A stretch of 64,000 bases of DNA, taken from contig NC_007778.1 of the NCBI RefSeq assembly GCF_000013365.1, forward strand, positions 1,178,001 through 1,242,000, in the 5' to 3' direction. The position numbers and the translations under genes are program-made. The notes beneath the pieces were generated by a model. That model did no database searches, was not told the origin of the DNA, and saw only the letters and a list, made by a program, of their open reading frames with translations. Source of the DNA: Rhodopseudomonas palustris HaA2 (GTDB lineage Bacteria > Pseudomonadota > Alphaproteobacteria > Rhizobiales > Xanthobacteraceae). This document shows positions 1-64,000 of this stretch, one piece after another. How positions within the stretch are numbered: position 1 is the first letter of the stretch; every line of letters begins with the position of its first letter.

Positions 1-1
1 C

Positions 2-577
2 CACGTCTATGCGATCGATGCGCCGGACTATCCGCGGGCGCTGTTCGTCACCGACGCCGCGATCAACATCTATCCGACGCTGACCGACAAGCGCGACATC
101 ATCCAGAACGCGATCGACCTGGTGCATGCGCTCGGCATCGCCCAGCCGAAAGTCGCGATCCTGTCGGCGGTCGAGACCGTCACCGAGAGCATCCGCTCGA
201 CGCTGGACGCGGCGGCGCTGTGCAAGATGGCCGAGCGCGGCCAGATCACCGGCGGCATTCTCGACGGCCCGCTCGCGTTCGACAATGCGGTGTCGGCCGA
301 ATCCGCCAAGACCAAGGGCATCGTCTCGCCGGTCGCCGGCTTCGCCGACATCTTCGTGGTGCCGGACCTCGAGGCCGGCAACATGCTGGCCAAGCAGCTC
401 GAATATCTGGCGCGCGCGCATGTCGCCGGCATCGTGCTCGGCGCGCGGGTGCCGATCGTGCTCACCAGCCGCGCCGACAACACGCTGGCCCGGCTCAGCT
501 CCTGCGCGATCGCCCTGCTGGTCGCGCGCCACAGGACCGCGGCGCTGCCCAGCGTGTCGTCCGGGGGCGCCGAATGA
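2..577 (+). CDS. pta: Phosphate acetyltransferase (C-terminal part, truncated by window edge)
   Basis: This open frame enters from the left edge of the window and stops at the TGA at 575-577. About 190 residues are visible, with the phosphate acetyl/butyryl transferase fold features GPLAFDNAVS and VPDLEAGNMLAKQLEYL. The family exchanges CoA and phosphate on acetyl-CoA, giving acetyl phosphate in the cytoplasm. The stop overlaps the acetate kinase start (ATGA), so the two are translationally coupled as a Pta-AckA pair. In related bacteria the missing N-terminal half often carries an enoyl-CoA hydratase-like (MaoC) domain; that cannot be seen here. A phosphate butyryltransferase is the alternative. 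Confidence 0.85.
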   Translation, partial: HVYAIDAPDYPRALFVTDAAINIYPTLTDKRDIIQNAIDLVHALGIAQPKVAILSAVETVTESIRSTLDAAALCKMAERGQITGGILDGPLAFDNAVSAESAKTKGIVSPVAGFADIFVVPDLEAGNMLAKQLEYLARAHVAGIVLGARVPIVLTSRADNTLARLSSCAIALLVARHRTAALPSVSSGGAE

Positions 578-1776
578 ACGACATGATGCTGGTGCTGAAT
601 GCCGGCTCGTCGAGCGTCAAATTCGCCTTGTACGAGGCGCACACCGAGCCGACGCAGGACTGCCTGATCTGCGAGGGCGGCATCGGCAGCCTCGGCCATC
701 GCCCGCACCACAAGGTGGTCGATCGCCACGGCGCGACCGTCCACGACGCCTATCTGGCCGACGGCGCCGGCCATGAGGAGGCGATCCGAACCCTGATGGG
801 CTGGATCGCGCAACGCTTTCCCGAACGGCGGCTCGCCGCGGCGGGGCACCGCGTGGTGCATGGCGGCGATCTGTTCGACGCGCCGGTGCGCGTCGATGCC
901 GGCGTGATCGAGCGGCTGCGCGGCTTCATTCCGTTGGCGCCGCTGCATCAGCCGCACAGCATCGCGGCGATCGAGTCGCTGGCGAGACTGGATCCCCGGC
1001 TGCCGCAGATCGTCTGTTTCGACACAGCGTTCCACCACGGATTGCCGCCGCTCGCCACCTGGTTCGCGCTGCCGCGCGATCTGATTGCGCAGGGCATCCG
1101 CCGCTACGGCTTTCACGGCGTGTCCTACGAATACATCGCCAGCGCGCTGCCGGGCGTGGCCGGGGCGGCGGTCGCCGAGGGCCGCGTCGTGGTCGCGCAT
1201 CTCGGCGGCGGCGCCAGCATGTGCGCGATGCGGGCGCGCAAGAGCGTGGCGACGACGATGGGTTTCACCGCGCTCGACGGCCTGATGATGGGCAGTCGCA
1301 CCGGCGTGCTCGATCCCGGCGTGGTGCTGTATCTGCTGGAGCAGAAGGGCATGACGCCCGCCGAGATCAGCGATCTGCTGTATCGCAAATCGGGCCTGCT
1401 CGGCGTCTCCGGCATCAGCGACGACATGCGGACGCTGCTGGCCAGCGATGATCCGCATGCCGAGGAAGCGGTCGCGTTGTTCGTCTATCGCATCGGCCGC
1501 GAGCTCGGCTCGCTCGCCGCCGCGCTCGGCGGGCTCGACGCGCTGGTATTCACCGCCGGCATCGGCGAGCGCTCCGCCGAGATCCGCAAGCGGGTGTGCG
1601 CCCAGGCGGCGTGGCTCGGCGTCACGCTCGACGCCGCCGCCAATGCGCACGCTGCGGGCGCCGCGCGCATCAGCATCGCCGACAGCAAGGTCTCGGTCTG
1701 GGTGATCCCGACCGACGAGGACCTGATGATCGCCCGCCACGTCTGGCGGCTGGTCGAAGGCGACCGGGCGGCCTGA
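574..1776 (+). CDS. ackA: Acetate kinase
   Basis: The 400-residue protein has the acetate kinase signature LVLNAGSSSVKF near its N-terminus, the HLGGGAS phosphate-binding loop near residue 210, GFTALDGLMMGSRTG and FTAGIGE towards the end. It interconverts acetyl phosphate plus ADP with acetate plus ATP in the cytosol. The ATG at 574 overlaps the upstream phosphotransacetylase stop, so this start was chosen over a longer upstream frame. The length is normal for the family. Its TGA abuts, without a gap, the reverse-strand stop of the convergent GGDEF gene (the shared bases read TGATCA). Propionate or butyrate kinase activity is possible. Confidence 0.93.
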   Translation: MNDMMLVLNAGSSSVKFALYEAHTEPTQDCLICEGGIGSLGHRPHHKVVDRHGATVHDAYLADGAGHEEAIRTLMGWIAQRFPERRLAAAGHRVVHGGDLFDAPVRVDAGVIERLRGFIPLAPLHQPHSIAAIESLARLDPRLPQIVCFDTAFHHGLPPLATWFALPRDLIAQGIRRYGFHGVSYEYIASALPGVAGAAVAEGRVVVAHLGGGASMCAMRARKSVATTMGFTALDGLMMGSRTGVLDPGVVLYLLEQKGMTPAEISDLLYRKSGLLGVSGISDDMRTLLASDDPHAEEAVALFVYRIGRELGSLAAALGGLDALVFTAGIGERSAEIRKRVCAQAAWLGVTLDAAANAHAAGAARISIADSKVSVWVIPTDEDLMIARHVWRLVEGDRAA

Positions 1777-2970
1777 TCAGGCGTGGAATTGCAGCGGCTG
1801 CGGCGCTCCGCGCGTCGGCTCTGCGCCGTCCGGCACATCCGGCGCGAGCGGAGCGGCGTCGCGTGCGGCTGCAGCGCCCGATGTTCGCCCGGAGCGGTTG
1901 CGTTTGACCGCGTACAGCGCCGCGTCCGCCTTGGCGAGCAGATCGTCGAGGCTGGTGCCGTCGTCGGGCGCGATCGCGGTGCCGAGGCTGGCGCCCAGCG
2001 TGATGCTGTGGCCGTCGATCGCATAGGGGGCGGACAGCGTCTCGACGATGCGGCGGCACAGCCGTTCGACGTCGCGGCGGTCGGAGACGTCGGCCTGGAT
2101 CACGACGAATTCGTCGCCGCCGATCCGGGCGGCGAGGTCGTGCTCCCGCAACAGTCCGGTCAGCCGTGTCGCGACCATCCGGAGCAATTCGTCGCCCGTG
2201 GCGTGGCCGAACCGGTCGTTGGCCTCCTTGAAGAAATCCAGATCGACGCCGATCACGGCGAAGCCTTCCTTGTGCCGCCGCAGCCGGGCCGCGGTCTCTT
2301 CGAAATGCTCGGCGAGGCGCAGCCGGTTCGGCAGTTTGGTGAGCACGTCGGCGCGGGCCAGATGCGCGGCCTCGGCGCGCAACGTCAATTGCTCCCGGGT
2401 GGTGTCGTGGATGTAGACGATCAGCTCGAAGCCGCCGAAGAAGAAGATCAGGAACAGCAGCGCCTGCGCGGCGTGCATCAGATCGAAATTCCACAATGCC
2501 GCCGACACCGCCGGGATGACGGAGACGCCGAGGCTGGCTTTGACGATCCATGGACGGATCGAAAAGCGCGTCGTCGTCCCGGCGCAGTAGCCGAACACGA
2601 GCCCGCCGGCGACCATATGGGCGGTCAGATCGGGCAGCAGGAAGCAGCGCACCGCAAAGCCGCCGACACAGACGCCGGTGGCGATCACGCCGATGGCGAG
2701 GCGCCGCTCCCACACTTTGGCGGAGGCGAGATCGAGCGGCCGGCGCTGCACGGTGCGATCGAAGGCGACGCACAGCGCGAGCCGCCCGACCGTCACCAGC
2801 ATGCCGATGATGCCGATCGCCGGGGCGACGAGATCGCCGGTCTGCCGGCCGACGGCCAGCCCCACCATCAGGATCGCGGCGCCGACCACCGCGATGGGCC
2901 AGCGCGCCGTGTACAGCAGTCGAACGAATTCGATGTAGACGGTGTTCGCGACCTTGCTGCTCAGCGTCAT
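1777..2970 (-). CDS. Membrane GGDEF diguanylate cyclase
   Basis: The predicted 397-residue protein has about five or six hydrophobic segments in its first 190 residues, then a GGDEF domain with the intact active-site motif RIGGDEFVVI. An RxxD product-inhibition site (REHD) lies five residues before it. Diguanylate cyclases make cyclic di-GMP from two GTP, usually to switch between motility and attachment. The membrane part probably senses an unknown signal. A start 72 nt further upstream (3042) is possible, but the chosen ATG gives a compact N-terminus leading straight into the first membrane segment. The C-terminal 45 residues are low-complexity, rich in Ala and Pro. Confidence 0.85.
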   Translation of the reverse strand: MTLSSKVANTVYIEFVRLLYTARWPIAVVGAAILMVGLAVGRQTGDLVAPAIGIIGMLVTVGRLALCVAFDRTVQRRPLDLASAKVWERRLAIGVIATGVCVGGFAVRCFLLPDLTAHMVAGGLVFGYCAGTTTRFSIRPWIVKASLGVSVIPAVSAALWNFDLMHAAQALLFLIFFFGGFELIVYIHDTTREQLTLRAEAAHLARADVLTKLPNRLRLAEHFEETAARLRRHKEGFAVIGVDLDFFKEANDRFGHATGDELLRMVATRLTGLLREHDLAARIGGDEFVVIQADVSDRRDVERLCRRIVETLSAPYAIDGHSITLGASLGTAIAPDDGTSLDDLLAKADAALYAVKRNRSGRTSGAAAARDAAPLAPDVPDGAEPTRGAPQPLQFHA

Positions 2971-3160
2971 CTTGATCTCGAGGCGGCGCCGCGTCGCGCT
3001 CGGGTGAACGTTTCGCGGTTCTTCAGTACCTGTTGCGAGCAAGACCTATTCGACGAAAGCTGAATCCCCGGTGAAGTCCGATGCGCGTGCCGAAAAGTGG
3101 TGAATCGCCGTTTAAGCCGATGCCGCAAATCGCGCTGCACGGCGCGGTTGCGGCGTTGTT

Positions 3161-4078
3161 TCAGCCGGGCTCCGCCCGCAGCTTGAAATGGCCGTAGCAG
3201 GACGCGATCGGCTTGGACGGATCGGCCTGATAGGCCTGCGCCTCGAACGCGACGACGCGGCGGCCCTGCTTGACGATCGAGACCCGGGCGTAAGTATCGA
3301 GCGGGCGGCCGGAGCGCAGATAGTTCACCGTCAGGCCGATCGGCTTCGGCGCGGTGGCGAGGCCGATCTCGCGGTGGACGCCGACGATCGCCGCGGTTTC
3401 GAGGAATGCGCCGATCACCCCGCCATGCAGCGCCGGCAGGATCGGATTGCCGACCAGTTTCGGATCGTAAGGCATCACCGGCTCGGCGTCGGCGTCGACG
3501 CGGATGCCGAGAAAGCGCGGATACGGACTGATGGCGAGAAGGCCGTCGGCGCCGCCGGGATCGTCCGGGGCCTGCAGCGGCGCCGGCGTGTCGAAGCGCA
3601 CCTTCGGCTCCTGCCGCAGCATGTCGGTGCGGTTGGCGCCGATCATGAACATCGCGGTGGCGCTGGCGATCGGGTCGGCCTCGGACTCCTGATAGGCGGT
3701 GGCGCGCACGAAGGCGATCGAGCGGGTGAGGTGATAGCAATGCGCGTGCGCCCGGATCGCCTGGCCGGGCGTCGCCGGCCGCAGATAGTCGATGCGCAGA
3801 TCCAGCGTGGCGATCGCCGCCGTGCCCGGCAGCGCCAGCTGCACCGCCATGCCGCAGCTCTCGTCGAGCATCGCGGTGACGACGCCGCCATGAATCACGC
3901 CGGTTCTGATGTCGCCGACGAACACCGGATGATAGGGCAGGCTGCTCCAGGCCTCGCCCGGCGCGAAGCGATCGAGCTGCAGGCCGATGATGGCGCCATG
4001 GATCGAGCGGCGGAGCTGGATCATGCGCGCCTTGTCCTCGAAGGACATCGCGCGCGGTTCACTGGAAGCGTCGGGCAT
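3161..4078 (-). CDS. Double-hotdog PaaI-family thioesterase
   Basis: The 305-residue protein has two hotdog thioesterase repeats. The first (residues about 25-140) holds GVIHGGVVTAMLDESCG and the second (about 190-300) holds LPALHGGVIGAFLETAA. Each has the HGG motif and acidic residue of PaaI/acyl-CoA thioesterases, which hydrolyse acyl-CoA to free acid and CoA. The ATG at 4078 starts the first sensible N-terminus; the much longer frame continuing upstream lies opposite the chemoreceptor gene and is not coding. It stands alone between the GGDEF gene and the chemoreceptor on the same strand. The substrate is not evident from context. Confidence 0.85.
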   Translation of the reverse strand: MPDASSEPRAMSFEDKARMIQLRRSIHGAIIGLQLDRFAPGEAWSSLPYHPVFVGDIRTGVIHGGVVTAMLDESCGMAVQLALPGTAAIATLDLRIDYLRPATPGQAIRAHAHCYHLTRSIAFVRATAYQESEADPIASATAMFMIGANRTDMLRQEPKVRFDTPAPLQAPDDPGGADGLLAISPYPRFLGIRVDADAEPVMPYDPKLVGNPILPALHGGVIGAFLETAAIVGVHREIGLATAPKPIGLTVNYLRSGRPLDTYARVSIVKQGRRVVAFEAQAYQADPSKPIASCYGHFKLRAEPG

Positions 4079-4158
4079 GGCGCGTTGTAGCAAGCGATCC
4101 GGGCCGCGGGAAGCGACACGGAAGCGGCGCCGCCATGCCGGCGGGCGGGGGCGGCGCC

Positions 4159-6120
4159 TCAGGCGGCGCGGATCGAATGCAGGAAGTGCTCGACTTCCTT
4201 TTTCAGGGCGTTGCTCTCTTCCGACAGCGAATGCGCCGCCGCCAGCACGCTGGTGGAGGCGAGTTCGGTCTCGGTGGCGCCGCGCTGAACCTCGGCGATG
4301 TTGACGGTGACCTGATGGGTGCCCTCGGCGGCGTGGTGGACATTGCGCGAGATTTCCCTGGTGGCGACGCCCTGCTGTTCGACCGCCGACGCGATCGCGG
4401 CCGCGATCTCCGACAGCCGGTTGATGGTCTGGCCGATCGAACCGATCGACGCCACCGACTCGCCGGTCGCGCTCTGGATGCTGCCGACGTAGCGGGCGAT
4501 GTCGCTGGTGGCGGTCGCGGTCTGCTCGGCCAGCGCCTTGACCTCGGCGGCGACCACGGCGAAGCCGCGGCCGGCCTCGCCGGCGCGCGCCGCCTCGATG
4601 GTGGCGTTGAGCGCCAGCAGATTGGTCTGGCCGGCGATCTTGTTGATCAGCTCGACGACGGATTCGATCTGTGCGGCGGCGCGCGACAGTTCGGCGACGT
4701 GGGCGTTGGTGGTCTCGGCCTGGCTCACCGCGTCGCGGGCGATCTGCGCCGATTCCCGGACCTGGCGGCCGATCTCGCCGACCGACGAGGTCATCTCCTC
4801 GGTGGCGGAGGCGACCGATTGGACGTTGGTGGACGCTTCCTCCGACGCCGCCGCGACCGCGGTGGCGATGTCGAGCGAGCGGTCGGCGGTGGCGGTCAGC
4901 GCGCCGGCGGAGGCTTCGAGTTCGGTCGAGGCCGACGACACCGTCTCGACGATGCGGCCGACCGCCGCCTCGAACGACTCGGCGAGGCCGTGCATCTCGT
5001 CGCGGCGCTGTGCCGCCTGCCGCCGCGCCGCTTCGGCCTGATCGGCGCGCAGCCGCTCGGTTTCGATCATGCTCTCGCGGAAGACGCCGACCGCGTCGAT
5101 CATCTGGCCGACCTCGTCCTTTCGTTTCAGCGGCGGCAGCGCAATCGACAGATCGCCGCCGGCGAGGCCGCGCATCGCCTCGCACAGCGACAGGATCGGC
5201 CGCGAGATGCCGCCGGCGATGATGAAGCCGGTGATCGCGGCCAGCACCAGGGCTCCCACCGAGGCGAGGATGGCGAGCAGATAGGCGTTGCTGGTGGCGG
5301 CGGCATATTCGCTGTTGTCCATCGCGATTTCGAGCGCGCCGATCGGATGGCCGGAGAAGTCCTTGACCGGGCCGAGCAGCATCGCCATCGGCTTGCCGCT
5401 GGCGTCGTCGGCCTGACGGGTCGTCACCGCGCCGCCCGCGGACTTCCGGATCTCGGCGGGGGTGAAGAAGCTCGGGCCGCGGATCGTGCCGACTGGCGCG
5501 GCGACCGAGCCGTCGGGCTTGCTCAGATGCAGGGCGACATCGACGCCCCGCTCCTGCTTGAACTTGTCGAAGAAGCCCTGGCCGAAGGTCAGGCCGAATT
5601 CGACCGTGCCGGCATGTTTGCCGTCGTGCGCCACCGGCACCACGCCGCGGATGCCGAGTCCGGCGACGCCCGACTCCAGACCGACGATCGCCTTGCGGTC
5701 GCGATTGGCCTCGACCACCGTCTTGCGGAAGCCCGACAGGTCGTCGCCGAATTTCTGGGCCTGGTGGATGCGGGCGAACGACGTCGCCGGCGGAACGTGG
5801 AACTGGAACTGATCGACGCCGTATTGCGACTTGAGAAACGGAAAGCCCGCCAGGAAGAGGTCGAACAACCCCTGGCGGTCGCGACGCGCCAGAGCCTGCT
5901 GCGCAGCCGGCATCGCGGCGACGACGGCGCTCATCGCCGCCGCCTGCCGGGCCTCCTGCGCGAGCTGTGAGATCACCGCATCGTAGTGGCCGCGTAGTTC
6001 GCGGTCGTCGGCGCGGCGGATGATGTCGCTGATGGTGGTGATCGATCCGATCAGCAGGACGGCCGCGGTCAGCACCGAAGCGGCGATCAAAGCGAGCGTG
6101 ATGCGCGTACGAAGACTCAT
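4159..6120 (-). CDS. Methyl-accepting chemotaxis protein with periplasmic Cache sensor
   Basis: The 653-residue chemoreceptor has a first membrane segment at about residues 7-29. A periplasmic sensor of about 240 residues follows; it carries [13 protein letters not shown] and [17 protein letters not shown], typical of the dCache_3-type family. A second membrane segment (about 282-305), a HAMP linker and the cytoplasmic signalling hairpin with [20 protein letters not shown] complete the architecture. It would bind a ligand outside the membrane and control CheA activity and flagellar rotation. The ATG at 6120 was chosen because it begins the short basic MSLRTR n-region. No che genes are adjacent, so it is an orphan receptor. 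The ligand is unknown. Confidence 0.92.
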
Positions 6121-6343
6121 GACGGCGATTCCTGATTGCGCCGCAGCCTTCGGCAATCCAGTGCTCCCGGTGGGGAGGCTGGTGACGGTGCGGGCGTGCC
6201 AAAAGGGTCAGGGAATGAGCAGTGCCGGCAACATCCTGGATCGGTGTGAATTTGCGATACGCGTTCGGACACGGTCTTGGTTGAAGAGCGGCGTCCACGT
6301 CATAGCTTGGACGAGCGGCTCCCGGCCCCTTGCATCGGCCTGG

Positions 6344-6362
6344 ACAATTCGAATCGAATTGT
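6344..6362. promoter_or_regulatory. Perfect 8-bp inverted repeat, operator-like
   Basis: In the roughly 400-nt gap between the chemoreceptor (start 6120, leftward) and the small secreted protein (start 6526, rightward) lies ACAATTCG-AAT-CGAATTGT, a perfect AT-rich palindrome. Its geometry suits a dimeric helix-turn-helix repressor. It is 163 nt from the right gene and 223 nt from the left gene. Nothing else coding is apparent in 6121-6525. Whether a protein binds it is inference. Confidence 0.35.
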
Positions 6363-6525
6363 TCGGATTGAGATTGCCGGGCAAACCTCGCCCAGTCGTT
6401 AATGCGGCGGCTGGTACGAGTACGGGCCGCCGGTCGAGCGGCCGATCCGGCCTGCGAGCCGTCTGCAGGCTTTGTTTACGATATCGTGCGAGCGTGCTGC
6501 ATCGGTTCGGTTCGGAGTAGCGTCG

Positions 6526-6849
6526 GTGCGTACAGTCCGGTTTATGGTTCCTTTGGTAGCGGGTCTGGTGACAGCCACGGCGGCGATGGCCGCGGACTAT
6601 CCGCCGGCGCCGTACCGATCGGCCTACCGGGCCGCGCCCGCGCCGGTCACCTATTACGCGCCGCGCCCGATCGGAATTCCGCAGGCGCCGCCGGTGATCT
6701 GGGTCGAGGCGCCGCCGCAATACGTCCAGCATCTGGTGCCGACCGGCGCCTGTGGCGGCTGCGGGCCGCAATACAGGGCCGTCGGCGAATGGCGCCGGAC
6801 CCCGCCGCCGGCGTTTTGGGACTCGATCTATCGCGATTACGGCTACTGA
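6526..6849 (+). CDS. Small secreted Pro/Tyr-rich protein
   Basis: This 107-residue protein begins with a clear signal peptide (MRTVRFMVPLVAGLVTATAAMAA if GTG is read as Met), cleaved before DYPPAPYR. The mature part is rich in Pro, Tyr and Ala and contains a CGGCG cluster (two cysteines) and a C-terminal IYRDYGY. I do not recognise a family, though short Pro/Tyr-rich exported proteins are common in this group. The GTG at 6526 is preferred because GGAG sits 8 nt before it. A TTG at 6472 would put 18 residues in front of the signal peptide. It may be a cell-envelope component; that is inference. Confidence 0.65.
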   Translation: MRTVRFMVPLVAGLVTATAAMAADYPPAPYRSAYRAAPAPVTYYAPRPIGIPQAPPVIWVEAPPQYVQHLVPTGACGGCGPQYRAVGEWRRTPPPAFWDSIYRDYGY

Positions 6850-6964
6850 TCACCGCCACATTTTGCAGTCCGTCCTGCGCGATCGTTGCAGGCGGCCACG
6901 CGGAATCACGCTATAGCTGCGGCGAGGGCGCGGCGATTCAGATCCCGCCGCGCCGGCGGAAACC

Positions 6965-7720
6965 GTGAGGGCGCGGGGAATGGTTGCGGTCATCTTCGTT
7001 TTGGCATTGCTGCTCGGCACGCCGGCCTTCGCGGCCGATGCGGTGATCAAGGACGCCGCGACGCTGCAGCTCGGCGGCGTCACCTATCGGCTCGAGGGCA
7101 TCGATGCGCCGGAGCTCGACCAGCGTTGCCTGAGCGAGTTCGCCGATCCCTCCGCCTGCGGGATCGAAGCCCGCGACGCCGCGGCCAAGCTGATCGCCGG
7201 CCGCAAAGTCAATTGCCGCGATCTCGGCCCCGATCCCGTGTTCAAGGGCCGCCGGATCGGCGGCTGCGCCATCGCCGGCGACGACCTCGGCCTGAGCCGG
7301 CGGCTGGTGCAGGCCGGCCTCGCATTCAATTCTGATTCCAAAGGCCGCTTCGCTGCCGATCAGTCCAAGGCAATGGACGATCACACCGGCTTGTGGAAAG
7401 GCTGCTTCGTCGCGCCTGAGAACTTCCGGCGGTGGGACAAGACCGCGCCACTGCGCGGAGCGGCCTGCCGCGACGATCGCCAGGCCGAGACCCGTTCGGC
7501 GCTGTTTCCCGATATGCCGGCGAGGCCGGAAGGCTGCACCATCAAGGGCAAGCTCGCCAAGCGCGCCCGCATCACCGGCAATGTCGGCGTCTATCAGTTG
7601 CCGGGCTGCCCGAGCTACGCCGCTTTGATCAAGCTGAACCGCTGGTTCTGCTCGGAGGACGACGCCCGGGCCGCCGGCTTCCGCAAGGCGTATAACTGCC
7701 GCATCGGGGCCAAGCGCTGA
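6965..7720 (+). CDS. Secreted staphylococcal-nuclease-like (thermonuclease family) protein
   Basis: The 251-residue protein has a signal peptide ending near AFA-AD. An SNase-like domain follows, with VTYRLEGIDAPELDQRC, GIEARDAAAKLIAGR and a later LSRRLVQAGLAF, matching the barrel strands of thermonuclease homologues. The C-terminal 90 residues are a Cys-containing extension (GCTIKGKL, LPGCPSY, YNCRIG) that fits an excalibur/SH3-like tail seen in secreted SNase proteins. Family members cleave DNA or RNA, but I cannot confirm all catalytic Arg/Glu positions. Translation could start at GTG 6965 or at ATG 6980. A 115-nt spacer separates it from the upstream secreted protein. Confidence 0.75.
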   Translation: MRARGMVAVIFVLALLLGTPAFAADAVIKDAATLQLGGVTYRLEGIDAPELDQRCLSEFADPSACGIEARDAAAKLIAGRKVNCRDLGPDPVFKGRRIGGCAIAGDDLGLSRRLVQAGLAFNSDSKGRFAADQSKAMDDHTGLWKGCFVAPENFRRWDKTAPLRGAACRDDRQAETRSALFPDMPARPEGCTIKGKLAKRARITGNVGVYQLPGCPSYAALIKLNRWFCSEDDARAAGFRKAYNCRIGAKR

Positions 7721-7760
7721 CACGCGCGCCGGGGACCAGCGGGTCGTCACATCCACAAAC

Positions 7761-7850
7761 CGTCATGGCCGGGCTCGTCCCGGCCATCCACGTCTTTTCT
7801 CGACACGCGGTAAAGACGTGGATGCCCGGCACAAGGCCGGGCATGACGAC
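7761..7850. repeat. Palindromic intergenic repeat, family A copy 1
   Basis: Two arms, CGTCATGGCCGGG...CCGGCCATCCACG and CGTGGATGCCCGG...CCGGGCATGACG, form a long inverted repeat, with each arm itself able to fold. The same unit recurs at 14356, 38362 and 41916. It lies just downstream of both convergent genes. Confidence 0.85.
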
Positions 7851-7887
7851 TAAGTGAGAAAGTTCAGCTCGACGAAACGTCGGGCCG

Positions 7888-8955
7888 CTATTCGGCCGGG
7901 ACCAGCGAGATCCGCGGCGGCGCGGTCCTTGCGACCAGGCCGCGATACGCGGCGAGATAGTCCAGCGCCATCCGCCGCGCGGTGAAACGCTCCTCGAACC
8001 GGGCACGGATCGCGGAGCGGTCGAGATCGGCGAGCTGATGCACGGCCGCGACCGCGCTGGTCTCGTCCTCGACGATGAAGCCGGTCAGTCCGGTTTCGAT
8101 GATCTCGGGGACCGAGCCGCGGTTGTAGGCGATCACCGGTGTGCCGCAGGCCATCGACTCGATCATCACCAGACCGAACGGCTCCGGCCAGGCCAGCGGC
8201 AACAGCAGCCCCAGCGCGCCCGAGAGGAATTCCGATTTCTGCTGATCGCCGATCTCGCCGATGAACTCGATCAGCGGGTGATGCAGCATCGGCTCGATCA
8301 CCTGGTCGAAATAATCCCGATCGGTGCAGTCCACCTTGGCGGCGATCTTCAGCGGAATGCCGGCGCGGATCGCGATCCGGATCGCGCGGTCGACGCCCTT
8401 CTCCGGTGCGATTCGTCCCAGCACGGCGAGATATTCCAGCTTGCGCGCCAGCGGCGTCAGAAGATCGGCCGGCAGCCCGTGATGGATGGTGTGGATCCAG
8501 TTCGCTTTGGGGACCGGACGCCGCTGCGAATCCGAAATCGACACCACCGGCACGTCGGAGAACGTCGAGAACACCGGCTGATGCTCGGGCAAATCGAGAC
8601 GTCCGTGCAGCGTGGTGAGGTACGGCGTCGGCTGGCGGCGGAAGAGGGACCAGGGATAGTAATCGAGGTGGAAGTGCAGCAGATCGAATTCCTCGTCGTC
8701 GCAACGCCGTCGCACCTGCTCCAGCATCACCATGTGCAGTGCATTCGCATCGCGCACCGAACCGTCGAGGCGCAGCGCGCGCGGCCATGTGGCCACGAGT
8801 TTCGCCGATGTTGTGGAATCGCCGCTCGCGAACAGCGTCACGTCATGTCCGAGAGCGACCAGCTCTTCGGTCAACCAGTGCACGACTCTCTCAGTGCCGC
8901 CGTAAAGCTTGGGCGGAATCGCCTCCGTCAGCGGAGCAACCTGCGCGATGCGCAT
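7888..8955 (-). CDS. GT4-family glycosyltransferase
   Basis: The 355-residue protein has the GT-B fold of family 4. The N-terminal acceptor half begins MRIAQVAPLTEAIPPKLYGG, followed by HFHLDYYP. The C-terminal nucleotide-sugar half carries LGRIAPEKGVDRAIRIA and EPFGLVMIESMACGTPVIA, with the conserved E-x7-E retaining-transferase motif. The start at 8955 is supported by a strong AGGAG Shine-Dalgarno 8-12 nt upstream; a longer frame to 9009 is not. It is divergent from the amylo-1,6-glucosidase at 9399. That suggests a shared role in storage or osmoprotective glycan metabolism; the acceptor sugar is not determined. Confidence 0.88.
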   Translation of the reverse strand: MRIAQVAPLTEAIPPKLYGGTERVVHWLTEELVALGHDVTLFASGDSTTSAKLVATWPRALRLDGSVRDANALHMVMLEQVRRRCDDEEFDLLHFHLDYYPWSLFRRQPTPYLTTLHGRLDLPEHQPVFSTFSDVPVVSISDSQRRPVPKANWIHTIHHGLPADLLTPLARKLEYLAVLGRIAPEKGVDRAIRIAIRAGIPLKIAAKVDCTDRDYFDQVIEPMLHHPLIEFIGEIGDQQKSEFLSGALGLLLPLAWPEPFGLVMIESMACGTPVIAYNRGSVPEIIETGLTGFIVEDETSAVAAVHQLADLDRSAIRARFEERFTARRMALDYLAAYRGLVARTAPPRISLVPAE

Positions 8956-8990
8956 CGAGTAGTCTCCTGTTATCATTGTGAACTGTAGCT

Positions 8991-9173
8991 TCAGCGATGG
9001 GATGTGCACTCCAGACCTGAGCCGGACATGGGCTCAACGGGGCTCCAACATGAGGCTCCAGATATGGGCTCCAGCCGGGCCTCAGACATCGGCTCCAAGC
9101 GATGCGGGGGAATTGCCGAGATGGGAACGATCTCGCAGTTGCGAAGTTCCTTAGACGTGCAGACTTCTTCCAT
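8991..9173 (-). CDS. Candidate 60-residue repetitive small protein upstream of the GT4 gene
   Basis: A short frame on the same strand as the glycosyltransferase ends 35 nt before that gene's ATG. Its ATG at 9173 is preceded by an excellent Shine-Dalgarno (GGGAGAGG). The peptide contains imperfect repeats (RLEPMSEA, RLEPISGA, PVEPMSGSG) that come from a tandem DNA repeat. It has no signal peptide or recognised domain. It could be a real small protein, a translated leader controlling the glycosyltransferase, or a chance frame over the repeat. Confidence 0.35.
   Translation of the reverse strand: MEEVCTSKELRNCEIVPISAIPPHRLEPMSEARLEPISGASCWSPVEPMSGSGLECTSHR
9012..9098. repeat. Degenerate short tandem repeat
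   Basis: Several imperfect copies of a unit like ATGGGCTCCA (variants CATGGGCTCA, CATGAGGCTCCA, TATGGGCTCCA, CATCGGCTCCA) occur within about 85 nt. They lie between the divergent glycosyltransferase and glucosidase genes and underlie the repeats in the small reading frame there. Confidence 0.6.
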
Positions 9174-9398
9174 GTTCCTCTCCCGGCCGCTTTCCGTCTC
9201 GGCACCGCCACAACTCGATGTCCTGCCGGCCGGATCGTCGAACGGTCCGCCGGACCGGCCGATGCAGCGCCGGGGGCCGTATCGTGGCCCGGTGGCGCGC
9301 GCGATCGGCCGGGCTGGTGACGAACGGCGCCTGAAACCGTCGCGTTTGCGTCCCCGGCGACTTCGGTCGCATAGTCAAGTCGCAGTTAGGGTCGATCG

Positions 9399-11594
9399 AT
9401 GCTGTCGGACGTGATCCCGCTATCAATTTCCGAAGACGCTGTCGCCGCAGCGGAATCGCCGTTCTACATTCCGATGACCGGGCCGTCGCGCCCGCGCACC
9501 GCCCTGAAACACGACGACACCTTCCTGGTGCTCGACAGCCACGGCGATATCGGCGCGGCGGCCGGCGGCAGCGACGGGCTGTTCAACGCCGATACGCGCT
9601 ATCTCGCGCGGCTGCAGCTCCGCCTCGACGACATGCAGCCGCTGCTGCTCGGCTCCAATCTGCGCGACGACAATTCGGCGCTCACCGTCGACCTCACCAA
9701 TCCGGACATCTATCGCGACGGCCGCCTGGTGCTGGCGAAGGATCTGCTGCACATCGTGCGCACGATCTTCCTGTGGCGCGGCACCGCGTTTCAACGGATC
9801 GGGCTGCAGAACCACGGCGACGCCGAAGCCAGCTTCGAGCTCTCGCTCGATTTCGACACCGACTTCGCCGATCTGTTCGAGGTGCGCGGCAGCGTCCGGC
9901 CGCGGCGCGGCGAGCGCGCGAGCCGGCGGTTGTCGCCGTGCGATGTCGCGTTCGATTATCGCGGGCTCGACGACACCAGCCGTGGCACCGCGATGCACTT
10001 CGATCCGGCGCCGGCGCGGCTCGAGGTCAACCGCGCGGTGTATCAGTTCACGCTGGCGCCGCAGCAGACGGCGTCGGTGTTCCTGGCCGTGAGTTGCAAC
10101 AGGCCGGCGACGCAGCAGCTGATGCCGTTCTTCCAGAGCCTGCTGGCGCATCGGCGCGAGATGCGGCAGGCGACGCTGGGCGTCACCACCGTCGAGACGT
10201 CGAACGACATTTTCAACGAGGTGCTGTGCCAGGCGATGGCCGACCTCAACATGCTGACGACGGAGACGCCGCAGGGCCGCTATCCGTATGCGGGAATTCC
10301 CTGGTATTCGACCACGTTCGGCCGCGACGGGCTGATCACCGCGTTGCAGATGTTGTGGATCGATCCGCGGATCGCGCGCGGCGTGTTGCGGCGGCTCGCG
10401 GCGCATCAGGCGACGGCGGTCGATCCGCTCAACGACGCCGAGCCGGGCAAGATCCTGCACGAGATGCGCGGCGGCGAGATGGCGGCGCTGCGCGAGGTGC
10501 CGTTCGCGCAATATTACGGCAGCGTGGATTCGACGCCGCTGTTCGTGATGCTGGCGGGCCTCTATGTCGAGCGCACCGGCGACGACTCGACGTTGAAGGA
10601 ACTGTGGCCTGCGATCGAGAAGGCGATCGGCTGGATCGACGGACCCGGCGATCCGGATCGCGACGGCTTCGTCGAGTATCAGCGCGCCACCGATCAAGGT
10701 CTGCAGAACCAGGGCTGGAAGGACTCCTACGACGCGATTTTCCACGCCGACGGCAAGCTCGCCGAGGGCAATATCGCGCTCGCCGAAGTGCAGGGCTATG
10801 TGTTCGCCGCCAAGCGGCTCGCCGCGCTCTGCGCCCATCGGCTGGGCCTGGTGGCGCGGGCCGAGCAGCTCGAGCAGCAGGCCGAGCAACTCGCCGCCCG
10901 GTTCGAGCGCGCATTCTGGTGCGAGGAACTCGGCACCTATGCGGTCGCGCTCGACGGCGCCAAGCGGCCGTGCAAGGTGCGCAGCTCGAACGCCGGGCAG
11001 TTGCTGTTCACCGGCATCGTCCGGCCCGATCGCGCGCGGCTGGTCGCGACCGATCTGATGCGGCCGCATTTCTTCTCCGGCTGGGGCATCCGCACCATCG
11101 CCTGCGGCGAGGCGCGCTACAATCCGATGTCGTATCACGACGGCTCGATCTGGCCGCACGACAATGCGATCATCGTGCTCGGGCTGGCGCGTTACGGCTT
11201 CAAGGCCGCGGTCGAGAAGGTGTTCAAGGGGCTGTTCGAGGCGGCGTCCTACATGGAGCTGCGCCGGCTGCCGGAACTGTTCTGCGGCTTCCAGCGCGAG
11301 CGGCGCCGCGGCCCGACGCTGTATCCGGTGGCCTGCGCGCCGCAGGCCTGGGCCAGCGCCACGCCGTTCACGCTGGTCGAAGCTGCGCTCGGCGTGCAGT
11401 TCAACGCCGACCGCCGCGAGATCCGTCTGGTCAATCCGCGGCTGCCGGCGTTCCTCAACGAAGTCGTGCTGCGCGATCTGCGTCTCGGCGATTCCAGCGT
11501 CGATCTGCGGATCCGGCGGCACGGCGAGGGCGTCTCGATGGAGGTGCTGCGCACCGACGGACGGATTCAGGTTTCGATCGTCCTGGCCCGCTGA
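9399..11594 (+). CDS. Glycogen-debranching-type amylo-alpha-1,6-glucosidase
   Basis: The 731-residue protein has an N-terminal glycogen-debranching domain (residues about 25-230, with LVLDSHGDIGAAAGGSDGLF and DTRYLARLQL). The C-terminal (alpha/alpha)6 amylo-1,6-glucosidase-like domain has GIPWYSTTFGRDGLITALQ, EYQRATDQGLQNQGWKDSYD and YHDGSIWPHDNAII. Relatives hydrolyse alpha-1,6 branches or related glucosides in the cytoplasm. No signal peptide is seen. The ATG at 9399 gives the family-typical start and length. It is divergent from the GT4 gene. Fungal-type debranching transferase activity is absent, so the true substrate is uncertain. Confidence 0.88.
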   Translation: MLSDVIPLSISEDAVAAAESPFYIPMTGPSRPRTALKHDDTFLVLDSHGDIGAAAGGSDGLFNADTRYLARLQLRLDDMQPLLLGSNLRDDNSALTVDLTNPDIYRDGRLVLAKDLLHIVRTIFLWRGTAFQRIGLQNHGDAEASFELSLDFDTDFADLFEVRGSVRPRRGERASRRLSPCDVAFDYRGLDDTSRGTAMHFDPAPARLEVNRAVYQFTLAPQQTASVFLAVSCNRPATQQLMPFFQSLLAHRREMRQATLGVTTVETSNDIFNEVLCQAMADLNMLTTETPQGRYPYAGIPWYSTTFGRDGLITALQMLWIDPRIARGVLRRLAAHQATAVDPLNDAEPGKILHEMRGGEMAALREVPFAQYYGSVDSTPLFVMLAGLYVERTGDDSTLKELWPAIEKAIGWIDGPGDPDRDGFVEYQRATDQGLQNQGWKDSYDAIFHADGKLAEGNIALAEVQGYVFAAKRLAALCAHRLGLVARAEQLEQQAEQLAARFERAFWCEELGTYAVALDGAKRPCKVRSSNAGQLLFTGIVRPDRARLVATDLMRPHFFSGWGIRTIACGEARYNPMSYHDGSIWPHDNAIIVLGLARYGFKAAVEKVFKGLFEAASYMELRRLPELFCGFQRERRRGPTLYPVACAPQAWASATPFTLVEAALGVQFNADRREIRLVNPRLPAFLNEVVLRDLRLGDSSVDLRIRRHGEGVSMEVLRTDGRIQVSIVLAR

Positions 11595-11701
11595 GGGCCG
11601 CTCGGATCTTCCTGGCCGTCACCGGCGTGTGGCCTGCCGATGCCGAAACATCCGGCAGGTCGAGCGCCCGCGCGACCGAGCCTCGGTCGACGCGCGACCG
11701 A

Positions 11702-11902
11702 TCAGGCCGCGGCCTTCCTCGGATGGCGAATGTCCTCGGCGCAGCGCATCGCGGCCTTGTGCGCAGCGACCAGCGAGCCGAACGATTGCCGCTCGAGGCT
11801 GTCGAAATCGCGATGGGCGGCGAAGAAGCAGAAATTGCGTCCGTCGCGGACGACGATGCCCGCGGTGCGTGAGCTCACTTCGATGACGTAGGCGTCGGAC
11901 AT
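11702..11902 (-). CDS. Small conserved-looking hypothetical protein (66 aa)
   Basis: A 66-residue cytoplasmic protein begins MSDAYVIEVSSRTAGIVVRD, followed by a FCFFAAH segment and a basic C-terminus ending RHPRKAAA. The compact alternating hydrophobic pattern and GC-biased codons look real. I recognise no family. The ATG at 11902 is chosen because the residues before it are Arg-rich and non-native-looking. It is convergent with the glucosidase gene, 107 nt away, and has no obvious partner. Confidence 0.55.
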   Translation of the reverse strand: MSDAYVIEVSSRTAGIVVRDGRNFCFFAAHRDFDSLERQSFGSLVAAHKAAMRCAEDIRHPRKAAA

Positions 11903-12036
11903 TTGCAGTCGCCGGCAGGGCCGGCGCTCCCGGAATTCGGGCGTCCCCTGGCGGGGCGCTCGCACGCTTCAGACCGTCGAGCAGACTCGACGGCGCGAAA
12001 ACGTGTCCGACCGGGAAAAGGTTCCTGCAAAACTCC

Positions 12037-12056
12037 GTGGCGCGTCAGCGCGCCAC
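12037..12056 (-). terminator. Hairpin overlapping the VOC gene stop codon
   Basis: On the minus strand, an 8-bp stem GTGGCGCG/CGCGCCAC encloses the VOC gene's stop codon in its loop and is followed by GGAGTTTTGC. The short T-run makes it a plausible but weak intrinsic terminator. Confidence 0.4.
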
Positions 12057-12902
12057 GAACACCAGCAGCACGCCGTTGGCCGCGCGCGGCGGCACCACCA
12101 GACGATCGCCGATCTTGACGCCGGCGGCGCCGATCGCCTGTTCGGAGGCGGCGAGGTCGTTCACCGCGATGATCAGGCCGGCGCCGCCGCGTTCCGGCAC
12201 GCCGTCCAGCGCCACGCCGGGATAGTGCTGCGCCAGCACATCACGCGCCACGAAGGCGAATTCGGCGCGGTCCGATCCGGACGGCACCACGACGCTGCCG
12301 TCGGGCTCGGAAAACTGCTCGCCGTCGATCAGCCGCAGCAGGTGCCGGGCGTCGCTCTCCGGCCGCGGCGCGGTGACGATCACCCGCACCAGCCCGGTCG
12401 CGCCGTTGGCGTGGCGCTGCAGTTCGGGAATCCACACGGTATCGCGGGTGTGGTGCTGGCAGGCGAAGATCCGCAGCCCGGCGGGCGCCTCCTGCAGCGG
12501 CCATTGGAACACGCTGAAGCGCGCCTCGCCTTCGCCGCCGCCCGGCAGCGGCACCGGCCGGCCGAAATCGATCGGGCCGACCGCATCGAGGCCGAGGTCG
12601 CGCAGTTCGTCGGCGCCCTTGGCGGCGTCGGTGGTGGTGAAGGCGATCCGCTCGATGCCGTCGCCGCGTTCGGCGAGGAAGGCGCGGCTCGGCGCATTGT
12701 GCTCGGTCGGGGCCAGGATGCCGAGCAGCTCGATATAGTCCTGCCCGAACATGATGGTGTAATTGCCGGAGCCGAGCGCCGGGCTGTGGGTGCCGCGCGG
12801 CGACAGCGTGAAGCCGAGCCGCTGCCAATTGGCCGCGGCCGCATCCAGATCGCCGACCATGACCACGGCGTGATCGATTCCGATGACATATTGCAGTGAC
12901 AC
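12045..12902 (-). CDS. VOC-superfamily (glyoxalase-like) protein
   Basis: The 285-residue protein starts MSLQYVIGIDHAVVMVGDLDAA, a classic vicinal-oxygen-chelate first strand with a metal-ligand His. Further VOC strand pairs include GNYTIMFGQDYIELLGI and VIVTAPRPESDARH. The length, about two VOC modules, fits the Glyoxalase_3-like group. Members bind a divalent metal and act as dioxygenases, isomerases or resistance proteins; no specific activity can be assigned. It is divergent from the FAD oxidoreductase at 13017, with 114 nt between the starts, so a shared promoter region is likely. Confidence 0.78.
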   Translation of the reverse strand: MSLQYVIGIDHAVVMVGDLDAAAANWQRLGFTLSPRGTHSPALGSGNYTIMFGQDYIELLGILAPTEHNAPSRAFLAERGDGIERIAFTTTDAAKGADELRDLGLDAVGPIDFGRPVPLPGGGEGEARFSVFQWPLQEAPAGLRIFACQHHTRDTVWIPELQRHANGATGLVRVIVTAPRPESDARHLLRLIDGEQFSEPDGSVVVPSGSDRAEFAFVARDVLAQHYPGVALDGVPERGGAGLIIAVNDLAASEQAIGAAGVKIGDRLVVPPRAANGVLLVFVAR

Positions 12903-13016
12903 GCTGGCTCAACTCCCCAAAATTCTTGCATATAAGGCTAGCGACATCGCCGCGGCGCCGCAACCCGACGCATGTCGGAGGTGGGGGCGATTGAAATCGA
13001 TATGGAAGGATTGAGG

Positions 13017-14318
13017 ATGACTGCCGATGTGCGCTGGCCGGATTCGCTGTGGGCTGCGGTGACGCCGCCGGGGCCGGAGCTGCCCGAGCTGCGCGGCACG
13101 GAGACGGCCGACGTCGTGGTGATCGGTGCCGGCTTCAGCGGGCTGTCGACGGCGCTGCATCTGCGCGAAGCGGGCGTCGACGTCGCGGTGGTCGAGGCCG
13201 CCGAGCCGGGCTGGGGCGCGTCCGGTCGCAACAACGGCCAGGTGATCCCGACGCTGTCGCGGCCCGATCCGGAGGACATCGTCGCCAAACACGGCGCCGC
13301 CGGCGAGCGGCTGGTGGGCCTCATTCGCGACAGCGCCTCGATCCTGTTCGATGTGGTGAAGCGCCACGGCATCGCCGCCGAGCAGGAGCAGAATGGCTGG
13401 GTGCAGCCGGTGCATTCGCCGGGCCGGATCAAGATCGCCGAGCGCCGCGTCCGGCAATGGTCGAAATTCGGCGCGCCGGTCGAATTGCTGTCGCGCGACC
13501 AGATCCGCGCCATGCTCGGCTCCGACGCCTGGTTCGGCGGGTTCTGGAACAGGACCGGCGGCCACATCAATCCGCTGGCGCTGGCGCGCGGGCTGGCACG
13601 CACGGTGCTGGCGCAGGGCGGCCGCATCTTTGCGCGCTCGCCGGCCGTGAGCATCGAGCGGCAGGGCGACCGTTGGATCGTCAAGACCGCGCAGGGCGAG
13701 CTCAGCGGCCGTGCGCTGGTGGTCGCCAGCAACGCCTACACCGGCGAGTTCGCCAAGACGCTGGCGCCGGCGATCGCAAGTGAAGTGATGCCGGTGCGGT
13801 CGTGGCAGATGGCGACGCAGCCGCTCGGCGATAATGTGCGCAAGAGCATGATCCCCGGCCGTCAGGCGATGTCGGATACGCATGGCGAGCTGATCTTCGG
13901 CCGCTTCGACGCCCGCAACCGCTTCGTCACCGGCGGCGCGATCATCCGGCCGTTCAATCAGGCCGCGACCTTGCGGGCGCGTGTCGGCAAGCGGTTGCAG
14001 AGCCTGTGGCCGCAGATCGGCGAGGTGCAGTTCGACTACGTCTGGAACGGCTTCATCGGCATGACCACGGACTATCTGCCGCACATCCACCGCCTCGGCC
14101 CCAATGCCTATGGCTGGACCGGCTGCAACGGCCGCGGCGTCGCGCTGTCGATCGCGCTCGGCGACGAATTGTCGAAAGCGGTGCGCGGCGTGCCGGACGG
14201 CGAACTGGCGCTGCCCTTCACCGAGCCGACGCCGATCCCCGCCAACGAACTGCTCCGCCCCTTCGCGCCGCTGATGATGGTGCTGTACCGGCACCGCGAC
14301 AGCAAGGAGATCGCGTAG
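13017..14318 (+). CDS. FAD-dependent amine oxidoreductase (DAO / PuuB-like)
   Basis: The 433-residue protein has the dinucleotide-binding motif VVIGAGFSGLSTALHL near residue 37 and the DAO-family feature WGASGRNNGQVIP. Its C-terminal FAD-contacting segment is GYTGCNGRGVALSIALG. Close relatives include gamma-glutamylputrescine oxidase and other secondary-amine oxidases, which release an aldehyde and hydrogen peroxide. Three in-frame ATGs exist (12972, 13002, 13017). The last is preferred because AAGGA and GAGG precede it. The neighbouring peptide/amine-type ABC importer on the other strand makes a catabolic role plausible, but this is inference. Confidence 0.8.
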   Translation: MTADVRWPDSLWAAVTPPGPELPELRGTETADVVVIGAGFSGLSTALHLREAGVDVAVVEAAEPGWGASGRNNGQVIPTLSRPDPEDIVAKHGAAGERLVGLIRDSASILFDVVKRHGIAAEQEQNGWVQPVHSPGRIKIAERRVRQWSKFGAPVELLSRDQIRAMLGSDAWFGGFWNRTGGHINPLALARGLARTVLAQGGRIFARSPAVSIERQGDRWIVKTAQGELSGRALVVASNAYTGEFAKTLAPAIASEVMPVRSWQMATQPLGDNVRKSMIPGRQAMSDTHGELIFGRFDARNRFVTGGAIIRPFNQAATLRARVGKRLQSLWPQIGEVQFDYVWNGFIGMTTDYLPHIHRLGPNAYGWTGCNGRGVALSIALGDELSKAVRGVPDGELALPFTEPTPIPANELLRPFAPLMMVLYRHRDSKEIA

Positions 14319-14355
14319 TTCGCCTGCCTGCGCGATTCCGCTCCAACCTTTCAAC

Positions 14356-14444
14356 CGTCATGCCCGGGCTCGTCCCGGGCATCCACGTTCTCGAGCCGTT
14401 CAGCATTGGAAGACGTGGATGGCCGGGTCAAGCCCGGCCATCCG
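14356..14444. repeat. Palindromic intergenic repeat, family A copy 2
   Basis: Arms CGTCATGCCCGGG...CCCGGGCATCCACG and ACGTGGATGGCCGGG...CCCGGCCATCC form the same inverted element as at 7761. It lies between the convergent amine oxidoreductase and ABC importer genes. Confidence 0.85.
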
Positions 14445-14520
14445 GGTGGAAAGTGTCGCGGAGCTCTCACAGAGGTGAGTACGACTCCCAACCTCTTTCA
14501 GCGCCTACCCCCACGCACAG

Positions 14521-14641
14521 CGTCATCCTGAGGTGCTGTCGGGCCGCGCCTAGCGCGGCGCGGCGGGCCTCGAAGGATGGGCCGCACGTGCCTGTGGCCG
14601 CATCCTTCGAGGCGCGCAAGAGCGCGCACCTCAGGATGACG
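14521..14641. repeat. Palindromic intergenic repeat, family B copy 1
   Basis: The element opens CGTCATCCTGAGGTGC, continues to CCTCGAAGGATG, and closes CATCCTTCGAGGCGC...CACCTCAGGATGACG. These are the two mirrored arms of a family also seen at 49598 and 56957. It abuts the family A copy, filling the convergent intergenic gap. Confidence 0.85.
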
Positions 14642-14659
14642 GCGCCTGCTGCGTGGCGC

Positions 14660-16297
14660 CTACACCACCGCTTCCACCGGATGGCTCCGCGCGAAATCGC
14701 CGCCCGGGATCGAGGCCAGCAGCGCCTGCGTGTAGGGATGCTTCGGCGCGTTGAAGACCTCGCCGGCGGGGCCGTGTTCGACGACTTCGCCGTCCTTCAT
14801 CACAGCGACGAGGTCGCAGATCTGCGCGGCGACGCGCAGATCGTGGGTGATGAAGACGATCGACAGGCAGAGCCGCTCGCGCAGATCGGCGAGCAGCCGC
14901 AGCACCTGCGCCTGCACCGAGACGTCGAGCGCCGACACCGCCTCGTCGGCGATCAGCACGTCGGGCTTCAGCGCCAATGCGCGGGCCAGCCCGATGCGCT
15001 GGCGCTGGCCGCCGGAGAATTCGTGCGGCAGCCGGTCGCCGGCGGCGGGATCGAGCCCGACCAGCGCGAACAGCTCGCGCGCCTCGGCGATCGCCTGCTT
15101 GCGCGGCGTGCCGTGAATGATCGGGCCCTGCGCAACTAATTCCTCGGCCTTGTGGCGCGGGTTGAGCGAGGCGAACGGGTCCTGAAACACCATCTGCATG
15201 TGGCGGGTCTCGCGACGTACGTCTTCGCGCGGCATCGTCGCCCAGTCGCGGCCGTCGAGCAGAATCGAGCCGCAATCGGGGTCGAGCAGCCGGATGATGC
15301 AGCGCGCCAGCGTCGACTTGCCGGAGCCGGATTCGCCGACGATGCCGAGCGTCGCGCCGCGCGGCAATTGCAGCGACACTGATTTCACGGCGTGGGTGAC
15401 GCGCGCGCCGCGGCCGAGAAAGCCGCCGGTGCGAAATGTCTTCGAGACCTTGTCGATGCCCAGAATAGTCTCGGCCGCGATCGGCCGCGGCGGCGGCGCG
15501 GTCAGAGGCGGTACCGCGGCGATCAGTTGCCGCGTATAGGGATGCTGCGGCCGGTGCAGCACGTCGTCGGCGGTGCCCTGCTCGACGATGATTCCGTGCT
15601 GCATCACCGCGACGCGATCGGCGATTTCGGCGACCACGCCGAAATCATGGGTGATGAACAGCACCGCGGTGTTGCGGCGATGCTGCAACTCGCGGATCAG
15701 CGTCAGGATCTGCGCCTGCGTGGTGACGTCGAGCGCGGTGGTCGGTTCGTCGGCGATCAACAGCTTCGGGTCGAGCGCCAGCGCCATCGCGATCATCGCG
15801 CGCTGGCGTTGCCCGCCTGAGAGTTCGTGCGGATAGGCGTCGGCGGCGCGCGCCGGATCGGGAATCCGCACGTCCTCGAGCAGCGCCAGCACCTTGGCGC
15901 GGATGTCCTTCTTCGACAGGTCGGTGTGAATGCGGAACATCTCGCCGATCTGGTCGCCGATCGAGCGCAGCGGGTTGAGCGCCGTCATCGGCTCCTGAAA
16001 CACCATGGCGATGCCGGCGCCGCGCACGGCGCGCATCTCGGCGGCGCTGGCCTGCGCCAGATCGCGGCCCTCGAACAGCACGCGGCCGCCGTCGAGCGCG
16101 ACGCCGCCCGGCAACAGCCGCATCACCGCGTTGGCCATGATCGACTTGCCGGAGCCGGACTCGCCGACGACGCAGAGGATTTCATCGGCGGCGATCGTGA
16201 GCGACGCGTCGCGCACGGCGTGCGTCCTGTCGGCACCCTTGGGCAAGCGGACGTTGAGCCGGTCGAGCGTCAGGACGGCGGCTTTGGTCTCCGTCAT
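14660..16297 (-). CDS. Fused dual ATP-binding subunit of a peptide/nickel-type ABC importer
   Basis: The 545-residue protein carries two complete ABC ATPase domains in one chain, corresponding to DppD and DppF. Each has a Walker A motif (GESGSGKSIM and GESGSGKSTL), an LSGGQRQR or FSGGQRQR signature, and a Walker B (LLIADEPTTALDV and VLIADEAVSALDV). It powers import through the two permeases encoded just upstream. Its ATG overlaps the preceding permease stop (ATGA at 16294-16297), showing translational coupling. The fused form is common in rhizobia. The cargo could be di- or oligopeptides, opines or related compounds. Confidence 0.92.
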   Translation of the reverse strand: MTETKAAVLTLDRLNVRLPKGADRTHAVRDASLTIAADEILCVVGESGSGKSIMANAVMRLLPGGVALDGGRVLFEGRDLAQASAAEMRAVRGAGIAMVFQEPMTALNPLRSIGDQIGEMFRIHTDLSKKDIRAKVLALLEDVRIPDPARAADAYPHELSGGQRQRAMIAMALALDPKLLIADEPTTALDVTTQAQILTLIRELQHRRNTAVLFITHDFGVVAEIADRVAVMQHGIIVEQGTADDVLHRPQHPYTRQLIAAVPPLTAPPPRPIAAETILGIDKVSKTFRTGGFLGRGARVTHAVKSVSLQLPRGATLGIVGESGSGKSTLARCIIRLLDPDCGSILLDGRDWATMPREDVRRETRHMQMVFQDPFASLNPRHKAEELVAQGPIIHGTPRKQAIAEARELFALVGLDPAAGDRLPHEFSGGQRQRIGLARALALKPDVLIADEAVSALDVSVQAQVLRLLADLRERLCLSIVFITHDLRVAAQICDLVAVMKDGEVVEHGPAGEVFNAPKHPYTQALLASIPGGDFARSHPVEAVV

Positions 16298-17124
16298 CGT
16301 CCCTTCAGCCTCGGGTTGAGCGCGTCGTTGAGGCCCTGGCCGACCAGCGACACCGCCAGCACGGTGAGCAGGATCGCGATGCCGGGGATCGCGGCGACGT
16401 ACCATTGCACGCGCAGCACGTCGCGGCCGAGCCCGATCAGATTGCCCCAGGAGGCGACGTTGGGATCGGACAGCCGCAGAAACGCCAGCGCGCTCTCCAG
16501 CAGGATCGCCACCGCCATCACCACGCTGGCATAGACGATCACCGGCGGCAGCGCATTGGGCAGAATTTCGCCAAGGATCAGTTGCAGATCCTTCATGCCC
16601 AGCGTGCGGCCGGCCTGGACGAATTCGCGATTGCGCAAGCTGAGGAATTCGGCGCGCGTCAGCCGCGCCGGCGCCGGCCACGACACGATGCCGACCGCAA
16701 TCGTCACCGTGGTCAGCGTCGAGCCGAACACCGCGACCAGCACAAGTAATAAAACGAAGTTCGGCAGGATCTGGAACGCCTCGGTGATGCGCATCAGCAC
16801 GGTGTCGACGATGCCGCCGAAATAGCCGGCGAAGGCGCCGATCAGCACGCCGATCACCACCGCGATCACGGTCGCCGCGCCGCCGATCAGCAGCGCGATC
16901 CGCGCGCCGTGGAAAATCTGCGCGGCGATGTCGCGGCCGGAATTGTCGGTGCCGAGCAAAAAGCGCGGATTGCTGAACGGCCAGATCAGCGGCCGGCCGG
17001 CGAGCGACAGCGGATCGCGCGGGTAGAACCAGCCGGCGCTGATCGCCATGCCGATCACCACCAGCAACAGCAGCAGGCCGACGATCGCGGCGGGACTGCG
17101 GAAGTAACGCTTGATCGCATCCAT
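16294..17124 (-). CDS. DppC/OppC-type ABC permease
   Basis: The 276-residue inner-membrane protein opens with an OppC-type N-terminal anchor (AAIVGLLLLLVVIGMAIS) and has FLLGTDNSGRDIAAQIFHGARIALLIG, the usual start of the BPD transporter domain. Five or six membrane segments are visible. It pairs with the DppB-like permease 4 nt upstream and overlaps the ATPase gene downstream. The ATG at 17124 is preferred over a frame extending to 17166, which would run into the upstream gene. It forms half of the membrane channel of the importer. Confidence 0.9.
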   Translation of the reverse strand: MDAIKRYFRSPAAIVGLLLLLVVIGMAISAGWFYPRDPLSLAGRPLIWPFSNPRFLLGTDNSGRDIAAQIFHGARIALLIGGAATVIAVVIGVLIGAFAGYFGGIVDTVLMRITEAFQILPNFVLLLVLVAVFGSTLTTVTIAVGIVSWPAPARLTRAEFLSLRNREFVQAGRTLGMKDLQLILGEILPNALPPVIVYASVVMAVAILLESALAFLRLSDPNVASWGNLIGLGRDVLRVQWYVAAIPGIAILLTVLAVSLVGQGLNDALNPRLKGR

Positions 17125-17128
17125 CACG

Positions 17129-18106
17129 TCACGTCCCGGCGGTGATGCGCGGGTCGAGCCGCGCATATAAGAGGTCGACCAGGAAGTTGACGGCGATCAC
17201 CAAGAGCGCCGAGACGAACACGATGCCGAGCAACGTGTTGAGGTCGCGCTGCACCACGGACTCATAGGCGAGCCGGCCGAGGCCCGGCAGCGAGAACACG
17301 CTTTCGACCACCACCGAGCCGCCCAGCATGGTGCCGGCCTGCAGCCCGATCAGCGTCACCATCGGTAAGAGCGCGTTGCGCAGCACGTGGCGGACGACGA
17401 TGCGGGTCTCGTCGAGGCCCTTGGCGCGGGCGGTGCGGACGAAATCGAGATTGAGCACTTCGAGCATCGAGGCGCGCATGATCCGCAGATAGATCGCCAG
17501 AAAGATCAGCCCCAGCGTCAGCGTCGGCAGCACCAGATGGCTGGCGATGTCGAGCGTCCGGGCGAGCCCGGTCGAGGCCGCGCCGATATCCTCGAAGCCG
17601 CCGGCCGGCAGCCATTGCAGATAGACCGAGAACACCACGATCGCCATCAGGCCGAACCAGAAGGATGGCGTCGCGTAGAAGATCAGGCCGAGCGTGGAGA
17701 TCAGCGTGTCCGGCCATTTGTTGACGCCGCGCGCGGCGATCACGCCGAGCACCAGGCCTGCGAAGAACGCGAATGACAGCGACGCGGTCATCAACAGCAG
17801 CGTCGGCGGCAGCCGCTCCAGGATCACGGTCGCGACCGGCTTGCCGTAGATCGACGAGAAGCCGAGATCGAACCGCACCAGCCGCCACAGATAGTTGCCG
17901 AGCTGCATCGGGATCGACAGATCGAGCCCGTAGAACTGCCGCAGCTCGCGCGCGGTCGCGGCGTCGCCGCCGCCCATCTGCGCCATCATCGCGTCGACGG
18001 TGTCGCCGGGCGCGAATTGCAGCAGCAGGAAGATGCCGATCAGGATCAGCAGCAAGGTCGGGATCGAGGCGGCGAGTCGCCGCCCCGCAAGATTCAGGAT
18101 ACGCAT
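17129..18106 (-). CDS. DppB/OppB-type ABC permease
   Basis: The 325-residue protein starts MRILNLAGRRLAASIPTLLLI. It has the OppB-type FAPGDTVDAM segment and six membrane helices, ending in IAVNFLVDLLYARLDPRI, the standard DppB C-terminus. It forms the other half of the importer channel. It lies 24 nt after the substrate-binding protein gene and 4 nt before the second permease, in one operon read leftward. Confidence 0.92.
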   Translation of the reverse strand: MRILNLAGRRLAASIPTLLLILIGIFLLLQFAPGDTVDAMMAQMGGGDAATARELRQFYGLDLSIPMQLGNYLWRLVRFDLGFSSIYGKPVATVILERLPPTLLLMTASLSFAFFAGLVLGVIAARGVNKWPDTLISTLGLIFYATPSFWFGLMAIVVFSVYLQWLPAGGFEDIGAASTGLARTLDIASHLVLPTLTLGLIFLAIYLRIMRASMLEVLNLDFVRTARAKGLDETRIVVRHVLRNALLPMVTLIGLQAGTMLGGSVVVESVFSLPGLGRLAYESVVQRDLNTLLGIVFVSALLVIAVNFLVDLLYARLDPRITAGT

Positions 18107-18130
18107 GCGATCATCTTGGCGGAGTTGGTG

Positions 18131-19747
18131 CTATTCGGCCAGCCAAAGATCGTGCCAGGTCGACGACGCCCAGCGTGGATTATTGGAGGCATTGCGTGCC
18201 TTCGCGCTGATCACCGTGACGAACAATTGCTCAATCGGCATCCACAGCGGCAGCTCGCCATTGGCGCGGGTGACGAAGTCGGCATACAGCGCCTTGCGCT
18301 TGACCGGATCGACCTCGGTGGCGGCGTCGTCGATGATCTTGTCGATCGCCTCGTCCTTCCAGCCCCATTGATTGGTCCAGGGCGCGCCCTTGGGCTGGCC
18401 GGAGCGATACCACACCGTGGTCGAGACCGCGGGGTCGTTGCGATATTGATGCCAGCCGGTGGCGAGGTCGAAGGCGTGTTCGTCATAGACCTGCTTGAGG
18501 AAGCCGCCGCCGTCGTTGCGCACCACCTCGACCTGGATGCCGACTTCGCCCAGCGACTGCTGGATGAAGGTCGCCCACAGCGAGATGTCCTCGCCCCACG
18601 GCGCCGGCAAGAGCCGCAACGTGAGGCGGTTGCCGCCGGCGGCCGGCTTCAGCCCGGCCTCGTCGAGCAGCGCGATCGCCTTCTTCTTGTCGTACGGATA
18701 TTGCGGCGTGTTCGGGCCCGGATAGAAGTCGGTCGAGGTCGAGGGGATCGGCCCGGTGCCGAGCTTGGCGAAATCGCCGAGGAAGTTCTCGATGAAGAAC
18801 GGCACGTTGATCGCGTGCGCGATCGCCTTGCGGACGCGGATGTCCGACAGCTCCTTGCGGCGGAAGTTGAATTCCAGCGTGTTGGTGCGGGCGTTGCCCT
18901 CGTTGCCCTTGGTCGAGACGACGAAACGCTTGTCCTTGCCGAGCCGCGCCATGTCGGAGATCGTGAGACCCGAGAACGGGCTGAGATGCAGGCTGCCGGC
19001 TTCGAGCTGGGCCGCCGCCGCGGCGCGGTCGGTGATCACCCGCCAGACGATGCGGTCGAGATAGGGCGCGTTCGGCCGCCAGTAATTGTCGTTGCGGTCG
19101 GCGATGATGTACTGGCCGCGCTCGTATTTGTTGAACTTGAACGGGCCGGTGCCGATCGGCGCGAGATTGACCGGGTTCTGGCGGATGTCGCCGGTCTCGT
19201 AGATGTGCTTCGGCGAAATGTAGCCGAGGTCGGGCAGCGCGCGCAGCAGCAGGTTCAGCGGCATCGGCCGCTCGTAGCGGAAGATCGCGGTCTGCGGATC
19301 GGGGGTGTCGACCGCGGTCAGGAACAGCTGCAGCGTCGATCCGTAATTGAGGATCTTCTTCCACATGTTCATCGCGGTGAAGGCGACGTCCTCGGAGGTG
19401 AACGGCTTGCCGTCGTGCCAGGTGACGCCCTTGCGCAGCCGGAAGGTGATGGTCTTGCCGTCGGGCGTCGAGTCCCAGCTCTCGGCCAGCACGCCGACCG
19501 GATTGCCGGCGGCGTCGAGATCGACCAGCGGCTCCTGGATCTTGCCGCCGATGATGTAGACGCCGGTCGAGGCCTGCAAGCTGGGGTTGAGCTGGCGCTG
19601 CTCGGCGCCGTAATGAACGTTGAACACGCCGCCCTTGCGCGGCGTTTCCTGCGCGAACGCCCGCATCGGATTGATCACATTGGCGGCGATGGCGGCCGAC
19701 GTCAGCAGGACGGTCCGGCGGTTGATCTCGAAGCGCGAAAGGGCCAT
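18131..19747 (-). CDS. Periplasmic substrate-binding protein, family 5 (peptide/nickel/opine)
   Basis: The 538-residue protein begins MALSRFEINRRTVLLTSAAI, an exported leader with a Tat-like twin arginine. It continues with the SBP_bac_5 features AESWDSTPDGKTITFRLRKGVTWHDG and DVAFT. It captures substrate in the periplasm for the permease pair encoded next. AGGAG precedes the ATG at 19747. It is the first gene of the four-gene importer operon (18131 down to 14660). It follows cysNC by 156 nt on the same strand, so read-through from the sulfur genes is possible. Ligand identity cannot be read from sequence alone. Confidence 0.9.
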   Translation of the reverse strand: MALSRFEINRRTVLLTSAAIAANVINPMRAFAQETPRKGGVFNVHYGAEQRQLNPSLQASTGVYIIGGKIQEPLVDLDAAGNPVGVLAESWDSTPDGKTITFRLRKGVTWHDGKPFTSEDVAFTAMNMWKKILNYGSTLQLFLTAVDTPDPQTAIFRYERPMPLNLLLRALPDLGYISPKHIYETGDIRQNPVNLAPIGTGPFKFNKYERGQYIIADRNDNYWRPNAPYLDRIVWRVITDRAAAAAQLEAGSLHLSPFSGLTISDMARLGKDKRFVVSTKGNEGNARTNTLEFNFRRKELSDIRVRKAIAHAINVPFFIENFLGDFAKLGTGPIPSTSTDFYPGPNTPQYPYDKKKAIALLDEAGLKPAAGGNRLTLRLLPAPWGEDISLWATFIQQSLGEVGIQVEVVRNDGGGFLKQVYDEHAFDLATGWHQYRNDPAVSTTVWYRSGQPKGAPWTNQWGWKDEAIDKIIDDAATEVDPVKRKALYADFVTRANGELPLWMPIEQLFVTVISAKARNASNNPRWASSTWHDLWLAE

Positions 19748-19903
19748 GCGGTCTCCTGGAGTGATGCTGCAGTGCGAGGTCGAGTCATAAGACGATACGA
19801 GACCGCCGCCGATCAAGCCATTTCTAATGGCGGCCCGCTCCGGCAAGATTCTGCTGCCGGATGCGCAAGGCGTGAATGATCAGTTTCGGCGGTCGGAAGG
19901 CGA

Positions 19904-21832
19904 TCAGATGTTCGCGGCGAGATCGACCAGTTCGTCGACCAGCACGCCGCTGCGCGCCAGCATCGCCTCGATCGTGTCGGCGGCTTCGGCCACGGTCTGC
20001 GCCGAGGTGTCGAGCACCAGTTCGCTCGCGGTCGGCGGCTGATAGTCGTTGCCGATCCCGGTGAAGTTCTGCAGCGCGCCGGCGCGGGCCTTCGCGTAGT
20101 GGCCCTTGGGGTCGCGCTGCTCGCAGATTTCGGCCGGCGTCGCGACATGGATTTCGCGGAAGCGGTCGCCGGCGATGCGGCGGGCGGCGGCGCGATCGTC
20201 CAGCGCCGGCGACACCGCGGCGACGATGGCGATGTGGCCGTTGGTGGCGAGATGCGCGGCGATCTCGGCGAGGCGGCGGATGTTCTCGGCGCGGTCGTGC
20301 GGCGCAAAGCCGAGGTCGCTGTTGAGCCCGGCGCGCAGCGTGTCGCCGTCGAGTAGGATCGGCGAGCCGCCGCGGTCGAACAGCCGGCGCTCGATCGCCT
20401 TGGCCAGCGTCGATTTGCCGGAGCCCGGCAGGCCGGTGAACCACAGCACCGCGCCATTGTGGCGGAAGCGCGCGACGCGTTCGTCCGGCCGCAGCGCGGA
20501 GTCCACCGGCACGATGTCGGCGCTCGCGGCGCGCTGGCCCGAGTCGACGCTGAGCACCAGCCCGCCGCCGGCGATCCGGCCGCCGATTTCGATCACCAGC
20601 CGGCCGCTGCGCGGAAACGCCTCGGCCGGATCGGCCGCCACCGGCTGCGCCAGCGACAGGTCGATCTCCCCGACATGATTGCGCCGGATCGCGGTCGCGG
20701 CCTCGCTGGCGAGTTCGCCCGGATCGACCGCCTTCTCGATCGCCACCACGGTGGCGCGGGTCTCGCGGGTGCCGAGCCGCACCAGCAGCGAGGCGCCGGC
20801 TTCGAGCGGCTGATCGTGCAGCCAGAAGATCCGCGCGCGCAGCCGCCGCGTATCGCGCGGCGCGGCGCCGACATGGCCGATGACGTCGCCGCGTTCGACG
20901 AACAATTCGCGGTCGAGCGTGATGCCGACCGAGCGGCCGGCGCCCTGCGGTCCTTCGACCGGCGTCACCGGCCAGCTCTCGACCGATTTGATCTTCGCGA
21001 TCTTGCCGGCCGGCATGATCACGATGTCGTCGCCCGCCTGCAGCCGGCCGGATTCGATGCGGCCGGCGACGATGCGGCGGTCGTCGAATTTGTAGATCGC
21101 CTGCACCGGTAGCCGCAGCGCGAGCAGATCGAGCGGCTGCGACGGCGTCAGCGCATCCAGCGCCTCGACCACGGTCGGGCCGACATACCAGGCGATGTTG
21201 GCGGTGCGCTCGGCGACGCCGTCGCCGTCGCGCGCCGAGATCGGGATCACCGCCGTCGGGGTCACGCCGAGCCCGATCAGATGTGCGCTGATTTCGTCGC
21301 TGATCGCGCCGAACCGCTCGGCCGAAAAGTCGACGCGGTCCATCTTGTTGACCACCACCGCGACCTGCTTGATGCCGAGCAGTTGCAACAGATAGCCGTG
21401 CCGCCGCGTCTGGTCGCGGACGCCTTCGAGCGCGTCGATGATCAGCACCGCGCCGTCGGCCTGCGAGGCGCCGGTGATCATGTTGCGCAGGAATTCGGCG
21501 TGGCCGGGCGCGTCGATCAGCACGACGTCGCGCGAGCGGGTGCGGAAGGAGATCTGCGTGGTGTCGATGGTGATGCCCTGATCGCGCTCGGTCTGCAGCG
21601 CATCCAGCAGGAACGACCATTCGAACGGCATGCCGCGCCGGGCGCTGACCGCTTTCAGCATCTCCAGCTTGCCGTCCGGCAGCGAGCCGGTCTCGTGCAG
21701 CAGCCGGCCGACCAGCGTCGATTTGCCGTGGTCGACATGGCCGACGATGACGATGCGCACCAAGGGGCGCGTGGTGCCGTTCGGCGTGGAGAGCGTGGCG
21801 GGCGGGACGGCGATGGTCATGGCGTCACTCAT
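19904..21832 (-). CDS. cysNC: Bifunctional sulfate adenylyltransferase large subunit / APS kinase
   Basis: The 642-residue fusion has an N-terminal CysN translational-GTPase-like domain with the G1 loop GHVDHGKST at residues 31-39 and the G3/G4 motifs DAPGH and NKMD. Beta-barrel domains follow. The C-terminal APS kinase has a P-loop GLPGSGKST at 467-475. CysN with CysD makes adenosine 5'-phosphosulfate from sulfate and ATP, driven by GTP hydrolysis; the kinase domain phosphorylates it to PAPS. The NodQ-like fusion is usual in rhizobia. It lies 31 nt after cysD on the same strand. Confidence 0.95.
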
Positions 21833-21863
21833 TGTCGGACATCACTTGGTGCGAAGTCACAGC

Positions 21864-22739
21864 TCACAGATAACCGGCGACGCGAAGCCGCTCGAACGCG
21901 TCCTCGGTCTCGTGGTCGAGCGCGCGGCCGGCGCGCTCCGGCACCTTGGTGGTCTGCAATTCGTGCAGGATCTCGTCGATCGACGAGGCGTGCGACGCCA
22001 CCGGGAAGGTGATGTCCTGGTCGCCGAGCGAGCGATAGCGCTTGCCGTCCTTGGCCAGATACAGCGGGATGATCGGGATGTTCTCGCGCTTGGTGTAGGC
22101 CCAGATGTCGGCCTCGGTCCAATGCAGGATGGGGTGAATACGCAAGTGAGCGCCGGGCGGCGGCGAGGCGTTGAACTGGTCCCAGAATTCCGGCGGCTGA
22201 TCGCGCACGTCCCAGCCGCCCTCGGTGCCGCGCGGCGAGAACACGCGTTCTTTGGCGCGGGTCGCCTCCTCGTCGCGGCGGATGCCGGCGATCAGTCCGT
22301 CGAAGCCGTATTTGGCCAGCGCCAGCTTCAAGCCTTCGGTCTTGCGCGCCGCCGAGCGCGCCGCCGGCGGCAGGGTCGGATCGACGCTGTCGATCGGCGG
22401 GCAGGGATCGACGCGCAAATCGAGATCCCACTCCTTCGCGTAGTGTTCGCGGAAGGCGTACATCTCAGGAAACTTCTTGCCGGTGTCGACGTGCAGCGCC
22501 GGGAACGGCACCTTGCCGAAGAACGCCTTGCGCGCCAGCCAGATCATCACGTTGGAATCTTTGCCGAGCGACCACAGCAGTGCCAGCTTCTTCAGCCGCG
22601 CAAAACCTTCACGGAATATGTAGATGCTCTGCGCTTCCAGCGCGTCGAGATGATCCATCGGGCGGAGCTGTTCGCGCGGGTCGAGATCGGCGAACGACAC
22701 CGGCTTGGCGGCGAGGGGGTCGCGGGCGGCGAGGGTCAT
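21864..22739 (-). CDS. cysD: Sulfate adenylyltransferase small subunit
   Basis: The 291-residue protein belongs to the PAPS-reductase-like PP-loop family. It has the variant ATP-binding loop LLWSLGKDSNVM, then HVDTGKKFPEMYAFR and the CysD-typical ESIYIFRE-like segment (QSIYIFREGF). With CysN it forms ATP sulfurylase, the first committed step of sulfate assimilation. It starts an operon with cysNC and is divergent from cysH, with a 287-nt gap that carries two operator-like palindromes. The length is normal for the family. Confidence 0.95.
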   Translation of the reverse strand: MTLAARDPLAAKPVSFADLDPREQLRPMDHLDALEAQSIYIFREGFARLKKLALLWSLGKDSNVMIWLARKAFFGKVPFPALHVDTGKKFPEMYAFREHYAKEWDLDLRVDPCPPIDSVDPTLPPAARSAARKTEGLKLALAKYGFDGLIAGIRRDEEATRAKERVFSPRGTEGGWDVRDQPPEFWDQFNASPPPGAHLRIHPILHWTEADIWAYTKRENIPIIPLYLAKDGKRYRSLGDQDITFPVASHASSIDEILHELQTTKVPERAGRALDHETEDAFERLRVAGYL

Positions 22740-22886
22740 TCACAGCTCCCGGAATTGGCTGATCCGCATCGCCGCGGACCCGTCGTGGTGGCGCCGCGCG
22801 ACGTCGCTGGGGTCGTCAGGAGAACGAACATCTCTGTCGCACGCTGGTTGGGGATAGAATTGCTAGAACGGAGGCCGCGAATAGAA

Positions 22887-22899
22887 AGAATAATTTTCT
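22887..22899. promoter_or_regulatory. AT-rich palindrome 1 in the cysD/cysH divergent promoter region
   Basis: AGAA-TAATT-TTCT is an AT-rich inverted repeat inside a GC-rich genome. A near mirror copy lies 41 bp away (centre to centre), about four helical turns. It probably binds a regulator of sulfate assimilation; the regulator is unknown. Confidence 0.5.
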
Positions 22900-22926
22900 C
22901 AATACGCGGCTTGCAAGATACTTAGA

Positions 22927-22941
22927 TAGAAAATAATTCTA
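22927..22941. promoter_or_regulatory. AT-rich palindrome 2 in the cysD/cysH divergent promoter region
   Basis: TAGAA-AATAA-TTCTA has perfect 5-bp arms. Read on the other strand its core nearly matches palindrome 1, differing at one base. It lies 86 nt before the cysH start. Confidence 0.5.
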
Positions 22942-23026
22942 GTCAATCCTCCTTCGGATCATTCGGCGCCGGCAGTCGCGGTTTTGGTGTTTGAATGGCA
23001 GCCGCCGCGATCAGGACGTAACGAGC

Positions 23027-23761
23027 ATGAGTGAACTGGCGCAGTCCGTGTCTTTGCCGTCGGCGAACCCGTCCGAGGCGCGTGCGCGCGACCTCGACGC
23101 GGCGCTGCGCGCTGCGTCGCCGCCGGAGATCATCGCCGCGGCGCTGCGCGAGGTCGGCCGCGACAGGCTCGCGCTGGTGTCGTCGTTCGGCACCGAATCG
23201 GCGGCGTTGCTGAAAGTGATGGCCGATGTCGATCCGGCGATCCCGGTGGTGTTTCTCGACACCGGCTGGCTGTTCGCCGAGACGCTGGCCTATCGCGACA
23301 CGCTGATCGATCAGCTCGGGCTCACCGACGTGCGCTCGATCAAGCCGCTGGATGCCGATCTCGATCGCGACGATCCGGCGCGCGATCTGTGGTTCTCCGA
23401 TCCGGACCAATGCTGCTTCATCCGCAAGGTCGAGCCGCTGCGCCGCGCGCTGGCGCCGTTCGAGGCGTGGCTCAACGGCCGCAAGCGCTTCCAGGGCGGC
23501 GCCCGCGCCGAGATCCCGGTGGTCGAAGCCGACGGCGTGCGGATGAAGTTCAATCCGTTCGCCAACGTTTCGCGCGAGGACATCAACGCGATCTATGCGC
23601 TCGGCAAGCTGCCGCCGCATCCGCTGCTGGCGTCGGGCTTTCTGTCGGTCGGCTGCATGCCGTGCACCAGCCGCGCCGAGTCGGACCAGGATACGCGCTC
23701 CGGCCGTTGGCAGGGCCGCGGCAAGACGGAATGCGGCATTCACACGATGAAGACGTCGTAG
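23027..23761 (+). CDS. cysH: Adenylyl-sulfate reductase (assimilatory, [4Fe-4S] type)
   Basis: The 244-residue protein has the PP-loop-like [12 protein letters not shown] and FLDTGWLF of the CysH family. Its four iron-sulfur cysteines are present as Cys129-Cys130 and Cys210/Cys213 (SVGCMPC). That marks the plant/bacterial APS-reducing type rather than the enterobacterial PAPS type. The C-terminal catalytic cysteine is Cys236 in GKTECGIH. It reduces APS to sulfite and AMP using thioredoxin. The ATG at 23027 has AGGA about 10 nt upstream. It is divergent from cysD and followed after 124 nt by the sulfate-binding protein gene. The substrate choice (APS) is inferred from the cysteines. Confidence 0.93.
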
Positions 23762-23885
23762 CAGATTGCTGTCGGCGCGAAGCCGACAAAGAAATGCCGT
23801 TTCATTGACTTGCGATGGTTTGTTGACGAGCTTCGTACCTCCTCCGCAGACGACGCGGATGTCGTCCGGACAAAGGAGATTCGAG

Positions 23886-24869
23886 ATGTTTCGCCGAATT
23901 GTTCCGCTGCTCGCCGGCCTGATGGTCGCGACCTCCGCGCAGGCCGCCGACGTGTCGCTGCTCAACGTCTCGTACGACCCGACCCGCGAACTCTACAGCG
24001 AGTTCAACAAATCCTTCGCCGCCGCGTATCAGAAGGAAACCGGCGACACCGTCACGATCAAGCAGTCGCACGGCGGCTCCGGCTCGCAGGCGCGCTCGGT
24101 GATCGACGGTCTGCAGGCCGACGTCGTGACGCTGGCGCTGGCCTACGACATCGACGCGATCGCCAACAAGGGGCTGCTGACCAAGGACTGGCAGAAGCGT
24201 CTGCCGCAGAATGCGTCGCCCTACACCTCGACCATCGTGTTCCTGGTGCGCAAGGGCAATCCGAAGGGCATCAAGGACTGGCACGATCTGATCAGGCCCG
24301 GAATCAGCGTGATCACGCCGAACCCGAAGACCTCCGGCGGCGCGCGCTGGAATTATCTGGCGGCCTGGGGCTACGCGCTGAAGACGGAGGGATCGGAGGA
24401 CAAGGCGCGCGACTTCGTCGGGAACATTTACAAGAATGTGCCGGTGCTGGACACCGGCGCCCGCGGCGCGACCATGACCTTCGTCCAGCGTGGCGTCGGC
24501 GACGTGCTGCTGGCGTGGGAGAACGAGGCATTCCTGGCGGTCAAGGAATTCGGCAAGGACAGATTCGAGATCGTGGTGCCGTCGATCTCGATTCGCGCCG
24601 AGCCGCCGGTGGCGCTGGTCGACAGCGTGGTCGACAAGAAAGGTACCCGGGCAGTGGCCGAAGCCTATCTGCAGTATTGGTACACCAAGGAAGGTCAGGA
24701 AATCGCCGCACGGAACTTCTATCGTCCGCGCGATTCGGAGATTGCCAACAAGCACGCCTTCGCGAAGGTCGAGTTGTTCACCATCGACGAATTGTTCGGC
24801 GGCTGGACCAAGGCGCAGACGACGCACTTCACCGACGGTGGGGTGTTCGACAAGATCTACAAGAACTGA
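23886..24869 (+). CDS. Periplasmic sulfate-binding protein
   Basis: The 327-residue protein has a signal peptide ([20 protein letters not shown]) and then the family signature [20 protein letters not shown]. Further typical segments are [22 protein letters not shown] and [19 protein letters not shown]. It binds sulfate or thiosulfate in the periplasm for the CysTWA transporter encoded downstream. AGGAG precedes the ATG at 23886. Its family name could be Sbp or CysP; sequence alone does not separate them here. A repeat-filled gap of about 260 nt follows before cysT. Confidence 0.93.
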
Positions 24870-24931
24870 GCGACGCGATCGCCGTGCGATCGATTTTGGG
24901 GGATGATGTGCTTCGCAGCAATCACAGCGCG

Positions 24932-25078
24932 CTCCCTCTCCCCGCCCGCGGGGAGAGGGCCCGGGTGAGGGGGCGTTTCCACGAGTCTGAGCCGCTCGGC
25001 CGTGTGGAGACGCCCCCTCACCCGCCGCGCATCTGGCGATGCGCGTCGACCTCTCCCCGCAGGCGGGGAGAGGTGAGG
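24932..25078. repeat. Palindromic intergenic repeat, family D copy 1
   Basis: CCCTCTCCCCGCC...GCGGGGAGAGGG is followed by GGTGAGGGGGCG, then the mirrored CGCCCCCTCAC...CCTCTCCCCGC...GCGGGGAGAGG. It lies inside the sulfate transport operon, between the binding-protein gene and cysT. Copies of the family occur at 33941 and, more diverged, 43452. Confidence 0.85.
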
Positions 25079-25128
25079 TTGCGCTCGGCGAACGCTGTCG
25101 TTCGTCCGGCGCGCCGTCGTGTGCTGCA

Positions 25129-25965
25129 GTGAGCGCGATCGCACGACGACGGTCGTTGCCGGGCTTCGGCCTCACCATGGGCCTGACCCTGATGTGGCTG
25201 TCGCTGATGATCCTGATTCCGCTGGCCGGGCTGTTCGTGAAGACGGCCGAACTCAGCCTCTCCGAATTCTGGGCGACGGTGACCGCGCCGCGCACGCTGC
25301 ATGCCTTGAAGATCTCGTTCGGGCTGGCCTTCGCCGCCGCCTGCGTCAATCTGGTCGCCGGCCTGCTGATCGTCTGGGCGCTGGTGCGTTACAGCTTCCC
25401 CGGCCGGCGGATCTTCGACGCCATCGTCGACATCCCGTTCGCGCTGCCGACCGCGGTCGCCGGCATCGCGCTGACGACGCTGTTCGCGCAGAACGGCTGG
25501 CTCGGCGCGCCGCTCGCCGAACTCGGCATCAAGGTGGCGTTCACGCCGCTCGGGATTTTTCTGGCGATGGTGTTCATCGGGATTCCGTTCGTGGTGCGCA
25601 CCGTGCAGCCGGTGCTGATCGATCTCGACGCCGAACTCGAGGAGGCCGCGGAATCGCTCGGGGCGTCGCGGCTACAGACCATCCGCCGCGTCATCCTGCC
25701 GTCGCTGACGCCGGCGGTGATGACCGGCTTCGCGCTCGCCTTCGCCCGCGCGGTCGGCGAATACGGTTCGGTGATCTTCATCGCCGGCAACCTGCCCAAC
25801 GTCTCGGAGATCGCGCCGCTGCTGATCGTGATCCGGCTGGCGGAGTTCCGCTATGCCGACGCCACCGCGATCGCGGTGGTGATGCTGCTCTTCTCCTTCC
25901 TGATCATTCTCGTTCTGAACCGGCTGCAGCATTGGGCGCAGACCCGGTCGCTGGCGGGAGCGTGA
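25129..25965 (+). CDS. cysT: Sulfate ABC transporter permease CysT
   Basis: The 278-residue inner-membrane protein has six predicted helices. The family loops are [37 protein letters not shown] (the EAA motif) and [14 protein letters not shown]. It forms half the sulfate channel with CysW. The frame stays open upstream across the repeat element, but GTG at 25129 is the first start lying beyond it and gives the expected N-terminus. The Shine-Dalgarno is weak. cysW follows after 4 nt. Confidence 0.92.
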
Positions 25966-25969
25966 GGCG

Positions 25970-26879
25970 ATGACGCTGGTCGCGACCACATCCGTGAGGC
26001 GCTCCCCGCGCAAGCCTGCCGTCGCGGCCGGCGCACGTGCCGGGCAGCCGGCGCGGCGCCCGGCGCATGGCGAGCCGGCCTGGGTGCGCCTGCTGATCAT
26101 CGGCTTCGCCGTGAGTTTTCTCACCGTCTTCGTGGTGCTGCCGCTGATCCTGGTGTTCTCGGAGGCGCTGTCGAAGGGCGTCTCGTTCTATCTCGACGCG
26201 CTGGCGGGAGACGAAGCGCTGGCGGCGATCCGGCTGACGCTGGTCGCGGCGGCGATCTCGGTCGGGCTCAATCTGGTGTTCGGCGTGATCGCCGCCTGGG
26301 CGATCGCGAAGTTCGAGTTTCGCGGCAAGACGCTGCTGATCACGCTGATCGATCTGCCGTTCTCGGTCAGCCCGGTGATCTCCGGCCTGGTATTCGTGCT
26401 GCTGTTCGGCGCGCAGGGCTTTGTCGGCCCGTGGCTGATGGCCCACGACGTGCGAATCCTGTTCGCGCTGCCGGCGATCGTGCTGGCGACCACCTTCGTG
26501 ACCTTCCCGTTCGTCGCGCGCGAACTGATCCCGCTGATGCAGGAGCAGGGCCAGCACGAGGAAGAAGCCGCGATCTCGCTCGGCGCCAGCGGCTGGAAAA
26601 CCTTCTGGCGGGTGACGCTGCCGAACATCAAATGGGGCCTGCTGTACGGCGTGCTGCTGTGCAATGCGCGGGCGATGGGCGAGTTCGGCGCGGTGTCGGT
26701 GGTGTCGGGTCACATCCGCGGCGAGACCAACACCATGCCGCTGCTGGTCGAAATTCTCTACAACGAGTATCAGATGGTCGCCGCCTTCGCGATCGCCTCG
26801 CTGCTGGCGCTGCTGGCGCTGGTGACGCTGATCGTCAAGACCATCTTGGAAGGCCGTATCGAGGAAGGGCTGCACACCG

Positions 26880-26890
<11 letters not shown>
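25970..26890 (+). CDS. cysW: Sulfate ABC transporter permease CysW
   Basis: The 306-residue protein has a basic, Ala-rich N-terminal tail of about 35 residues and then six membrane segments. The EAA loop is [24 protein letters not shown], and [20 protein letters not shown] is typical of CysW. It pairs with CysT to form the sulfate/thiosulfate channel. GAGG lies just before the ATG at 25970, and its end overlaps cysA by 11 nt. Confidence 0.93.
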
Positions 26891-27926
<1,036 letters not shown>

Positions 27927-27939
27927 CCAATCCGCGGAA

Positions 27940-28797
27940 CTACACGAGCAGGAAGTCGCGGATCAGCCGCAGCACCTCGTCGGGCCTGTCGTGCTGCAGC
28001 CAGTGCCCGGCGCCGGCGACGGTCTCGGCGCGCGCCTGTGGGAAATGATCGGCGATCCCCGCTTCGGCCGCATCGGAGAGAAAACTCTCGCCGGCGAACA
28101 GCAGCAGCGTCGGGCAGGTGATGCGGCCCCACAGCGCGACGTGATCGTCCGGCCACAGCCGGTGCGGCGCCATCACCCGCTGATGCGGATCGAACTTCCA
28201 GGAGTAGCTGCCGTCGTCGTTCTGCTTCACGCCGTAAGTGGCCAGATGCAGCGCCAGCTCCGGCGCCAGCCGCTTGTTGTGCGCCTGCATCTGCGCGGCC
28301 GCCTCGGCGATGTCGCGATAGCGCCGCGGCTCGCGGTTCTCGAGCGCTTCGAGCTGGCCGATCCATTTGCGGGTGCGCTCGTGCACCGGCGGCTTCGCCG
28401 CATCCGGCCTCACGGTGACGCCGTCGAGCACGACCAGCCGCGCGACCTGCTCGGGAAAGGTGCCGGCATAGATCAGGCTCACCATGCCGCCCATCGAATG
28501 GCCGACGATCGTGATCGGCCCGCGGCCTTCGAACGCCGGCAGCCGGGTGAGGTCGTAGACATATTCCGGCAGGCTGTAGCTGCCGCCGAGCGTCCAGTCG
28601 GAATCGCCGTGGCCGCGCAGATCCGGCGCGACGACGTGGAAATCCGCCCGCAGCGATCGCGCCAGGTGATCCCAGCTGCGCGCATGGTCGGCGCCGCCGT
28701 GGATCAGCAGCAGCGGCGGCGCGGTGTCGTTGCCCCAATCGGCGTAATGCAGCCGCAGCCCGTGCGACCGATAGAAGCGACTTTCCGGATTCTGCAT
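27940..28797 (-). CDS. Alpha/beta-fold hydrolase
   Basis: The 285-residue protein has the oxyanion segment LLIHGGADHARSWD, the nucleophile elbow VGHSMGGMVS, and GAGHWLQHDRPDEVL holding the likely catalytic His. Members include esterases, C-C hydrolases, epoxide hydrolases and haloalkane dehalogenases. The sequence does not identify the substrate. The ATG at 28797 starts a typical short N-terminus. It is convergent with cysA and divergent from the ArsR-type regulator gene. Confidence 0.85.
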   Translation of the reverse strand: MQNPESRFYRSHGLRLHYADWGNDTAPPLLLIHGGADHARSWDHLARSLRADFHVVAPDLRGHGDSDWTLGGSYSLPEYVYDLTRLPAFEGRGPITIVGHSMGGMVSLIYAGTFPEQVARLVVLDGVTVRPDAAKPPVHERTRKWIGQLEALENREPRRYRDIAEAAAQMQAHNKRLAPELALHLATYGVKQNDDGSYSWKFDPHQRVMAPHRLWPDDHVALWGRITCPTLLLFAGESFLSDAAEAGIADHFPQARAETVAGAGHWLQHDRPDEVLRLIRDFLLV

Positions 28798-28970
28798 GGT
28801 CTCTCGCGAATGAATCTGCCGGGCCGTCGCGCGCGGGGCGCGATGACGCGCGCGTGGTGGCGCAACAACAGGCTTGCTCAGGCGACTATGGGTTGCAACA
28901 TCGGATCGATCGTCGGATTATCCTACGAGCGGTGAATTTCCAACTCCCTGTTCCTGCAAGAGGCGAACCG

Positions 28971-29396
28971 ATGCCCGTGCCGAAGCGAGCCCGGAGACCA
29001 TCGACCGATGGGCTTACGCATGTCGACACCGGCGAGCTGCGCGACAACGCGTTGGTCGCCAGTGAATTCCTCAAGACGTTGTCGAACCCGTCGCGGCTGG
29101 TGATGCTGTGCCTGCTCGCCGAGGGCGAGAGGTCGGTGTCGGAACTCGCAACCACGCTGGACGAGCGTCAGCCGACGGTGTCGCAGCAGCTCGCGCGGCT
29201 GCGCGGCGAGCGGCTGGTGGAGACCCGCCGCGACGGGCAGCAGGTGTTCTATTCGCTCGCGAGCGATGAAGTCCGCAGCCTGATTCTCGTGCTGCACGCG
29301 ATCTTCTGCGCCAAGCCGCGCGGCAAGGCGGCCAAGGTCACGGTGCTGCGGCCGGTCAAGACGGTCGCCGCGAAGAAGACCGCCGCGCGCCGATAG
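28971..29396 (+). CDS. ArsR-family regulator of SqrR/BigR type (persulfide sensor candidate)
   Basis: The 141-residue winged-helix protein has LKTLSNPSRLVMLCLLAEGERSV-like helix 2 residues and the recognition helix TVSQQLARLRGERLV. It has two lone cysteines, Cys47 and Cys113, 66 residues apart. That is the spacing of the redox pair in Rhodobacter SqrR (41/107) and of BigR. Those repressors form intramolecular di- or polysulfide bonds in response to reactive sulfur and derepress sulfide-oxidising genes. A rhodanese and an SQR-like flavoprotein follow immediately on the other strand. The ATG at 28971 has AAGAGG upstream. The basic Lys/Ala-rich tail may aid DNA binding. Confidence 0.82.
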   Translation: MPVPKRARRPSTDGLTHVDTGELRDNALVASEFLKTLSNPSRLVMLCLLAEGERSVSELATTLDERQPTVSQQLARLRGERLVETRRDGQQVFYSLASDEVRSLILVLHAIFCAKPRGKAAKVTVLRPVKTVAAKKTAARR

Positions 29397-29414
29397 CTCG
29401 GAGCGGAGCGGCGA

Positions 29415-29783
29415 TCAGTCCGCCTTGGACCCGAACAGCCGCTTGAACAGGCCCGGCGGTTGCGGCCCCTTCACGGTGTCGAAGCCGGCCTTGCGCCACG
29501 CCAGAATGCCGCCGCCCAGCACATAGGGCTCGCAGACTCCGTTCGCTTTCGCCGCGATCTGGCCGGCATACATCCGCGTGCGTCCGCCGGAATGGCAGAA
29601 GAAGATCGCCTTGCGGCCGTGCGCGTCGCGCAGGTCGCCGTGCCTGAAGCCGGTCAGCGGCAGTTCGATCGCGCCGTCGATGCGCTCGCGCTCGATCTCG
29701 TGGCGCTCGCGGACGTCGACCAGCACCGCGCCGGCGTCCAGCAACCGCTGCGCCTCGATCGGCGATATCGTCTTCACACCCAT
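29415..29783 (-). CDS. Rhodanese-like sulfurtransferase
   Basis: The 122-residue single-domain rhodanese has VLVDVRERHEIERERIDGAIELP and the active-site loop FFCHSGGRT with Cys63. The family carries sulfane sulfur as a cysteine persulfide and transfers it to thiols or cyanide. The C-terminal PPGLFKRLFG is an amphipathic tail that could touch the membrane. It lies 25 nt downstream of the SQR-like gene on the same strand, so the two probably form an operon that moves sulfur from sulfide oxidation to acceptors. It is convergent with the SqrR-like gene (18 nt). Confidence 0.9.
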   Translation of the reverse strand: MGVKTISPIEAQRLLDAGAVLVDVRERHEIERERIDGAIELPLTGFRHGDLRDAHGRKAIFFCHSGGRTRMYAGQIAAKANGVCEPYVLGGGILAWRKAGFDTVKGPQPPGLFKRLFGSKAD

Positions 29784-29808
29784 CGTCGTCGGCTCCCGGC
29801 AGGTCGCA

Positions 29809-30939
29809 TCAGCGGAACGTCGTCAGATAGTGCCGTTCGAACAGCCGCTTCAGCCAGTGGAACAGCTTCATCTTCGGCCCGACGAAATTGAACTTCTCGT
29901 TGCGGAAAACCAGCATGCCGGAATCCAGCGTGTCGACGATGCACACCAGCTCCGGCTTGAACCGCGTCGACGGCGCGTCGCCGCTCTCGACCGCGGCGAT
30001 GTTGGCCGCCACCGCGAGCGCCTGCAGGTCGGCCTGATGCGCCTGTTTCGGCATCCAGTCCGGCCCCGGAAACGACCCGGCATCGCCGGCGACCCAGACA
30101 TTGGGCAGGCCGTCGACCCGGCACATCTCGTCGGCCTTGATCATGCCGCCGGGCGACAGCGGCAGTTCGGTATTCGCCAGCCAAGCCGGGCCGGTCAGCC
30201 CCGGCATGAACAGGATCAGATCGGCCTCGATCTCGCCGCCGCCGTCGAGCACGACCTTGCGCTCTTCGATGCGCAGAATCTTGCGGCCGAGCTGCGTGGC
30301 GATGCCGCGATCCTTCATCTCCCGCAGCAGTCCGTCCACGGCGCGCTCGCCGAGCCGCGCGCCCGGCCGCGGCGACGGGCTGAAGAACACGATCTGGAAC
30401 CCCGGCCGTTTGCCGCGCTGGCGCAGCAGCGTATCGATGATGAACAGGAATTCGAACATCGGCCCGCCGCGCATCGCGCCGGGCTCCTCCGGATTGGTGG
30501 AGAACCCGACCGCGATGGTGCCGCCCTTCATCGCGTCGAGCCGCCGGCCGATCTCCTCGCCGACCGCGATGCCCTCGCATGGGATCAGCGCGTGCTCGAT
30601 GCCCGGCAGCTTGCGGATGAAGCGGGCGCCGCAGGCGACGATCAGATGATCGTTGGAAAAATCGCCGCGATCGGTCTCGACGATTCGGCCGCCGTCTTTC
30701 AGCCCGGTCACCGAGGCCTCGACGAAGTCGATCCGGTACTTCTCGAAGAAATGCCCCAGCGGCACTTTCAGCCGCGCGCCGCTGCGGATGCCGGCCGGGA
30801 TCCAGATCGTGCTCGGCAGGAAATGCAGCTCGCGACGCGGCGAGATCATGGTGATCGACGCATCGACCTTGCGCTTGCGCAGCGCGCGCGCTGCGGTGAG
30901 CGCCGCGAAGCCCGAGCCGATGATGGTGATGTTGGTCAT
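29809..30939 (-). CDS. SQR-like FAD/NAD(P)-dependent flavoprotein
   Basis: The 376-residue flavoprotein starts MTNITIIGSGFAALTAARAL (FAD-binding Rossmann motif) and has VWVAGDAGSFPGPDWMPKQA near residue 282. Its amphipathic C-terminus (MKLFHWLKRLFERHYLTTF) resembles that of membrane-bound sulfide:quinone oxidoreductases. Cys121 and Cys333 lie where two of the three SQR redox cysteines are expected; a third, middle cysteine is not evident. It may oxidise sulfide to persulfide/polysulfide with quinone as acceptor. AGGAA precedes the ATG at 30939. A flavocytochrome-c-type or other disulfide reductase relative is the alternative. Confidence 0.78.
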   Translation of the reverse strand: MTNITIIGSGFAALTAARALRKRKVDASITMISPRRELHFLPSTIWIPAGIRSGARLKVPLGHFFEKYRIDFVEASVTGLKDGGRIVETDRGDFSNDHLIVACGARFIRKLPGIEHALIPCEGIAVGEEIGRRLDAMKGGTIAVGFSTNPEEPGAMRGGPMFEFLFIIDTLLRQRGKRPGFQIVFFSPSPRPGARLGERAVDGLLREMKDRGIATQLGRKILRIEERKVVLDGGGEIEADLILFMPGLTGPAWLANTELPLSPGGMIKADEMCRVDGLPNVWVAGDAGSFPGPDWMPKQAHQADLQALAVAANIAAVESGDAPSTRFKPELVCIVDTLDSGMLVFRNEKFNFVGPKMKLFHWLKRLFERHYLTTFR

Positions 30940-31153
30940 CGCTGGCGTTCCTGTTGGCTTCGGCGGTCTCCGCCTCTGCGCCCCACGGCTCGCACGGCGG
31001 CGCGGGAGCGTCTGTGACGATGTCACCGCGGCCGCGTCCGATGGCTGCCATCGACGGATCGGGGATTGCGCGGAACCGCTGGTGCGGCCAAGCTCGCGGC
31101 GCGGGCGGGGCGGCATGGCGCTGCGCGCTGGCGCAGGGAAAGTCGGGACGCTG

Positions 31154-31768
31154 ATGGCATCGGACGAATTCAACCGCTGGGAAGGCCGGTTCGCGGTCGA
31201 GGATTATGTATTCGGCACTGCGCCGAACGCGTTTCTGTCGTCGTGCCGGGACATCCTGCCGAAACAGGGGCGGGCGCTGTCGATCGCCGATGGCGAGGGC
31301 CGCAACGGCGTGTTCCTGGCGGAATGTGGATTGTCGGTGCTGTCGGTGGATTTTTCCCCGGCCGCGCAGGGCAAGGCGCAGCGGCTCGCCGCCGCGCGCG
31401 GCGTCACGATCGAAACCCAGACCGCCGATCTCCTGACCTGGGACTGGCCGGGCGATTTCGATGTCATCGCCGGGATCTTCTTCCAGTTCGTCGAGGCCGA
31501 CGAGCGCCCGCGGATCTTCCAGGCGATCCGCGACGCCTTGAAGCCCGGCGGGCTATTGCTGATCGAGGGCTATCGGCCGAAGCAACTGATCTACAAGACC
31601 GGCGGCCCGAGCCGCGCCGACAATCTCTACACCCACGAACTGCTCGAAGCCGCATTCGGCGATTTCGACAATCTCAGCATCCGCGAGCACGACAGCGAGA
31701 TCGCCGAGGGCAGCGGCCATGTCGGGATGTCGGCGCTGATCGATCTGATCGGTTGGAAACCGAAATAG
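31154..31768 (+). CDS. Class I SAM-dependent methyltransferase (TehB-like)
   Basis: The 204-residue protein begins MASDEFNRWEGRFAVEDYVFG and has the SAM-binding ALSIADGEGRNGVFLAECG with a VDFSP acidic strand after it. FDVIAGIFFQF and LKPGGLLLIEGYRPKQL complete the Rossmann core. It resembles the small cytosolic thiol/tellurite methyltransferases (TehB/TPMT-like). The ATG at 31154 yields the family N-terminus. It is divergent from the SQR-like gene, so a role in handling reactive sulfur or metalloid species is possible but unproven. Confidence 0.8.
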   Translation: MASDEFNRWEGRFAVEDYVFGTAPNAFLSSCRDILPKQGRALSIADGEGRNGVFLAECGLSVLSVDFSPAAQGKAQRLAAARGVTIETQTADLLTWDWPGDFDVIAGIFFQFVEADERPRIFQAIRDALKPGGLLLIEGYRPKQLIYKTGGPSRADNLYTHELLEAAFGDFDNLSIREHDSEIAEGSGHVGMSALIDLIGWKPK

Positions 31769-31787
31769 CGGCGGGCCCCGCCGCGAA

Positions 31788-32180
31788 CTACGCCATTGCG
31801 CAGCGATCGGTCACCGGAATGTCGGTGGGCTTGAGGCCGATCCAGGCGTCGATGGTCGGCTGATCGAAGCCGGACTCGCGGCGGTCGCCGGCCTGCAGCA
31901 GCGGCCGGCGGATCAGCAGCGGGTCGGCGATCATCAGCGCCAGCGCCGATTCGTCCGTGAGTGCGGCGAAGTCGATCGCGCCGGCTTTCACTTTCGGCGA
32001 CGATGCGTTGAACCATTCCGCCAGCGGCTTGCTGCCGAAGAACGGCCGCAGCGTCTCTGGCGTCCAGCTCTCGCTCAGCAGGTTGCGGACGTCGAGCTCG
32101 TGGCCCGACGCGACCAGCAGCGCCTTCTGCCGCGCGTTGCCGACACAGCCGGGCTTTTCGTAGAATACCAGTCGGGCCAT
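31788..32180 (-). CDS. ArsC/Spx-like nitrogenase-associated protein (NifO-like)
   Basis: The 130-residue thioredoxin-fold protein begins MARLVFYEKPGCVGNARQKALL. It then shows WTPETLRPFFGSKPLAEWFN and ADPLLIRRPLLQ, the pattern of the nitrogenase-associated ArsC subfamily. A single Cys sits in the CxxN position instead of the redox CxxC. NifO-type proteins influence molybdenum use by nitrogenase. It lies 11 nt after the DUF2478 gene, and the pair is divergent from modD, consistent with a molybdenum role. An arsenate reductase label is less likely. Confidence 0.8.
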   Translation of the reverse strand: MARLVFYEKPGCVGNARQKALLVASGHELDVRNLLSESWTPETLRPFFGSKPLAEWFNASSPKVKAGAIDFAALTDESALALMIADPLLIRRPLLQAGDRRESGFDQPTIDAWIGLKPTDIPVTDRCAMA

Positions 32181-32191
32181 TGCGTGCTCCG

Positions 32192-32821
32192 TCAGCAGAT
32201 CGTTCGCCACAGCCAGTCGCGGTCGTCCGCGGGCTGCTCGGCGGTGCGCGCGGTGGGGGCCTGCGCGCACAAGGCGTGGTGGCTGTCGGCCGGCGCCGCC
32301 TCGCGCCACCACGCCTCGACGGCGGCGCGCGTGCACGGCAGTTCGGCGCCGCCATCGCCGATGAAGTCGCGCCAGGCGTCGGCGCATTTCTCCGGCACCG
32401 CGGTCAGCAGCGGCAGCCCGGCGACCATCGCCTCGGCGAATTCGCTGCGCAGCCCGTGGCCGGTGGCCTCCTGCTTGGAGAATTTGTTGATGACGACGAG
32501 CGCGACCTCGGCCGCGACGGCGCGGCTCACCGCCTGCGCCGATTCCGCGAGCCCGGCGGCGTCGAGCTTGCACGATCCGGCGCTGCCGCCGAGCATCTGC
32601 GAGATGCCGATCGCCTGCCCGGTCATCAGGTCGATCAGTTGCATATCGACCCTGCGGCCGGTGGCGTCCTTGATGTTCCGCTGTACCAGGCCGCCGAGCC
32701 GGTCGCCGGCGCGCAGCCGCTCGAACGCGAACGCCGCCAGCAGGCCGTCGACGTCGTCCTCGGCGCGATAGACGATCGCGGCGATGCGCGCGGGGTCGGA
32801 ATCGGGCGGGGTCTCGGTCAT
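32192..32821 (-). CDS. DUF2478 protein, molybdenum-associated
   Basis: The 209-residue protein begins with IAAIVYRAEDDVDGLLAAFAFERLRAGDRLGGLVQRN and holds LVVINKFSKQEATGHGLRSEF, both characteristic of DUF2478. The fold looks like a P-loop NTPase relative, but I see no intact Walker A. The family commonly accompanies molybdenum transport or nitrogenase genes. It is co-directional with the NifO-like gene and divergent from modD across a Mo-box-like palindrome. The function is unknown; a role in molybdate handling is inferred from context. Confidence 0.78.
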   Translation of the reverse strand: MTETPPDSDPARIAAIVYRAEDDVDGLLAAFAFERLRAGDRLGGLVQRNIKDATGRRVDMQLIDLMTGQAIGISQMLGGSAGSCKLDAAGLAESAQAVSRAVAAEVALVVINKFSKQEATGHGLRSEFAEAMVAGLPLLTAVPEKCADAWRDFIGDGGAELPCTRAAVEAWWREAAPADSHHALCAQAPTARTAEQPADDRDWLWRTIC

Positions 32822-32978
32822 GGCCTGCGTCCTCGGTCGGCGGGGTGGATCGCTGCTGATAAGCAGACTAGCAATCTCCGTGCCGCACGTGCCGACCGTC
32901 GGGTGATCGGCCAGCGCGTTGATCCGACGGGTTTATTCGCCGCGGAGCGGCATGATACCGCCGTCACGAATCCGACAG

Positions 32979-33002
32979 CGTTGTATAATCATAGACACAA
33001 CG
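32979..33002. promoter_or_regulatory. Mo-box-like inverted repeat (putative ModE operator)
   Basis: CGTTGTAT, eight other bases, then ACACAACG: a 24-bp element whose outer arms CGTTGT/ACAACG are perfect inverted repeats. The 24-bp span and CGTTnTAT-type half-sites resemble ModE operators upstream of mod genes, as I recall them. It lies between the divergent DUF2478 (start 32821) and modD (start 33057) genes, 55 nt before modD. Confidence 0.5.
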
Positions 33003-33056
33003 GTTGCGACCGGGAATGGTCCTGCCCCCGCCATTGCCCACCTGAAGGATGACCCG

Positions 33057-33905
33057 ATGCCCGCGGCCGCCACCACCGAACTGGAGCGCCTGCTCGACGA
33101 CGACGTGCCGCATGGCGACCTCACCACCGAGTTGCTCGGCATCGGCGGTGAGGCCGGGGTGATGGCGTTCACCGCCCGCGATCCGATGGTGCTGGCGCTG
33201 GCCGAGGATGCCGCGGCGATCCTGCGTCTGTGCGGCTGCGAGGTCGAACTGCTGGCGGCCACGGGCACCAAGCTCGCGCCCGGCGCGCCGATCCTGATCG
33301 CGCGCGGCGCGGCGTCCGGCCTGCTGCGCGGCTGGAAGGTGGCGCAGACGCTGATCGAGATCTGGTCGGGGGTCGCGACTGCCACCCGCGAGATCGTCGA
33401 GGCCGCGCGCGCGGTGTCGCCCGGCATCGCGATTGCCTGCACCCGCAAGAACACGCCCGGCACCAAGCGCTTCGCGGTCGCCGCGGTGAAGGCCGGCGGC
33501 GCCGGCATGCACCGGCTCGGGCTGTCGGAAACCATTCTGGTGTTCGCCGAGCATCGCGGCTTTCTCGACGAGCCCGCGGCGGCGACGGTGGCGCGGCTGC
33601 GCGCTGCCGCGCCGGAGAAGAAACTGGTCACCGAAGTGTCCACGATCGACGCGGCGCTGGCCGCGGCCGCGGCCGGCTACGACGTGTTGCAGCTCGAGAA
33701 ATTCGCGCCCGCCGACGTCGCGACGCTGGTCGCGCGTCTCGCCGAGACGCCGCTGCGCCCGGTGATCGCCGCCGCCGGCGGCGTCAACGCAAGCAACGCC
33801 GCCGCCTATGCTGCGGCCGGCGCGCAGGTGCTGGTGACGTCGGCGCCGTACATGGCCAAGCCGAGGGACGTGCAGGTGCGGATCAGGCGGGCAACTACAA
33901 AGTAA
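33057..33905 (+). CDS. modD: ModD, nicotinate-nucleotide-pyrophosphorylase-like molybdenum protein
   Basis: The 282-residue protein belongs to the quinolinate phosphoribosyltransferase fold. It has the family start LERLLDDDVPHGDLTTELLG, the substrate-binding ACTRKNTPGTKRFAVAAVKAGG and C-terminal AAAGGVNASNAAAYAAAGA. The ModD branch lacks a clear NAD role and is found in molybdate transport loci. AAGGA lies upstream of the ATG at 33057, favouring this start over longer ones. The Mo-box-like palindrome upstream supports the ModD reading. NadC is the alternative, but a true NadC usually sits with nadA/nadB, which are absent here. Confidence 0.83.
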   Translation: MPAAATTELERLLDDDVPHGDLTTELLGIGGEAGVMAFTARDPMVLALAEDAAAILRLCGCEVELLAATGTKLAPGAPILIARGAASGLLRGWKVAQTLIEIWSGVATATREIVEAARAVSPGIAIACTRKNTPGTKRFAVAAVKAGGAGMHRLGLSETILVFAEHRGFLDEPAAATVARLRAAAPEKKLVTEVSTIDAALAAAAAGYDVLQLEKFAPADVATLVARLAETPLRPVIAAAGGVNASNAAAYAAAGAQVLVTSAPYMAKPRDVQVRIRRATTK

Positions 33906-33940
33906 CGAGTTGAGTGACAAAGCCACCCCAGGCACAGCGA

Positions 33941-34125
33941 GCCCCCTCTCCCGCCTGCGGGAGAGGGCTGGGGTGAGGGCGCGCCGAGCACAGCGCGCTC
34001 CCTCTCCCGCTTGCGGGAGAGGGTTGGGGTGAGGGCGCGCCGAGCAGTGAGTCCGCGTTTCGCGGAGAGGAGTGCCCTCACCCGCCGCGCTACGCGCGTC
34101 GACCTCTCCCGCACGCGGGAGAGGT
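33941..34125. repeat. Palindromic intergenic repeat, family D copy 2
   Basis: Two tandem copies of CCCTCTCCCGC...GCGGGAGAGGG with GGGGTGAGGGCGCG tails are followed by the mirrored arm CCCTCACCC...CCTCTCCCGC...GCGGGAGAGG. It occupies the gap between the convergent modD and acyl-CoA synthetase genes. Confidence 0.85.
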
Positions 34126-34174
34126 TGCGCAGCGGCTGGGGCGACGGAGTGCTCGATACGCGTGCGGATGAGAT

Positions 34175-35812
34175 CTACGCTGCGCTGTGACGCGCTGCCC
34201 GCTCGGCGATCGTCTCGCGCAGCATCGTCTTCTGGATCTTGCCGTTGGCGTTGCGCGGCAGTGGCTCGGTGCGGAGGATGATGCTTTCCGGCACCTTGTA
34301 GTCCGACATCCGCGCCGCGCAGTAGGCGGCGACATCGCCTTCGCTCAACTGCGCGCCTTCGCTCGTGACCACGATGGCGTTGACGCGTTCGCCGAGCACC
34401 GGGTCGGGCGTGCCGACGATCGCGGTCTCCAGCACGCCGTCGAGGCCGCAGATCACGTTCTCGACCTCGGCCGAGAAGATCTTGAAGCCGCCGCGGTTGA
34501 TCATGTCCTTCTTGCGGTCGAACACCCGCACAAATCCCTCCGCGTCGATCGAACCGATATCGCCGCTGCGCCAATAGCCGCCGATGAATTCCGCCGCGTT
34601 GGCATCCTCGCGCTGCCAATAGCGCGGCACCACCATCGGCCCGGCGATCAGCAATTCGCCCGGCTGGCCGGGCGCGACCTCGTTGCCATCGGCATCGACG
34701 ACCCGGACCTGCGCATAGGGGATCGGCTGTCCGACGCTGTCCATGTGATCGCGCCAATGGGCCTGCGGCATGATCGTGGTCGGCGAGGTCGTCTCGGTCG
34801 CCCCATAGGCGTTGCGCAATTGTAGATTCGGCAGCCGCTTGCTCAGCATCTCGATGGTCGGCACCGGCATCGGCGCACCGCCGAAGCAGCCGATCCGCCA
34901 CGCCGACAAATCGTGCCTGTCGAACTCCGGCGCCATCGCCACCAGCGTGTAGATCGCCGGCACCAGAATCGACCAGGTGATTTTCTCGCGGCTCGCCAGC
35001 GCCAGAAAGTCGGGTGTCTTGTAGGACTGCCGCATCAGCACGACGCAGCCGCCGGCGGCGAGCGTGGCATAGGTGACGCCGACCAGGCCGGTGACATGCG
35101 ACAGCGGCACGGCGACCAGGCCGCGATCGTGCTCGGTCAGTTCATGCGCGCGCGCGAAGGCGTAGGCCGAATGCAGGATGCTGAGATGCGTCAGCTCGGC
35201 GCCCTTGGGCTTGCCGGTGGTGCCGGAGGTGTAGAGGATCACCGCGGTGTCGTCCTCGTGCATCGCCACGACCGGCGCATCGGCCGGCGACGCCGCCAGC
35301 AGATCGGCAAACGGCCGCGCGCCGGCGGCGTCGCCATGCGCGGCGAAGCGATGCGTCAGCGTCGGGACGTCGGCCTGCGCCGGAATCTGATCGGCGAGGT
35401 CGGCCTCGAACACCAGCACCTTGGCGCCGCTGTTGGTCAGCAGGAAGTCCAGCTCGGCCTTGCGCTGCCGCGTGCCGATCGGCACCAGCCGCGCGCCGAT
35501 CCGGTTGCAGGCCAGCGCGCAGGCGACGAATTCCCAGCAATTGCCGAGAAACAGCGCGACCCGATCGCCCGGCGCGACGCCGAGGCCGATCAGCGACGCG
35601 GCGATGCTGCGCACGCGTCCGTCGAGGTCGCGATAGCTCAGCGTGACGTCCTCGTCGACGATCGCCGGCCGGTCGCCGAATTTCGTCACCAGATCGTCGA
35701 ACATCGCCGCCAGCGTCGGCGGGCGCTCGGCGAAGCACAGCATCGTCCGGTCGCCATAATGGGTCTCGCGGCGCAGCGCTCCGCCGATGCCGGAATCTCC
35801 CCAGAACTTCAT
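34175..35812 (-). CDS. Class I adenylate-forming acyl-CoA synthetase
   Basis: The 545-residue enzyme has the AMP-binding signature VILYTSGTTGKPKGAELTH, then NAYGATETTSPTT. GYWRSGDIGSIDAEGFVRVFDRKKDMINRGG and the C-terminal lysine segment NANGKIQKTMLR complete the family motifs. It activates a carboxylic acid to the acyl-AMP and then the CoA thioester. GAGGAA precedes the ATG at 35812. The acid could be a medium-chain, aromatic or dicarboxylic substrate; nothing adjacent decides it. Confidence 0.88.
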   Translation of the reverse strand: MKFWGDSGIGGALRRETHYGDRTMLCFAERPPTLAAMFDDLVTKFGDRPAIVDEDVTLSYRDLDGRVRSIAASLIGLGVAPGDRVALFLGNCWEFVACALACNRIGARLVPIGTRQRKAELDFLLTNSGAKVLVFEADLADQIPAQADVPTLTHRFAAHGDAAGARPFADLLAASPADAPVVAMHEDDTAVILYTSGTTGKPKGAELTHLSILHSAYAFARAHELTEHDRGLVAVPLSHVTGLVGVTYATLAAGGCVVLMRQSYKTPDFLALASREKITWSILVPAIYTLVAMAPEFDRHDLSAWRIGCFGGAPMPVPTIEMLSKRLPNLQLRNAYGATETTSPTTIMPQAHWRDHMDSVGQPIPYAQVRVVDADGNEVAPGQPGELLIAGPMVVPRYWQREDANAAEFIGGYWRSGDIGSIDAEGFVRVFDRKKDMINRGGFKIFSAEVENVICGLDGVLETAIVGTPDPVLGERVNAIVVTSEGAQLSEGDVAAYCAARMSDYKVPESIILRTEPLPRNANGKIQKTMLRETIAERAARHSAA

Positions 35813-36062
35813 GCGCGTTTCCTCGTTGTGTTCACGGAGCCGCGGTGAACCCGCGATCTCCCCGGCGGAGGCTCTCTGTCCTTCCACCGACACACTATCC
35901 CGGCGGACTTGCATACCACCAGTCGGAACGTGCCTCTGACCCCTCCTCCGCCCCTGAACTTGCCGTCGGCATTGGGGAGGCCGTCACATCGAAGCGTTAG
36001 CTTGGCGTCTGATGGCAAATACAGGCCCGCGCGGCGGGCCAACTCACACTGAGGACATCACG

Positions 36063-36269
36063 ATGATTCTGACCGAACTGAAGTGCGAATGCGGCGCGGA
36101 ATATCGCTGCGCCGAATCCGAGACGCTGAAAGGCGAGCCGGGAACGCTGAACTGCTCGAGTTGCGGTCAGATCGTCGTGCATTGGGCGAGCCCCCACAAG
36201 CGGGTGTATCGCTGCGTGATTGCACCGGACCGCGGCTATCCGGTGGTGGTGCCGCCGCCGTCGCCGTGA
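36063..36269 (+). CDS. Small zinc-ribbon-like protein (68 aa)
   Basis: A 68-residue protein with two cysteine pairs, KCEC near the N-terminus and CSSC at about residue 31, plus further cysteines at about 16 and 51. The layout suggests a zinc ribbon. No other domain or signal peptide is present. GAGG lies upstream of the ATG at 36063; an in-frame start 51 nt earlier is less favoured. It precedes the NUDIX gene by 86 nt in the same direction. The function is unknown. Confidence 0.6.
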   Translation: MILTELKCECGAEYRCAESETLKGEPGTLNCSSCGQIVVHWASPHKRVYRCVIAPDRGYPVVVPPPSP

Positions 36270-36355
36270 TCCGGCCGGCGCCGGCGTGGGACCTCGCTCT
36301 GTGCTGATGCGCGGCCTATACTGACGCGACGCAGTTTCATGCAGCGGACGAGGAT

Positions 36356-36949
36356 GTGACCTTGCGGGCACCTGTGCTGGCAGCGGGCGGGATTGTGTTG
36401 CGGCGCGGCGGCGAGCCGCTGTTCGCCGTCGTCCGCATGCGCAAGCGCAACGACTGGGTGCTGCCGAAGGGCAAGCTCGACGACGGCGAGACCCCGCGGC
36501 AGGCCGCCATGCGCGAGGTGCTGGAAGAGACCGGGCACCTGGTCGAGGTCCACGAATTCATCGGCACGCTCGCCTGCGAGGCCGGCGGTCGCACCAAAGT
36601 GGTGCATTTCTGGCGGATGGAGGCGGCGCCGGTGCAGACCCACCCGCTGATGAAGGACATCCGCGCGGTCGACTGGCTGCCGCTTCACCAGGCGGTCGAA
36701 CGGTTGACGCGCATCCACGAGCGGGCTTTTCTCGCCCATGTTGGGCCGCTGGTGCTCGACACCGCCGCGCGCACCGCGCCGCCGCTCGCGGCGGCCCAGC
36801 ATCGCGCGCCGTTCGACGACCAGCCGCTCGACGACCAGCCACTCGCCGAACTGACCGTGTCGCCGTCGCTGGCGCTGGAGCAGCCGCACGATGCGCAGCC
36901 CACCATGCTGCAGCGCATCCGAAACTGGTGGCGCGGCACGGCGCGGTAG
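36356..36949 (+). CDS. NUDIX hydrolase with C-terminal extension
   Basis: The 197-residue protein has a complete Nudix box, GKLDDGETPRQAAMREVLEETG, within residues about 37-60, preceded by WVLPKG. Such enzymes hydrolyse nucleoside diphosphates linked to another group, for example diadenosine polyphosphates. The last 60 residues form an acidic, Pro-rich extension containing a short tandem DDQPLDDQPL and ending in a basic QRIRNWWRGTAR helix. The GTG at 36356 has GAGGA just upstream. No neighbour identifies the substrate. Confidence 0.85.
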   Translation: MTLRAPVLAAGGIVLRRGGEPLFAVVRMRKRNDWVLPKGKLDDGETPRQAAMREVLEETGHLVEVHEFIGTLACEAGGRTKVVHFWRMEAAPVQTHPLMKDIRAVDWLPLHQAVERLTRIHERAFLAHVGPLVLDTAARTAPPLAAAQHRAPFDDQPLDDQPLAELTVSPSLALEQPHDAQPTMLQRIRNWWRGTAR

Positions 36950-36974
36950 CGCCGCCTTGCCTCGCGTTGTCGAT

Positions 36975-36988
36975 TTGATCCAGCTCAA
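36975..36988. promoter_or_regulatory. FNR/FixK-type box upstream of ligAB
   Basis: TTGATCCAGCTCAA fits the TTG(A/C)-N6-(T/G)CAA consensus of FixK/FNR activators. A TATCGT at 37010-37015 would place its centre near -40.5, the class II position. Chance matches to this loose motif are expected about once or twice per window, so the call rests on position. Confidence 0.3.
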
Positions 36989-37068
36989 TTCCGGGTTCCC
37001 GCCCCCGCCTATCGTTCGCGAAACGCGGCGCCACGGCCGCAGGCGGAAACGATCGGGAGGGGACGGCG

Positions 37069-37452
37069 ATGAGCCAGGCTTTGGCCAAACAGCCAGAAGC
37101 AGGCGCCTATTTGAAGCGCGACATCTTCGGCACGCCGATCTTCGGCCCGGAAGCGGCGCAGAAGGGCTACGCTCTCAACAAGATGTGCTTCTCCTTCAAT
37201 TCCGCCGCCGCCCGCGCCGACTTCGTCGCGGACGAGGCGGCCTATTGCGCGCGCTACGGCCTCACCGCCACGCAGACCGAGGCGATCCTGAAGCGCGATC
37301 TGCTGAAGCTGCTCGATCACGGCGGCAACGCCTACTACCTCGCCAAATTCGCCGGCATCCTCGGCCTCAACATGCAGGACATCGGGGCGCTGCAGACCGG
37401 CATGAGCGTCGAGCAGTTCAAGGCCAAGCTTTTGGCCGCCAGAGATAGTTGA
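37069..37452 (+). CDS. ligA: Protocatechuate 4,5-dioxygenase, alpha subunit
   Basis: The 127-residue protein matches LigA, the small subunit that caps the class III extradiol dioxygenase active site. It shows FSFNSAAARADFVADEAAYCARYGLT and DLLKLLDHGGNAYYLAKFAGILGLNMQDIGALQTGMS. GGGAGGGG precedes the ATG at 37069. It is followed by the catalytic subunit after 14 nt in the same operon. The paired enzyme opens protocatechuate at the 4,5 bond. A related gallate or catechol-type substrate is possible, since the rest of the 4,5-cleavage pathway is not in view. Confidence 0.9.
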   Translation: MSQALAKQPEAGAYLKRDIFGTPIFGPEAAQKGYALNKMCFSFNSAAARADFVADEAAYCARYGLTATQTEAILKRDLLKLLDHGGNAYYLAKFAGILGLNMQDIGALQTGMSVEQFKAKLLAARDS

Positions 37453-37466
37453 AGGGGAGAGCCGAG

Positions 37467-38324
37467 ATGGCGACGATCATCGGCGGCCTCGCCGCCTCCC
37501 ACGTGCCCGCGATCGGCGGCGCGATCGCCAAGGGCCTGCAGAAGGACCCGTATTGGGCGCCGTTCTTCGACGGCTTCGACGCCACGCATCGCTGGCTCGA
37601 CGCGGTGAAGCCCGACGCCGCGGTGGTGATCTACAACGATCACGGCCTCAACTTCTTCCTCGACAAGATGCCGACCTTCGCGGTCGGCGCGGCGCCGGAG
37701 TATCGCAACGACGACGAGGGCTGGGGCATCCCGGTGCGCGCGCCGTTCCGCGGCGACACCGCGCTGTCGTGGCACATCATCGAGACGCTGGTCGGCGCCG
37801 AATTCGATCCGGTCACCTGCCAGGAGATGCTGGTCGACCACGCCTACAGCCTGCCGATGGAACTGTTCTTTCGCGAAAGGGCGCACGACATCCCGACCGT
37901 GCCGGTGGTCGTCAACACCGTGCAGCATCCGCTGCCGTCGCTGCGCCGCTGCTTCAAGCTCGGCCAGGCGATCGGCCGCGCCATCGAATCCTATCCTGAA
38001 GATCTGAAAGTCGTGGTGATCGGCACCGGCGGGCTGTCGCACCAGCTCGAAGGCGAGCGCGCCGGCTTCATCAACACCGCCTTCGACCGCCGCTGCATGG
38101 ACGCGATGACCGGCGATATCGACAGCCTCTTGACGATCGACCCGCACGAGCTGGTCGAACTCGCCGGCAGCCAGGGCGTCGAAGTGATGAACTGGGTGGC
38201 AATGCGCGGCGCGCTCACCGGCGACGTCCACGAGCTGCACCGCAACTATCATCTGCCGATCTCCAACACCGCGTCGGGAATCATGCTGCTGGAGAATAGG
38301 CCGAAGCTGGCGCAGGCGGCGTAG
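37467..38324 (+). CDS. ligB: Protocatechuate 4,5-dioxygenase, beta (catalytic) subunit
   Basis: The 285-residue catalytic subunit begins MATIIGGLAASHVPAIGGAI. His12 and His59 (VIYNDHGLNFF) occupy the Fe(II) ligand positions, and the GTGGLSHQLEGERAG segment carries the conserved catalytic His. It cleaves protocatechuate with O2 to 4-carboxy-2-hydroxymuconate semialdehyde. The ATG at 37467 is preceded by GGGGAG; a start 18 nt earlier is less likely. LigC, LigI and LigJ genes are not adjacent, so the downstream pathway must be elsewhere. Confidence 0.92.
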   Translation: MATIIGGLAASHVPAIGGAIAKGLQKDPYWAPFFDGFDATHRWLDAVKPDAAVVIYNDHGLNFFLDKMPTFAVGAAPEYRNDDEGWGIPVRAPFRGDTALSWHIIETLVGAEFDPVTCQEMLVDHAYSLPMELFFRERAHDIPTVPVVVNTVQHPLPSLRRCFKLGQAIGRAIESYPEDLKVVVIGTGGLSHQLEGERAGFINTAFDRRCMDAMTGDIDSLLTIDPHELVELAGSQGVEVMNWVAMRGALTGDVHELHRNYHLPISNTASGIMLLENRPKLAQAA

Positions 38325-38361
38325 CGCTTCGTCGGTTCGCCGCACTCGCCCAACCAACCAC

Positions 38362-38452
38362 CGTCATGCCCGGGCTTGACCCGGGCATCCACGAAGCCAA
38401 GCAGCGCGGTGCCTGTTGACGTCGATGGCCGGGTCAAGCCCGGCCATGACGC
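38362..38452. repeat. Palindromic intergenic repeat, family A copy 3
   Basis: CGTCATGCCCGGG...CCCGGGCATCCACG is followed by GTCGATGGCCGGG...CCCGGCCATGACG, the same inverted element as at 7761. It separates ligB from the P450 gene. Confidence 0.85.
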
Positions 38453-38493
38453 GGTGGGAGGTGCAGCCGCATCAACACCCGAGGAATCGCCCG

Positions 38494-39681
38494 ATGTTCA
38501 GCTTCGATCCCTACTCCCCCGCGGTCGATGCCGACCCCTTTCCGCTGTACAAGACCCTGCGCGACGAGCATCCGGTGTATTGGAGCGAACCGGCGCAGAT
38601 GTGGGTGCTGTCGCGCTACATCGACGTCGCCTCCGCCGGCACCAATTGGCAGGTGTTCTCCTCGGCCAAGGGCAATCTGATGACCGAGCTGCCGGGCCGC
38701 GCCGGCGCCACGCTCGGCACCACCGACCCGCCGCGCCACGACCGGCTGCGCGGTCTCGTCCAGCACGCCTTCATGAAGCGCAATCTCGAGGCGCTGGCCG
38801 AGCCGATGCGCGACATCGCGCGCGAGGCGGCCGAGGCGCTGCGCGGCCGCGAGCAGTTCGACTTCATCGCCGACTTCTCGTCGAAATTCACCGTGCGGGT
38901 GCTGTTCGCCGCCTTGGGCCTGCCGCTCGGCGACGAGCAGACGGTGCGCGACAAGGCGGTGCTGATGGTGCAGAGCGACCCGGTCAGCCGCGCCAAGGGG
39001 CCGGAACATCTCGCCGCCTATGCGTGGATGCAGGACTACGCGGCCAAGGTGATCGCGCAGCGGCGCGCCGAACCACAGAACGACCTGATCTCGCATTTCA
39101 GCATGGCGGAGATCGACGGCGACAAATTGGACGAGCGCGAGGTGCTGCTGACGACGACGACGCTGATCATGGCCGGGATCGAATCGCTCGGCGGCTTCAT
39201 GAGCATGCTGGCGCTGAATCTCGCCGACTATGCCGATGCCCGCCGCGCGGTGGTCGCCGATCCGGCGCGGCTGCCGGACGCGGTCGAGGAGTCGCTGCGC
39301 TACAACACCTCGGCGCAGCGCTTCAAACGCTGCCTGCAGACCGACCTGACGCTGCACGGCGTCACCATGAAGGCCGGCGATTTCGTCTGCCTCGCCTACG
39401 GCTCCGCCAATCGCGACGAGCGGCAGTTTCCCAATCCGGACGTCTACGATCTGGCGCGCAAGCCGAAGGGCCATCTCGGCTTCGGCGGCGGCGTCCACGG
39501 CTGCCTCGGCTCGGCGATCGCCAGAATGGCGATCAAAATCGCGTTCGACGAGTTTCACAAGGTGGTGCCGGACTACACGCGGGTGCAGCCGCGGCTCGAC
39601 TGGATGCCGTCCTCGACCTTCCGCAGCCCGCTGCGGCTGGAGATGGCGGTCGAGCGTGCAGAATCACGCAACGCGGCGTAG
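38494..39681 (+). CDS. Cytochrome P450
   Basis: The 395-residue soluble bacterial P450 has the heme loop FGGGVHGCLGSAIAR with ligand Cys337. The K-helix ExxR is E266-x-x-R269, and RDERQFPNPDVYDLAR lies before the heme loop. The oxygen-activation helix reads AGIES (227-231), with Ser where Thr is usual. GAGGA precedes the ATG at 38494. It needs ferredoxin and reductase partners, none of which is adjacent. Following ligAB, it might hydroxylate or O-demethylate an aromatic acid; that is only positional inference. Confidence 0.92.
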   Translation: MFSFDPYSPAVDADPFPLYKTLRDEHPVYWSEPAQMWVLSRYIDVASAGTNWQVFSSAKGNLMTELPGRAGATLGTTDPPRHDRLRGLVQHAFMKRNLEALAEPMRDIAREAAEALRGREQFDFIADFSSKFTVRVLFAALGLPLGDEQTVRDKAVLMVQSDPVSRAKGPEHLAAYAWMQDYAAKVIAQRRAEPQNDLISHFSMAEIDGDKLDEREVLLTTTTLIMAGIESLGGFMSMLALNLADYADARRAVVADPARLPDAVEESLRYNTSAQRFKRCLQTDLTLHGVTMKAGDFVCLAYGSANRDERQFPNPDVYDLARKPKGHLGFGGGVHGCLGSAIARMAIKIAFDEFHKVVPDYTRVQPRLDWMPSSTFRSPLRLEMAVERAESRNAA

Positions 39682-39694
39682 CGCCGTGCGATCG

Positions 39695-39777
39695 CGTCAT
39701 TGCGAGGAGCGGAGCGACGAAGCAATCCAGCGCCGTGCATAGCGTCTCTGGATTGCTTCGCTGCGCGCGCAATGACG
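39695..39777. repeat. Palindromic intergenic repeat, family C copy 1
   Basis: CGTCATTGCGAGG...GAAGCAATCCAG and the mirrored CTGGATTGCTTCG...CGCAATGACG form an inverted element, also found at 54419. It lies between the convergent P450 and alkylsulfatase genes. Confidence 0.85.
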
Positions 39778-39802
39778 TTCAACGGAGTTGGCAGGCTGCC
39801 GT

Positions 39803-41749
39803 TCAGCTCATGATCGTCCGCTTCGGCTCGACGATCTCGAACATCCGCGGGAACTCGTCCATCAGCGCCATCAGTTCGGCGAGCTTCATCGGATTGCCGC
39901 GGACCTTGATCCGGCCGGCCACCACCGCCTCGGGGAACGAGGTCTGCTTGGCGATCACCTCGTCGAGCACGCCGCGCGGCAATTCGAAGCCGGCATCGGC
40001 GTTGTCCGCCGCCGCGCCCTCCAGATAGGTCAGTGCGCAATTCTCCAGCGTCAGCACCCAGCGCTCGGCGGTGTCGGTGAATGTCCAGTTCAGCACGATG
40101 GTCTTGCCTTCGGCCTTCGGTCCGTTGAGCCGGACGCCGAGCACGTCCCAGAGCTGCGAGGTCTTCAGCGCCGCCAGCGTCTCGCGCGGCATCGGCGGCC
40201 GCGCCGGCACCTTGGGCATGCCGGCGCGCAGCTCCTGCGCGCCGAACAGATAGGCGTTGCGCCACGTCGCGCTCTCGGACTGATAGCCCAATTGTTCGAA
40301 GGTGTCGGCGAGCAGATGCCGGCCGTCCTGGTTGTCCGGCTCGGCGAACACCAGATGGCTCAGCGCCTGCGCCACGAAGCGGAATTCGCCGCGTGCGAAA
40401 TCGGCGCGGGCCTTCGCCAGCAGCGCGTCGGCGCCGCCCATGTACTCCACATACTTCCTGCCGGCCTCGACCGGCGGCAGCGGATCGAGATTGGCCGGGT
40501 TGGCGTCGTACCAGCCGAGATATTTCTGGTAGATCGCCTTCACATTGTGGCGGATGTGGCCGTAATAGCCGCGCGTGTGCCAGGCGCCGTCGAGACTCTT
40601 CGGCAGCCGGATGGTCTCGGCGATCTCGGCGGCGGTGAGGCCGTGGTTGATCAGCCGCAGCGTCTGGTCGTGGGCGAATTTGTAGAGGTCGCGCTGTTGC
40701 CGGATCATCGTGTCGATCCGCTCGGCGCCCCACACCGGCCAGTGATGCTGCCCGCACATCGCCTCGGCCTTGCCGCCCCACAGCTGCAGCGCCTCGCTGA
40801 GATATTTCGACCACGCCAGCGCGTCGCGGACATCGGCGCCGCGAAACGGCAGCAGATTGTGGAAATTGTGCGTGCAGTTCTCGGCGAGGTTCAGGAGCTT
40901 GCAGCGCGGGACGTAGAAATGCATCTCGGCCGGCGCCTCTGAATTCGGCGCCATCTGGAATTCGAGCGTTACGCCGTCGATGGTCCGCGTGTCGCCGGTC
41001 GCCCGGATCAGATCGGTCGGCCGCAGCAGCGCCACCGAGCCCGCCGCCATCGACTTGCCGAGCCCGCAATCGACCTGGCCGCGCGGGCCCTTGGCGAGCA
41101 GCGGGCCGAACTGATACTGCGCGCGCCGCAGCATCGCCGGCCCGGCGATGATGTTCTCCGAGACGGCGTGCTCCATGAACTGGTCCGGCGCGATGATCGG
41201 CACGGCGCCGCGCGACAGCGCCGCGTCGTCGAGCACACCGCGCGCGCCGCCCCAATGGTCGGCGTGGGTGTGGGTGAAGATCACCGCGCTGACCGGCCGC
41301 TCGCCGCGATGCCGATAATAAAGTTGCAGCGCCGCGCGCGCGCCCTCGATCGAGGTCAGCGTATCGACCACGATGACGCCGCGGTCGCCCTCGATCAGCG
41401 TCATGTTGGCGATGTCGAAGCCGCGCACCTGATAGACCCCGGGCACCACCTCGAACAGGCCGTGATTCATGTTGAGCCGCGATTGCCGCCACAGGCTCGG
41501 ATCGACGCTCGGTGGCGCTGTTTCCGCGGCGAGAAATGCGTAAGGCGCCAGGCTCCACACCGTGCGGCCCTGCGGCGACGTAATCATCGCGTCGTCGATG
41601 GTGCCGAGAAAGCCGCGCCGCGCCTCGTCGAAATCCCGCGTGTCGGAAAACGGCAATTCGTTCAGCACCGTCGCGTGCCGCGCGATCACCGGCGCGGTCG
41701 CATCCTTGGCGACGCGTGCTGAATCGGGCTTGTGACCAGCGTCGCTCAT
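39803..41749 (-). CDS. Alkyl/aryl-sulfatase of the SdsA1/BDS1 metallo-beta-lactamase type
   Basis: The 648-residue protein has the metallo-beta-lactamase zinc motif FTHTHADHWGGARG (His160, His162, Asp164, His165) and the dimerisation domain of SdsA1-like sulfatases. A C-terminal SCP2-like lipid-binding domain (about 520-645) ends in GRIKVRGNPMKLAELMALMDEFPRMFEIVEP-type sequence. It hydrolyses alkyl sulfate esters such as dodecyl sulfate to alcohol and sulfate. No signal peptide is present, so it should act in the cytosol, unlike secreted SdsA1. It may feed the sulfate pool, in keeping with the sulfur genes nearby. Confidence 0.9.
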   Translation of the reverse strand: MSDAGHKPDSARVAKDATAPVIARHATVLNELPFSDTRDFDEARRGFLGTIDDAMITSPQGRTVWSLAPYAFLAAETAPPSVDPSLWRQSRLNMNHGLFEVVPGVYQVRGFDIANMTLIEGDRGVIVVDTLTSIEGARAALQLYYRHRGERPVSAVIFTHTHADHWGGARGVLDDAALSRGAVPIIAPDQFMEHAVSENIIAGPAMLRRAQYQFGPLLAKGPRGQVDCGLGKSMAAGSVALLRPTDLIRATGDTRTIDGVTLEFQMAPNSEAPAEMHFYVPRCKLLNLAENCTHNFHNLLPFRGADVRDALAWSKYLSEALQLWGGKAEAMCGQHHWPVWGAERIDTMIRQQRDLYKFAHDQTLRLINHGLTAAEIAETIRLPKSLDGAWHTRGYYGHIRHNVKAIYQKYLGWYDANPANLDPLPPVEAGRKYVEYMGGADALLAKARADFARGEFRFVAQALSHLVFAEPDNQDGRHLLADTFEQLGYQSESATWRNAYLFGAQELRAGMPKVPARPPMPRETLAALKTSQLWDVLGVRLNGPKAEGKTIVLNWTFTDTAERWVLTLENCALTYLEGAAADNADAGFELPRGVLDEVIAKQTSFPEAVVAGRIKVRGNPMKLAELMALMDEFPRMFEIVEPKRTIMS

Positions 41750-41915
41750 CGTTTACCCCCTGCGCGTTGTTGTTGTGACTGCTGCGCAGGCGGCATTCAA
41801 CAGCATGCCAAATCGGATTGCAAAGCCCGATCGGACTCCTGACGGATTTGTAATGGGACGCGTAGTTGCGGTGCGAACGCGGAGCATCGCGACGTCGCAC
41901 CACGTCCCGTTACGT

Positions 41916-42005
41916 CGTCATGGCCGGGCTTGTCCCGGCCATCCACGTCTGTCCCGCCGCATCTGCAGCAAGGCGTGGATGCCCGGCACAAGGCCGGGCA
42001 TGACG
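41916..42005. repeat. Palindromic intergenic repeat, family A copy 4
   Basis: CGTCATGGCCGGG...CCCGGCCATCCACG and GCGTGGATGCCCGG...CCGGGCATGACGG form the family A inverted element, closest to the copy at 7761. It lies between two same-strand genes, upstream of the sulfatase and downstream of the secreted repeat protein. Confidence 0.85.
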
Positions 42006-42020
42006 GACGTGAGCGATGAC

Positions 42021-42401
42021 TTACGGCTTGGCGATGTGCCAGGCGCCGTTGAGGAAGCCGTCGCCGGTGGTGTCGCCGGGCTTCATGTCCTTGGCGAAGG
42101 TATACAGCGGCTTGCCCTTGTAGGCCCACATCTTGCTGCCGTCGTCGCGCGTCACGATGGTCATGTCGGCGGTCGGCTTGGCGTCGGCTGCGGCGGCGAG
42201 CGGCGGCCAGTTGGTGGCGCAGGGGCCGTTGCACATCGACTTGCCGCCGGCGTCCTTGTCGAAGGTGTAGAGCGTCATGCCCTTGGCGTCGACGAAGGTC
42301 TTGCCGGCGGCGGTGTCGGCGGTCTTGAGCGTCATGGCCGAGGCCGCGGAAGCGGCGAGCGCGAAAACGGCGGCGGTGAAAAGCGTGAGCGTGCGGGACA
42401 T
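42021..42401 (-). CDS. Secreted lipoprotein-like repeat protein (COG4315 type)
   Basis: The 126-residue protein has a signal peptide (MSRTLTLFTAAVFALAASAASA). Two copies of a short beta repeat follow, MTLYTFDKDAGGKSMCNGPCATNWPP and KPLYTFAKDMKPGDT, typical of the secreted-repeat/lipoprotein_15 family. Two close cysteines (CNGPC) may form a disulfide. AGGAG precedes the ATG at 42401. The family's biochemical role is not established. It has no lipobox, so the mature form is likely soluble in the periplasm. Confidence 0.83.
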   Translation of the reverse strand: MSRTLTLFTAAVFALAASAASAMTLKTADTAAGKTFVDAKGMTLYTFDKDAGGKSMCNGPCATNWPPLAAAADAKPTADMTIVTRDDGSKMWAYKGKPLYTFAKDMKPGDTTGDGFLNGAWHIAKP

Positions 42402-42465
42402 GGTGACTCCTGGTGAACGGGGCGACGCGGGGCGCGTCGTCTTCACCAACAGCGCCGCGCGCCGA

Positions 42466-43449
42466 TTATTCCCGTGCGGTGTCGGTGCTGATCGTGTCGC
42501 CCCAACTCAGGCGGCGGAATCGCGCATAAGACGGCTTGTCACGCCGCGGCGCGACCGCATGGTCGAGCCCCTGCGGCGTGCACAGCTTGGCGGTGATCGC
42601 CACCTTGGTCTGCACCGGCTGCGTCAGCACGCGCGAGGGCCGCGACGGCGGCGCCGTGCGGCTCAGCGCCAGATAGATGAATTTTTCGTCCTCATAGGGA
42701 AGTTCGGCGCCCTTGAGGTGTTGATGCAGTCTCGACCGCGGTAGCCGCTGCACGAAGTGACACCAGTCCGGCGCGGTCAGCGGACAGGCGTGCTCGTGCG
42801 GGCACGGCGCGATCACGCGCGCGCCCTGTGCGATCAGCCGCGCGCGGACCGCGAGGATGCGGGCATAGCCGGCCGGCGTGCCGGGCTCGACGATCAGCAG
42901 CGTGTCGCTGGTCTTGCGCCACGCCGCATCGGCGAAGTCGTCGCGCGCTTTGTCGTCGAGTTCGTTGATGACGTAGCTGGCGATCACCAAGGCCGCGTCC
43001 GGCGCCCCGCCGAGCAGTTTGCGCGCGTCGCCGAGTTGGTAGTCCGCACCCGCGAGCGGGCTGCCTTGCGCCAGCGTCAGCGCCAATGCGCGTAACGCCG
43101 TGTTGGCATCGAGCAGGGTGAAGCTCTGCAGCGTGTCGAACGCCTGCGCGGCGGCCCAGCTCGCGGTGCCCGGTCCGGCGCCGACATCGAGCAGCGTGCG
43201 CGGGGCGAAGTCCGGGCGGATCTCGCGCAGCGCATTCAGGCTCGCCGCCACCGCCGCGTAAGTCGCCGGCATCCGCGCGCCCGCATAGGCCAGCGCGTCG
43301 GTCGTGGTCTTGATCGGGGAAGAGTTGCCGCCGTCGCGATAGGTCTGTGAGATAGCAGCCGCCCGCGTCGCCGCCGCGTCGCGCGGCAAGCGGTGCAGCG
43401 CCTGCTCCAGCGCGGCCTTCAGTTCGGCGGGGAGGGACGGCGGGATCAT
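42466..43449 (-). CDS. Rsm22-like small-ribosomal-subunit methyltransferase
   Basis: The 327-residue protein has a SAM-binding LLDVGAGPGTASWAAAQAF, an ASYVINEL strand and LLIVEPGTPAGYARI. The cysteine-rich APCPHEHACPL plus DWCHFVQRL is typical of the Rsm22 family, which probably binds an iron-sulfur cluster. Homologues associate with the small ribosomal subunit. It stands 63 nt upstream of the secreted repeat protein gene on the same strand. Its own upstream side is filled by repeats before smc. Confidence 0.83.
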   Translation of the reverse strand: MIPPSLPAELKAALEQALHRLPRDAAATRAAAISQTYRDGGNSSPIKTTTDALAYAGARMPATYAAVAASLNALREIRPDFAPRTLLDVGAGPGTASWAAAQAFDTLQSFTLLDANTALRALALTLAQGSPLAGADYQLGDARKLLGGAPDAALVIASYVINELDDKARDDFADAAWRKTSDTLLIVEPGTPAGYARILAVRARLIAQGARVIAPCPHEHACPLTAPDWCHFVQRLPRSRLHQHLKGAELPYEDEKFIYLALSRTAPPSRPSRVLTQPVQTKVAITAKLCTPQGLDHAVAPRRDKPSYARFRRLSWGDTISTDTARE

Positions 43450-43451
43450 GC

Positions 43452-43605
43452 TTCACCCTCCCCTGGAGGGGGAGGGTCGCTCGCGTAGCGAGCGGGGTGG
43501 GGTGGCGAAGTTACGAAACGCGGTGCCCGTGGCTCACCCCACCCCGTCCCGCATCCCGCTGCGCGGGCTGCATGCCGACCCTCCCCCTCCAGGGGAGGGT
43601 GAAGG
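43452..43605. repeat. Palindromic intergenic repeat, family D-like copy 3
   Basis: CACCCTCCCCTGGAGGGGGAGGG and its mirror CCCTCCCCCTCCAGGGGAGGG bound about 150 nt with GCGAGCGGGGTGGGG / CCCCACCCCG inner arms. It is a diverged relative of the family at 24932 and 33941. A further half copy (CCCTCGAGGGGAGGGGGAG) follows at about 43652-43670, before the smc stop. Confidence 0.75.
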
Positions 43606-43671
43606 TAGCATCGGCGCAGCAGCGCGAGATGTTCCATGTACGGTTACCCAGCCCTCGAGGGGAGGGGGAGC

Positions 43672-46600
43672 TCACGCCACGTTCTGATCCAGAATATCCA
43701 CCGCGCCTTGCAGGTCGACCGAGACCAGCTGCGAGACGCCGCGCTCCGCCATGGTGACGCCGAACAGCCGGTTCATCCGCGCCATGGTGATCGGGTTGTG
43801 GGTGATAATGATGAACCGCGTCTCGGTGGTCGCGGTCATCTCGTTCAACAGGTCGCAGAACCGTTCGACGTTGTGGTCGTCGAGCGGCGCGTCGACTTCG
43901 TCCAGCACGCAGATCGGCGACGGGTTGGTGAGGAACACCGCGAAGATCAGCGCCATCGCGGTCAGCGCCTGCTCGCCGCCGGACAATAGCGACAGCGATT
44001 GCGGCTTCTTCCCCGGCGGCTTGGCGATGATTTCGAGGCCGGCTTCCAGCGGGTCGTCGCTCTCGATCAGTTTCAATTCGGCCTCGCCGCCGCCGAACAG
44101 CGTGGTGAACAGCCGCTTGAAGTGGCCGTTGACGACTTCGAACGACGCCAGGAGGCGCTCGCGCGCTTCCTTGTTGAGGCTCTGGATGCCGGTGCGCAGC
44201 TTCTTGATCGCCTCGACCAGATCGTCGCGCTCGGCGGCGAGCGAGCCGTGCTGGGTTTCGACCTCGTTGAGCTCTTCCTCGGCGCGCAGATTGACTGCGC
44301 CGAGCCGTTCGCGGTCGCGGCGCAGCTTCTCCAGATCGGCTTCGATCTCGGCGAGCGGCGGCAGTTCGGTGCCCTCGACGATCTCGGCGAGCGAGGCGGC
44401 GGCCTGCGGCTCGACTTCGAGCATGTCGCGGATCTCGCGCTCGATGTCCTCGAGCCGGCGGCGCGCCGCTTCCATCCGCTCCTCGGCGCGGGCGCAGGCT
44501 TCGCGGGCGCGGGAGAGCTGTTCGAGCGTCGCTTTCGCGGCGCGGTCGGTGTCGGCCATCGCCTGTTCGGCGGTGGCGAGCGCGTCGGCGGCGGTGCGGC
44601 GGTCGGCCTCGGCGTATTCGATCTCGGTGATGATCGCGCTGCGCTTCTCGGCGAACACCGTCGGCGCATTGTCGAGCTCGGCGCGCTCGGCGATCAGTTC
44701 GGCGACGCGCTCCTCGACGGTCGCGATCTGCGACGCCGCGCTCTGCTTGCGCTGGATCCACTGGTTGCGCTCGCCGACGATCGCCTGCAGCCGCTTGTCG
44801 GCGAGCTCGGCCTCGCGCGCCAGCGCCTGCGCCTCGGCGCGGACCTGCGCGGCGTTGCGCCGATGATTTTCGATGTCGCCGCGCACGGCCGACAGCCGCT
44901 GCTCGGAATCGTCGTTCGGCGCAAGCTCCGCCAGCGCGTTCTCGGCGGTCTCGCAGGCCATCTCGGCTTCGAGACGGTCGGCGGCGAGGCGCGACTGCGC
45001 TTCGGTCAGCGCCGAGCGGCGCGCGGCGTGGCGGTTGATCTCGCGCTCGGCGGCGGCATGGCGCTCGCGCGCGGCATCGACCTCGCGGCGGGCGCCGCGC
45101 AGCGACTCGCGCGACGCGGACTCGGCCTGCGCAGCGTTGCGCAGTTCGGCTTCGGCCATTTCCAGCGCGTCGCGCTTGGCGCTCGCGTCGATCCGGGCCT
45201 GCTCCAGTTCGTTCTCGATATCGACCAGACGGGCGCGCTCCGCCAGACGCCGCGCCGCGCCGGTCGGCGCATGGGCCGAGGCGACGAAGCCGTCCCAGCG
45301 CCAGACGTCGCCGTCGAGCGACACCAGCCGCTGGCCGGTTTTCAACTGCCCGACCAGTTCGCCGCCGCGCTCCTTCGTCACCACGCCGATCTGCGCCAGA
45401 CGCCGCGCCAACTCCGGTGGCGCGTTGACGTGTTGGCTCAGCGCCTCGACGCCGTCCGGCAGCGCCGGATCGTCGGCCTGCACGCCGATATCGGTCCAGC
45501 GCATCGGCGCGGTCGGGTCCACCGGCGCGTCGAGATCGTCGCCCAGCACGGCGCCGATCGCCTTCTCGTAACCCTTGGCGACGGTGATGCCGTCGATGAT
45601 CGGCGGCCACAGATTCTTGGTCTCGCCGTTGAGGATCTTGCTGATCGTCTTGGCTTCGGTCTCGAGCCGCTGCACGCGCTTTTCGGCGTCGACCAGCGGG
45701 CTGCGCGAGCCGTCGAGCTTGTGCCGGGCGGCGACCTGCGCAGCCTCGGCCTGCTGCACCGAGGCTTCGAGTTCGGCCAGCGTCTCCTGCGCCATCGCCA
45801 CCGCTTCGGCGAGTTCGTCGACATTGCCGGCGCCGCTGGTTTCCGCCGTCAGCCGCTCGATTTCGCTGTCGACGTTCCTGATCTCGGTGTCGAGCCGGCC
45901 GAGCCGGTCGCGATGGCTGCGCACCGCCTGCTCGAACTGGTTGCGCCGCGCGGTGAGCTGGGCGAGCTGGGTGGTGAGTTCGGCGAACAGCCGCTCGGCT
46001 TCGCCGAGCGCTTCCTCGGCGAGGCCGACGCGCTCGTCGACGCCGCCGCGCTTCTCGACGCGTTCGAGAATCTCTTCACGCAGCTCGATGTCCTCGGCCT
46101 GCAGCCGCTCCAGTGCGGCGTCGGCATCGATCGCCTGTTGCTGCTCGCGCTCGACGTCGGAGGAGAACTGCGCCAGCCGGCGCTCGAGCTCGACGACGCG
46201 CTCCTTGGCGCGGGCCTCCTCGCGGTCGAGCAATTCGCGGGCGTTGATCAGCCGCTGCAATCCTGCGGCGGCGCGGGCCTCGGCCTCGCGCAGGCCGGGC
46301 AGCGTCGAGGCGCGGTCGGCCTGGATGCGGGCGGCCTCGGCTTGCTCGCGGGTACGCTCGGCGAGTTCGCGGACGCCGAGATCGTGCACCTGGGCGGCGG
46401 TGGTGACCTCGGTGTTGGCGTCGCGCCAGCGCAGATGATACAGCGTCGCCTCGGTCTTGCGCACCTTGGCGGCGACTTCCCTGAATCGGATCGCCTGCCG
46501 CGCCTGCTTCTTCAGCCCGTCGACCTGCGACGAGAGTTGTCCGATCACGTCCTCGACGCGGGTCAGGTTGGTTTCGGCCGCCTTCAGCCGCAGTTCGGCC

Positions 46601-47136
46601 TCGTGGCGGCGGGCGTGCAGGCCGGCGACGCCGGCGGCGTCTTCCAGCACGCGGCGGCGCTGTTCCGGCTTGGCCTGGATGATTTCGCCGATCTTGCCCT
46701 GGTGGACCAGCGCCGGCGAGCGCGCGCCGGTGGCGGCATCGGCGAACAACAGCTGCACGTCGCGGGCGCGGACTTCGCGGCCGTTGATGCGATATTGCGA
46801 GCCGGCCTCGCGTTCGATCCGGCGGGAGATTTCCAGCACTTCCGAATCGTTCAGCGCCGCCGGCGCGGTGCGGTCGGTGTTGTCGATCGACATCACCACT
46901 TCGGCGTGGTTGCGCGACGGCCGGTTGCCGGAGCCCGCGAAGATCACCGCGTCCATGTCGGTCGCGCGCAGCGATTTGTGCGAGGTCTCGCCCATCGCCC
47001 AGCGCAGCGCCTCGACCAGATTGGACTTGCCGCAGCCGTTCGGCCCGACCACGCCGGTGAGACCCGGCTCGATCATGAAGTCGGTGGGCTCGACGAACGA
47101 CTTGAAGCCGTGAAGGCGGAGACGCGTGAGTTTCAT
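43672..47136 (-). CDS. smc: Chromosome segregation protein SMC
   Basis: The 1154-residue protein has an N-terminal Walker A (GPNGCGKS, residues 31-38) and two long coiled coils separated by a hinge (about 510-640, IIDGITVAKGYEKAIGAVLGDDLDAP). The C-terminal ABC signature LSGGEQALTAMALIFAVF and Walker B PICVLDEVDAPLDD complete the ATPase head. It forms the ring that compacts and segregates chromosomes with ScpA/ScpB. The ATG at 47136 was chosen because the conserved KLTRLRLHGFKSF begins there. It normally follows dciA and dsbA in this group; here a 2.7-kb insert intervenes. Four GANTC sites lie upstream. Confidence 0.96.
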   Translation of the reverse strand: MKLTRLRLHGFKSFVEPTDFMIEPGLTGVVGPNGCGKSNLVEALRWAMGETSHKSLRATDMDAVIFAGSGNRPSRNHAEVVMSIDNTDRTAPAALNDSEVLEISRRIEREAGSQYRINGREVRARDVQLLFADAATGARSPALVHQGKIGEIIQAKPEQRRRVLEDAAGVAGLHARRHEAELRLKAAETNLTRVEDVIGQLSSQVDGLKKQARQAIRFREVAAKVRKTEATLYHLRWRDANTEVTTAAQVHDLGVRELAERTREQAEAARIQADRASTLPGLREAEARAAAGLQRLINARELLDREEARAKERVVELERRLAQFSSDVEREQQQAIDADAALERLQAEDIELREEILERVEKRGGVDERVGLAEEALGEAERLFAELTTQLAQLTARRNQFEQAVRSHRDRLGRLDTEIRNVDSEIERLTAETSGAGNVDELAEAVAMAQETLAELEASVQQAEAAQVAARHKLDGSRSPLVDAEKRVQRLETEAKTISKILNGETKNLWPPIIDGITVAKGYEKAIGAVLGDDLDAPVDPTAPMRWTDIGVQADDPALPDGVEALSQHVNAPPELARRLAQIGVVTKERGGELVGQLKTGQRLVSLDGDVWRWDGFVASAHAPTGAARRLAERARLVDIENELEQARIDASAKRDALEMAEAELRNAAQAESASRESLRGARREVDAARERHAAAEREINRHAARRSALTEAQSRLAADRLEAEMACETAENALAELAPNDDSEQRLSAVRGDIENHRRNAAQVRAEAQALAREAELADKRLQAIVGERNQWIQRKQSAASQIATVEERVAELIAERAELDNAPTVFAEKRSAIITEIEYAEADRRTAADALATAEQAMADTDRAAKATLEQLSRAREACARAEERMEAARRRLEDIEREIRDMLEVEPQAAASLAEIVEGTELPPLAEIEADLEKLRRDRERLGAVNLRAEEELNEVETQHGSLAAERDDLVEAIKKLRTGIQSLNKEARERLLASFEVVNGHFKRLFTTLFGGGEAELKLIESDDPLEAGLEIIAKPPGKKPQSLSLLSGGEQALTAMALIFAVFLTNPSPICVLDEVDAPLDDHNVERFCDLLNEMTATTETRFIIITHNPITMARMNRLFGVTMAERGVSQLVSVDLQGAVDILDQNVA

Positions 47137-47160
47137 CAGGTCCGATGCTCGTTTGGCCGC

Positions 47161-47320
47161 GATTCGGGCGACGCGTGCGAATCTCTCAAGCCGGACAATA
47201 CCATAGAGGGCATCGCGGCGGCGCGATTCGCTCGCAACCGGCGGCGTCATTAGCCGGCGACAATGGCCGCCCGGAACAGACTGAGCAACCGCGGAACCGG
47301 GCTTTTCCACGGGGGGATTC
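47161..47320. promoter_or_regulatory. Cluster of four GANTC sites upstream of smc
   Basis: GATTC at 47161, GAATC at 47179, GATTC at 47225 and GATTC at 47316 fall within 160 nt before smc. From base composition about one per 300 nt is expected. GANTC is the CcrM methylation site, so smc transcription may be cell-cycle coupled; this is inference. Confidence 0.35.
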
Positions 47321-47412
47321 GTGACGAAGCCGCGAGAAAGCTGGGGATTATGGGGGGTCTACTCTCTGTCGTTCAGGCCGAGGACGAGTTTCGCCGGCCA
47401 AAGAGCGGCGGA

Positions 47413-48525
47413 CTAAAGCGCGTCGTTCTTTAGGGTACAGGTAAACTCAAGCGCTTCTTCGACGTCAGAAATCACCCGGCACGAGAATTCATCGGCTAGT
47501 TTCGGTCGCAAACGCGATATCGCTGTTCGCAGGGGGGCCTCAGTGAAGAAAGCTCCGCAATAGCCAAGTGCTGCGCTAGCGTGCTGAAAATCGTATATGT
47601 CATTCCCGTTGAGTTTCCGAGTTTTGTCTCGTCTGATGTCGGCGTGAAGGCAAGCGTCGATATAGAGAGTTGGAAGGCTTCGTCGCATTTCCGGCTTGTT
47701 CTTCAGAGCATGAAAAACTGCATTGGCGCAGACATTGCGCGTTTTCATCCATGCAGCGTCTCCGCGTTTTGGTGTTGCTAATCCCTGTTTCTTTCCCATA
47801 TCGCAAAGGACGTCGGCGGCTTTGTCCGCACAAAGATCGGCCGCGCCCTGGAGTTCATGCGACCACGCCTGCTCGAAGCTACGTATACTGTCAGAATGCT
47901 CCGCGTTACCGGCGTTTAGCCTGCCAGCAGTATTCGCGAATGAGAGGTCCTCAAGAGCCGAAGTATCGAGCAGACCCATGATCTGCGTCAGTCGGATCTG
48001 CCACATCTCATCGAAAAACGCTTTCTGCAGCGCCAGTTGAGTGCTCTTCTCAAAAAGATCTGACTGAGGATGAACGAAGCCTAATACATAACCTACCTTC
48101 GTCCAAACTAGAAATCTTAGAGGGTGAAGCCGAGTGTCTGGCGTCATCAAAGAAAAAAAGAAATGGGCGGTCTCTGTTGCTACTCTCTGCTCGCTAGTTA
48201 GCAGACTTATGCCGAGACTGAGTTCATCCACAATCTCTGCGGTACGCCGTCGCGATGAGATGTCTGTCTGTTTTAGAATCTCCGCGAACGTGCTGTCGCT
48301 GATCGGGCAGAATGCTGCGCCGTCTTTCACTTGAATCCGAAGTTCATTCAGAAGATTGCCCGCTGCTCCTCCATGCAGGGCTCCATTGCGGAGTAGAATC
48401 CAGAATTTGGTGTCGAGATAGACCGGAGTTCTTCTTTCGATTGATTGGCCTAATTCAACGGTGCGGTTCTTCACGTACTGTTCAAGAGACACGTGCGGTG
48501 AGGCTAAATGTTCTTCGATGGACAT
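47413..48525 (-). CDS. Low-GC hypothetical protein with PIN-like nuclease motifs
   Basis: This 370-residue protein has no obvious named family. Its motifs fit a PIN-domain nuclease: PVYLDTKFWILL with Asp38 as the first acid, DSTFAEIL with Glu82, NDIYDFQHASAALGY with Asp309/Asp312, and AFFTEA at 325-330 in the usual hxTxD position. About 220 mostly helical residues separate the second and third motifs, far more than in VapC toxins. There is no signal peptide. Base composition is about 50% GC against roughly two thirds in the flanks, and codon use is foreign. It breaks the dciA-dsbA-smc order, pointing to horizontal acquisition. No antitoxin-like partner is adjacent. A defence or RNA-cleaving role is inference. 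Confidence 0.7.
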   Translation of the reverse strand: MSIEEHLASPHVSLEQYVKNRTVELGQSIERRTPVYLDTKFWILLRNGALHGGAAGNLLNELRIQVKDGAAFCPISDSTFAEILKQTDISSRRRTAEIVDELSLGISLLTSEQRVATETAHFFFSLMTPDTRLHPLRFLVWTKVGYVLGFVHPQSDLFEKSTQLALQKAFFDEMWQIRLTQIMGLLDTSALEDLSFANTAGRLNAGNAEHSDSIRSFEQAWSHELQGAADLCADKAADVLCDMGKKQGLATPKRGDAAWMKTRNVCANAVFHALKNKPEMRRSLPTLYIDACLHADIRRDKTRKLNGNDIYDFQHASAALGYCGAFFTEAPLRTAISRLRPKLADEFSCRVISDVEEALEFTCTLKNDAL

Positions 48526-48623
48526 GGGTTAATTGCCAGGTCGAGGGGCGACGAATGTGCGGGCTTCCAATGTCTTGCGGCTGGCCTGCGTCAGTGATTT
48601 GAATTACTCCTAAAGACTCGCAA

Positions 48624-48806
48624 TCACTCCCGATCGCGCTCGGCGCGCAGCACATCGGCCGGCGCAACCGAGGGGGCCGTTTCGGTGCGGCTGTGCAGAC
48701 GCGCGCGCACGGATTTGCCGGCACGGCGTTTTCTGCGCCGGATCACGCCGGCGGCCATTAGCATCACGACAAGCAGAGTAGCGAGTCCATATAGGATAGG
48801 GCTCAT
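48624..48806 (-). CDS. Small single-span membrane protein (60 aa)
   Basis: A 60-residue frame begins MSPILYGLATLLVVMLMAAG, a membrane helix, and continues as a highly basic cytoplasmic tail (IRRRKRRAGKSVRAR). GGAGGA lies 5-10 nt before the ATG at 48806. It has the high GC of the host, unlike the adjacent PIN-like gene, and sits 98 nt upstream of that gene on the same strand. I recognise no family. The good ribosome site and hydrophobic-then-basic layout support it. Confidence 0.5.
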   Translation of the reverse strand: MSPILYGLATLLVVMLMAAGVIRRRKRRAGKSVRARLHSRTETAPSVAPADVLRAERDRE

Positions 48807-48879
48807 CGAATCCTCCGCAGAGCGCTGCGGTCGAATGAAAATAGGACCATGCCCAGCACCGCGCAACCGAGGTTTTGGT

Positions 48880-49019
48880 GTCCCGCACGCGGTGCAGCGC
48901 GGAGCGCTGCTCCGCAGATGCGGGACCCCGGTTTCTTCTCGAGTAGCAAGTGTTGTGAGCCTGCGAAGCGGGGTCCCGGCTCTGCGCAGCGGCACTGCGT
49001 GCCGCAGCGCGTCCGGGAC
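48880..49019. repeat. Paired 47-nt hairpin repeats, family E
   Basis: Two 47-nt hairpin arms at 48880-48926 and 48973-49019 both start GTCCCG and end CGGGAC. They are also inverted copies of each other, so each can fold alone or the pair can fold together. It is a fifth repeat type, within the islet between dsbA and smc. Confidence 0.7.
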
Positions 49020-49027
49020 ACGGGGGA

Positions 49028-49597
49028 AAGATCGCCTCTTGACAATAATCCTATTATGATTATAGTCCGCGTTGTCCTGTCCGTGAGGGGCGCTTCGCGA
49101 GGCGTCGTACAAGCGGGACAGATCGACGGGTTGGGAAACCAGCCCGGAACGATGGCCCGGTGAAGCTGACCTTGGTCGGCGAAGTCGGGCGGACGCGGCG
49201 TCCTGCGCGTTGCGGTTCGCACCCGCACGTCCGGGAGGCTTCGGGGACCCGTCCGGGCCTACTACGAGGCTCTGCGACCTGTTAGTTCGCTGCACGGGGG
49301 CAGGTGAAGGCGGCGTAATCTGCCGGACCGTGGGGTTTCATTACCCTTGCCTGTCAACGGAAGCACGGGCCTGAAAGCCAAAAACCGCCGCAGGTGGGCG
49401 CGCCGACGAGGCGTTGCGCGATGACTTCGACAGAAGCCATCGCGAACTCACCACCTTTGCGCCACGCGGCGCGCCCCCACCCCTCGCTGTGAAGCGACGG
49501 GTGCACACCTCGGACGCATCATGCGCCGCGAGAGCGAATGGACGTGGCTGTTTGATATCTGAATCTGTCGGCGCGTGTGGGTTCTCAACTTGCACGC
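49028..49597. other. Unexplained non-coding stretch in the dsbA-smc islet
   Basis: About 570 nt hold no convincing gene on either strand: frames are short, lack ribosome sites and change base bias. An AT-rich start (TAATCCTATTATGATTATAG) is followed by GC-rich sequence with many short complementary runs such as GACGGGTTGGGAAACCAGCCCGG. It could be a diverged mobile-element remnant, a dispersed repeat or a structured RNA. Confidence 0.4.
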
Positions 49598-49707
49598 CGT
49601 CATCCTGAGGCGCGAGCGCAGCGAGCCTCGAAGGATGAGCCGCAAGCTCGGCCCTCGTGTCCGCATCCTTCGAGGCTCGCCCTGCGGGCGAGCACCTCAG
49701 GATGACG
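49598..49707. repeat. Palindromic intergenic repeat, family B copy 2
   Basis: CGTCATCCTGAGGCGC...CCTCGAAGGATG and the mirrored CATCCTTCGAGGC...CACCTCAGGATGACG. A partial arm (CCTCAGGATGACG) follows at about 49771-49784. It lies downstream of the dsbA stop. Confidence 0.85.
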
Positions 49708-49816
49708 GCGCCGGGATGGTAGCAGCGCTCGCCCCACGCTCTCTGCGTCATCGCCCGACCTGATCGGGCGACGTACCTCAGGATGACGCTCTCGGAGGCG
49801 CGGAGCGCGCGCGAGC

Positions 49817-50491
49817 TCAGCTCTTCTTCTGCAGCAAGGGGTCGATGCGCTTGGCGAATTCTTCCAGCGAGGTTTCGCCGCGAAGCATTTCGCCGTTGAC
49901 GAAGAAGCTCGGAGTCGAGTTCACCTTGAGAACTTCGTTGGCGTATTTCTGGTCGGCGGCGATCTTGTCGAGCAGCGCCTGGTCCTTCAGGCAGGCCTCG
50001 ACGTCCGCGGCCGACAGGCCGGCCTGCTTGCCGATGCGCTTGAGCTGCTCGGTGGTGTCCTTCATCACCCAGTCGGCCTGGGTCTTGAACAACAGGTCGG
50101 TGACGGCGAAGTACTTCGCCGAATCGTCCTTGGCGATGCAGCGCGACAGCATCGAGCCGGCGGCGGCCTTGATGTCGAGCGGGAACTCGCGGAACACGTA
50201 GCGGACCTTGCCGGTGTCGATATAGGCGGCCTTCAGCTTCGGAAATACTTCCTCGTTGAACGTCGCGCAGTGCGAGCAGGTCATCGAGGCGTATTCGGTG
50301 ATGGTGACGGCGGCGTCCTTGGGGCCGAGCGCCATGTCGGGCAGCGACATCGGCTTGGCGACGTCGGCGGCGGTCGCGGCAGCGCTGCTCTGGGCGAAGG
50401 CGTCGCCGATCAGGCGGAACGGCGAGACGCCGGCGACGGCGGCGAGACCGGTCAGCGACAGAGCGGCGGTGAAGGTGCGGCGCGTGATCAT
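49817..50491 (-). CDS. DsbA-family periplasmic thiol:disulfide protein
   Basis: The 224-residue protein has a Tat-like leader beginning MITRRTFTAALSLTGLAAVAG and ending near AFA-QS. The thioredoxin-fold active site is ASMTCSHCATFNEEV (CxxC with SH between), and the cis-Pro loop is VNSTPSFFVNG. It forms or isomerises disulfides in exported proteins. The ATG at 50491 has GGAG 6 nt upstream, so the TTG 12 nt earlier is not preferred. It lies 134 nt after dciA on the same strand, the order usual before smc in alphaproteobacteria. The export-route assignment is inferred from the twin arginine. Confidence 0.88.
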   Translation of the reverse strand: MITRRTFTAALSLTGLAAVAGVSPFRLIGDAFAQSSAAATAADVAKPMSLPDMALGPKDAAVTITEYASMTCSHCATFNEEVFPKLKAAYIDTGKVRYVFREFPLDIKAAAGSMLSRCIAKDDSAKYFAVTDLLFKTQADWVMKDTTEQLKRIGKQAGLSAADVEACLKDQALLDKIAADQKYANEVLKVNSTPSFFVNGEMLRGETSLEEFAKRIDPLLQKKS

Positions 50492-50625
50492 CAGGTGCTC
50501 CAACGCGGCGGTCGCGCCGCCGAGGCATAAGGGGGCGCGGCGCGGCCGCCGCAGATAGGCCGTTGGCTAGCTTGAAACGGCAATTGTGGCAATGCCGGGC
50601 CGAACCGCGCGTCGTCGCGGAAGCG

Positions 50626-51123
50626 TCAATTCCGCTTGATCGTGGCGCCGAGCCGGGCCAGCGCGGTGCGCAGATCGTCGTCCGCGACGGCGTCGAGGCC
50701 GGCCGCGATCTGCGCGACGGCGGCGGGGTCCGGCGGCTGCGGCAGCGGCTTGCGACTCTTGCGCGTCAACGGCGCCTGGCGCAGCGCCAGTTTGCCGACC
50801 GCGGCCCAGCCGAAGAAGCGGTTGACCCGCTGCAGGATCTGGTCGGACGAATGCTGGATTTCCAGCGCCATCGGGCCTTCGACCCGCAGCACCAGCGTGG
50901 CCGGCTCCTGCGGCTGGCCCTCGACCGGGCGCGGCCATTGCATCTTCAGCGGCTCGCAATGCGCGGCGATCTGCGCGCCGGCGATCTCCGGCCAGCGCGT
51001 CACCAGTTCCCGCGCGGCAAAACCCTGCTTGGCGAACGCCTCGTTGAGCGTCGCGCCGAGCAGCCCCGACAGCGGCCTGGCGCTGATCGGGCCGGGCTTG
51101 TAGATCGGGCCGGGCTTGCTCAT
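50626..51123 (-). CDS. DUF721 / DciA-like helicase-loading protein
   Basis: The 165-residue protein has the DUF721 core (residues about 20-110), including LNEAFAKQGFAARELVTRWPEIAGAQIAAHCEPLKMQW and LVLRVEGPMALEIQHSSDQILQRVNRFFGW. DciA proteins help load the DnaB replicative helicase in bacteria without DnaC, but a DciA role here is by homology only. The C-terminal tail is Pro/Lys-rich. The ATG at 51123 avoids overlap with the divergent mutY start at 51152, 28 nt away. It heads the dciA-dsbA order on the minus strand. Confidence 0.8.
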   Translation of the reverse strand: MSKPGPIYKPGPISARPLSGLLGATLNEAFAKQGFAARELVTRWPEIAGAQIAAHCEPLKMQWPRPVEGQPQEPATLVLRVEGPMALEIQHSSDQILQRVNRFFGWAAVGKLALRQAPLTRKSRKPLPQPPDPAAVAQIAAGLDAVADDDLRTALARLGATIKRN

Positions 51124-51151
51124 GACGGGATGCTTTGCGACGATATGGCCC

Positions 51152-52279
<1,128 letters not shown>

Positions 52280-52347
52280 TCACGGTTTTAGCTCGTAGCA
52301 TTCCGGATGCGGCGGATTTTGTAGATTTCCGCCGATGGTATTTTAAG

Positions 52348-52378
52348 CCGTCCTTAATCCGGCTGCTTCTAAGGACGG
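52348..52378 (+). other. Perfect 9-bp stem-loop between mutY and the aerotaxis genes
   Basis: CCGTCCTTA and TAAGGACGG are exact inverted arms around a 13-nt loop, 69 nt after the mutY stop and 30 nt before the PAS gene start. There is no T-run after it, so it fits a leader hairpin or operator better than an intrinsic terminator. Confidence 0.4.
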
Positions 52379-52408
52379 TTGTCACGTCAATCACATCGGA
52401 GACCGGCG

Positions 52409-52945
52409 ATGGCCACAAAAATCCGGCCCACCGGCAAGGAAGTCGTGTTTCCCGCCGCGGAACTAATCGTCTCCAAGACCGATCTCAAGGGGCGCATCAC
52501 TTACGCGAACCGGACGTTTTGCCGGATCGCCGGTTACAGCGAGGCCGAACTACTCGGCCAGCCGCACAGCATCATCCGCCATCCCGACATGCCGCGCGCG
52601 GTGTTCCGCCTGGTGTGGGAAACCATCGCCGCCGGTCGCGAGATGTTCGGCTATGTCAAGAACATGGCGCATTCGGGCGACCATTACTGGGTGTTCGCGC
52701 ATATCACCCCGTCGTTCGACGATGCCGGCAAGATCATCGGCTATCACTCCAATCGACGCGCGCCGGATCGCAGCGTGGTCGAGACTGCGATCGCGCCGCT
52801 CTATGCCGAGGTGCTCCGCATCGAAAACAGTCATGCCAACGGCAAGGACGCGGTCGAGGCCGGCACCCGGGCGCTGGTGGATTTCGTGGCTTCCAAGAAG
52901 GTCAGCTATGACGAACTCATGTTCGCTCTCCAGAGCGCAGCTTAG
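52409..52945 (+). CDS. Aer-type PAS sensor protein (free-standing)
   Basis: The 178-residue protein is a single PAS domain closely resembling the N-terminus of E. coli Aer. Both have [13 protein letters not shown] at the same numbering (Arg57, His58, Asp60) and Trp70, and both have [12 protein letters not shown] and [14 protein letters not shown]. In Aer this domain binds FAD and reads redox or oxygen state. It has no membrane or signalling domain of its own. The next gene, overlapping its end by 38 nt, supplies those parts. The ATG at 52409 gives the Aer-like start. Confidence 0.88.
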
Positions 52946-54230
52946 CCTCGCGGTCGTAATCGCCTCTGCGGCGCTCGCAGCCGCGCTGGCCTGGATGAAT
53001 TATCCGACGGCGGCGTTGTCGCTGCAGGCGGTCGCGCTCGTGGCGGCGGCGCTGGCGTTTATCGGCGTGACCGGAACGGCGCGGCGGATCGAGCAGGCGC
53101 GCGACGTCTGCCGGCGGGTCGCCGACGGCGATTTCGAGGCCCGCATCCTGCACATTCCGACCTCCGGCCGCCTCGGCGAAATGCTCGGCGCGATCAACGA
53201 CGTGGTCGACGATTGCGATGCCTTCGTGCGGGAAGCCACCGCGTCGATGCATGCCGTTCAGCATCACCACTATTTCCGGCGGATCCTGCCCGGCGGCCTG
53301 CACGGCGCGCTGCTGCGCGGCGCCACCACGATCAACCACGCCACCGACAGCATCGAAGCCCGCATCCGGAGCTTCGATCAACAGGCCGCCGGACTCGAGC
53401 GGGCCGTCAGTGACGTCGTCGGCGCGCTCGACGAGGATTCTTCCGGCATGCGCGACACCGCGAGCAATCTGACCCGCGGCGCATCAACGACCCGCGAGAG
53501 CCTCACCGCGGTCGCCGTGGCGTCGGAACAGGCCAGCGGCAACATGCGCTCGGTGGCGAACGCCACCGCCGGCTTGTCGTCCAGCGCCCGCGCGGTCGGC
53601 GCGGATATCGGCCGTTCGTCCGAGATCGTCAGCCGCGCCGTCACGCGCGTGTCGGAAGCCTCCGCCGACGTCGCCAAGTTGCGCGACGTCGCCGAACGGA
53701 TCAGTCAGGTGGTGAAGTCGATCGAGACCATCGCCAGCCAGACCAATCTGCTGGCGCTCAATGCCACCATCGAAGCGGCGCGCGCCGGCGATGCCGGCCG
53801 CGGCTTCGCCGTCGTCGCCCACGAAGTCAAGTCGCTCGCCGAACAGACCGCGAAGTTCACCGGCGAGATCGAGGCGCAGGTCGATCACGTCCACGGCGCC
53901 GCGGACGCGGTCAGCACGTCGATCGGCGAGATCGGCGCGGTGATGACGGAAGTCGTCGGCATCACCGGAACCATCGCCGAAGCCGCCGAGGCACAGTCGG
54001 TCGCGACCGCGGAGATCGCGCAGAACATCGAGCAGGCGTTCGCGATGGTGAGCGATATCGCCAGCAGCATCCAGACCGTCACCGCGACCGCGCGCGAAAC
54101 CGAGAGCTACGCCGCCGCGACAATGACGACGTCGAATCACCTGTCGTCCAATTCGGGGACGCTGGCACGGCAGATCCGCGACTATCTCGACCAGGTGCGC
54201 AAGGACCTGATCGAGCAGAACGCGGCGTAG
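52908..54230 (+). CDS. Membrane chemoreceptor subunit lacking a sensor, partner of the PAS protein
   Basis: The 440-residue protein begins with two close membrane helices (about residues 10-30 and 36-57) joined by a short loop. There is no periplasmic sensor. A HAMP-like linker and the signalling hairpin [20 protein letters not shown] follow. The ATG at 52908 lies inside the PAS gene with GAAGG 7 nt upstream, giving translational coupling. With the upstream PAS protein it rebuilds the Aer layout as two polypeptides. No che genes are adjacent. A later start would lose the first membrane helix. Confidence 0.85.
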
Positions 54231-54418
54231 TCGCGTTCGGCGCCACGCGGATCTGAAGCCGCGCTGCGTTGGTCTCGGTCGTGTGAAGTCGAGCCAGACC
54301 GGATCAATTCATGGTTCGAGACGGCGCTACGCGCCTCCTCACCATGAGGCTGTGCTAGTGGACGTAGCGGCAGCTTCGCGGCTCGGCCTGTCATTTAAAG
54401 ACTAGACCCCACCACATC

Positions 54419-54498
54419 CGTCATTGCGAGCGAAGCGAAGCAATCCAGCCCAGTGCACTGCGCTGGATTGCTTCGTCGCTTCGCTCCTCGCAATGACG
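54419..54498. repeat. Palindromic intergenic repeat, family C copy 2
   Basis: CGTCATTGCGAGCG...GAAGCAATCCAG and the mirrored CTGGATTGCTTCG...CGCAATGACG; arms match the copy at 39695. It lies between the convergent chemoreceptor and ccrM genes. A further fragment at about 54308-54352 (CATGGTTCGAGACGGC...CTCCTCACCATGAGG) looks like half of another palindromic element. Confidence 0.85.
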
Positions 54499-54525
54499 GG
54501 CAGAGACCTCTTCTGACTCCGAACC

Positions 54526-55678
<1,153 letters not shown>

Positions 55679-56023
55679 ATGTGACGCCGTCGGAGACGCG
55701 GGACTAAACAACCGACTGGCGACACCATGCCCCGGCAAAGTAAAAATCGACTTAATTGAAATCGAATTCGTCGCGACGGGAACGACCTGGGCGCGCCGTC
55801 GTTCTCTCGGTCGCCTGCTACCATGCGTCGGGGACCGAGTTTGCGGGTCATTTCCAAGGCCCGTCCAAGGCCCGAGGGAGGTCGACGATCGATGAGCGCG
55901 CGTGAGGCCGCTGATCTGCGCACTAGGCAATATTTGCCGGGCAGGTTATTTCTAATTGTCGCGAATGCGTTCGTGCCGACCGCATCGTGCGGCCGGCGGA
56001 CGCCGTGAACCGGGGTAAAGCTG

Positions 56024-56935
56024 ATGCGTGACGATGATTTCCGTCGCAGCGACAATATCGACGACCGACGCGACAGCGGTGGTGGCGGCGGCGGCGGATT
56101 TCCGATGGGCGGCGGCGGATTGGGGATCGGCGCGATCGTCGTGCTCGGCCTGATCGGCTGGGCCACGGGCATCGATCCGCGGCTGCTGATCAGCGGCGCC
56201 GAGATGCTCACCGGCGGCGCGCCGACCCAGCAGAGCGAGCGGTCCTCGCCCGGCAAGCAGGGCGCGCCGACCGACGACATGGGCAAGATGATCTCCGGCG
56301 TGCTCGGCGAGATCGATGATCGCTGGACCGAAATCTTCAAGGCCAATGGCCAGACCTATGTCGGGCCGAAGATCGTGCTGTTCCGCAATTCCACCAATGG
56401 CGGTCGCTGCGGCATGGCGCAATCGGCGATGGGGCCGTTCTATTGTCCGCCGGACAAGCAGATCTTCATCGACACCAATTTCTTCAAGCAGGTCGAAACC
56501 CGCTTCAAGGGCTGCTCCGGCAGCGCCTGCCGGTTCACGGCGGCCTACATCATCGCCCACGAGGCCGGTCACCACGTCCAGAACCTGCTCGGTATCCTGC
56601 CGCGCGTGACGCGCCTGCAGCAGCAGGCGGGCTCGCGCGCCGAATCCAACGCGCTGCAGGTGCGCGTCGAATTGCAGGCCGATTGCCTGTCCGGCGTCTG
56701 GGTCAACCGGGAGGAGAAGAAGCGGCCGAACTTCCTGGAGCCCGGCGATATCGACGCGGCGTTGACCACGGCGAGCGCGATCGGCGACGACACGCTGCAG
56801 CGCAACGCCGGCCGGGACGTGGTGCCGGATTCCTTCACCCACGGCTCGGCCGCGCAGCGCAAGCGCTGGTTCATGACCGGCTATCAGCAGGGCACGATCC
56901 AGTCGTGCAACACCTTCGCGGCGGAGAGGCTGTAA
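56024..56935 (+). CDS. YpfJ-like neutral zinc metallopeptidase
   Basis: The 303-residue protein has a Gly-rich N-terminus (GGGGGGGFPMGGGGLG), one membrane helix (about 34-50) and a metallopeptidase domain with HEAGHHVQN. His179, Glu180 and His183 form the HEXXH zinc site. Paired cysteines (Cys164/Cys169) and a final NTFAAERL are typical. It is probably anchored in the inner membrane facing the periplasm. The family's in vivo substrates are not well defined. It stands alone, with repeats on its right side. Confidence 0.85.
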   Translation: MRDDDFRRSDNIDDRRDSGGGGGGGFPMGGGGLGIGAIVVLGLIGWATGIDPRLLISGAEMLTGGAPTQQSERSSPGKQGAPTDDMGKMISGVLGEIDDRWTEIFKANGQTYVGPKIVLFRNSTNGGRCGMAQSAMGPFYCPPDKQIFIDTNFFKQVETRFKGCSGSACRFTAAYIIAHEAGHHVQNLLGILPRVTRLQQQAGSRAESNALQVRVELQADCLSGVWVNREEKKRPNFLEPGDIDAALTTASAIGDDTLQRNAGRDVVPDSFTHGSAAQRKRWFMTGYQQGTIQSCNTFAAERL

Positions 56936-56956
56936 GAGAGGCTGAGACGCGCACAG

Positions 56957-57059
56957 CGTCATCCTGAGGTGTGCGCCCGACGGGCGCGCCTCGAAGGATG
57001 GAAAACGCGCACAGCATTCATCCTTCGAGGCTCGCTTCGCTCGCACCTCAGGATGACGG
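56957..57059. repeat. Palindromic intergenic repeat, family B copy 3
   Basis: CGTCATCCTGAGGTG...CCTCGAAGGATG and the mirrored CATCCTTCGAGGC...CACCTCAGGATGACG, matching the copies at 14521 and 49598. Here it lies between two same-direction genes, just before moaB. Confidence 0.85.
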
Positions 57060-57090
57060 CCGCAGAGTTGAGATGCAGCAAGGACCGATG

Positions 57091-57639
57091 ATGGCCTCCT
57101 CCGAACAGCCGAAGACTTTCATCCCGCTCAACATCGCGGTGCTCACCGTGTCCGATACGCGTTCGCTCGACGACGACAAGTCGGGCGCGACGCTGGTCGA
57201 GCGGCTGACGGCGGCGGGACACCATCTCGCGGCGCGGGAGATCGTGAAGGACGATATCGCGGCGATTCGCGATGTCGTGCGGCGCTGGATCGCCGACGAT
57301 GGCGTCGACGCGATCATCACCACCGGCGGCACCGGCTTCACCGGCCGCGACGTCACGCCGGAGGCGATCGAGCCGCTGTTCGAAAAGCGCATGGACGGCT
57401 TCTCGATCGCGTTCCACATGATGAGCTACGCCAAGATCGGCACCTCGACGATCCAGTCGCGCGCCACCGCCGGCGTCGCCGGCGCGACCTACCTCTTCTG
57501 CCTGCCGGGCTCGCCCGGCGCCTGCCGCGACGGCTGGGACGGCATTCTGGCCGCACAGCTCGATTACCGCACCCGGCCGTGCAACTTCGTCGAGATCATG
57601 CCGCGACTCGACGAACACCTGCGCCGCGACAAGGCCTAA
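57091..57639 (+). CDS. moaB: Molybdenum cofactor biosynthesis protein MoaB
   Basis: The 182-residue protein has the MoaB/MogA fold: NIAVLTVSDTRSLDDDKSG at the N-terminus, DAIITTGGTGFTGRDVTPEAIEPLFEK in the middle, and FCLPGSPGACRDGWDGILAAQLD near the end. It adenylylates molybdopterin or acts beside MogA in Mo insertion. Three in-frame ATGs cluster (57073, 57088, 57091); AAGGA is best spaced for the last. It lies directly after a repeat and shows no operon partner. A MogA role cannot be excluded. Confidence 0.9.
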   Translation: MASSEQPKTFIPLNIAVLTVSDTRSLDDDKSGATLVERLTAAGHHLAAREIVKDDIAAIRDVVRRWIADDGVDAIITTGGTGFTGRDVTPEAIEPLFEKRMDGFSIAFHMMSYAKIGTSTIQSRATAGVAGATYLFCLPGSPGACRDGWDGILAAQLDYRTRPCNFVEIMPRLDEHLRRDKA

Positions 57640-57747
57640 TCCCGCCGCATGCGTGGTGAGCGGCGCCGCGGCTTGACAGTTCCGCCGGCTCACGAAACCA
57701 TCCGTCCCAACGACAGCCGCGACCACGCGGCGACGAGGGAGGATGCC

Positions 57748-58566
57748 GTGGGAGAGATCGTTTCGCTGCAGCAACTGGCCGCGCAGGTGCGCGACGGCAT
57801 GACGGTGGCGCTGTCGTCCGACAATGCCGGCGTCGCGATGGCCGCCACCGCCGCCATCCTCGCCAACCGCCCGAAAAATCTGCACCTCGTTTGCGTTCCG
57901 ATCAGCGGCATGCAGGCCGACATGCTGATCGGCGAGGGGCTGGTCGGCACGCTCGAGACCAGCGCGGTGACGCTGGGTGAAGCCGGCGGCGCGCCGCGAT
58001 TCGCCGACGGGATTCGCAACGGCGCGTTCAAGATGATGGATGCGACCTGCCCGGCGATTCTCGCCGGCCTCGTCGCCGGTCAGAAGGGCGTGCCGTTCAT
58101 GCCGATCCGCGGCATCATCGGCAGCGACCTGCTGGCCTCGCGGCCGGACTGGAAGGTGATCGACAATCCGTTCGCTGAGAACGACCCGATCGTCGTGGTG
58201 TCGGCGATCCGGCCCGACATCGCGCTGTTTCACGCCCCCGAGGCCGATCGCTTCGGCAATGTCCGGATCGGACGGCAGACCGAGCTCGCGGCGATGGCCT
58301 ATGCGGCCAAGACCACGCTGGTGACGGTCGAGCGCATCGTCGAGACCTCGCTGCTCGCCGACGAACGCTCTGCGGCGGGCGTGTTGCCGGCGCTGTATGT
58401 CGGCGCGATCGCCGAGGCGAAGCACGGCGCCTGGCCGCTGGGCCTCGCCGGTGAATACGTCACCGACTCGGCCGAAGTCGCACGCTACGCCAAGATGGCG
58501 CGCTCGGCCGACGGCTTCGCGGCCTACATGAAGGGCTTCGCGCAGGCATTCGAGGCGGTGGCATGA
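57748..58566 (+). CDS. CoA-transferase, alpha subunit
   Basis: The 272-residue protein has the CoA-transferase family I alpha features DGMTVALSSDNAGVAMAATAAILANRPK, a GEAGGAPRFADG loop and PFAENDPIVVVSAIRPDIALFHAPEADRFGNV. The GTG at 57748 is preceded by GGAGG 6 nt upstream, so translation starts there rather than at the upstream ATG-like frame. The stop overlaps the beta-subunit start (ATGA). The pair moves CoA between acids, or acts like the IpdAB-type ring-cleaving hydrolases; the substrate is unknown. Confidence 0.83.
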   Translation: MGEIVSLQQLAAQVRDGMTVALSSDNAGVAMAATAAILANRPKNLHLVCVPISGMQADMLIGEGLVGTLETSAVTLGEAGGAPRFADGIRNGAFKMMDATCPAILAGLVAGQKGVPFMPIRGIIGSDLLASRPDWKVIDNPFAENDPIVVVSAIRPDIALFHAPEADRFGNVRIGRQTELAAMAYAAKTTLVTVERIVETSLLADERSAAGVLPALYVGAIAEAKHGAWPLGLAGEYVTDSAEVARYAKMARSADGFAAYMKGFAQAFEAVA

Positions 58567-59315
58567 GCGCGCTGCCTGCGACGTCCCGCGAAATCCTGAT
58601 CGCCACCATCGCCGATCTGCTCGACGGCGTCCGCACCGTCGCGGTCGGCGCGTCGTCGCCGATGCCGGCAGCCGGCGCGATGCTGCTGCGTGCCCGCAAC
58701 GAGAGCCGCGGCCGCGAGCGCGTGCGGGTGATCGTGCTCGGCTCGCGCCAGCATAATTTCTTCACCAACGGCTCGTTCGAACTGTTCGACGCCACCGCCC
58801 AAGGCCGCATCGACGCGTTCTTCCTTGGCGGCGGGCAGATCGACGGGCAGGCCAACATCAATCTGGTCGGCACCGGCGACTATCCGGCGAGCACTGTGCG
58901 CTGGCCGGGCTCGTTCGGCTCCGCCTTCATGTATTATCTGATCCCGCGGGTGATCCTGTTCCGCGAGGAACACTCGCCGCGGGTGCTGGTCGACAAGGTC
59001 GATTTCGTCAGCGCGCCGGGATCGAGCGAGGGCATTCATCGCAGCGGCGGGCCGCATGCGCTGCTGACTGGCCTCGCGCTGTTCGACTTCGACAAGGAGA
59101 ACAAGCGCTTTGCGCTGCGCAGCGTGCATCGCGGCGGCTCGGCTGCCGCTGTCCGCGCCGCCACCGGCTTCGACTACGACGTGCCGGACGAGGTGCCGTT
59201 CACGCCGGAGCCGGATGCGGAAACGCTTTCGCTGCTGCGCGGCCGGGTCACCACCGAACTCGCCGAGTGCTATCCGCAATTCGTCGAGACGATGGTGGCC
59301 GATCGCGCCGCGTGA
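58563..59315 (+). CDS. CoA-transferase, beta subunit
   Basis: The 250-residue protein is the partner of the preceding gene, with which its ATG overlaps by four bases. It contains LGGGQIDGQANINLVGTGDYPASTVRWPG and HSPRVLVDKVDFVSAPG, typical of the beta chain of family I CoA transferases. Whether the catalytic Glu of true transferases is present is not clear from inspection. The two together probably form a heterotetramer in the cytosol. No pathway neighbour fixes the substrate. Confidence 0.8.
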   Translation: MSALPATSREILIATIADLLDGVRTVAVGASSPMPAAGAMLLRARNESRGRERVRVIVLGSRQHNFFTNGSFELFDATAQGRIDAFFLGGGQIDGQANINLVGTGDYPASTVRWPGSFGSAFMYYLIPRVILFREEHSPRVLVDKVDFVSAPGSSEGIHRSGGPHALLTGLALFDFDKENKRFALRSVHRGGSAAAVRAATGFDYDVPDEVPFTPEPDAETLSLLRGRVTTELAECYPQFVETMVADRAA

Positions 59316-59324
59316 CGCGGCCGC

Positions 59325-59480
59325 TCAGAGGCGGCGCCGGCCGAGCGCCGCGCGCAGCCAGCCGATCAGCGCCCGCAAAGCCGCATGGATCGCGACGCGT
59401 TGCAGCTCCCGCCCACGCCGGGCGTGGAACGCGATCAGTTCGGGTGTGACGCGCCGCGACTGGTCGCGACGCGGCGCCAT
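59325..59480 (-). CDS. Small basic protein (51 aa) coupled to the MarR-GNAT gene
   Basis: A 51-residue frame starts at an ATG whose first base is the last base of the MarR-GNAT stop codon (TAATG arrangement), so it would be translated by re-initiation. It is very Arg-rich, starting MAPRRDQSRRVTPELIAFHA and ending in an amphipathic ALIGWLRAALGRRRL. It is convergent with the CoA-transferase pair (9 nt). I recognise no family. It may be chance, but short basic proteins of this style are common in the group. Confidence 0.4.
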   Translation of the reverse strand: MAPRRDQSRRVTPELIAFHARRGRELQRVAIHAALRALIGWLRAALGRRRL

Positions 59481-60403
59481 TACAGTGTCAGCTCCCAGGT
59501 CTCGCCGATCAGGTCGGTGCCGAAGCTGCGATGCGGCTCGGTCGCGACCAGGATGAAGCCGGCGTCCTGATAGATTTTTCGCGCGGCGACGAGGATGCTC
59601 TGGGTCCACAGCGTCACTTTGCGATAGCCGCATTGCCGGGCGAAGCAGATCGCCTCCTGCACCATCCGTTGCCCGAGCCGGTGGCCGCGCGCCTGCGGCG
59701 TCACCAGCAGCAGCCGCAGCTTGGCGACCTCGTCGCTGGCCTGCACCAGAAACAGCGAGCCGGCCTGCGCGCCGTCGAGCTCGGCGATCCAGCAGCGCTC
59801 GCGCCTGGGATCGTGCGAGGCGAGAAACCGGCCGGCGATCTCGGCGACCAGCGCCTCGAACGAGGTGTCGAAACCGTATTCGGCGGCGTAGAACGCGCCG
59901 TGGCTCTGCACCACCCAGCCGATGTCGCCGGGCTGCGGGCCGCGCAGGACCGGGCCTTGGGACGGGGCTGCGCGGAGCAGCCGCTCGATGGTCGTCATCG
60001 ACGCCACCAGACGCGATCGCTCGGACGGCTGCAGGCCCGCGAGCATCGCCGCGATCTCCTGTTGCGAGCGCTGCTCGAGCCGGCCGTAGGTGGTCCGGCC
60101 TTTCGCCGTCAGGCCGATCCGCGACTGCCGCCGGTCGTCCGGCGACGGCTTGCGGCTGATCAGGCCCTGATCGTCGAAGCTCTGCAGGATCCGGCTGAGA
60201 TAGCCGGCGTCGATGCCCAGCTCTGCGCCGATTTCCTTGGCGAGCGGGGCCTCGCGATACGCCAGCTCGTACAGCACGCGGGCTTCGGTGAGCGAGAAAG
60301 GCGTATTCAGCAGATGCTGCTCGAGCACGCCGAGCCGGCGGGTGTAGAACCGGTTGAAGCCGCGGACGGTGTCGACCTGATCGGGCGGGACGGGGCTGGA
60401 CAT
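59480..60403 (-). CDS. MarR-type regulator fused to a GNAT acetyltransferase
   Basis: The 307-residue protein has an N-terminal MarR winged helix (about residues 15-140, with FSLTEARVLYELAY and GIDAGYLSRILQSFDDQGLISRKPSPDDRR). A C-terminal GNAT domain (about 155-305) shows LRLLLVTPQARGHRLGQRMVQEAI and a GYRKVTLWTQSILVAARKIYQDAGF core. The GNAT half probably acetylates a small molecule; the HTH half probably binds the GGCAA/TTGCC repeats at its own start. GAGGAG precedes the ATG at 60403. MarR-GNAT fusions are common, but ligands are mostly unknown. Confidence 0.87.
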   Translation of the reverse strand: MSSPVPPDQVDTVRGFNRFYTRRLGVLEQHLLNTPFSLTEARVLYELAYREAPLAKEIGAELGIDAGYLSRILQSFDDQGLISRKPSPDDRRQSRIGLTAKGRTTYGRLEQRSQQEIAAMLAGLQPSERSRLVASMTTIERLLRAAPSQGPVLRGPQPGDIGWVVQSHGAFYAAEYGFDTSFEALVAEIAGRFLASHDPRRERCWIAELDGAQAGSLFLVQASDEVAKLRLLLVTPQARGHRLGQRMVQEAICFARQCGYRKVTLWTQSILVAARKIYQDAGFILVATEPHRSFGTDLIGETWELTL

Positions 60404-60453
60404 GGCAACTCCTCAATGGTTGCCATTGTCAAATATATAGTTGCCGATGGCAA
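60402..60453. promoter_or_regulatory. GGCAA/TTGCC inverted repeats at the MarR-GNAT promoter
   Basis: ATGGCAAC at 60402-60409 and GTTGCCAT at 60419-60426 are exact inverted arms 9 nt apart, the first overlapping the start codon. A second palindrome, TTGCC-GAT-GGCAA, lies at 60441-60453. AT-rich sequence (AAATATATAG) between them suits a -10 region. This is a likely autoregulatory operator. Confidence 0.5.
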
Positions 60454-60572
60454 GTAATTTTTGCGAAGCGGCTTGGGCCGTCGAGTTGCCTCGAGCGGAC
60501 ACCATTCGGCTGGTGCGCCGGGGCGGGGAGAGAGTTCATAGAAACGTGGAGGGAAGCGCAGCGGCGCTGCCG

Positions 60573-61136
60573 TCAGACCAGCACGATCCGGCTGCGCAGC
60601 AGGGTGCGCGACGAGCGGCCGAGCTGCCGCAGCAGCCGAGCCTCGGAGCGCTCCGGATCGTGACCGCCGAGCTGGTCGTAGTGGTCGCGGGCGATCAGTA
60701 GGCCCTGATCGGCCCGCGGTCCCGCGATCTGTCTGCGCAGGCTGCGGAACGTCTCGCGCCAGCTCGGCTCCGCATAGGGCGATCGCGCATAGCGGAAAAT
60801 CCCCGCGCGGGGGTGGCCGCTCAGCGACACGCCCTGGATGAACTGCGAGGTTTCCTCGATCCAGCCGGAGTCCAGCACCGCGCCGGCATGCAGGAACATC
60901 AGCCATGGCGACCGCGACTGCCGCGCGCCCGCCGCCAGCGCCGCGGCGCGGCTGCCCTGCACCGCGAGGAAGCCGCAGCCGGCGACGTCCGCGACCCGCT
61001 CGATCACCCCGTCATTCTTGCGATCGACCAGCACCACCTCGCGGACGACGCCGGCGGCAGCGCCAGGCACCAGCGCCGCCAAGGTGGCGACCGCGGTCCG
61101 CTCAACTCCGTCGGTGGGAATGATGACGCTCAGCAT
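60573..61136 (-). CDS. Small GT2-like glycosyltransferase-fold protein
   Basis: The 187-residue protein begins MLSVIIPTDGVERTAVATLAAL, with VREVVLVDRKNDGVIERV and ARQSRSPWLMFLHAGAVLDSGWIEE resembling the nucleotide-sugar half of family 2 glycosyltransferases. The second half is shorter than usual and basic. The metal-binding DxD is not obvious (HAGAVLD instead), so activity is uncertain. The ATG at 61136 is preferred over a TTG nine bases earlier. It is divergent from the radical SAM gene. Confidence 0.65.
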   Translation of the reverse strand: MLSVIIPTDGVERTAVATLAALVPGAAAGVVREVVLVDRKNDGVIERVADVAGCGFLAVQGSRAAALAAGARQSRSPWLMFLHAGAVLDSGWIEETSQFIQGVSLSGHPRAGIFRYARSPYAEPSWRETFRSLRRQIAGPRADQGLLIARDHYDQLGGHDPERSEARLLRQLGRSSRTLLRSRIVLV

Positions 61137-61271
61137 GTCCGCCAAATGACGTGGTTACGACCATTTGGTGCACGCTTAGCACCTCGTGCCGCCGAAATCA
61201 GCCGGGAATTGCGATGCACAGATCGCAGGCGGCGGTCGACCGCAGCGGCCCGCTGTGGATCCGCCAAATAT

Positions 61272-61286
61272 GTTCTTGATTTGTTC
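61272..61286 (+). promoter_or_regulatory. LexA-type SOS box (GTTC-N7-GTTC)
   Basis: GTTCTTGATTTGTTC exactly matches the alphaproteobacterial LexA box GTTC-N7-GTTC. Its end lies 23 nt before the ATG of the radical SAM gene at 61310, a position expected to block transcription. About one chance match per window is expected from composition. Confidence 0.5.
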
Positions 61287-61309
61287 CTGCGACCCGCTAT
61301 CTTCGAACC

Positions 61310-62470
61310 ATGAGCAGAGCATCCAATGCCCTCAAGCGCCCGCCGGTCACGGCGCCCTCCGAGCCGGTGGGCGCAATCTCTCCGTTTCCTGAGATTGAAA
61401 TTGCGATCGACAAGCAGCGGCGGCGCGGCCGCGGCGCGCAATCCAACGAGTCGGGCCGCTACGAAGCCGAGGCGCGGGTCGCGTTCGATGATGGCTGGCA
61501 GAGCCTCGACGAGCTGCCGCCGTTCAAGACCACGGTCGCGCTCGACACCGCGCGGAAAGTCATCACCCGCAACGAGTCGCCGGATATCGGCTTCGATCGT
61601 TCGATCAATCCGTATCGCGGCTGCGAGCACGGCTGCGTCTATTGCTTCGCGCGGCCGACCCATGCCTATCTCGGCCTGTCGCCGGGGCTGGATTTCGAAT
61701 CGCGGCTGTTCGCCAAGCCGGATGCGCCGGCGCTGCTGGAGAAAGAACTCGCCGCTGCCGACTATCAGCCGCGGATGATCGCGATCGGTACCAATACCGA
61801 CCCGTATCAGCCGATCGAGCGCGAGCACAAGATCATGCGGGGCGTTCTCGAAGTGCTGGAGAAGACCGGCCATCCGGTCGGCATCGTCACCAAATCGGCG
61901 CTGGTCACGCGTGACATCGACATTCTGGCGCGGATGGCGAAGCGCCAGCTCGCCAAGGTCGCGCTGTCGGTGACATCGCTGGATCCGAAACTGGCGCGCA
62001 CCATGGAGCCGCGCGCCTCCGCGCCTGAGAAGCGGCTGGAAGCGCTGAAGCGGCTCTCCGAGGCCGGGATTCCGACCACCGTGATGGTGGCGCCGGTGAT
62101 CCCGGCGCTCAACGATGTGGAGATCGAGCGCATCCTCGACGCCGCCGCCCATGCCGGCGTCAAGGAGGCCAGCTACGTGATGCTGCGGCTGCCGCTGGAA
62201 GTGCGCGACCTGTTCCGCGAATGGCTGATGGCGAACTATCCGGATCGCTACCGCCACGTCTTCACCCTGATCCGCGACATGCGCGGCGGCCGCGACTACG
62301 ATTCGCAATGGGGCACGCGGATGAAAGGCACCGGCCCGATCGCCTGGATGATCGGTCGCCGCTTCGAGACCGCCTGCGCGCGGCTCGGCCTCAACAAGCG
62401 CCGCTCGAAATTGACGACGGATCATTTCGAAAAGCCGGAGCGGGCGGGGCAGCAGCTGAGTTTGTTCTAG
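61310..62470 (+). CDS. PA0069-family (SplB-like) radical SAM protein
   Basis: The 386-residue protein has the radical SAM cysteines in INPYRGCEHGCVYCFARPTH (Cys105, Cys109, Cys112, CxxxCxxC). AIGTNTDPYQPIE and a SplB-like TKSALVTRDIDIL barrel strand follow, ending QLSLF, a possible beta-clamp-binding tail. Spore photolyase-like relatives in non-sporulating bacteria have uncertain DNA-repair-linked roles. The 110-residue N-terminal region is Arg/Lys-rich. A GTTC-N7-GTTC box just upstream suggests DNA-damage induction. The exact reaction is unknown. Confidence 0.87.
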   Translation: MSRASNALKRPPVTAPSEPVGAISPFPEIEIAIDKQRRRGRGAQSNESGRYEAEARVAFDDGWQSLDELPPFKTTVALDTARKVITRNESPDIGFDRSINPYRGCEHGCVYCFARPTHAYLGLSPGLDFESRLFAKPDAPALLEKELAAADYQPRMIAIGTNTDPYQPIEREHKIMRGVLEVLEKTGHPVGIVTKSALVTRDIDILARMAKRQLAKVALSVTSLDPKLARTMEPRASAPEKRLEALKRLSEAGIPTTVMVAPVIPALNDVEIERILDAAAHAGVKEASYVMLRLPLEVRDLFREWLMANYPDRYRHVFTLIRDMRGGRDYDSQWGTRMKGTGPIAWMIGRRFETACARLGLNKRRSKLTTDHFEKPERAGQQLSLF

Positions 62471-62598
62471 CGGGGCTGCCACGCGCGCGGGACTGATGGG
62501 GAGGGGGCAAGTTCCGGCGGCTTCGAGGTCGCTTGAATAGCGGGCATGGCGCTGAATTTCCGGTTGCGCGTGCCGGTGCCTGCCCGCAGCATCGCCAC

Positions 62599-63453
62599 AT
62601 GATTCGGAATTCCACGAAGCCTGCCAAGGCCGCGCCCGGCAAGGCGAAGACGACGCCCAAGGCGGCGAAGTCTGCCGCGACGTCAAGCAAAGCCACCGGA
62701 ACGGCGCAGGCCGTCAAAGCCTCGCCCGCCAAGGGACTGGGCAAGGGCGTGATCGCCGTCGCGCCGCCGAGCTTTCGGCGCGAACGGGCGCTGATCAAGC
62801 GCGGCATCTGGCCGGTCGCCGGCTGCGACGAGGCGGGTCGCGGGCCGCTCGCCGGCCCGGTGGTCGCGGCTGCGGTGGTGCTCGATCCCAAGCGGGTGCC
62901 CAAGGGGCTCGACGACTCCAAGCGGCTCTCAGCCGAGAAGCGCGAAGAGCTGTTCGAGGAAATCTGCGCCAGCGCGCAGGTCTCGGTGGCGTGCGCCTCG
63001 CCGGAGCGGATCAACCGCGACAACATCCTGCGTGCCTCGCTGTGGGCATTGACCCGCGCGGTGCATGCGCTGCCGGACCTGCCGCAGCACGTCTTCGTCG
63101 ACGGCCGCGATCGGCTCGCGACGCGCTGCGAAAGCGAGGCGGTGATCGGCGGCGACGGGCTGATCGCGTCGATCGCCGCGGCCTCGATCATCGCCAAGGT
63201 CACGCGCGACCGGCTGATGTGCCGGCTGGCGCAGGACTGCCCCGGCTACGGCTTCGAGCAGCACAAGGGCTACGGCGTGCCGGAGCATCTCGCGGCGCTG
63301 GCACGGCTCGGCCCGTCCGTGCATCACCGCCGTTTCTTCGCGCCAGTGGCCGCCGCCTGGCAGAAGATCGAGGGGGCGCCGGCCGAACCGACAGGTCTCA
63401 CCGGTGATCTGTTCGGCACACCGGCTGATTCCGGTCACGCAGCCACGCTGTAG
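62599..63453 (+). CDS. rnhB: Ribonuclease HII
   Basis: The 284-residue enzyme has the RNase HII catalytic motif [22 protein letters not shown] with Asp77 and Glu78, the VFVDGRD strand with the third acid, and [18 protein letters not shown]. It removes ribonucleotides from DNA-RNA hybrids. A 60-residue Lys/Ala-rich N-terminal tail precedes the core, as in several alphaproteobacterial RnhB proteins. It may help nucleic-acid binding. The ATG at 62599 is chosen because the basic tail begins there. It lies 128 nt after the radical SAM gene. Confidence 0.93.
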
Positions 63454-63524
63454 GCGGGGCCAAGCCGGTTGCCTGGTGCGCCGGTGGCCTCTATCACGGG
63501 CGAACCGAACTCCGCTGGCCCCGC

Positions 63525-64000
63525 ATGCGCTTCACCTCCCTGATCATCGAATTGATCCGCGCCCGGCCGCGGCTGATGTTCTGGCTGGTGGTGTCAGCGC
63601 AGGCGCTGCTGTGGCTGGTGGTGCCGCTGCTGGTCTATGCCAGCCCGCCCGAGGGTGTCGCCACCGTGCTCGCCTACGGCCGCGAATATCAGGTCGGCAG
63701 TGACCTCGGCCCGCCGCTGGCGTTCTGGCTCGCCGACATCGCCTTTCGCGCCGCGGGCGGCCACATCGTCGGCGTCTATATCCTGGCGCAGCTCTGCTTC
63801 ATCGTCACATTCTACGCTCTGTTCCAGCTCGCGCGCAGCATGGTCGGCCCGCAGCACGCCGTGATCGCGGTGCTGCTGACCGCGACCATCACGGCGTTCG
63901 CGGAGCCCGGCGTCGCCTTCGGGCCGCTGGTGCTGGCGCGGCCGCTGTGGGCGCTGGTGCTGTGGCACAGCTGGGAGATCATCGGCCGGGGTCGGCGCAG
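63525..64000 (+). CDS. GT39-like polytopic membrane glycosyltransferase (start only, runs off window)
   Basis: The first 158 residues run to the right edge without a stop. They show a first membrane helix (MFWLVVSAQALLWLVVPLLV), a periplasmic loop with YGREYQVGSDLGPPLAFWLADIAF (acidic residue near the expected catalytic site), and further helices. This is the pattern of the dolichol-phosphate-mannose-type / ArnT family (GT-C fold), which transfers sugars from polyprenyl carriers. The ATG at 63525 has no strong Shine-Dalgarno. The donor and acceptor are not determinable here. Confidence 0.72.
   Translation, partial: MRFTSLIIELIRARPRLMFWLVVSAQALLWLVVPLLVYASPPEGVATVLAYGREYQVGSDLGPPLAFWLADIAFRAAGGHIVGVYILAQLCFIVTFYALFQLARSMVGPQHAVIAVLLTATITAFAEPGVAFGPLVLARPLWALVLWHSWEIIGRGRR

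Follow-up and report, generated by a model that had tools for sequence, protein, structure and literature searches.

A horizontally acquired single gene in Rhodopseudomonas palustris HaA2 encodes a predicted split PIN nuclease, a candidate solitary anti-phage toxin

PIN toxins normally require a separate antitoxin. Among PIN proteins with a demonstrated role in immunity, DS-3, identified with DefensePredictor (DeWeirdt et al. 2026, PMC13092281), is a validated one-protein defence system of E. coli with a split PIN and no antitoxin; defence is lost in its catalytic mutants, and its authors suggest auto-inhibition. DS-5, from the same study (PMC13092281), is a two-protein PIN RNase defence system with a DUF5830/AcrIF4-like partner. 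A third point of reference is provided by the HARPs, PIN enzymes of the VapC group whose fold is interrupted by a helical domain that forms the dimer interface; this insertion can serve both dimerisation and substrate binding, and its spike is short and clusters positive charge (PMC8266387, PMC10941002).

We describe here a 370-aa protein, the split-PIN protein, whose gene lies in the 64-kb stretch of Rhodopseudomonas palustris HaA2 DNA analysed (hereafter the window). Its closest known counterpart is DS-3, which, compared by description only, is likewise one protein with a PIN divided between its N- and C-terminal parts and without an antitoxin; DS-3 is an E. coli system with demonstrated anti-phage activity, whereas the window protein is known from its sequence and a model. 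DS-5 resembles it as a PIN RNase that functions in anti-phage defence rather than as a toxin-antitoxin pair, but consists of two proteins. The likeness to VapC, the PF01850 toxin of type II VapBC systems, extends over the whole PIN core (Z up to 10.0) and to the positions of the acidic residues D38, E82, D309 and E329; VapCs, however, are ~130–140 aa in length, whereas the window protein carries a helical insert of ~170 residues, has no antitoxin gene and falls below the PF01850 cut-off. The adjacent cognate antitoxin by which VapBC systems are recognised is missing, and the insertion in which the gene lies holds the split-PIN gene only. With HARP (protein-only RNase P of Aquifex and archaea, PIN_5) the protein has in common a PIN fold with a helical insertion, apparently at the same part of the fold, but the HARP spike consists of two basic helices whereas the insert of the window family is much longer and neutral to acidic, and the window gene is a rare accessory gene. 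The Pfam HARP models gave no match, and HARP chains are absent among the VIA-align matches listed, an absence that excludes nothing.

The gene is an intact open reading frame, from ATG to stop, in the ORF list of the window. Its GC content is 51.1%, with 52.8% GC at third codon positions (58/42/53% at positions 1/2/3), whereas the long ORFs of the window average 68.0% GC (sd 2.3) and 85.7% GC3 (sd 7.1); its GC3 thus lies ~4.6 sd below the mean, in full agreement with the original prediction, made from the DNA alone, of a low-GC gene between high-GC flanks. The same depression relative to the flanks recurs at all 12 loci where the gene is found intact (two-sided sign test, 0.0005). The insertion carrying the gene is present in one of 16 genomes of the genus, its lower end lying upstream of smc within the smc–dsbA interval; the sister species have matching flanks and, at the insertion site, 275 bp (G581) or other sequence. 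The predicted horizontal acquisition is supported by the absence of the insertion from the 15 other genomes, and the data support a horizontally acquired single gene lying between two housekeeping genes. The protein is single-copy in its own genome, absent from all 295 other sampled genomes of the family, and found in five of 397 genomes of the order, its own included. No convincing target-site duplications or inverted repeats were seen at the insertion ends, and no structured RNA was found in the region.

Alignment of the 12 members of the family, in which the relatives are 25–52% identical to the window protein, identifies as invariant the residues P10, Y36, L37, D38, W42, I43, R46, C73, P74, E82 and K85, together with E118, W141, G149, D172, N308, D309, D312, H315, A319 and F326. 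The motifs noted at the outset, YLDTKFW (D38), FAEIL (E82), NDIYDFQHA (D309, D312) and AFFTE (E329), occur in the order expected for PIN nucleases, and are not chance resemblances, since D38, E82, D309 and D312 are invariant among the 12 sequences. The active site was originally drawn from these four residues, and on this point the assignment needs adjustment: comparison with VapC suggests that E329 probably fills the fourth acidic position of the PIN site, leaving D312 as an extra invariant acid. Position 329 is acidic in every family member, nearly always E, with D in one (L005). Likewise, the gap of about 220 residues described between the second and third motifs is real (226 residues from E82 to D309), but about 50 of these correspond to normal PIN core, and the true insert comprises ~170 (roughly residues 111–283).

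Searches with sequence profiles say little by themselves. The full-length protein has no PIN or other meaningful match in Pfam, NCBIfam, PADLOC or the PDB sequences, and none of the 12 members matches PADLOC-DB 2023 at E<=10; the family is rare, unnamed and absent from Pfam, NCBIfam and PADLOC. A PIN signal emerges only when the insert is removed, PF01850 then being the sole Pfam match in two of nine trimmed members (E 0.098 and 0.12; 109 of 120 profile positions), although below threshold: against the gathering cut-off of 23.6 bits, the full-length protein gives no match and the trimmed form scores 13.7 bits. Profile comparison with VapC-type proteins from the same genome and from the loci of two relatives places NDIYD, with D309, on the third aspartate of VapC (P 0.00095, probability 22%), and the insert-free core profile matches none of the PDB sequences. 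The evidence at this level is weak, and it is the fold that carries the PIN assignment.

The AlphaFold2 model, built with 11 family sequences, has a pLDDT of 87.1 and a pTM of 0.86. In it, a strand at 33–37 is followed by D38, E82 lies in a helix at 77–84, D309 and D312 lie in a helix at 307–322, and a strand at 325–327 precedes E329; these secondary-structure positions of the acidic residues agree with those in VapC. Structural comparison by VIA-align, restricted to the chains that Foldseek ranked, returns VapC toxins as its top eight matches (Z 10.0–6.9, with 124–134 residues aligned of 130–138 at 2.6–3.7 Å), followed by PIN chains of the SSU processome (Z 6.7 and 6.1), with unrelated folds from 4.4 down. 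The point against a PIN reading is that plain Foldseek, searching the PDB and viral structures with the complete model, gave no significant match and no PIN; presumably the insert helices dominate its ranking, as VIA-align found the VapCs among the same candidates. The model thus indicates, with very little doubt, a PIN fold whose alpha/beta/alpha core is split by a helical insert, as the original prediction had anticipated (Table 1).

Table 1. Coordinates within the window of the split-PIN gene, its parts and the adjoining features.
Feature	Position	Strand	Basis
Split-PIN protein gene	47413..48525	-	ORF; 12-member family with invariant acids; AlphaFold2 model; VapC matches
PIN core, N-terminal half (residues 30-108), with D38 and E82	48202..48438	-	Modelled beta1 at 33-37, helices to 103, beta at 106-108; invariant Y36 L37 D38 W42 I43 R46 C73 P74 E82 K85
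Helical insert (residues 109-284), of neutral to acidic net charge and apparently not an autonomous unit	47674..48201	-	Helices in full model; poor fold alone; charge
PIN core, C-terminal half (residues 285-370), with N308 D309 xx D312 and E329	47416..47673	-	Modelled helix 307-322, beta 325-327, beta 350-352; D309 aligned with third VapC Asp
Foreign insertion of ~1.26 kb, with only the split-PIN gene inside	47358..48622	.	Same-genus flank matches stop at ~47357 and begin again at 48623; absent in 15/16 genus genomes
60-aa ORF just upstream: membrane-protein N-terminus plus the 28-residue C-terminal end of a FitA-like antitoxin; remnant not insertion-specific	48624..48806	-	75% identity to residues 48-75 of the complete G420 FitA-like antitoxin

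The insert, which is 148–180 residues long in the relatives, is less conserved than the core (mean majority fraction 0.43 vs 0.59) but carries the invariant residues E118, W141, G149 and D172. Predicted alone it folds poorly (pLDDT 62, pTM 0.42), whereas inside the whole protein it is modelled well, and it therefore appears to depend on the core. Its architecture raises the question of a non-toxic, RNA-processing nuclease similar to HARP, in which the insert, like its counterpart in the protein-only RNase P of Aquifex, would be a spike for substrate binding and dimerisation. That HARPs are VapC-group PINs with a helical dimer interface inserted at apparently the same fold position (PMC8266387, PMC10941002) speaks for such a role, which we nonetheless hold to be decidedly improbable: the net charge of the insert ranges from 0 to -12, neutral to acidic in 11 of 11 members scored, its length greatly exceeds that of the two HARP spike helices, and the sporadic distribution (5/397 genomes of the order) and low GC are more in keeping with accessory cargo than with an RNA-processing enzyme.

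The relatives are found in two Bradyrhizobium genomes (52% and 49% identity), one Rhizobium, three other members of the same order and an alphaproteobacterial MAG, and also in a Thiotrichaceae MAG, two Mucilaginibacter and one IMG/VR contig; the distribution is patchy. Two further loci carry decayed copies, one split by an in-frame TAG (L018) and one reduced to a 43-residue fragment (L008). No relative was found in phages and no enterobacterial relative on plasmids; the viral contigs yielded one relative, on a contig that also has a SIR2 gene. A defence context for the homologues, as originally envisaged, is found at six of the 12 intact loci (L002, L005, L007, L009, L017 and L019) but not at the window copy. 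At L002 a PD-Lambda-4 A homologue (1037 bits) ends 14 bp ahead of the split-PIN start codon, and CARF6-type genes are also present; at L005 a Hachiman-like HamB helicase adjoins the gene, with a weak TIR match further on; L007 has HipA nearby; L009, a plasmid, has AbiEii-type, nucleotidyltransferase, HEPN/Toprim and AbiV genes; L017 has a TIR-beta-propeller protein, recombinase-like ORFs and a VapC-like ORF; and at L019 the gene follows that of a SIR2 protein by 185 bp. The chance of at least five of 12 loci lying near defence genes is 4e-6 to 6e-4, for a density of 1–3 systems per Mb that was assumed, not measured. Against a defence reading stand the window copy, which has no defence neighbours, and four others (L003, L004, L015 and L016) that also lie among apparently housekeeping genes; L006 could be assigned to neither setting. 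Within the window, a PADLOC scan of 50 ORFs (E 1e-10) gave matches that we read as housekeeping cross-matches, among them an orphan methyltransferase match, probably CcrM (54529–55659), and LmuB/AriA-type matches, probably SMC and ABC ATPases; weak single hits were for this reason not counted as defence.

Two neighbouring proteins are recorded here as observations in their own right. A 390-aa protein in Mucilaginibacter sp. Bleaf8 (L006, 3274–4446, minus strand), 3.5 kb from the split-PIN gene, has a PIN-like start (KVYIDTNILND) and no PIN Pfam match. On the Bradyrhizobium conjugative plasmid (L009, 11126–13453), a 775-aa protein directly after the split-PIN gene has a C-terminal SEC-C motif and a remainder without any Pfam match.

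The variety of these neighbours also bears on whether the protein is a PIN partner subunit of larger defence systems, such as PD-Lambda-4 or SIR2, with the window copy a stranded piece. The close spacing at L002, where the gene starts 15 bp after the A homologue, and at L019 would suit such an arrangement, and yet the partners differ by locus, at least four other relatives have no such partner, and the window copy is intact; we therefore regard this as quite improbable. PD-Lambda-4 was rejected as the parent system, the other A homologues retrieved having no PIN relative nearby within the sequence examined. Across the family loci no constant small gene was seen beside the relatives, and because the partners differ between loci none appears obligatory, and no obligate antitoxin is indicated.

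On balance we favour a horizontally acquired PIN RNase that restrains itself and works alone as an anti-phage toxin. The components of this reading differ in strength: a catalytically competent nuclease is likely; a role in defence or as a toxin is fairly likely; and restraint by the insert is a tentative proposal. The notion of an unusual PIN-type effector gains support from the predicted fold, the invariant acids, the insertion and the defence genes at half of the intact loci. The two halves, residues ~30–108 and ~285–370, would come together as one VapC-like alpha/beta/alpha core, in which D38, E82, D309 (with D312) and E329, by analogy with VapC, would bind the catalytic metal ion or ions for RNA cleavage, the target probably being tRNA or rRNA as for VapCs. 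The ~170-residue insert would pack against this core and either keep the nuclease off or make its activity conditional on oligomeric state or a signal of infection; after its release the enzyme would block translation, and phage growth would stop. A restraining or gating role for the insert is suggested by the lack of an antitoxin and by the insert's dependence on the core. Since the enzyme travels alone it must presumably restrain itself, and how a toxin is kept silent until infection would thus become testable in one polypeptide.

A bolder proposal, which we think unlikely in its entirety, is that these proteins make up an unnamed family in their own right: one-protein split-PIN immune nucleases with no sequence relationship to DS-3, VapC or HARP, whose helical insert is both infection sensor and off-switch. 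Toxin, inhibitor and sensor would then reside in one chain, moving as a mobile single-gene cassette into housekeeping intergenic regions and defence islands. Since Pfam, NCBIfam and PADLOC have no entry for the family, and recognisable defence islands are lacking around about half of its members, the usual annotation and guilt-by-association approaches miss it.

The site of insertion has a toxin-antitoxin history of its own. The 60-aa ORF upstream, whose start matches a small membrane protein, lies 98 bp from the split-PIN gene, which is downstream of it. In the same smc–dsbA interval sister species G420 has a complete FitA-like antitoxin with a VapC immediately after it (PF01850, E 1.7e-10; L046, 1556–2172), and the split-PIN gene occupies the place held by this VapC. 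The proximity of an antitoxin tail, the complete fitA/vapC of G420 and the VapC fold would together accommodate an orphan VapC-like toxin restrained by a separate antitoxin, either a host protein or the upstream tail remnant, with a role in addiction or stress response rather than defence. The same fused ORF, however, is present in G581, G609 and G527, all without a PIN gene, and is hence not a dedicated partner; we read it as evidence of a re-used site, not of a partnership. As the other relatives also have no constant small gene beside them, we consider an orphan toxin of this kind improbable.

Very improbable, in our estimation, is a recently inserted gene that is silent or decaying and has no current function in its own genome. 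The insertion has no sigma-70-type promoter match, and the copies at L018 and L008 are degraded; on the other hand the reading frame is complete with every invariant residue, and in Alphaproteobacteria little can be concluded from scans for promoter consensus sequences.

The smc–dsbA toxin-antitoxin locus itself is seen in different stages of decay, with the fusion in four genomes of the genus, the full pair in G420 and a C-terminal VapC remnant in G512. The smc-adjacent slot of sister species also contains low-GC ORFs (48–55%), two of ~200 aa (G527; L041, 3897–5442) and one of 141 aa (G420; L046, about 2180–2650), and for this reason looks like a small insertion hotspot. Nearby, window positions 48878–49300 form an interspersed repeat, pieces of which recur dozens of times in the same genome and in sister species at roughly 75–93% identity.
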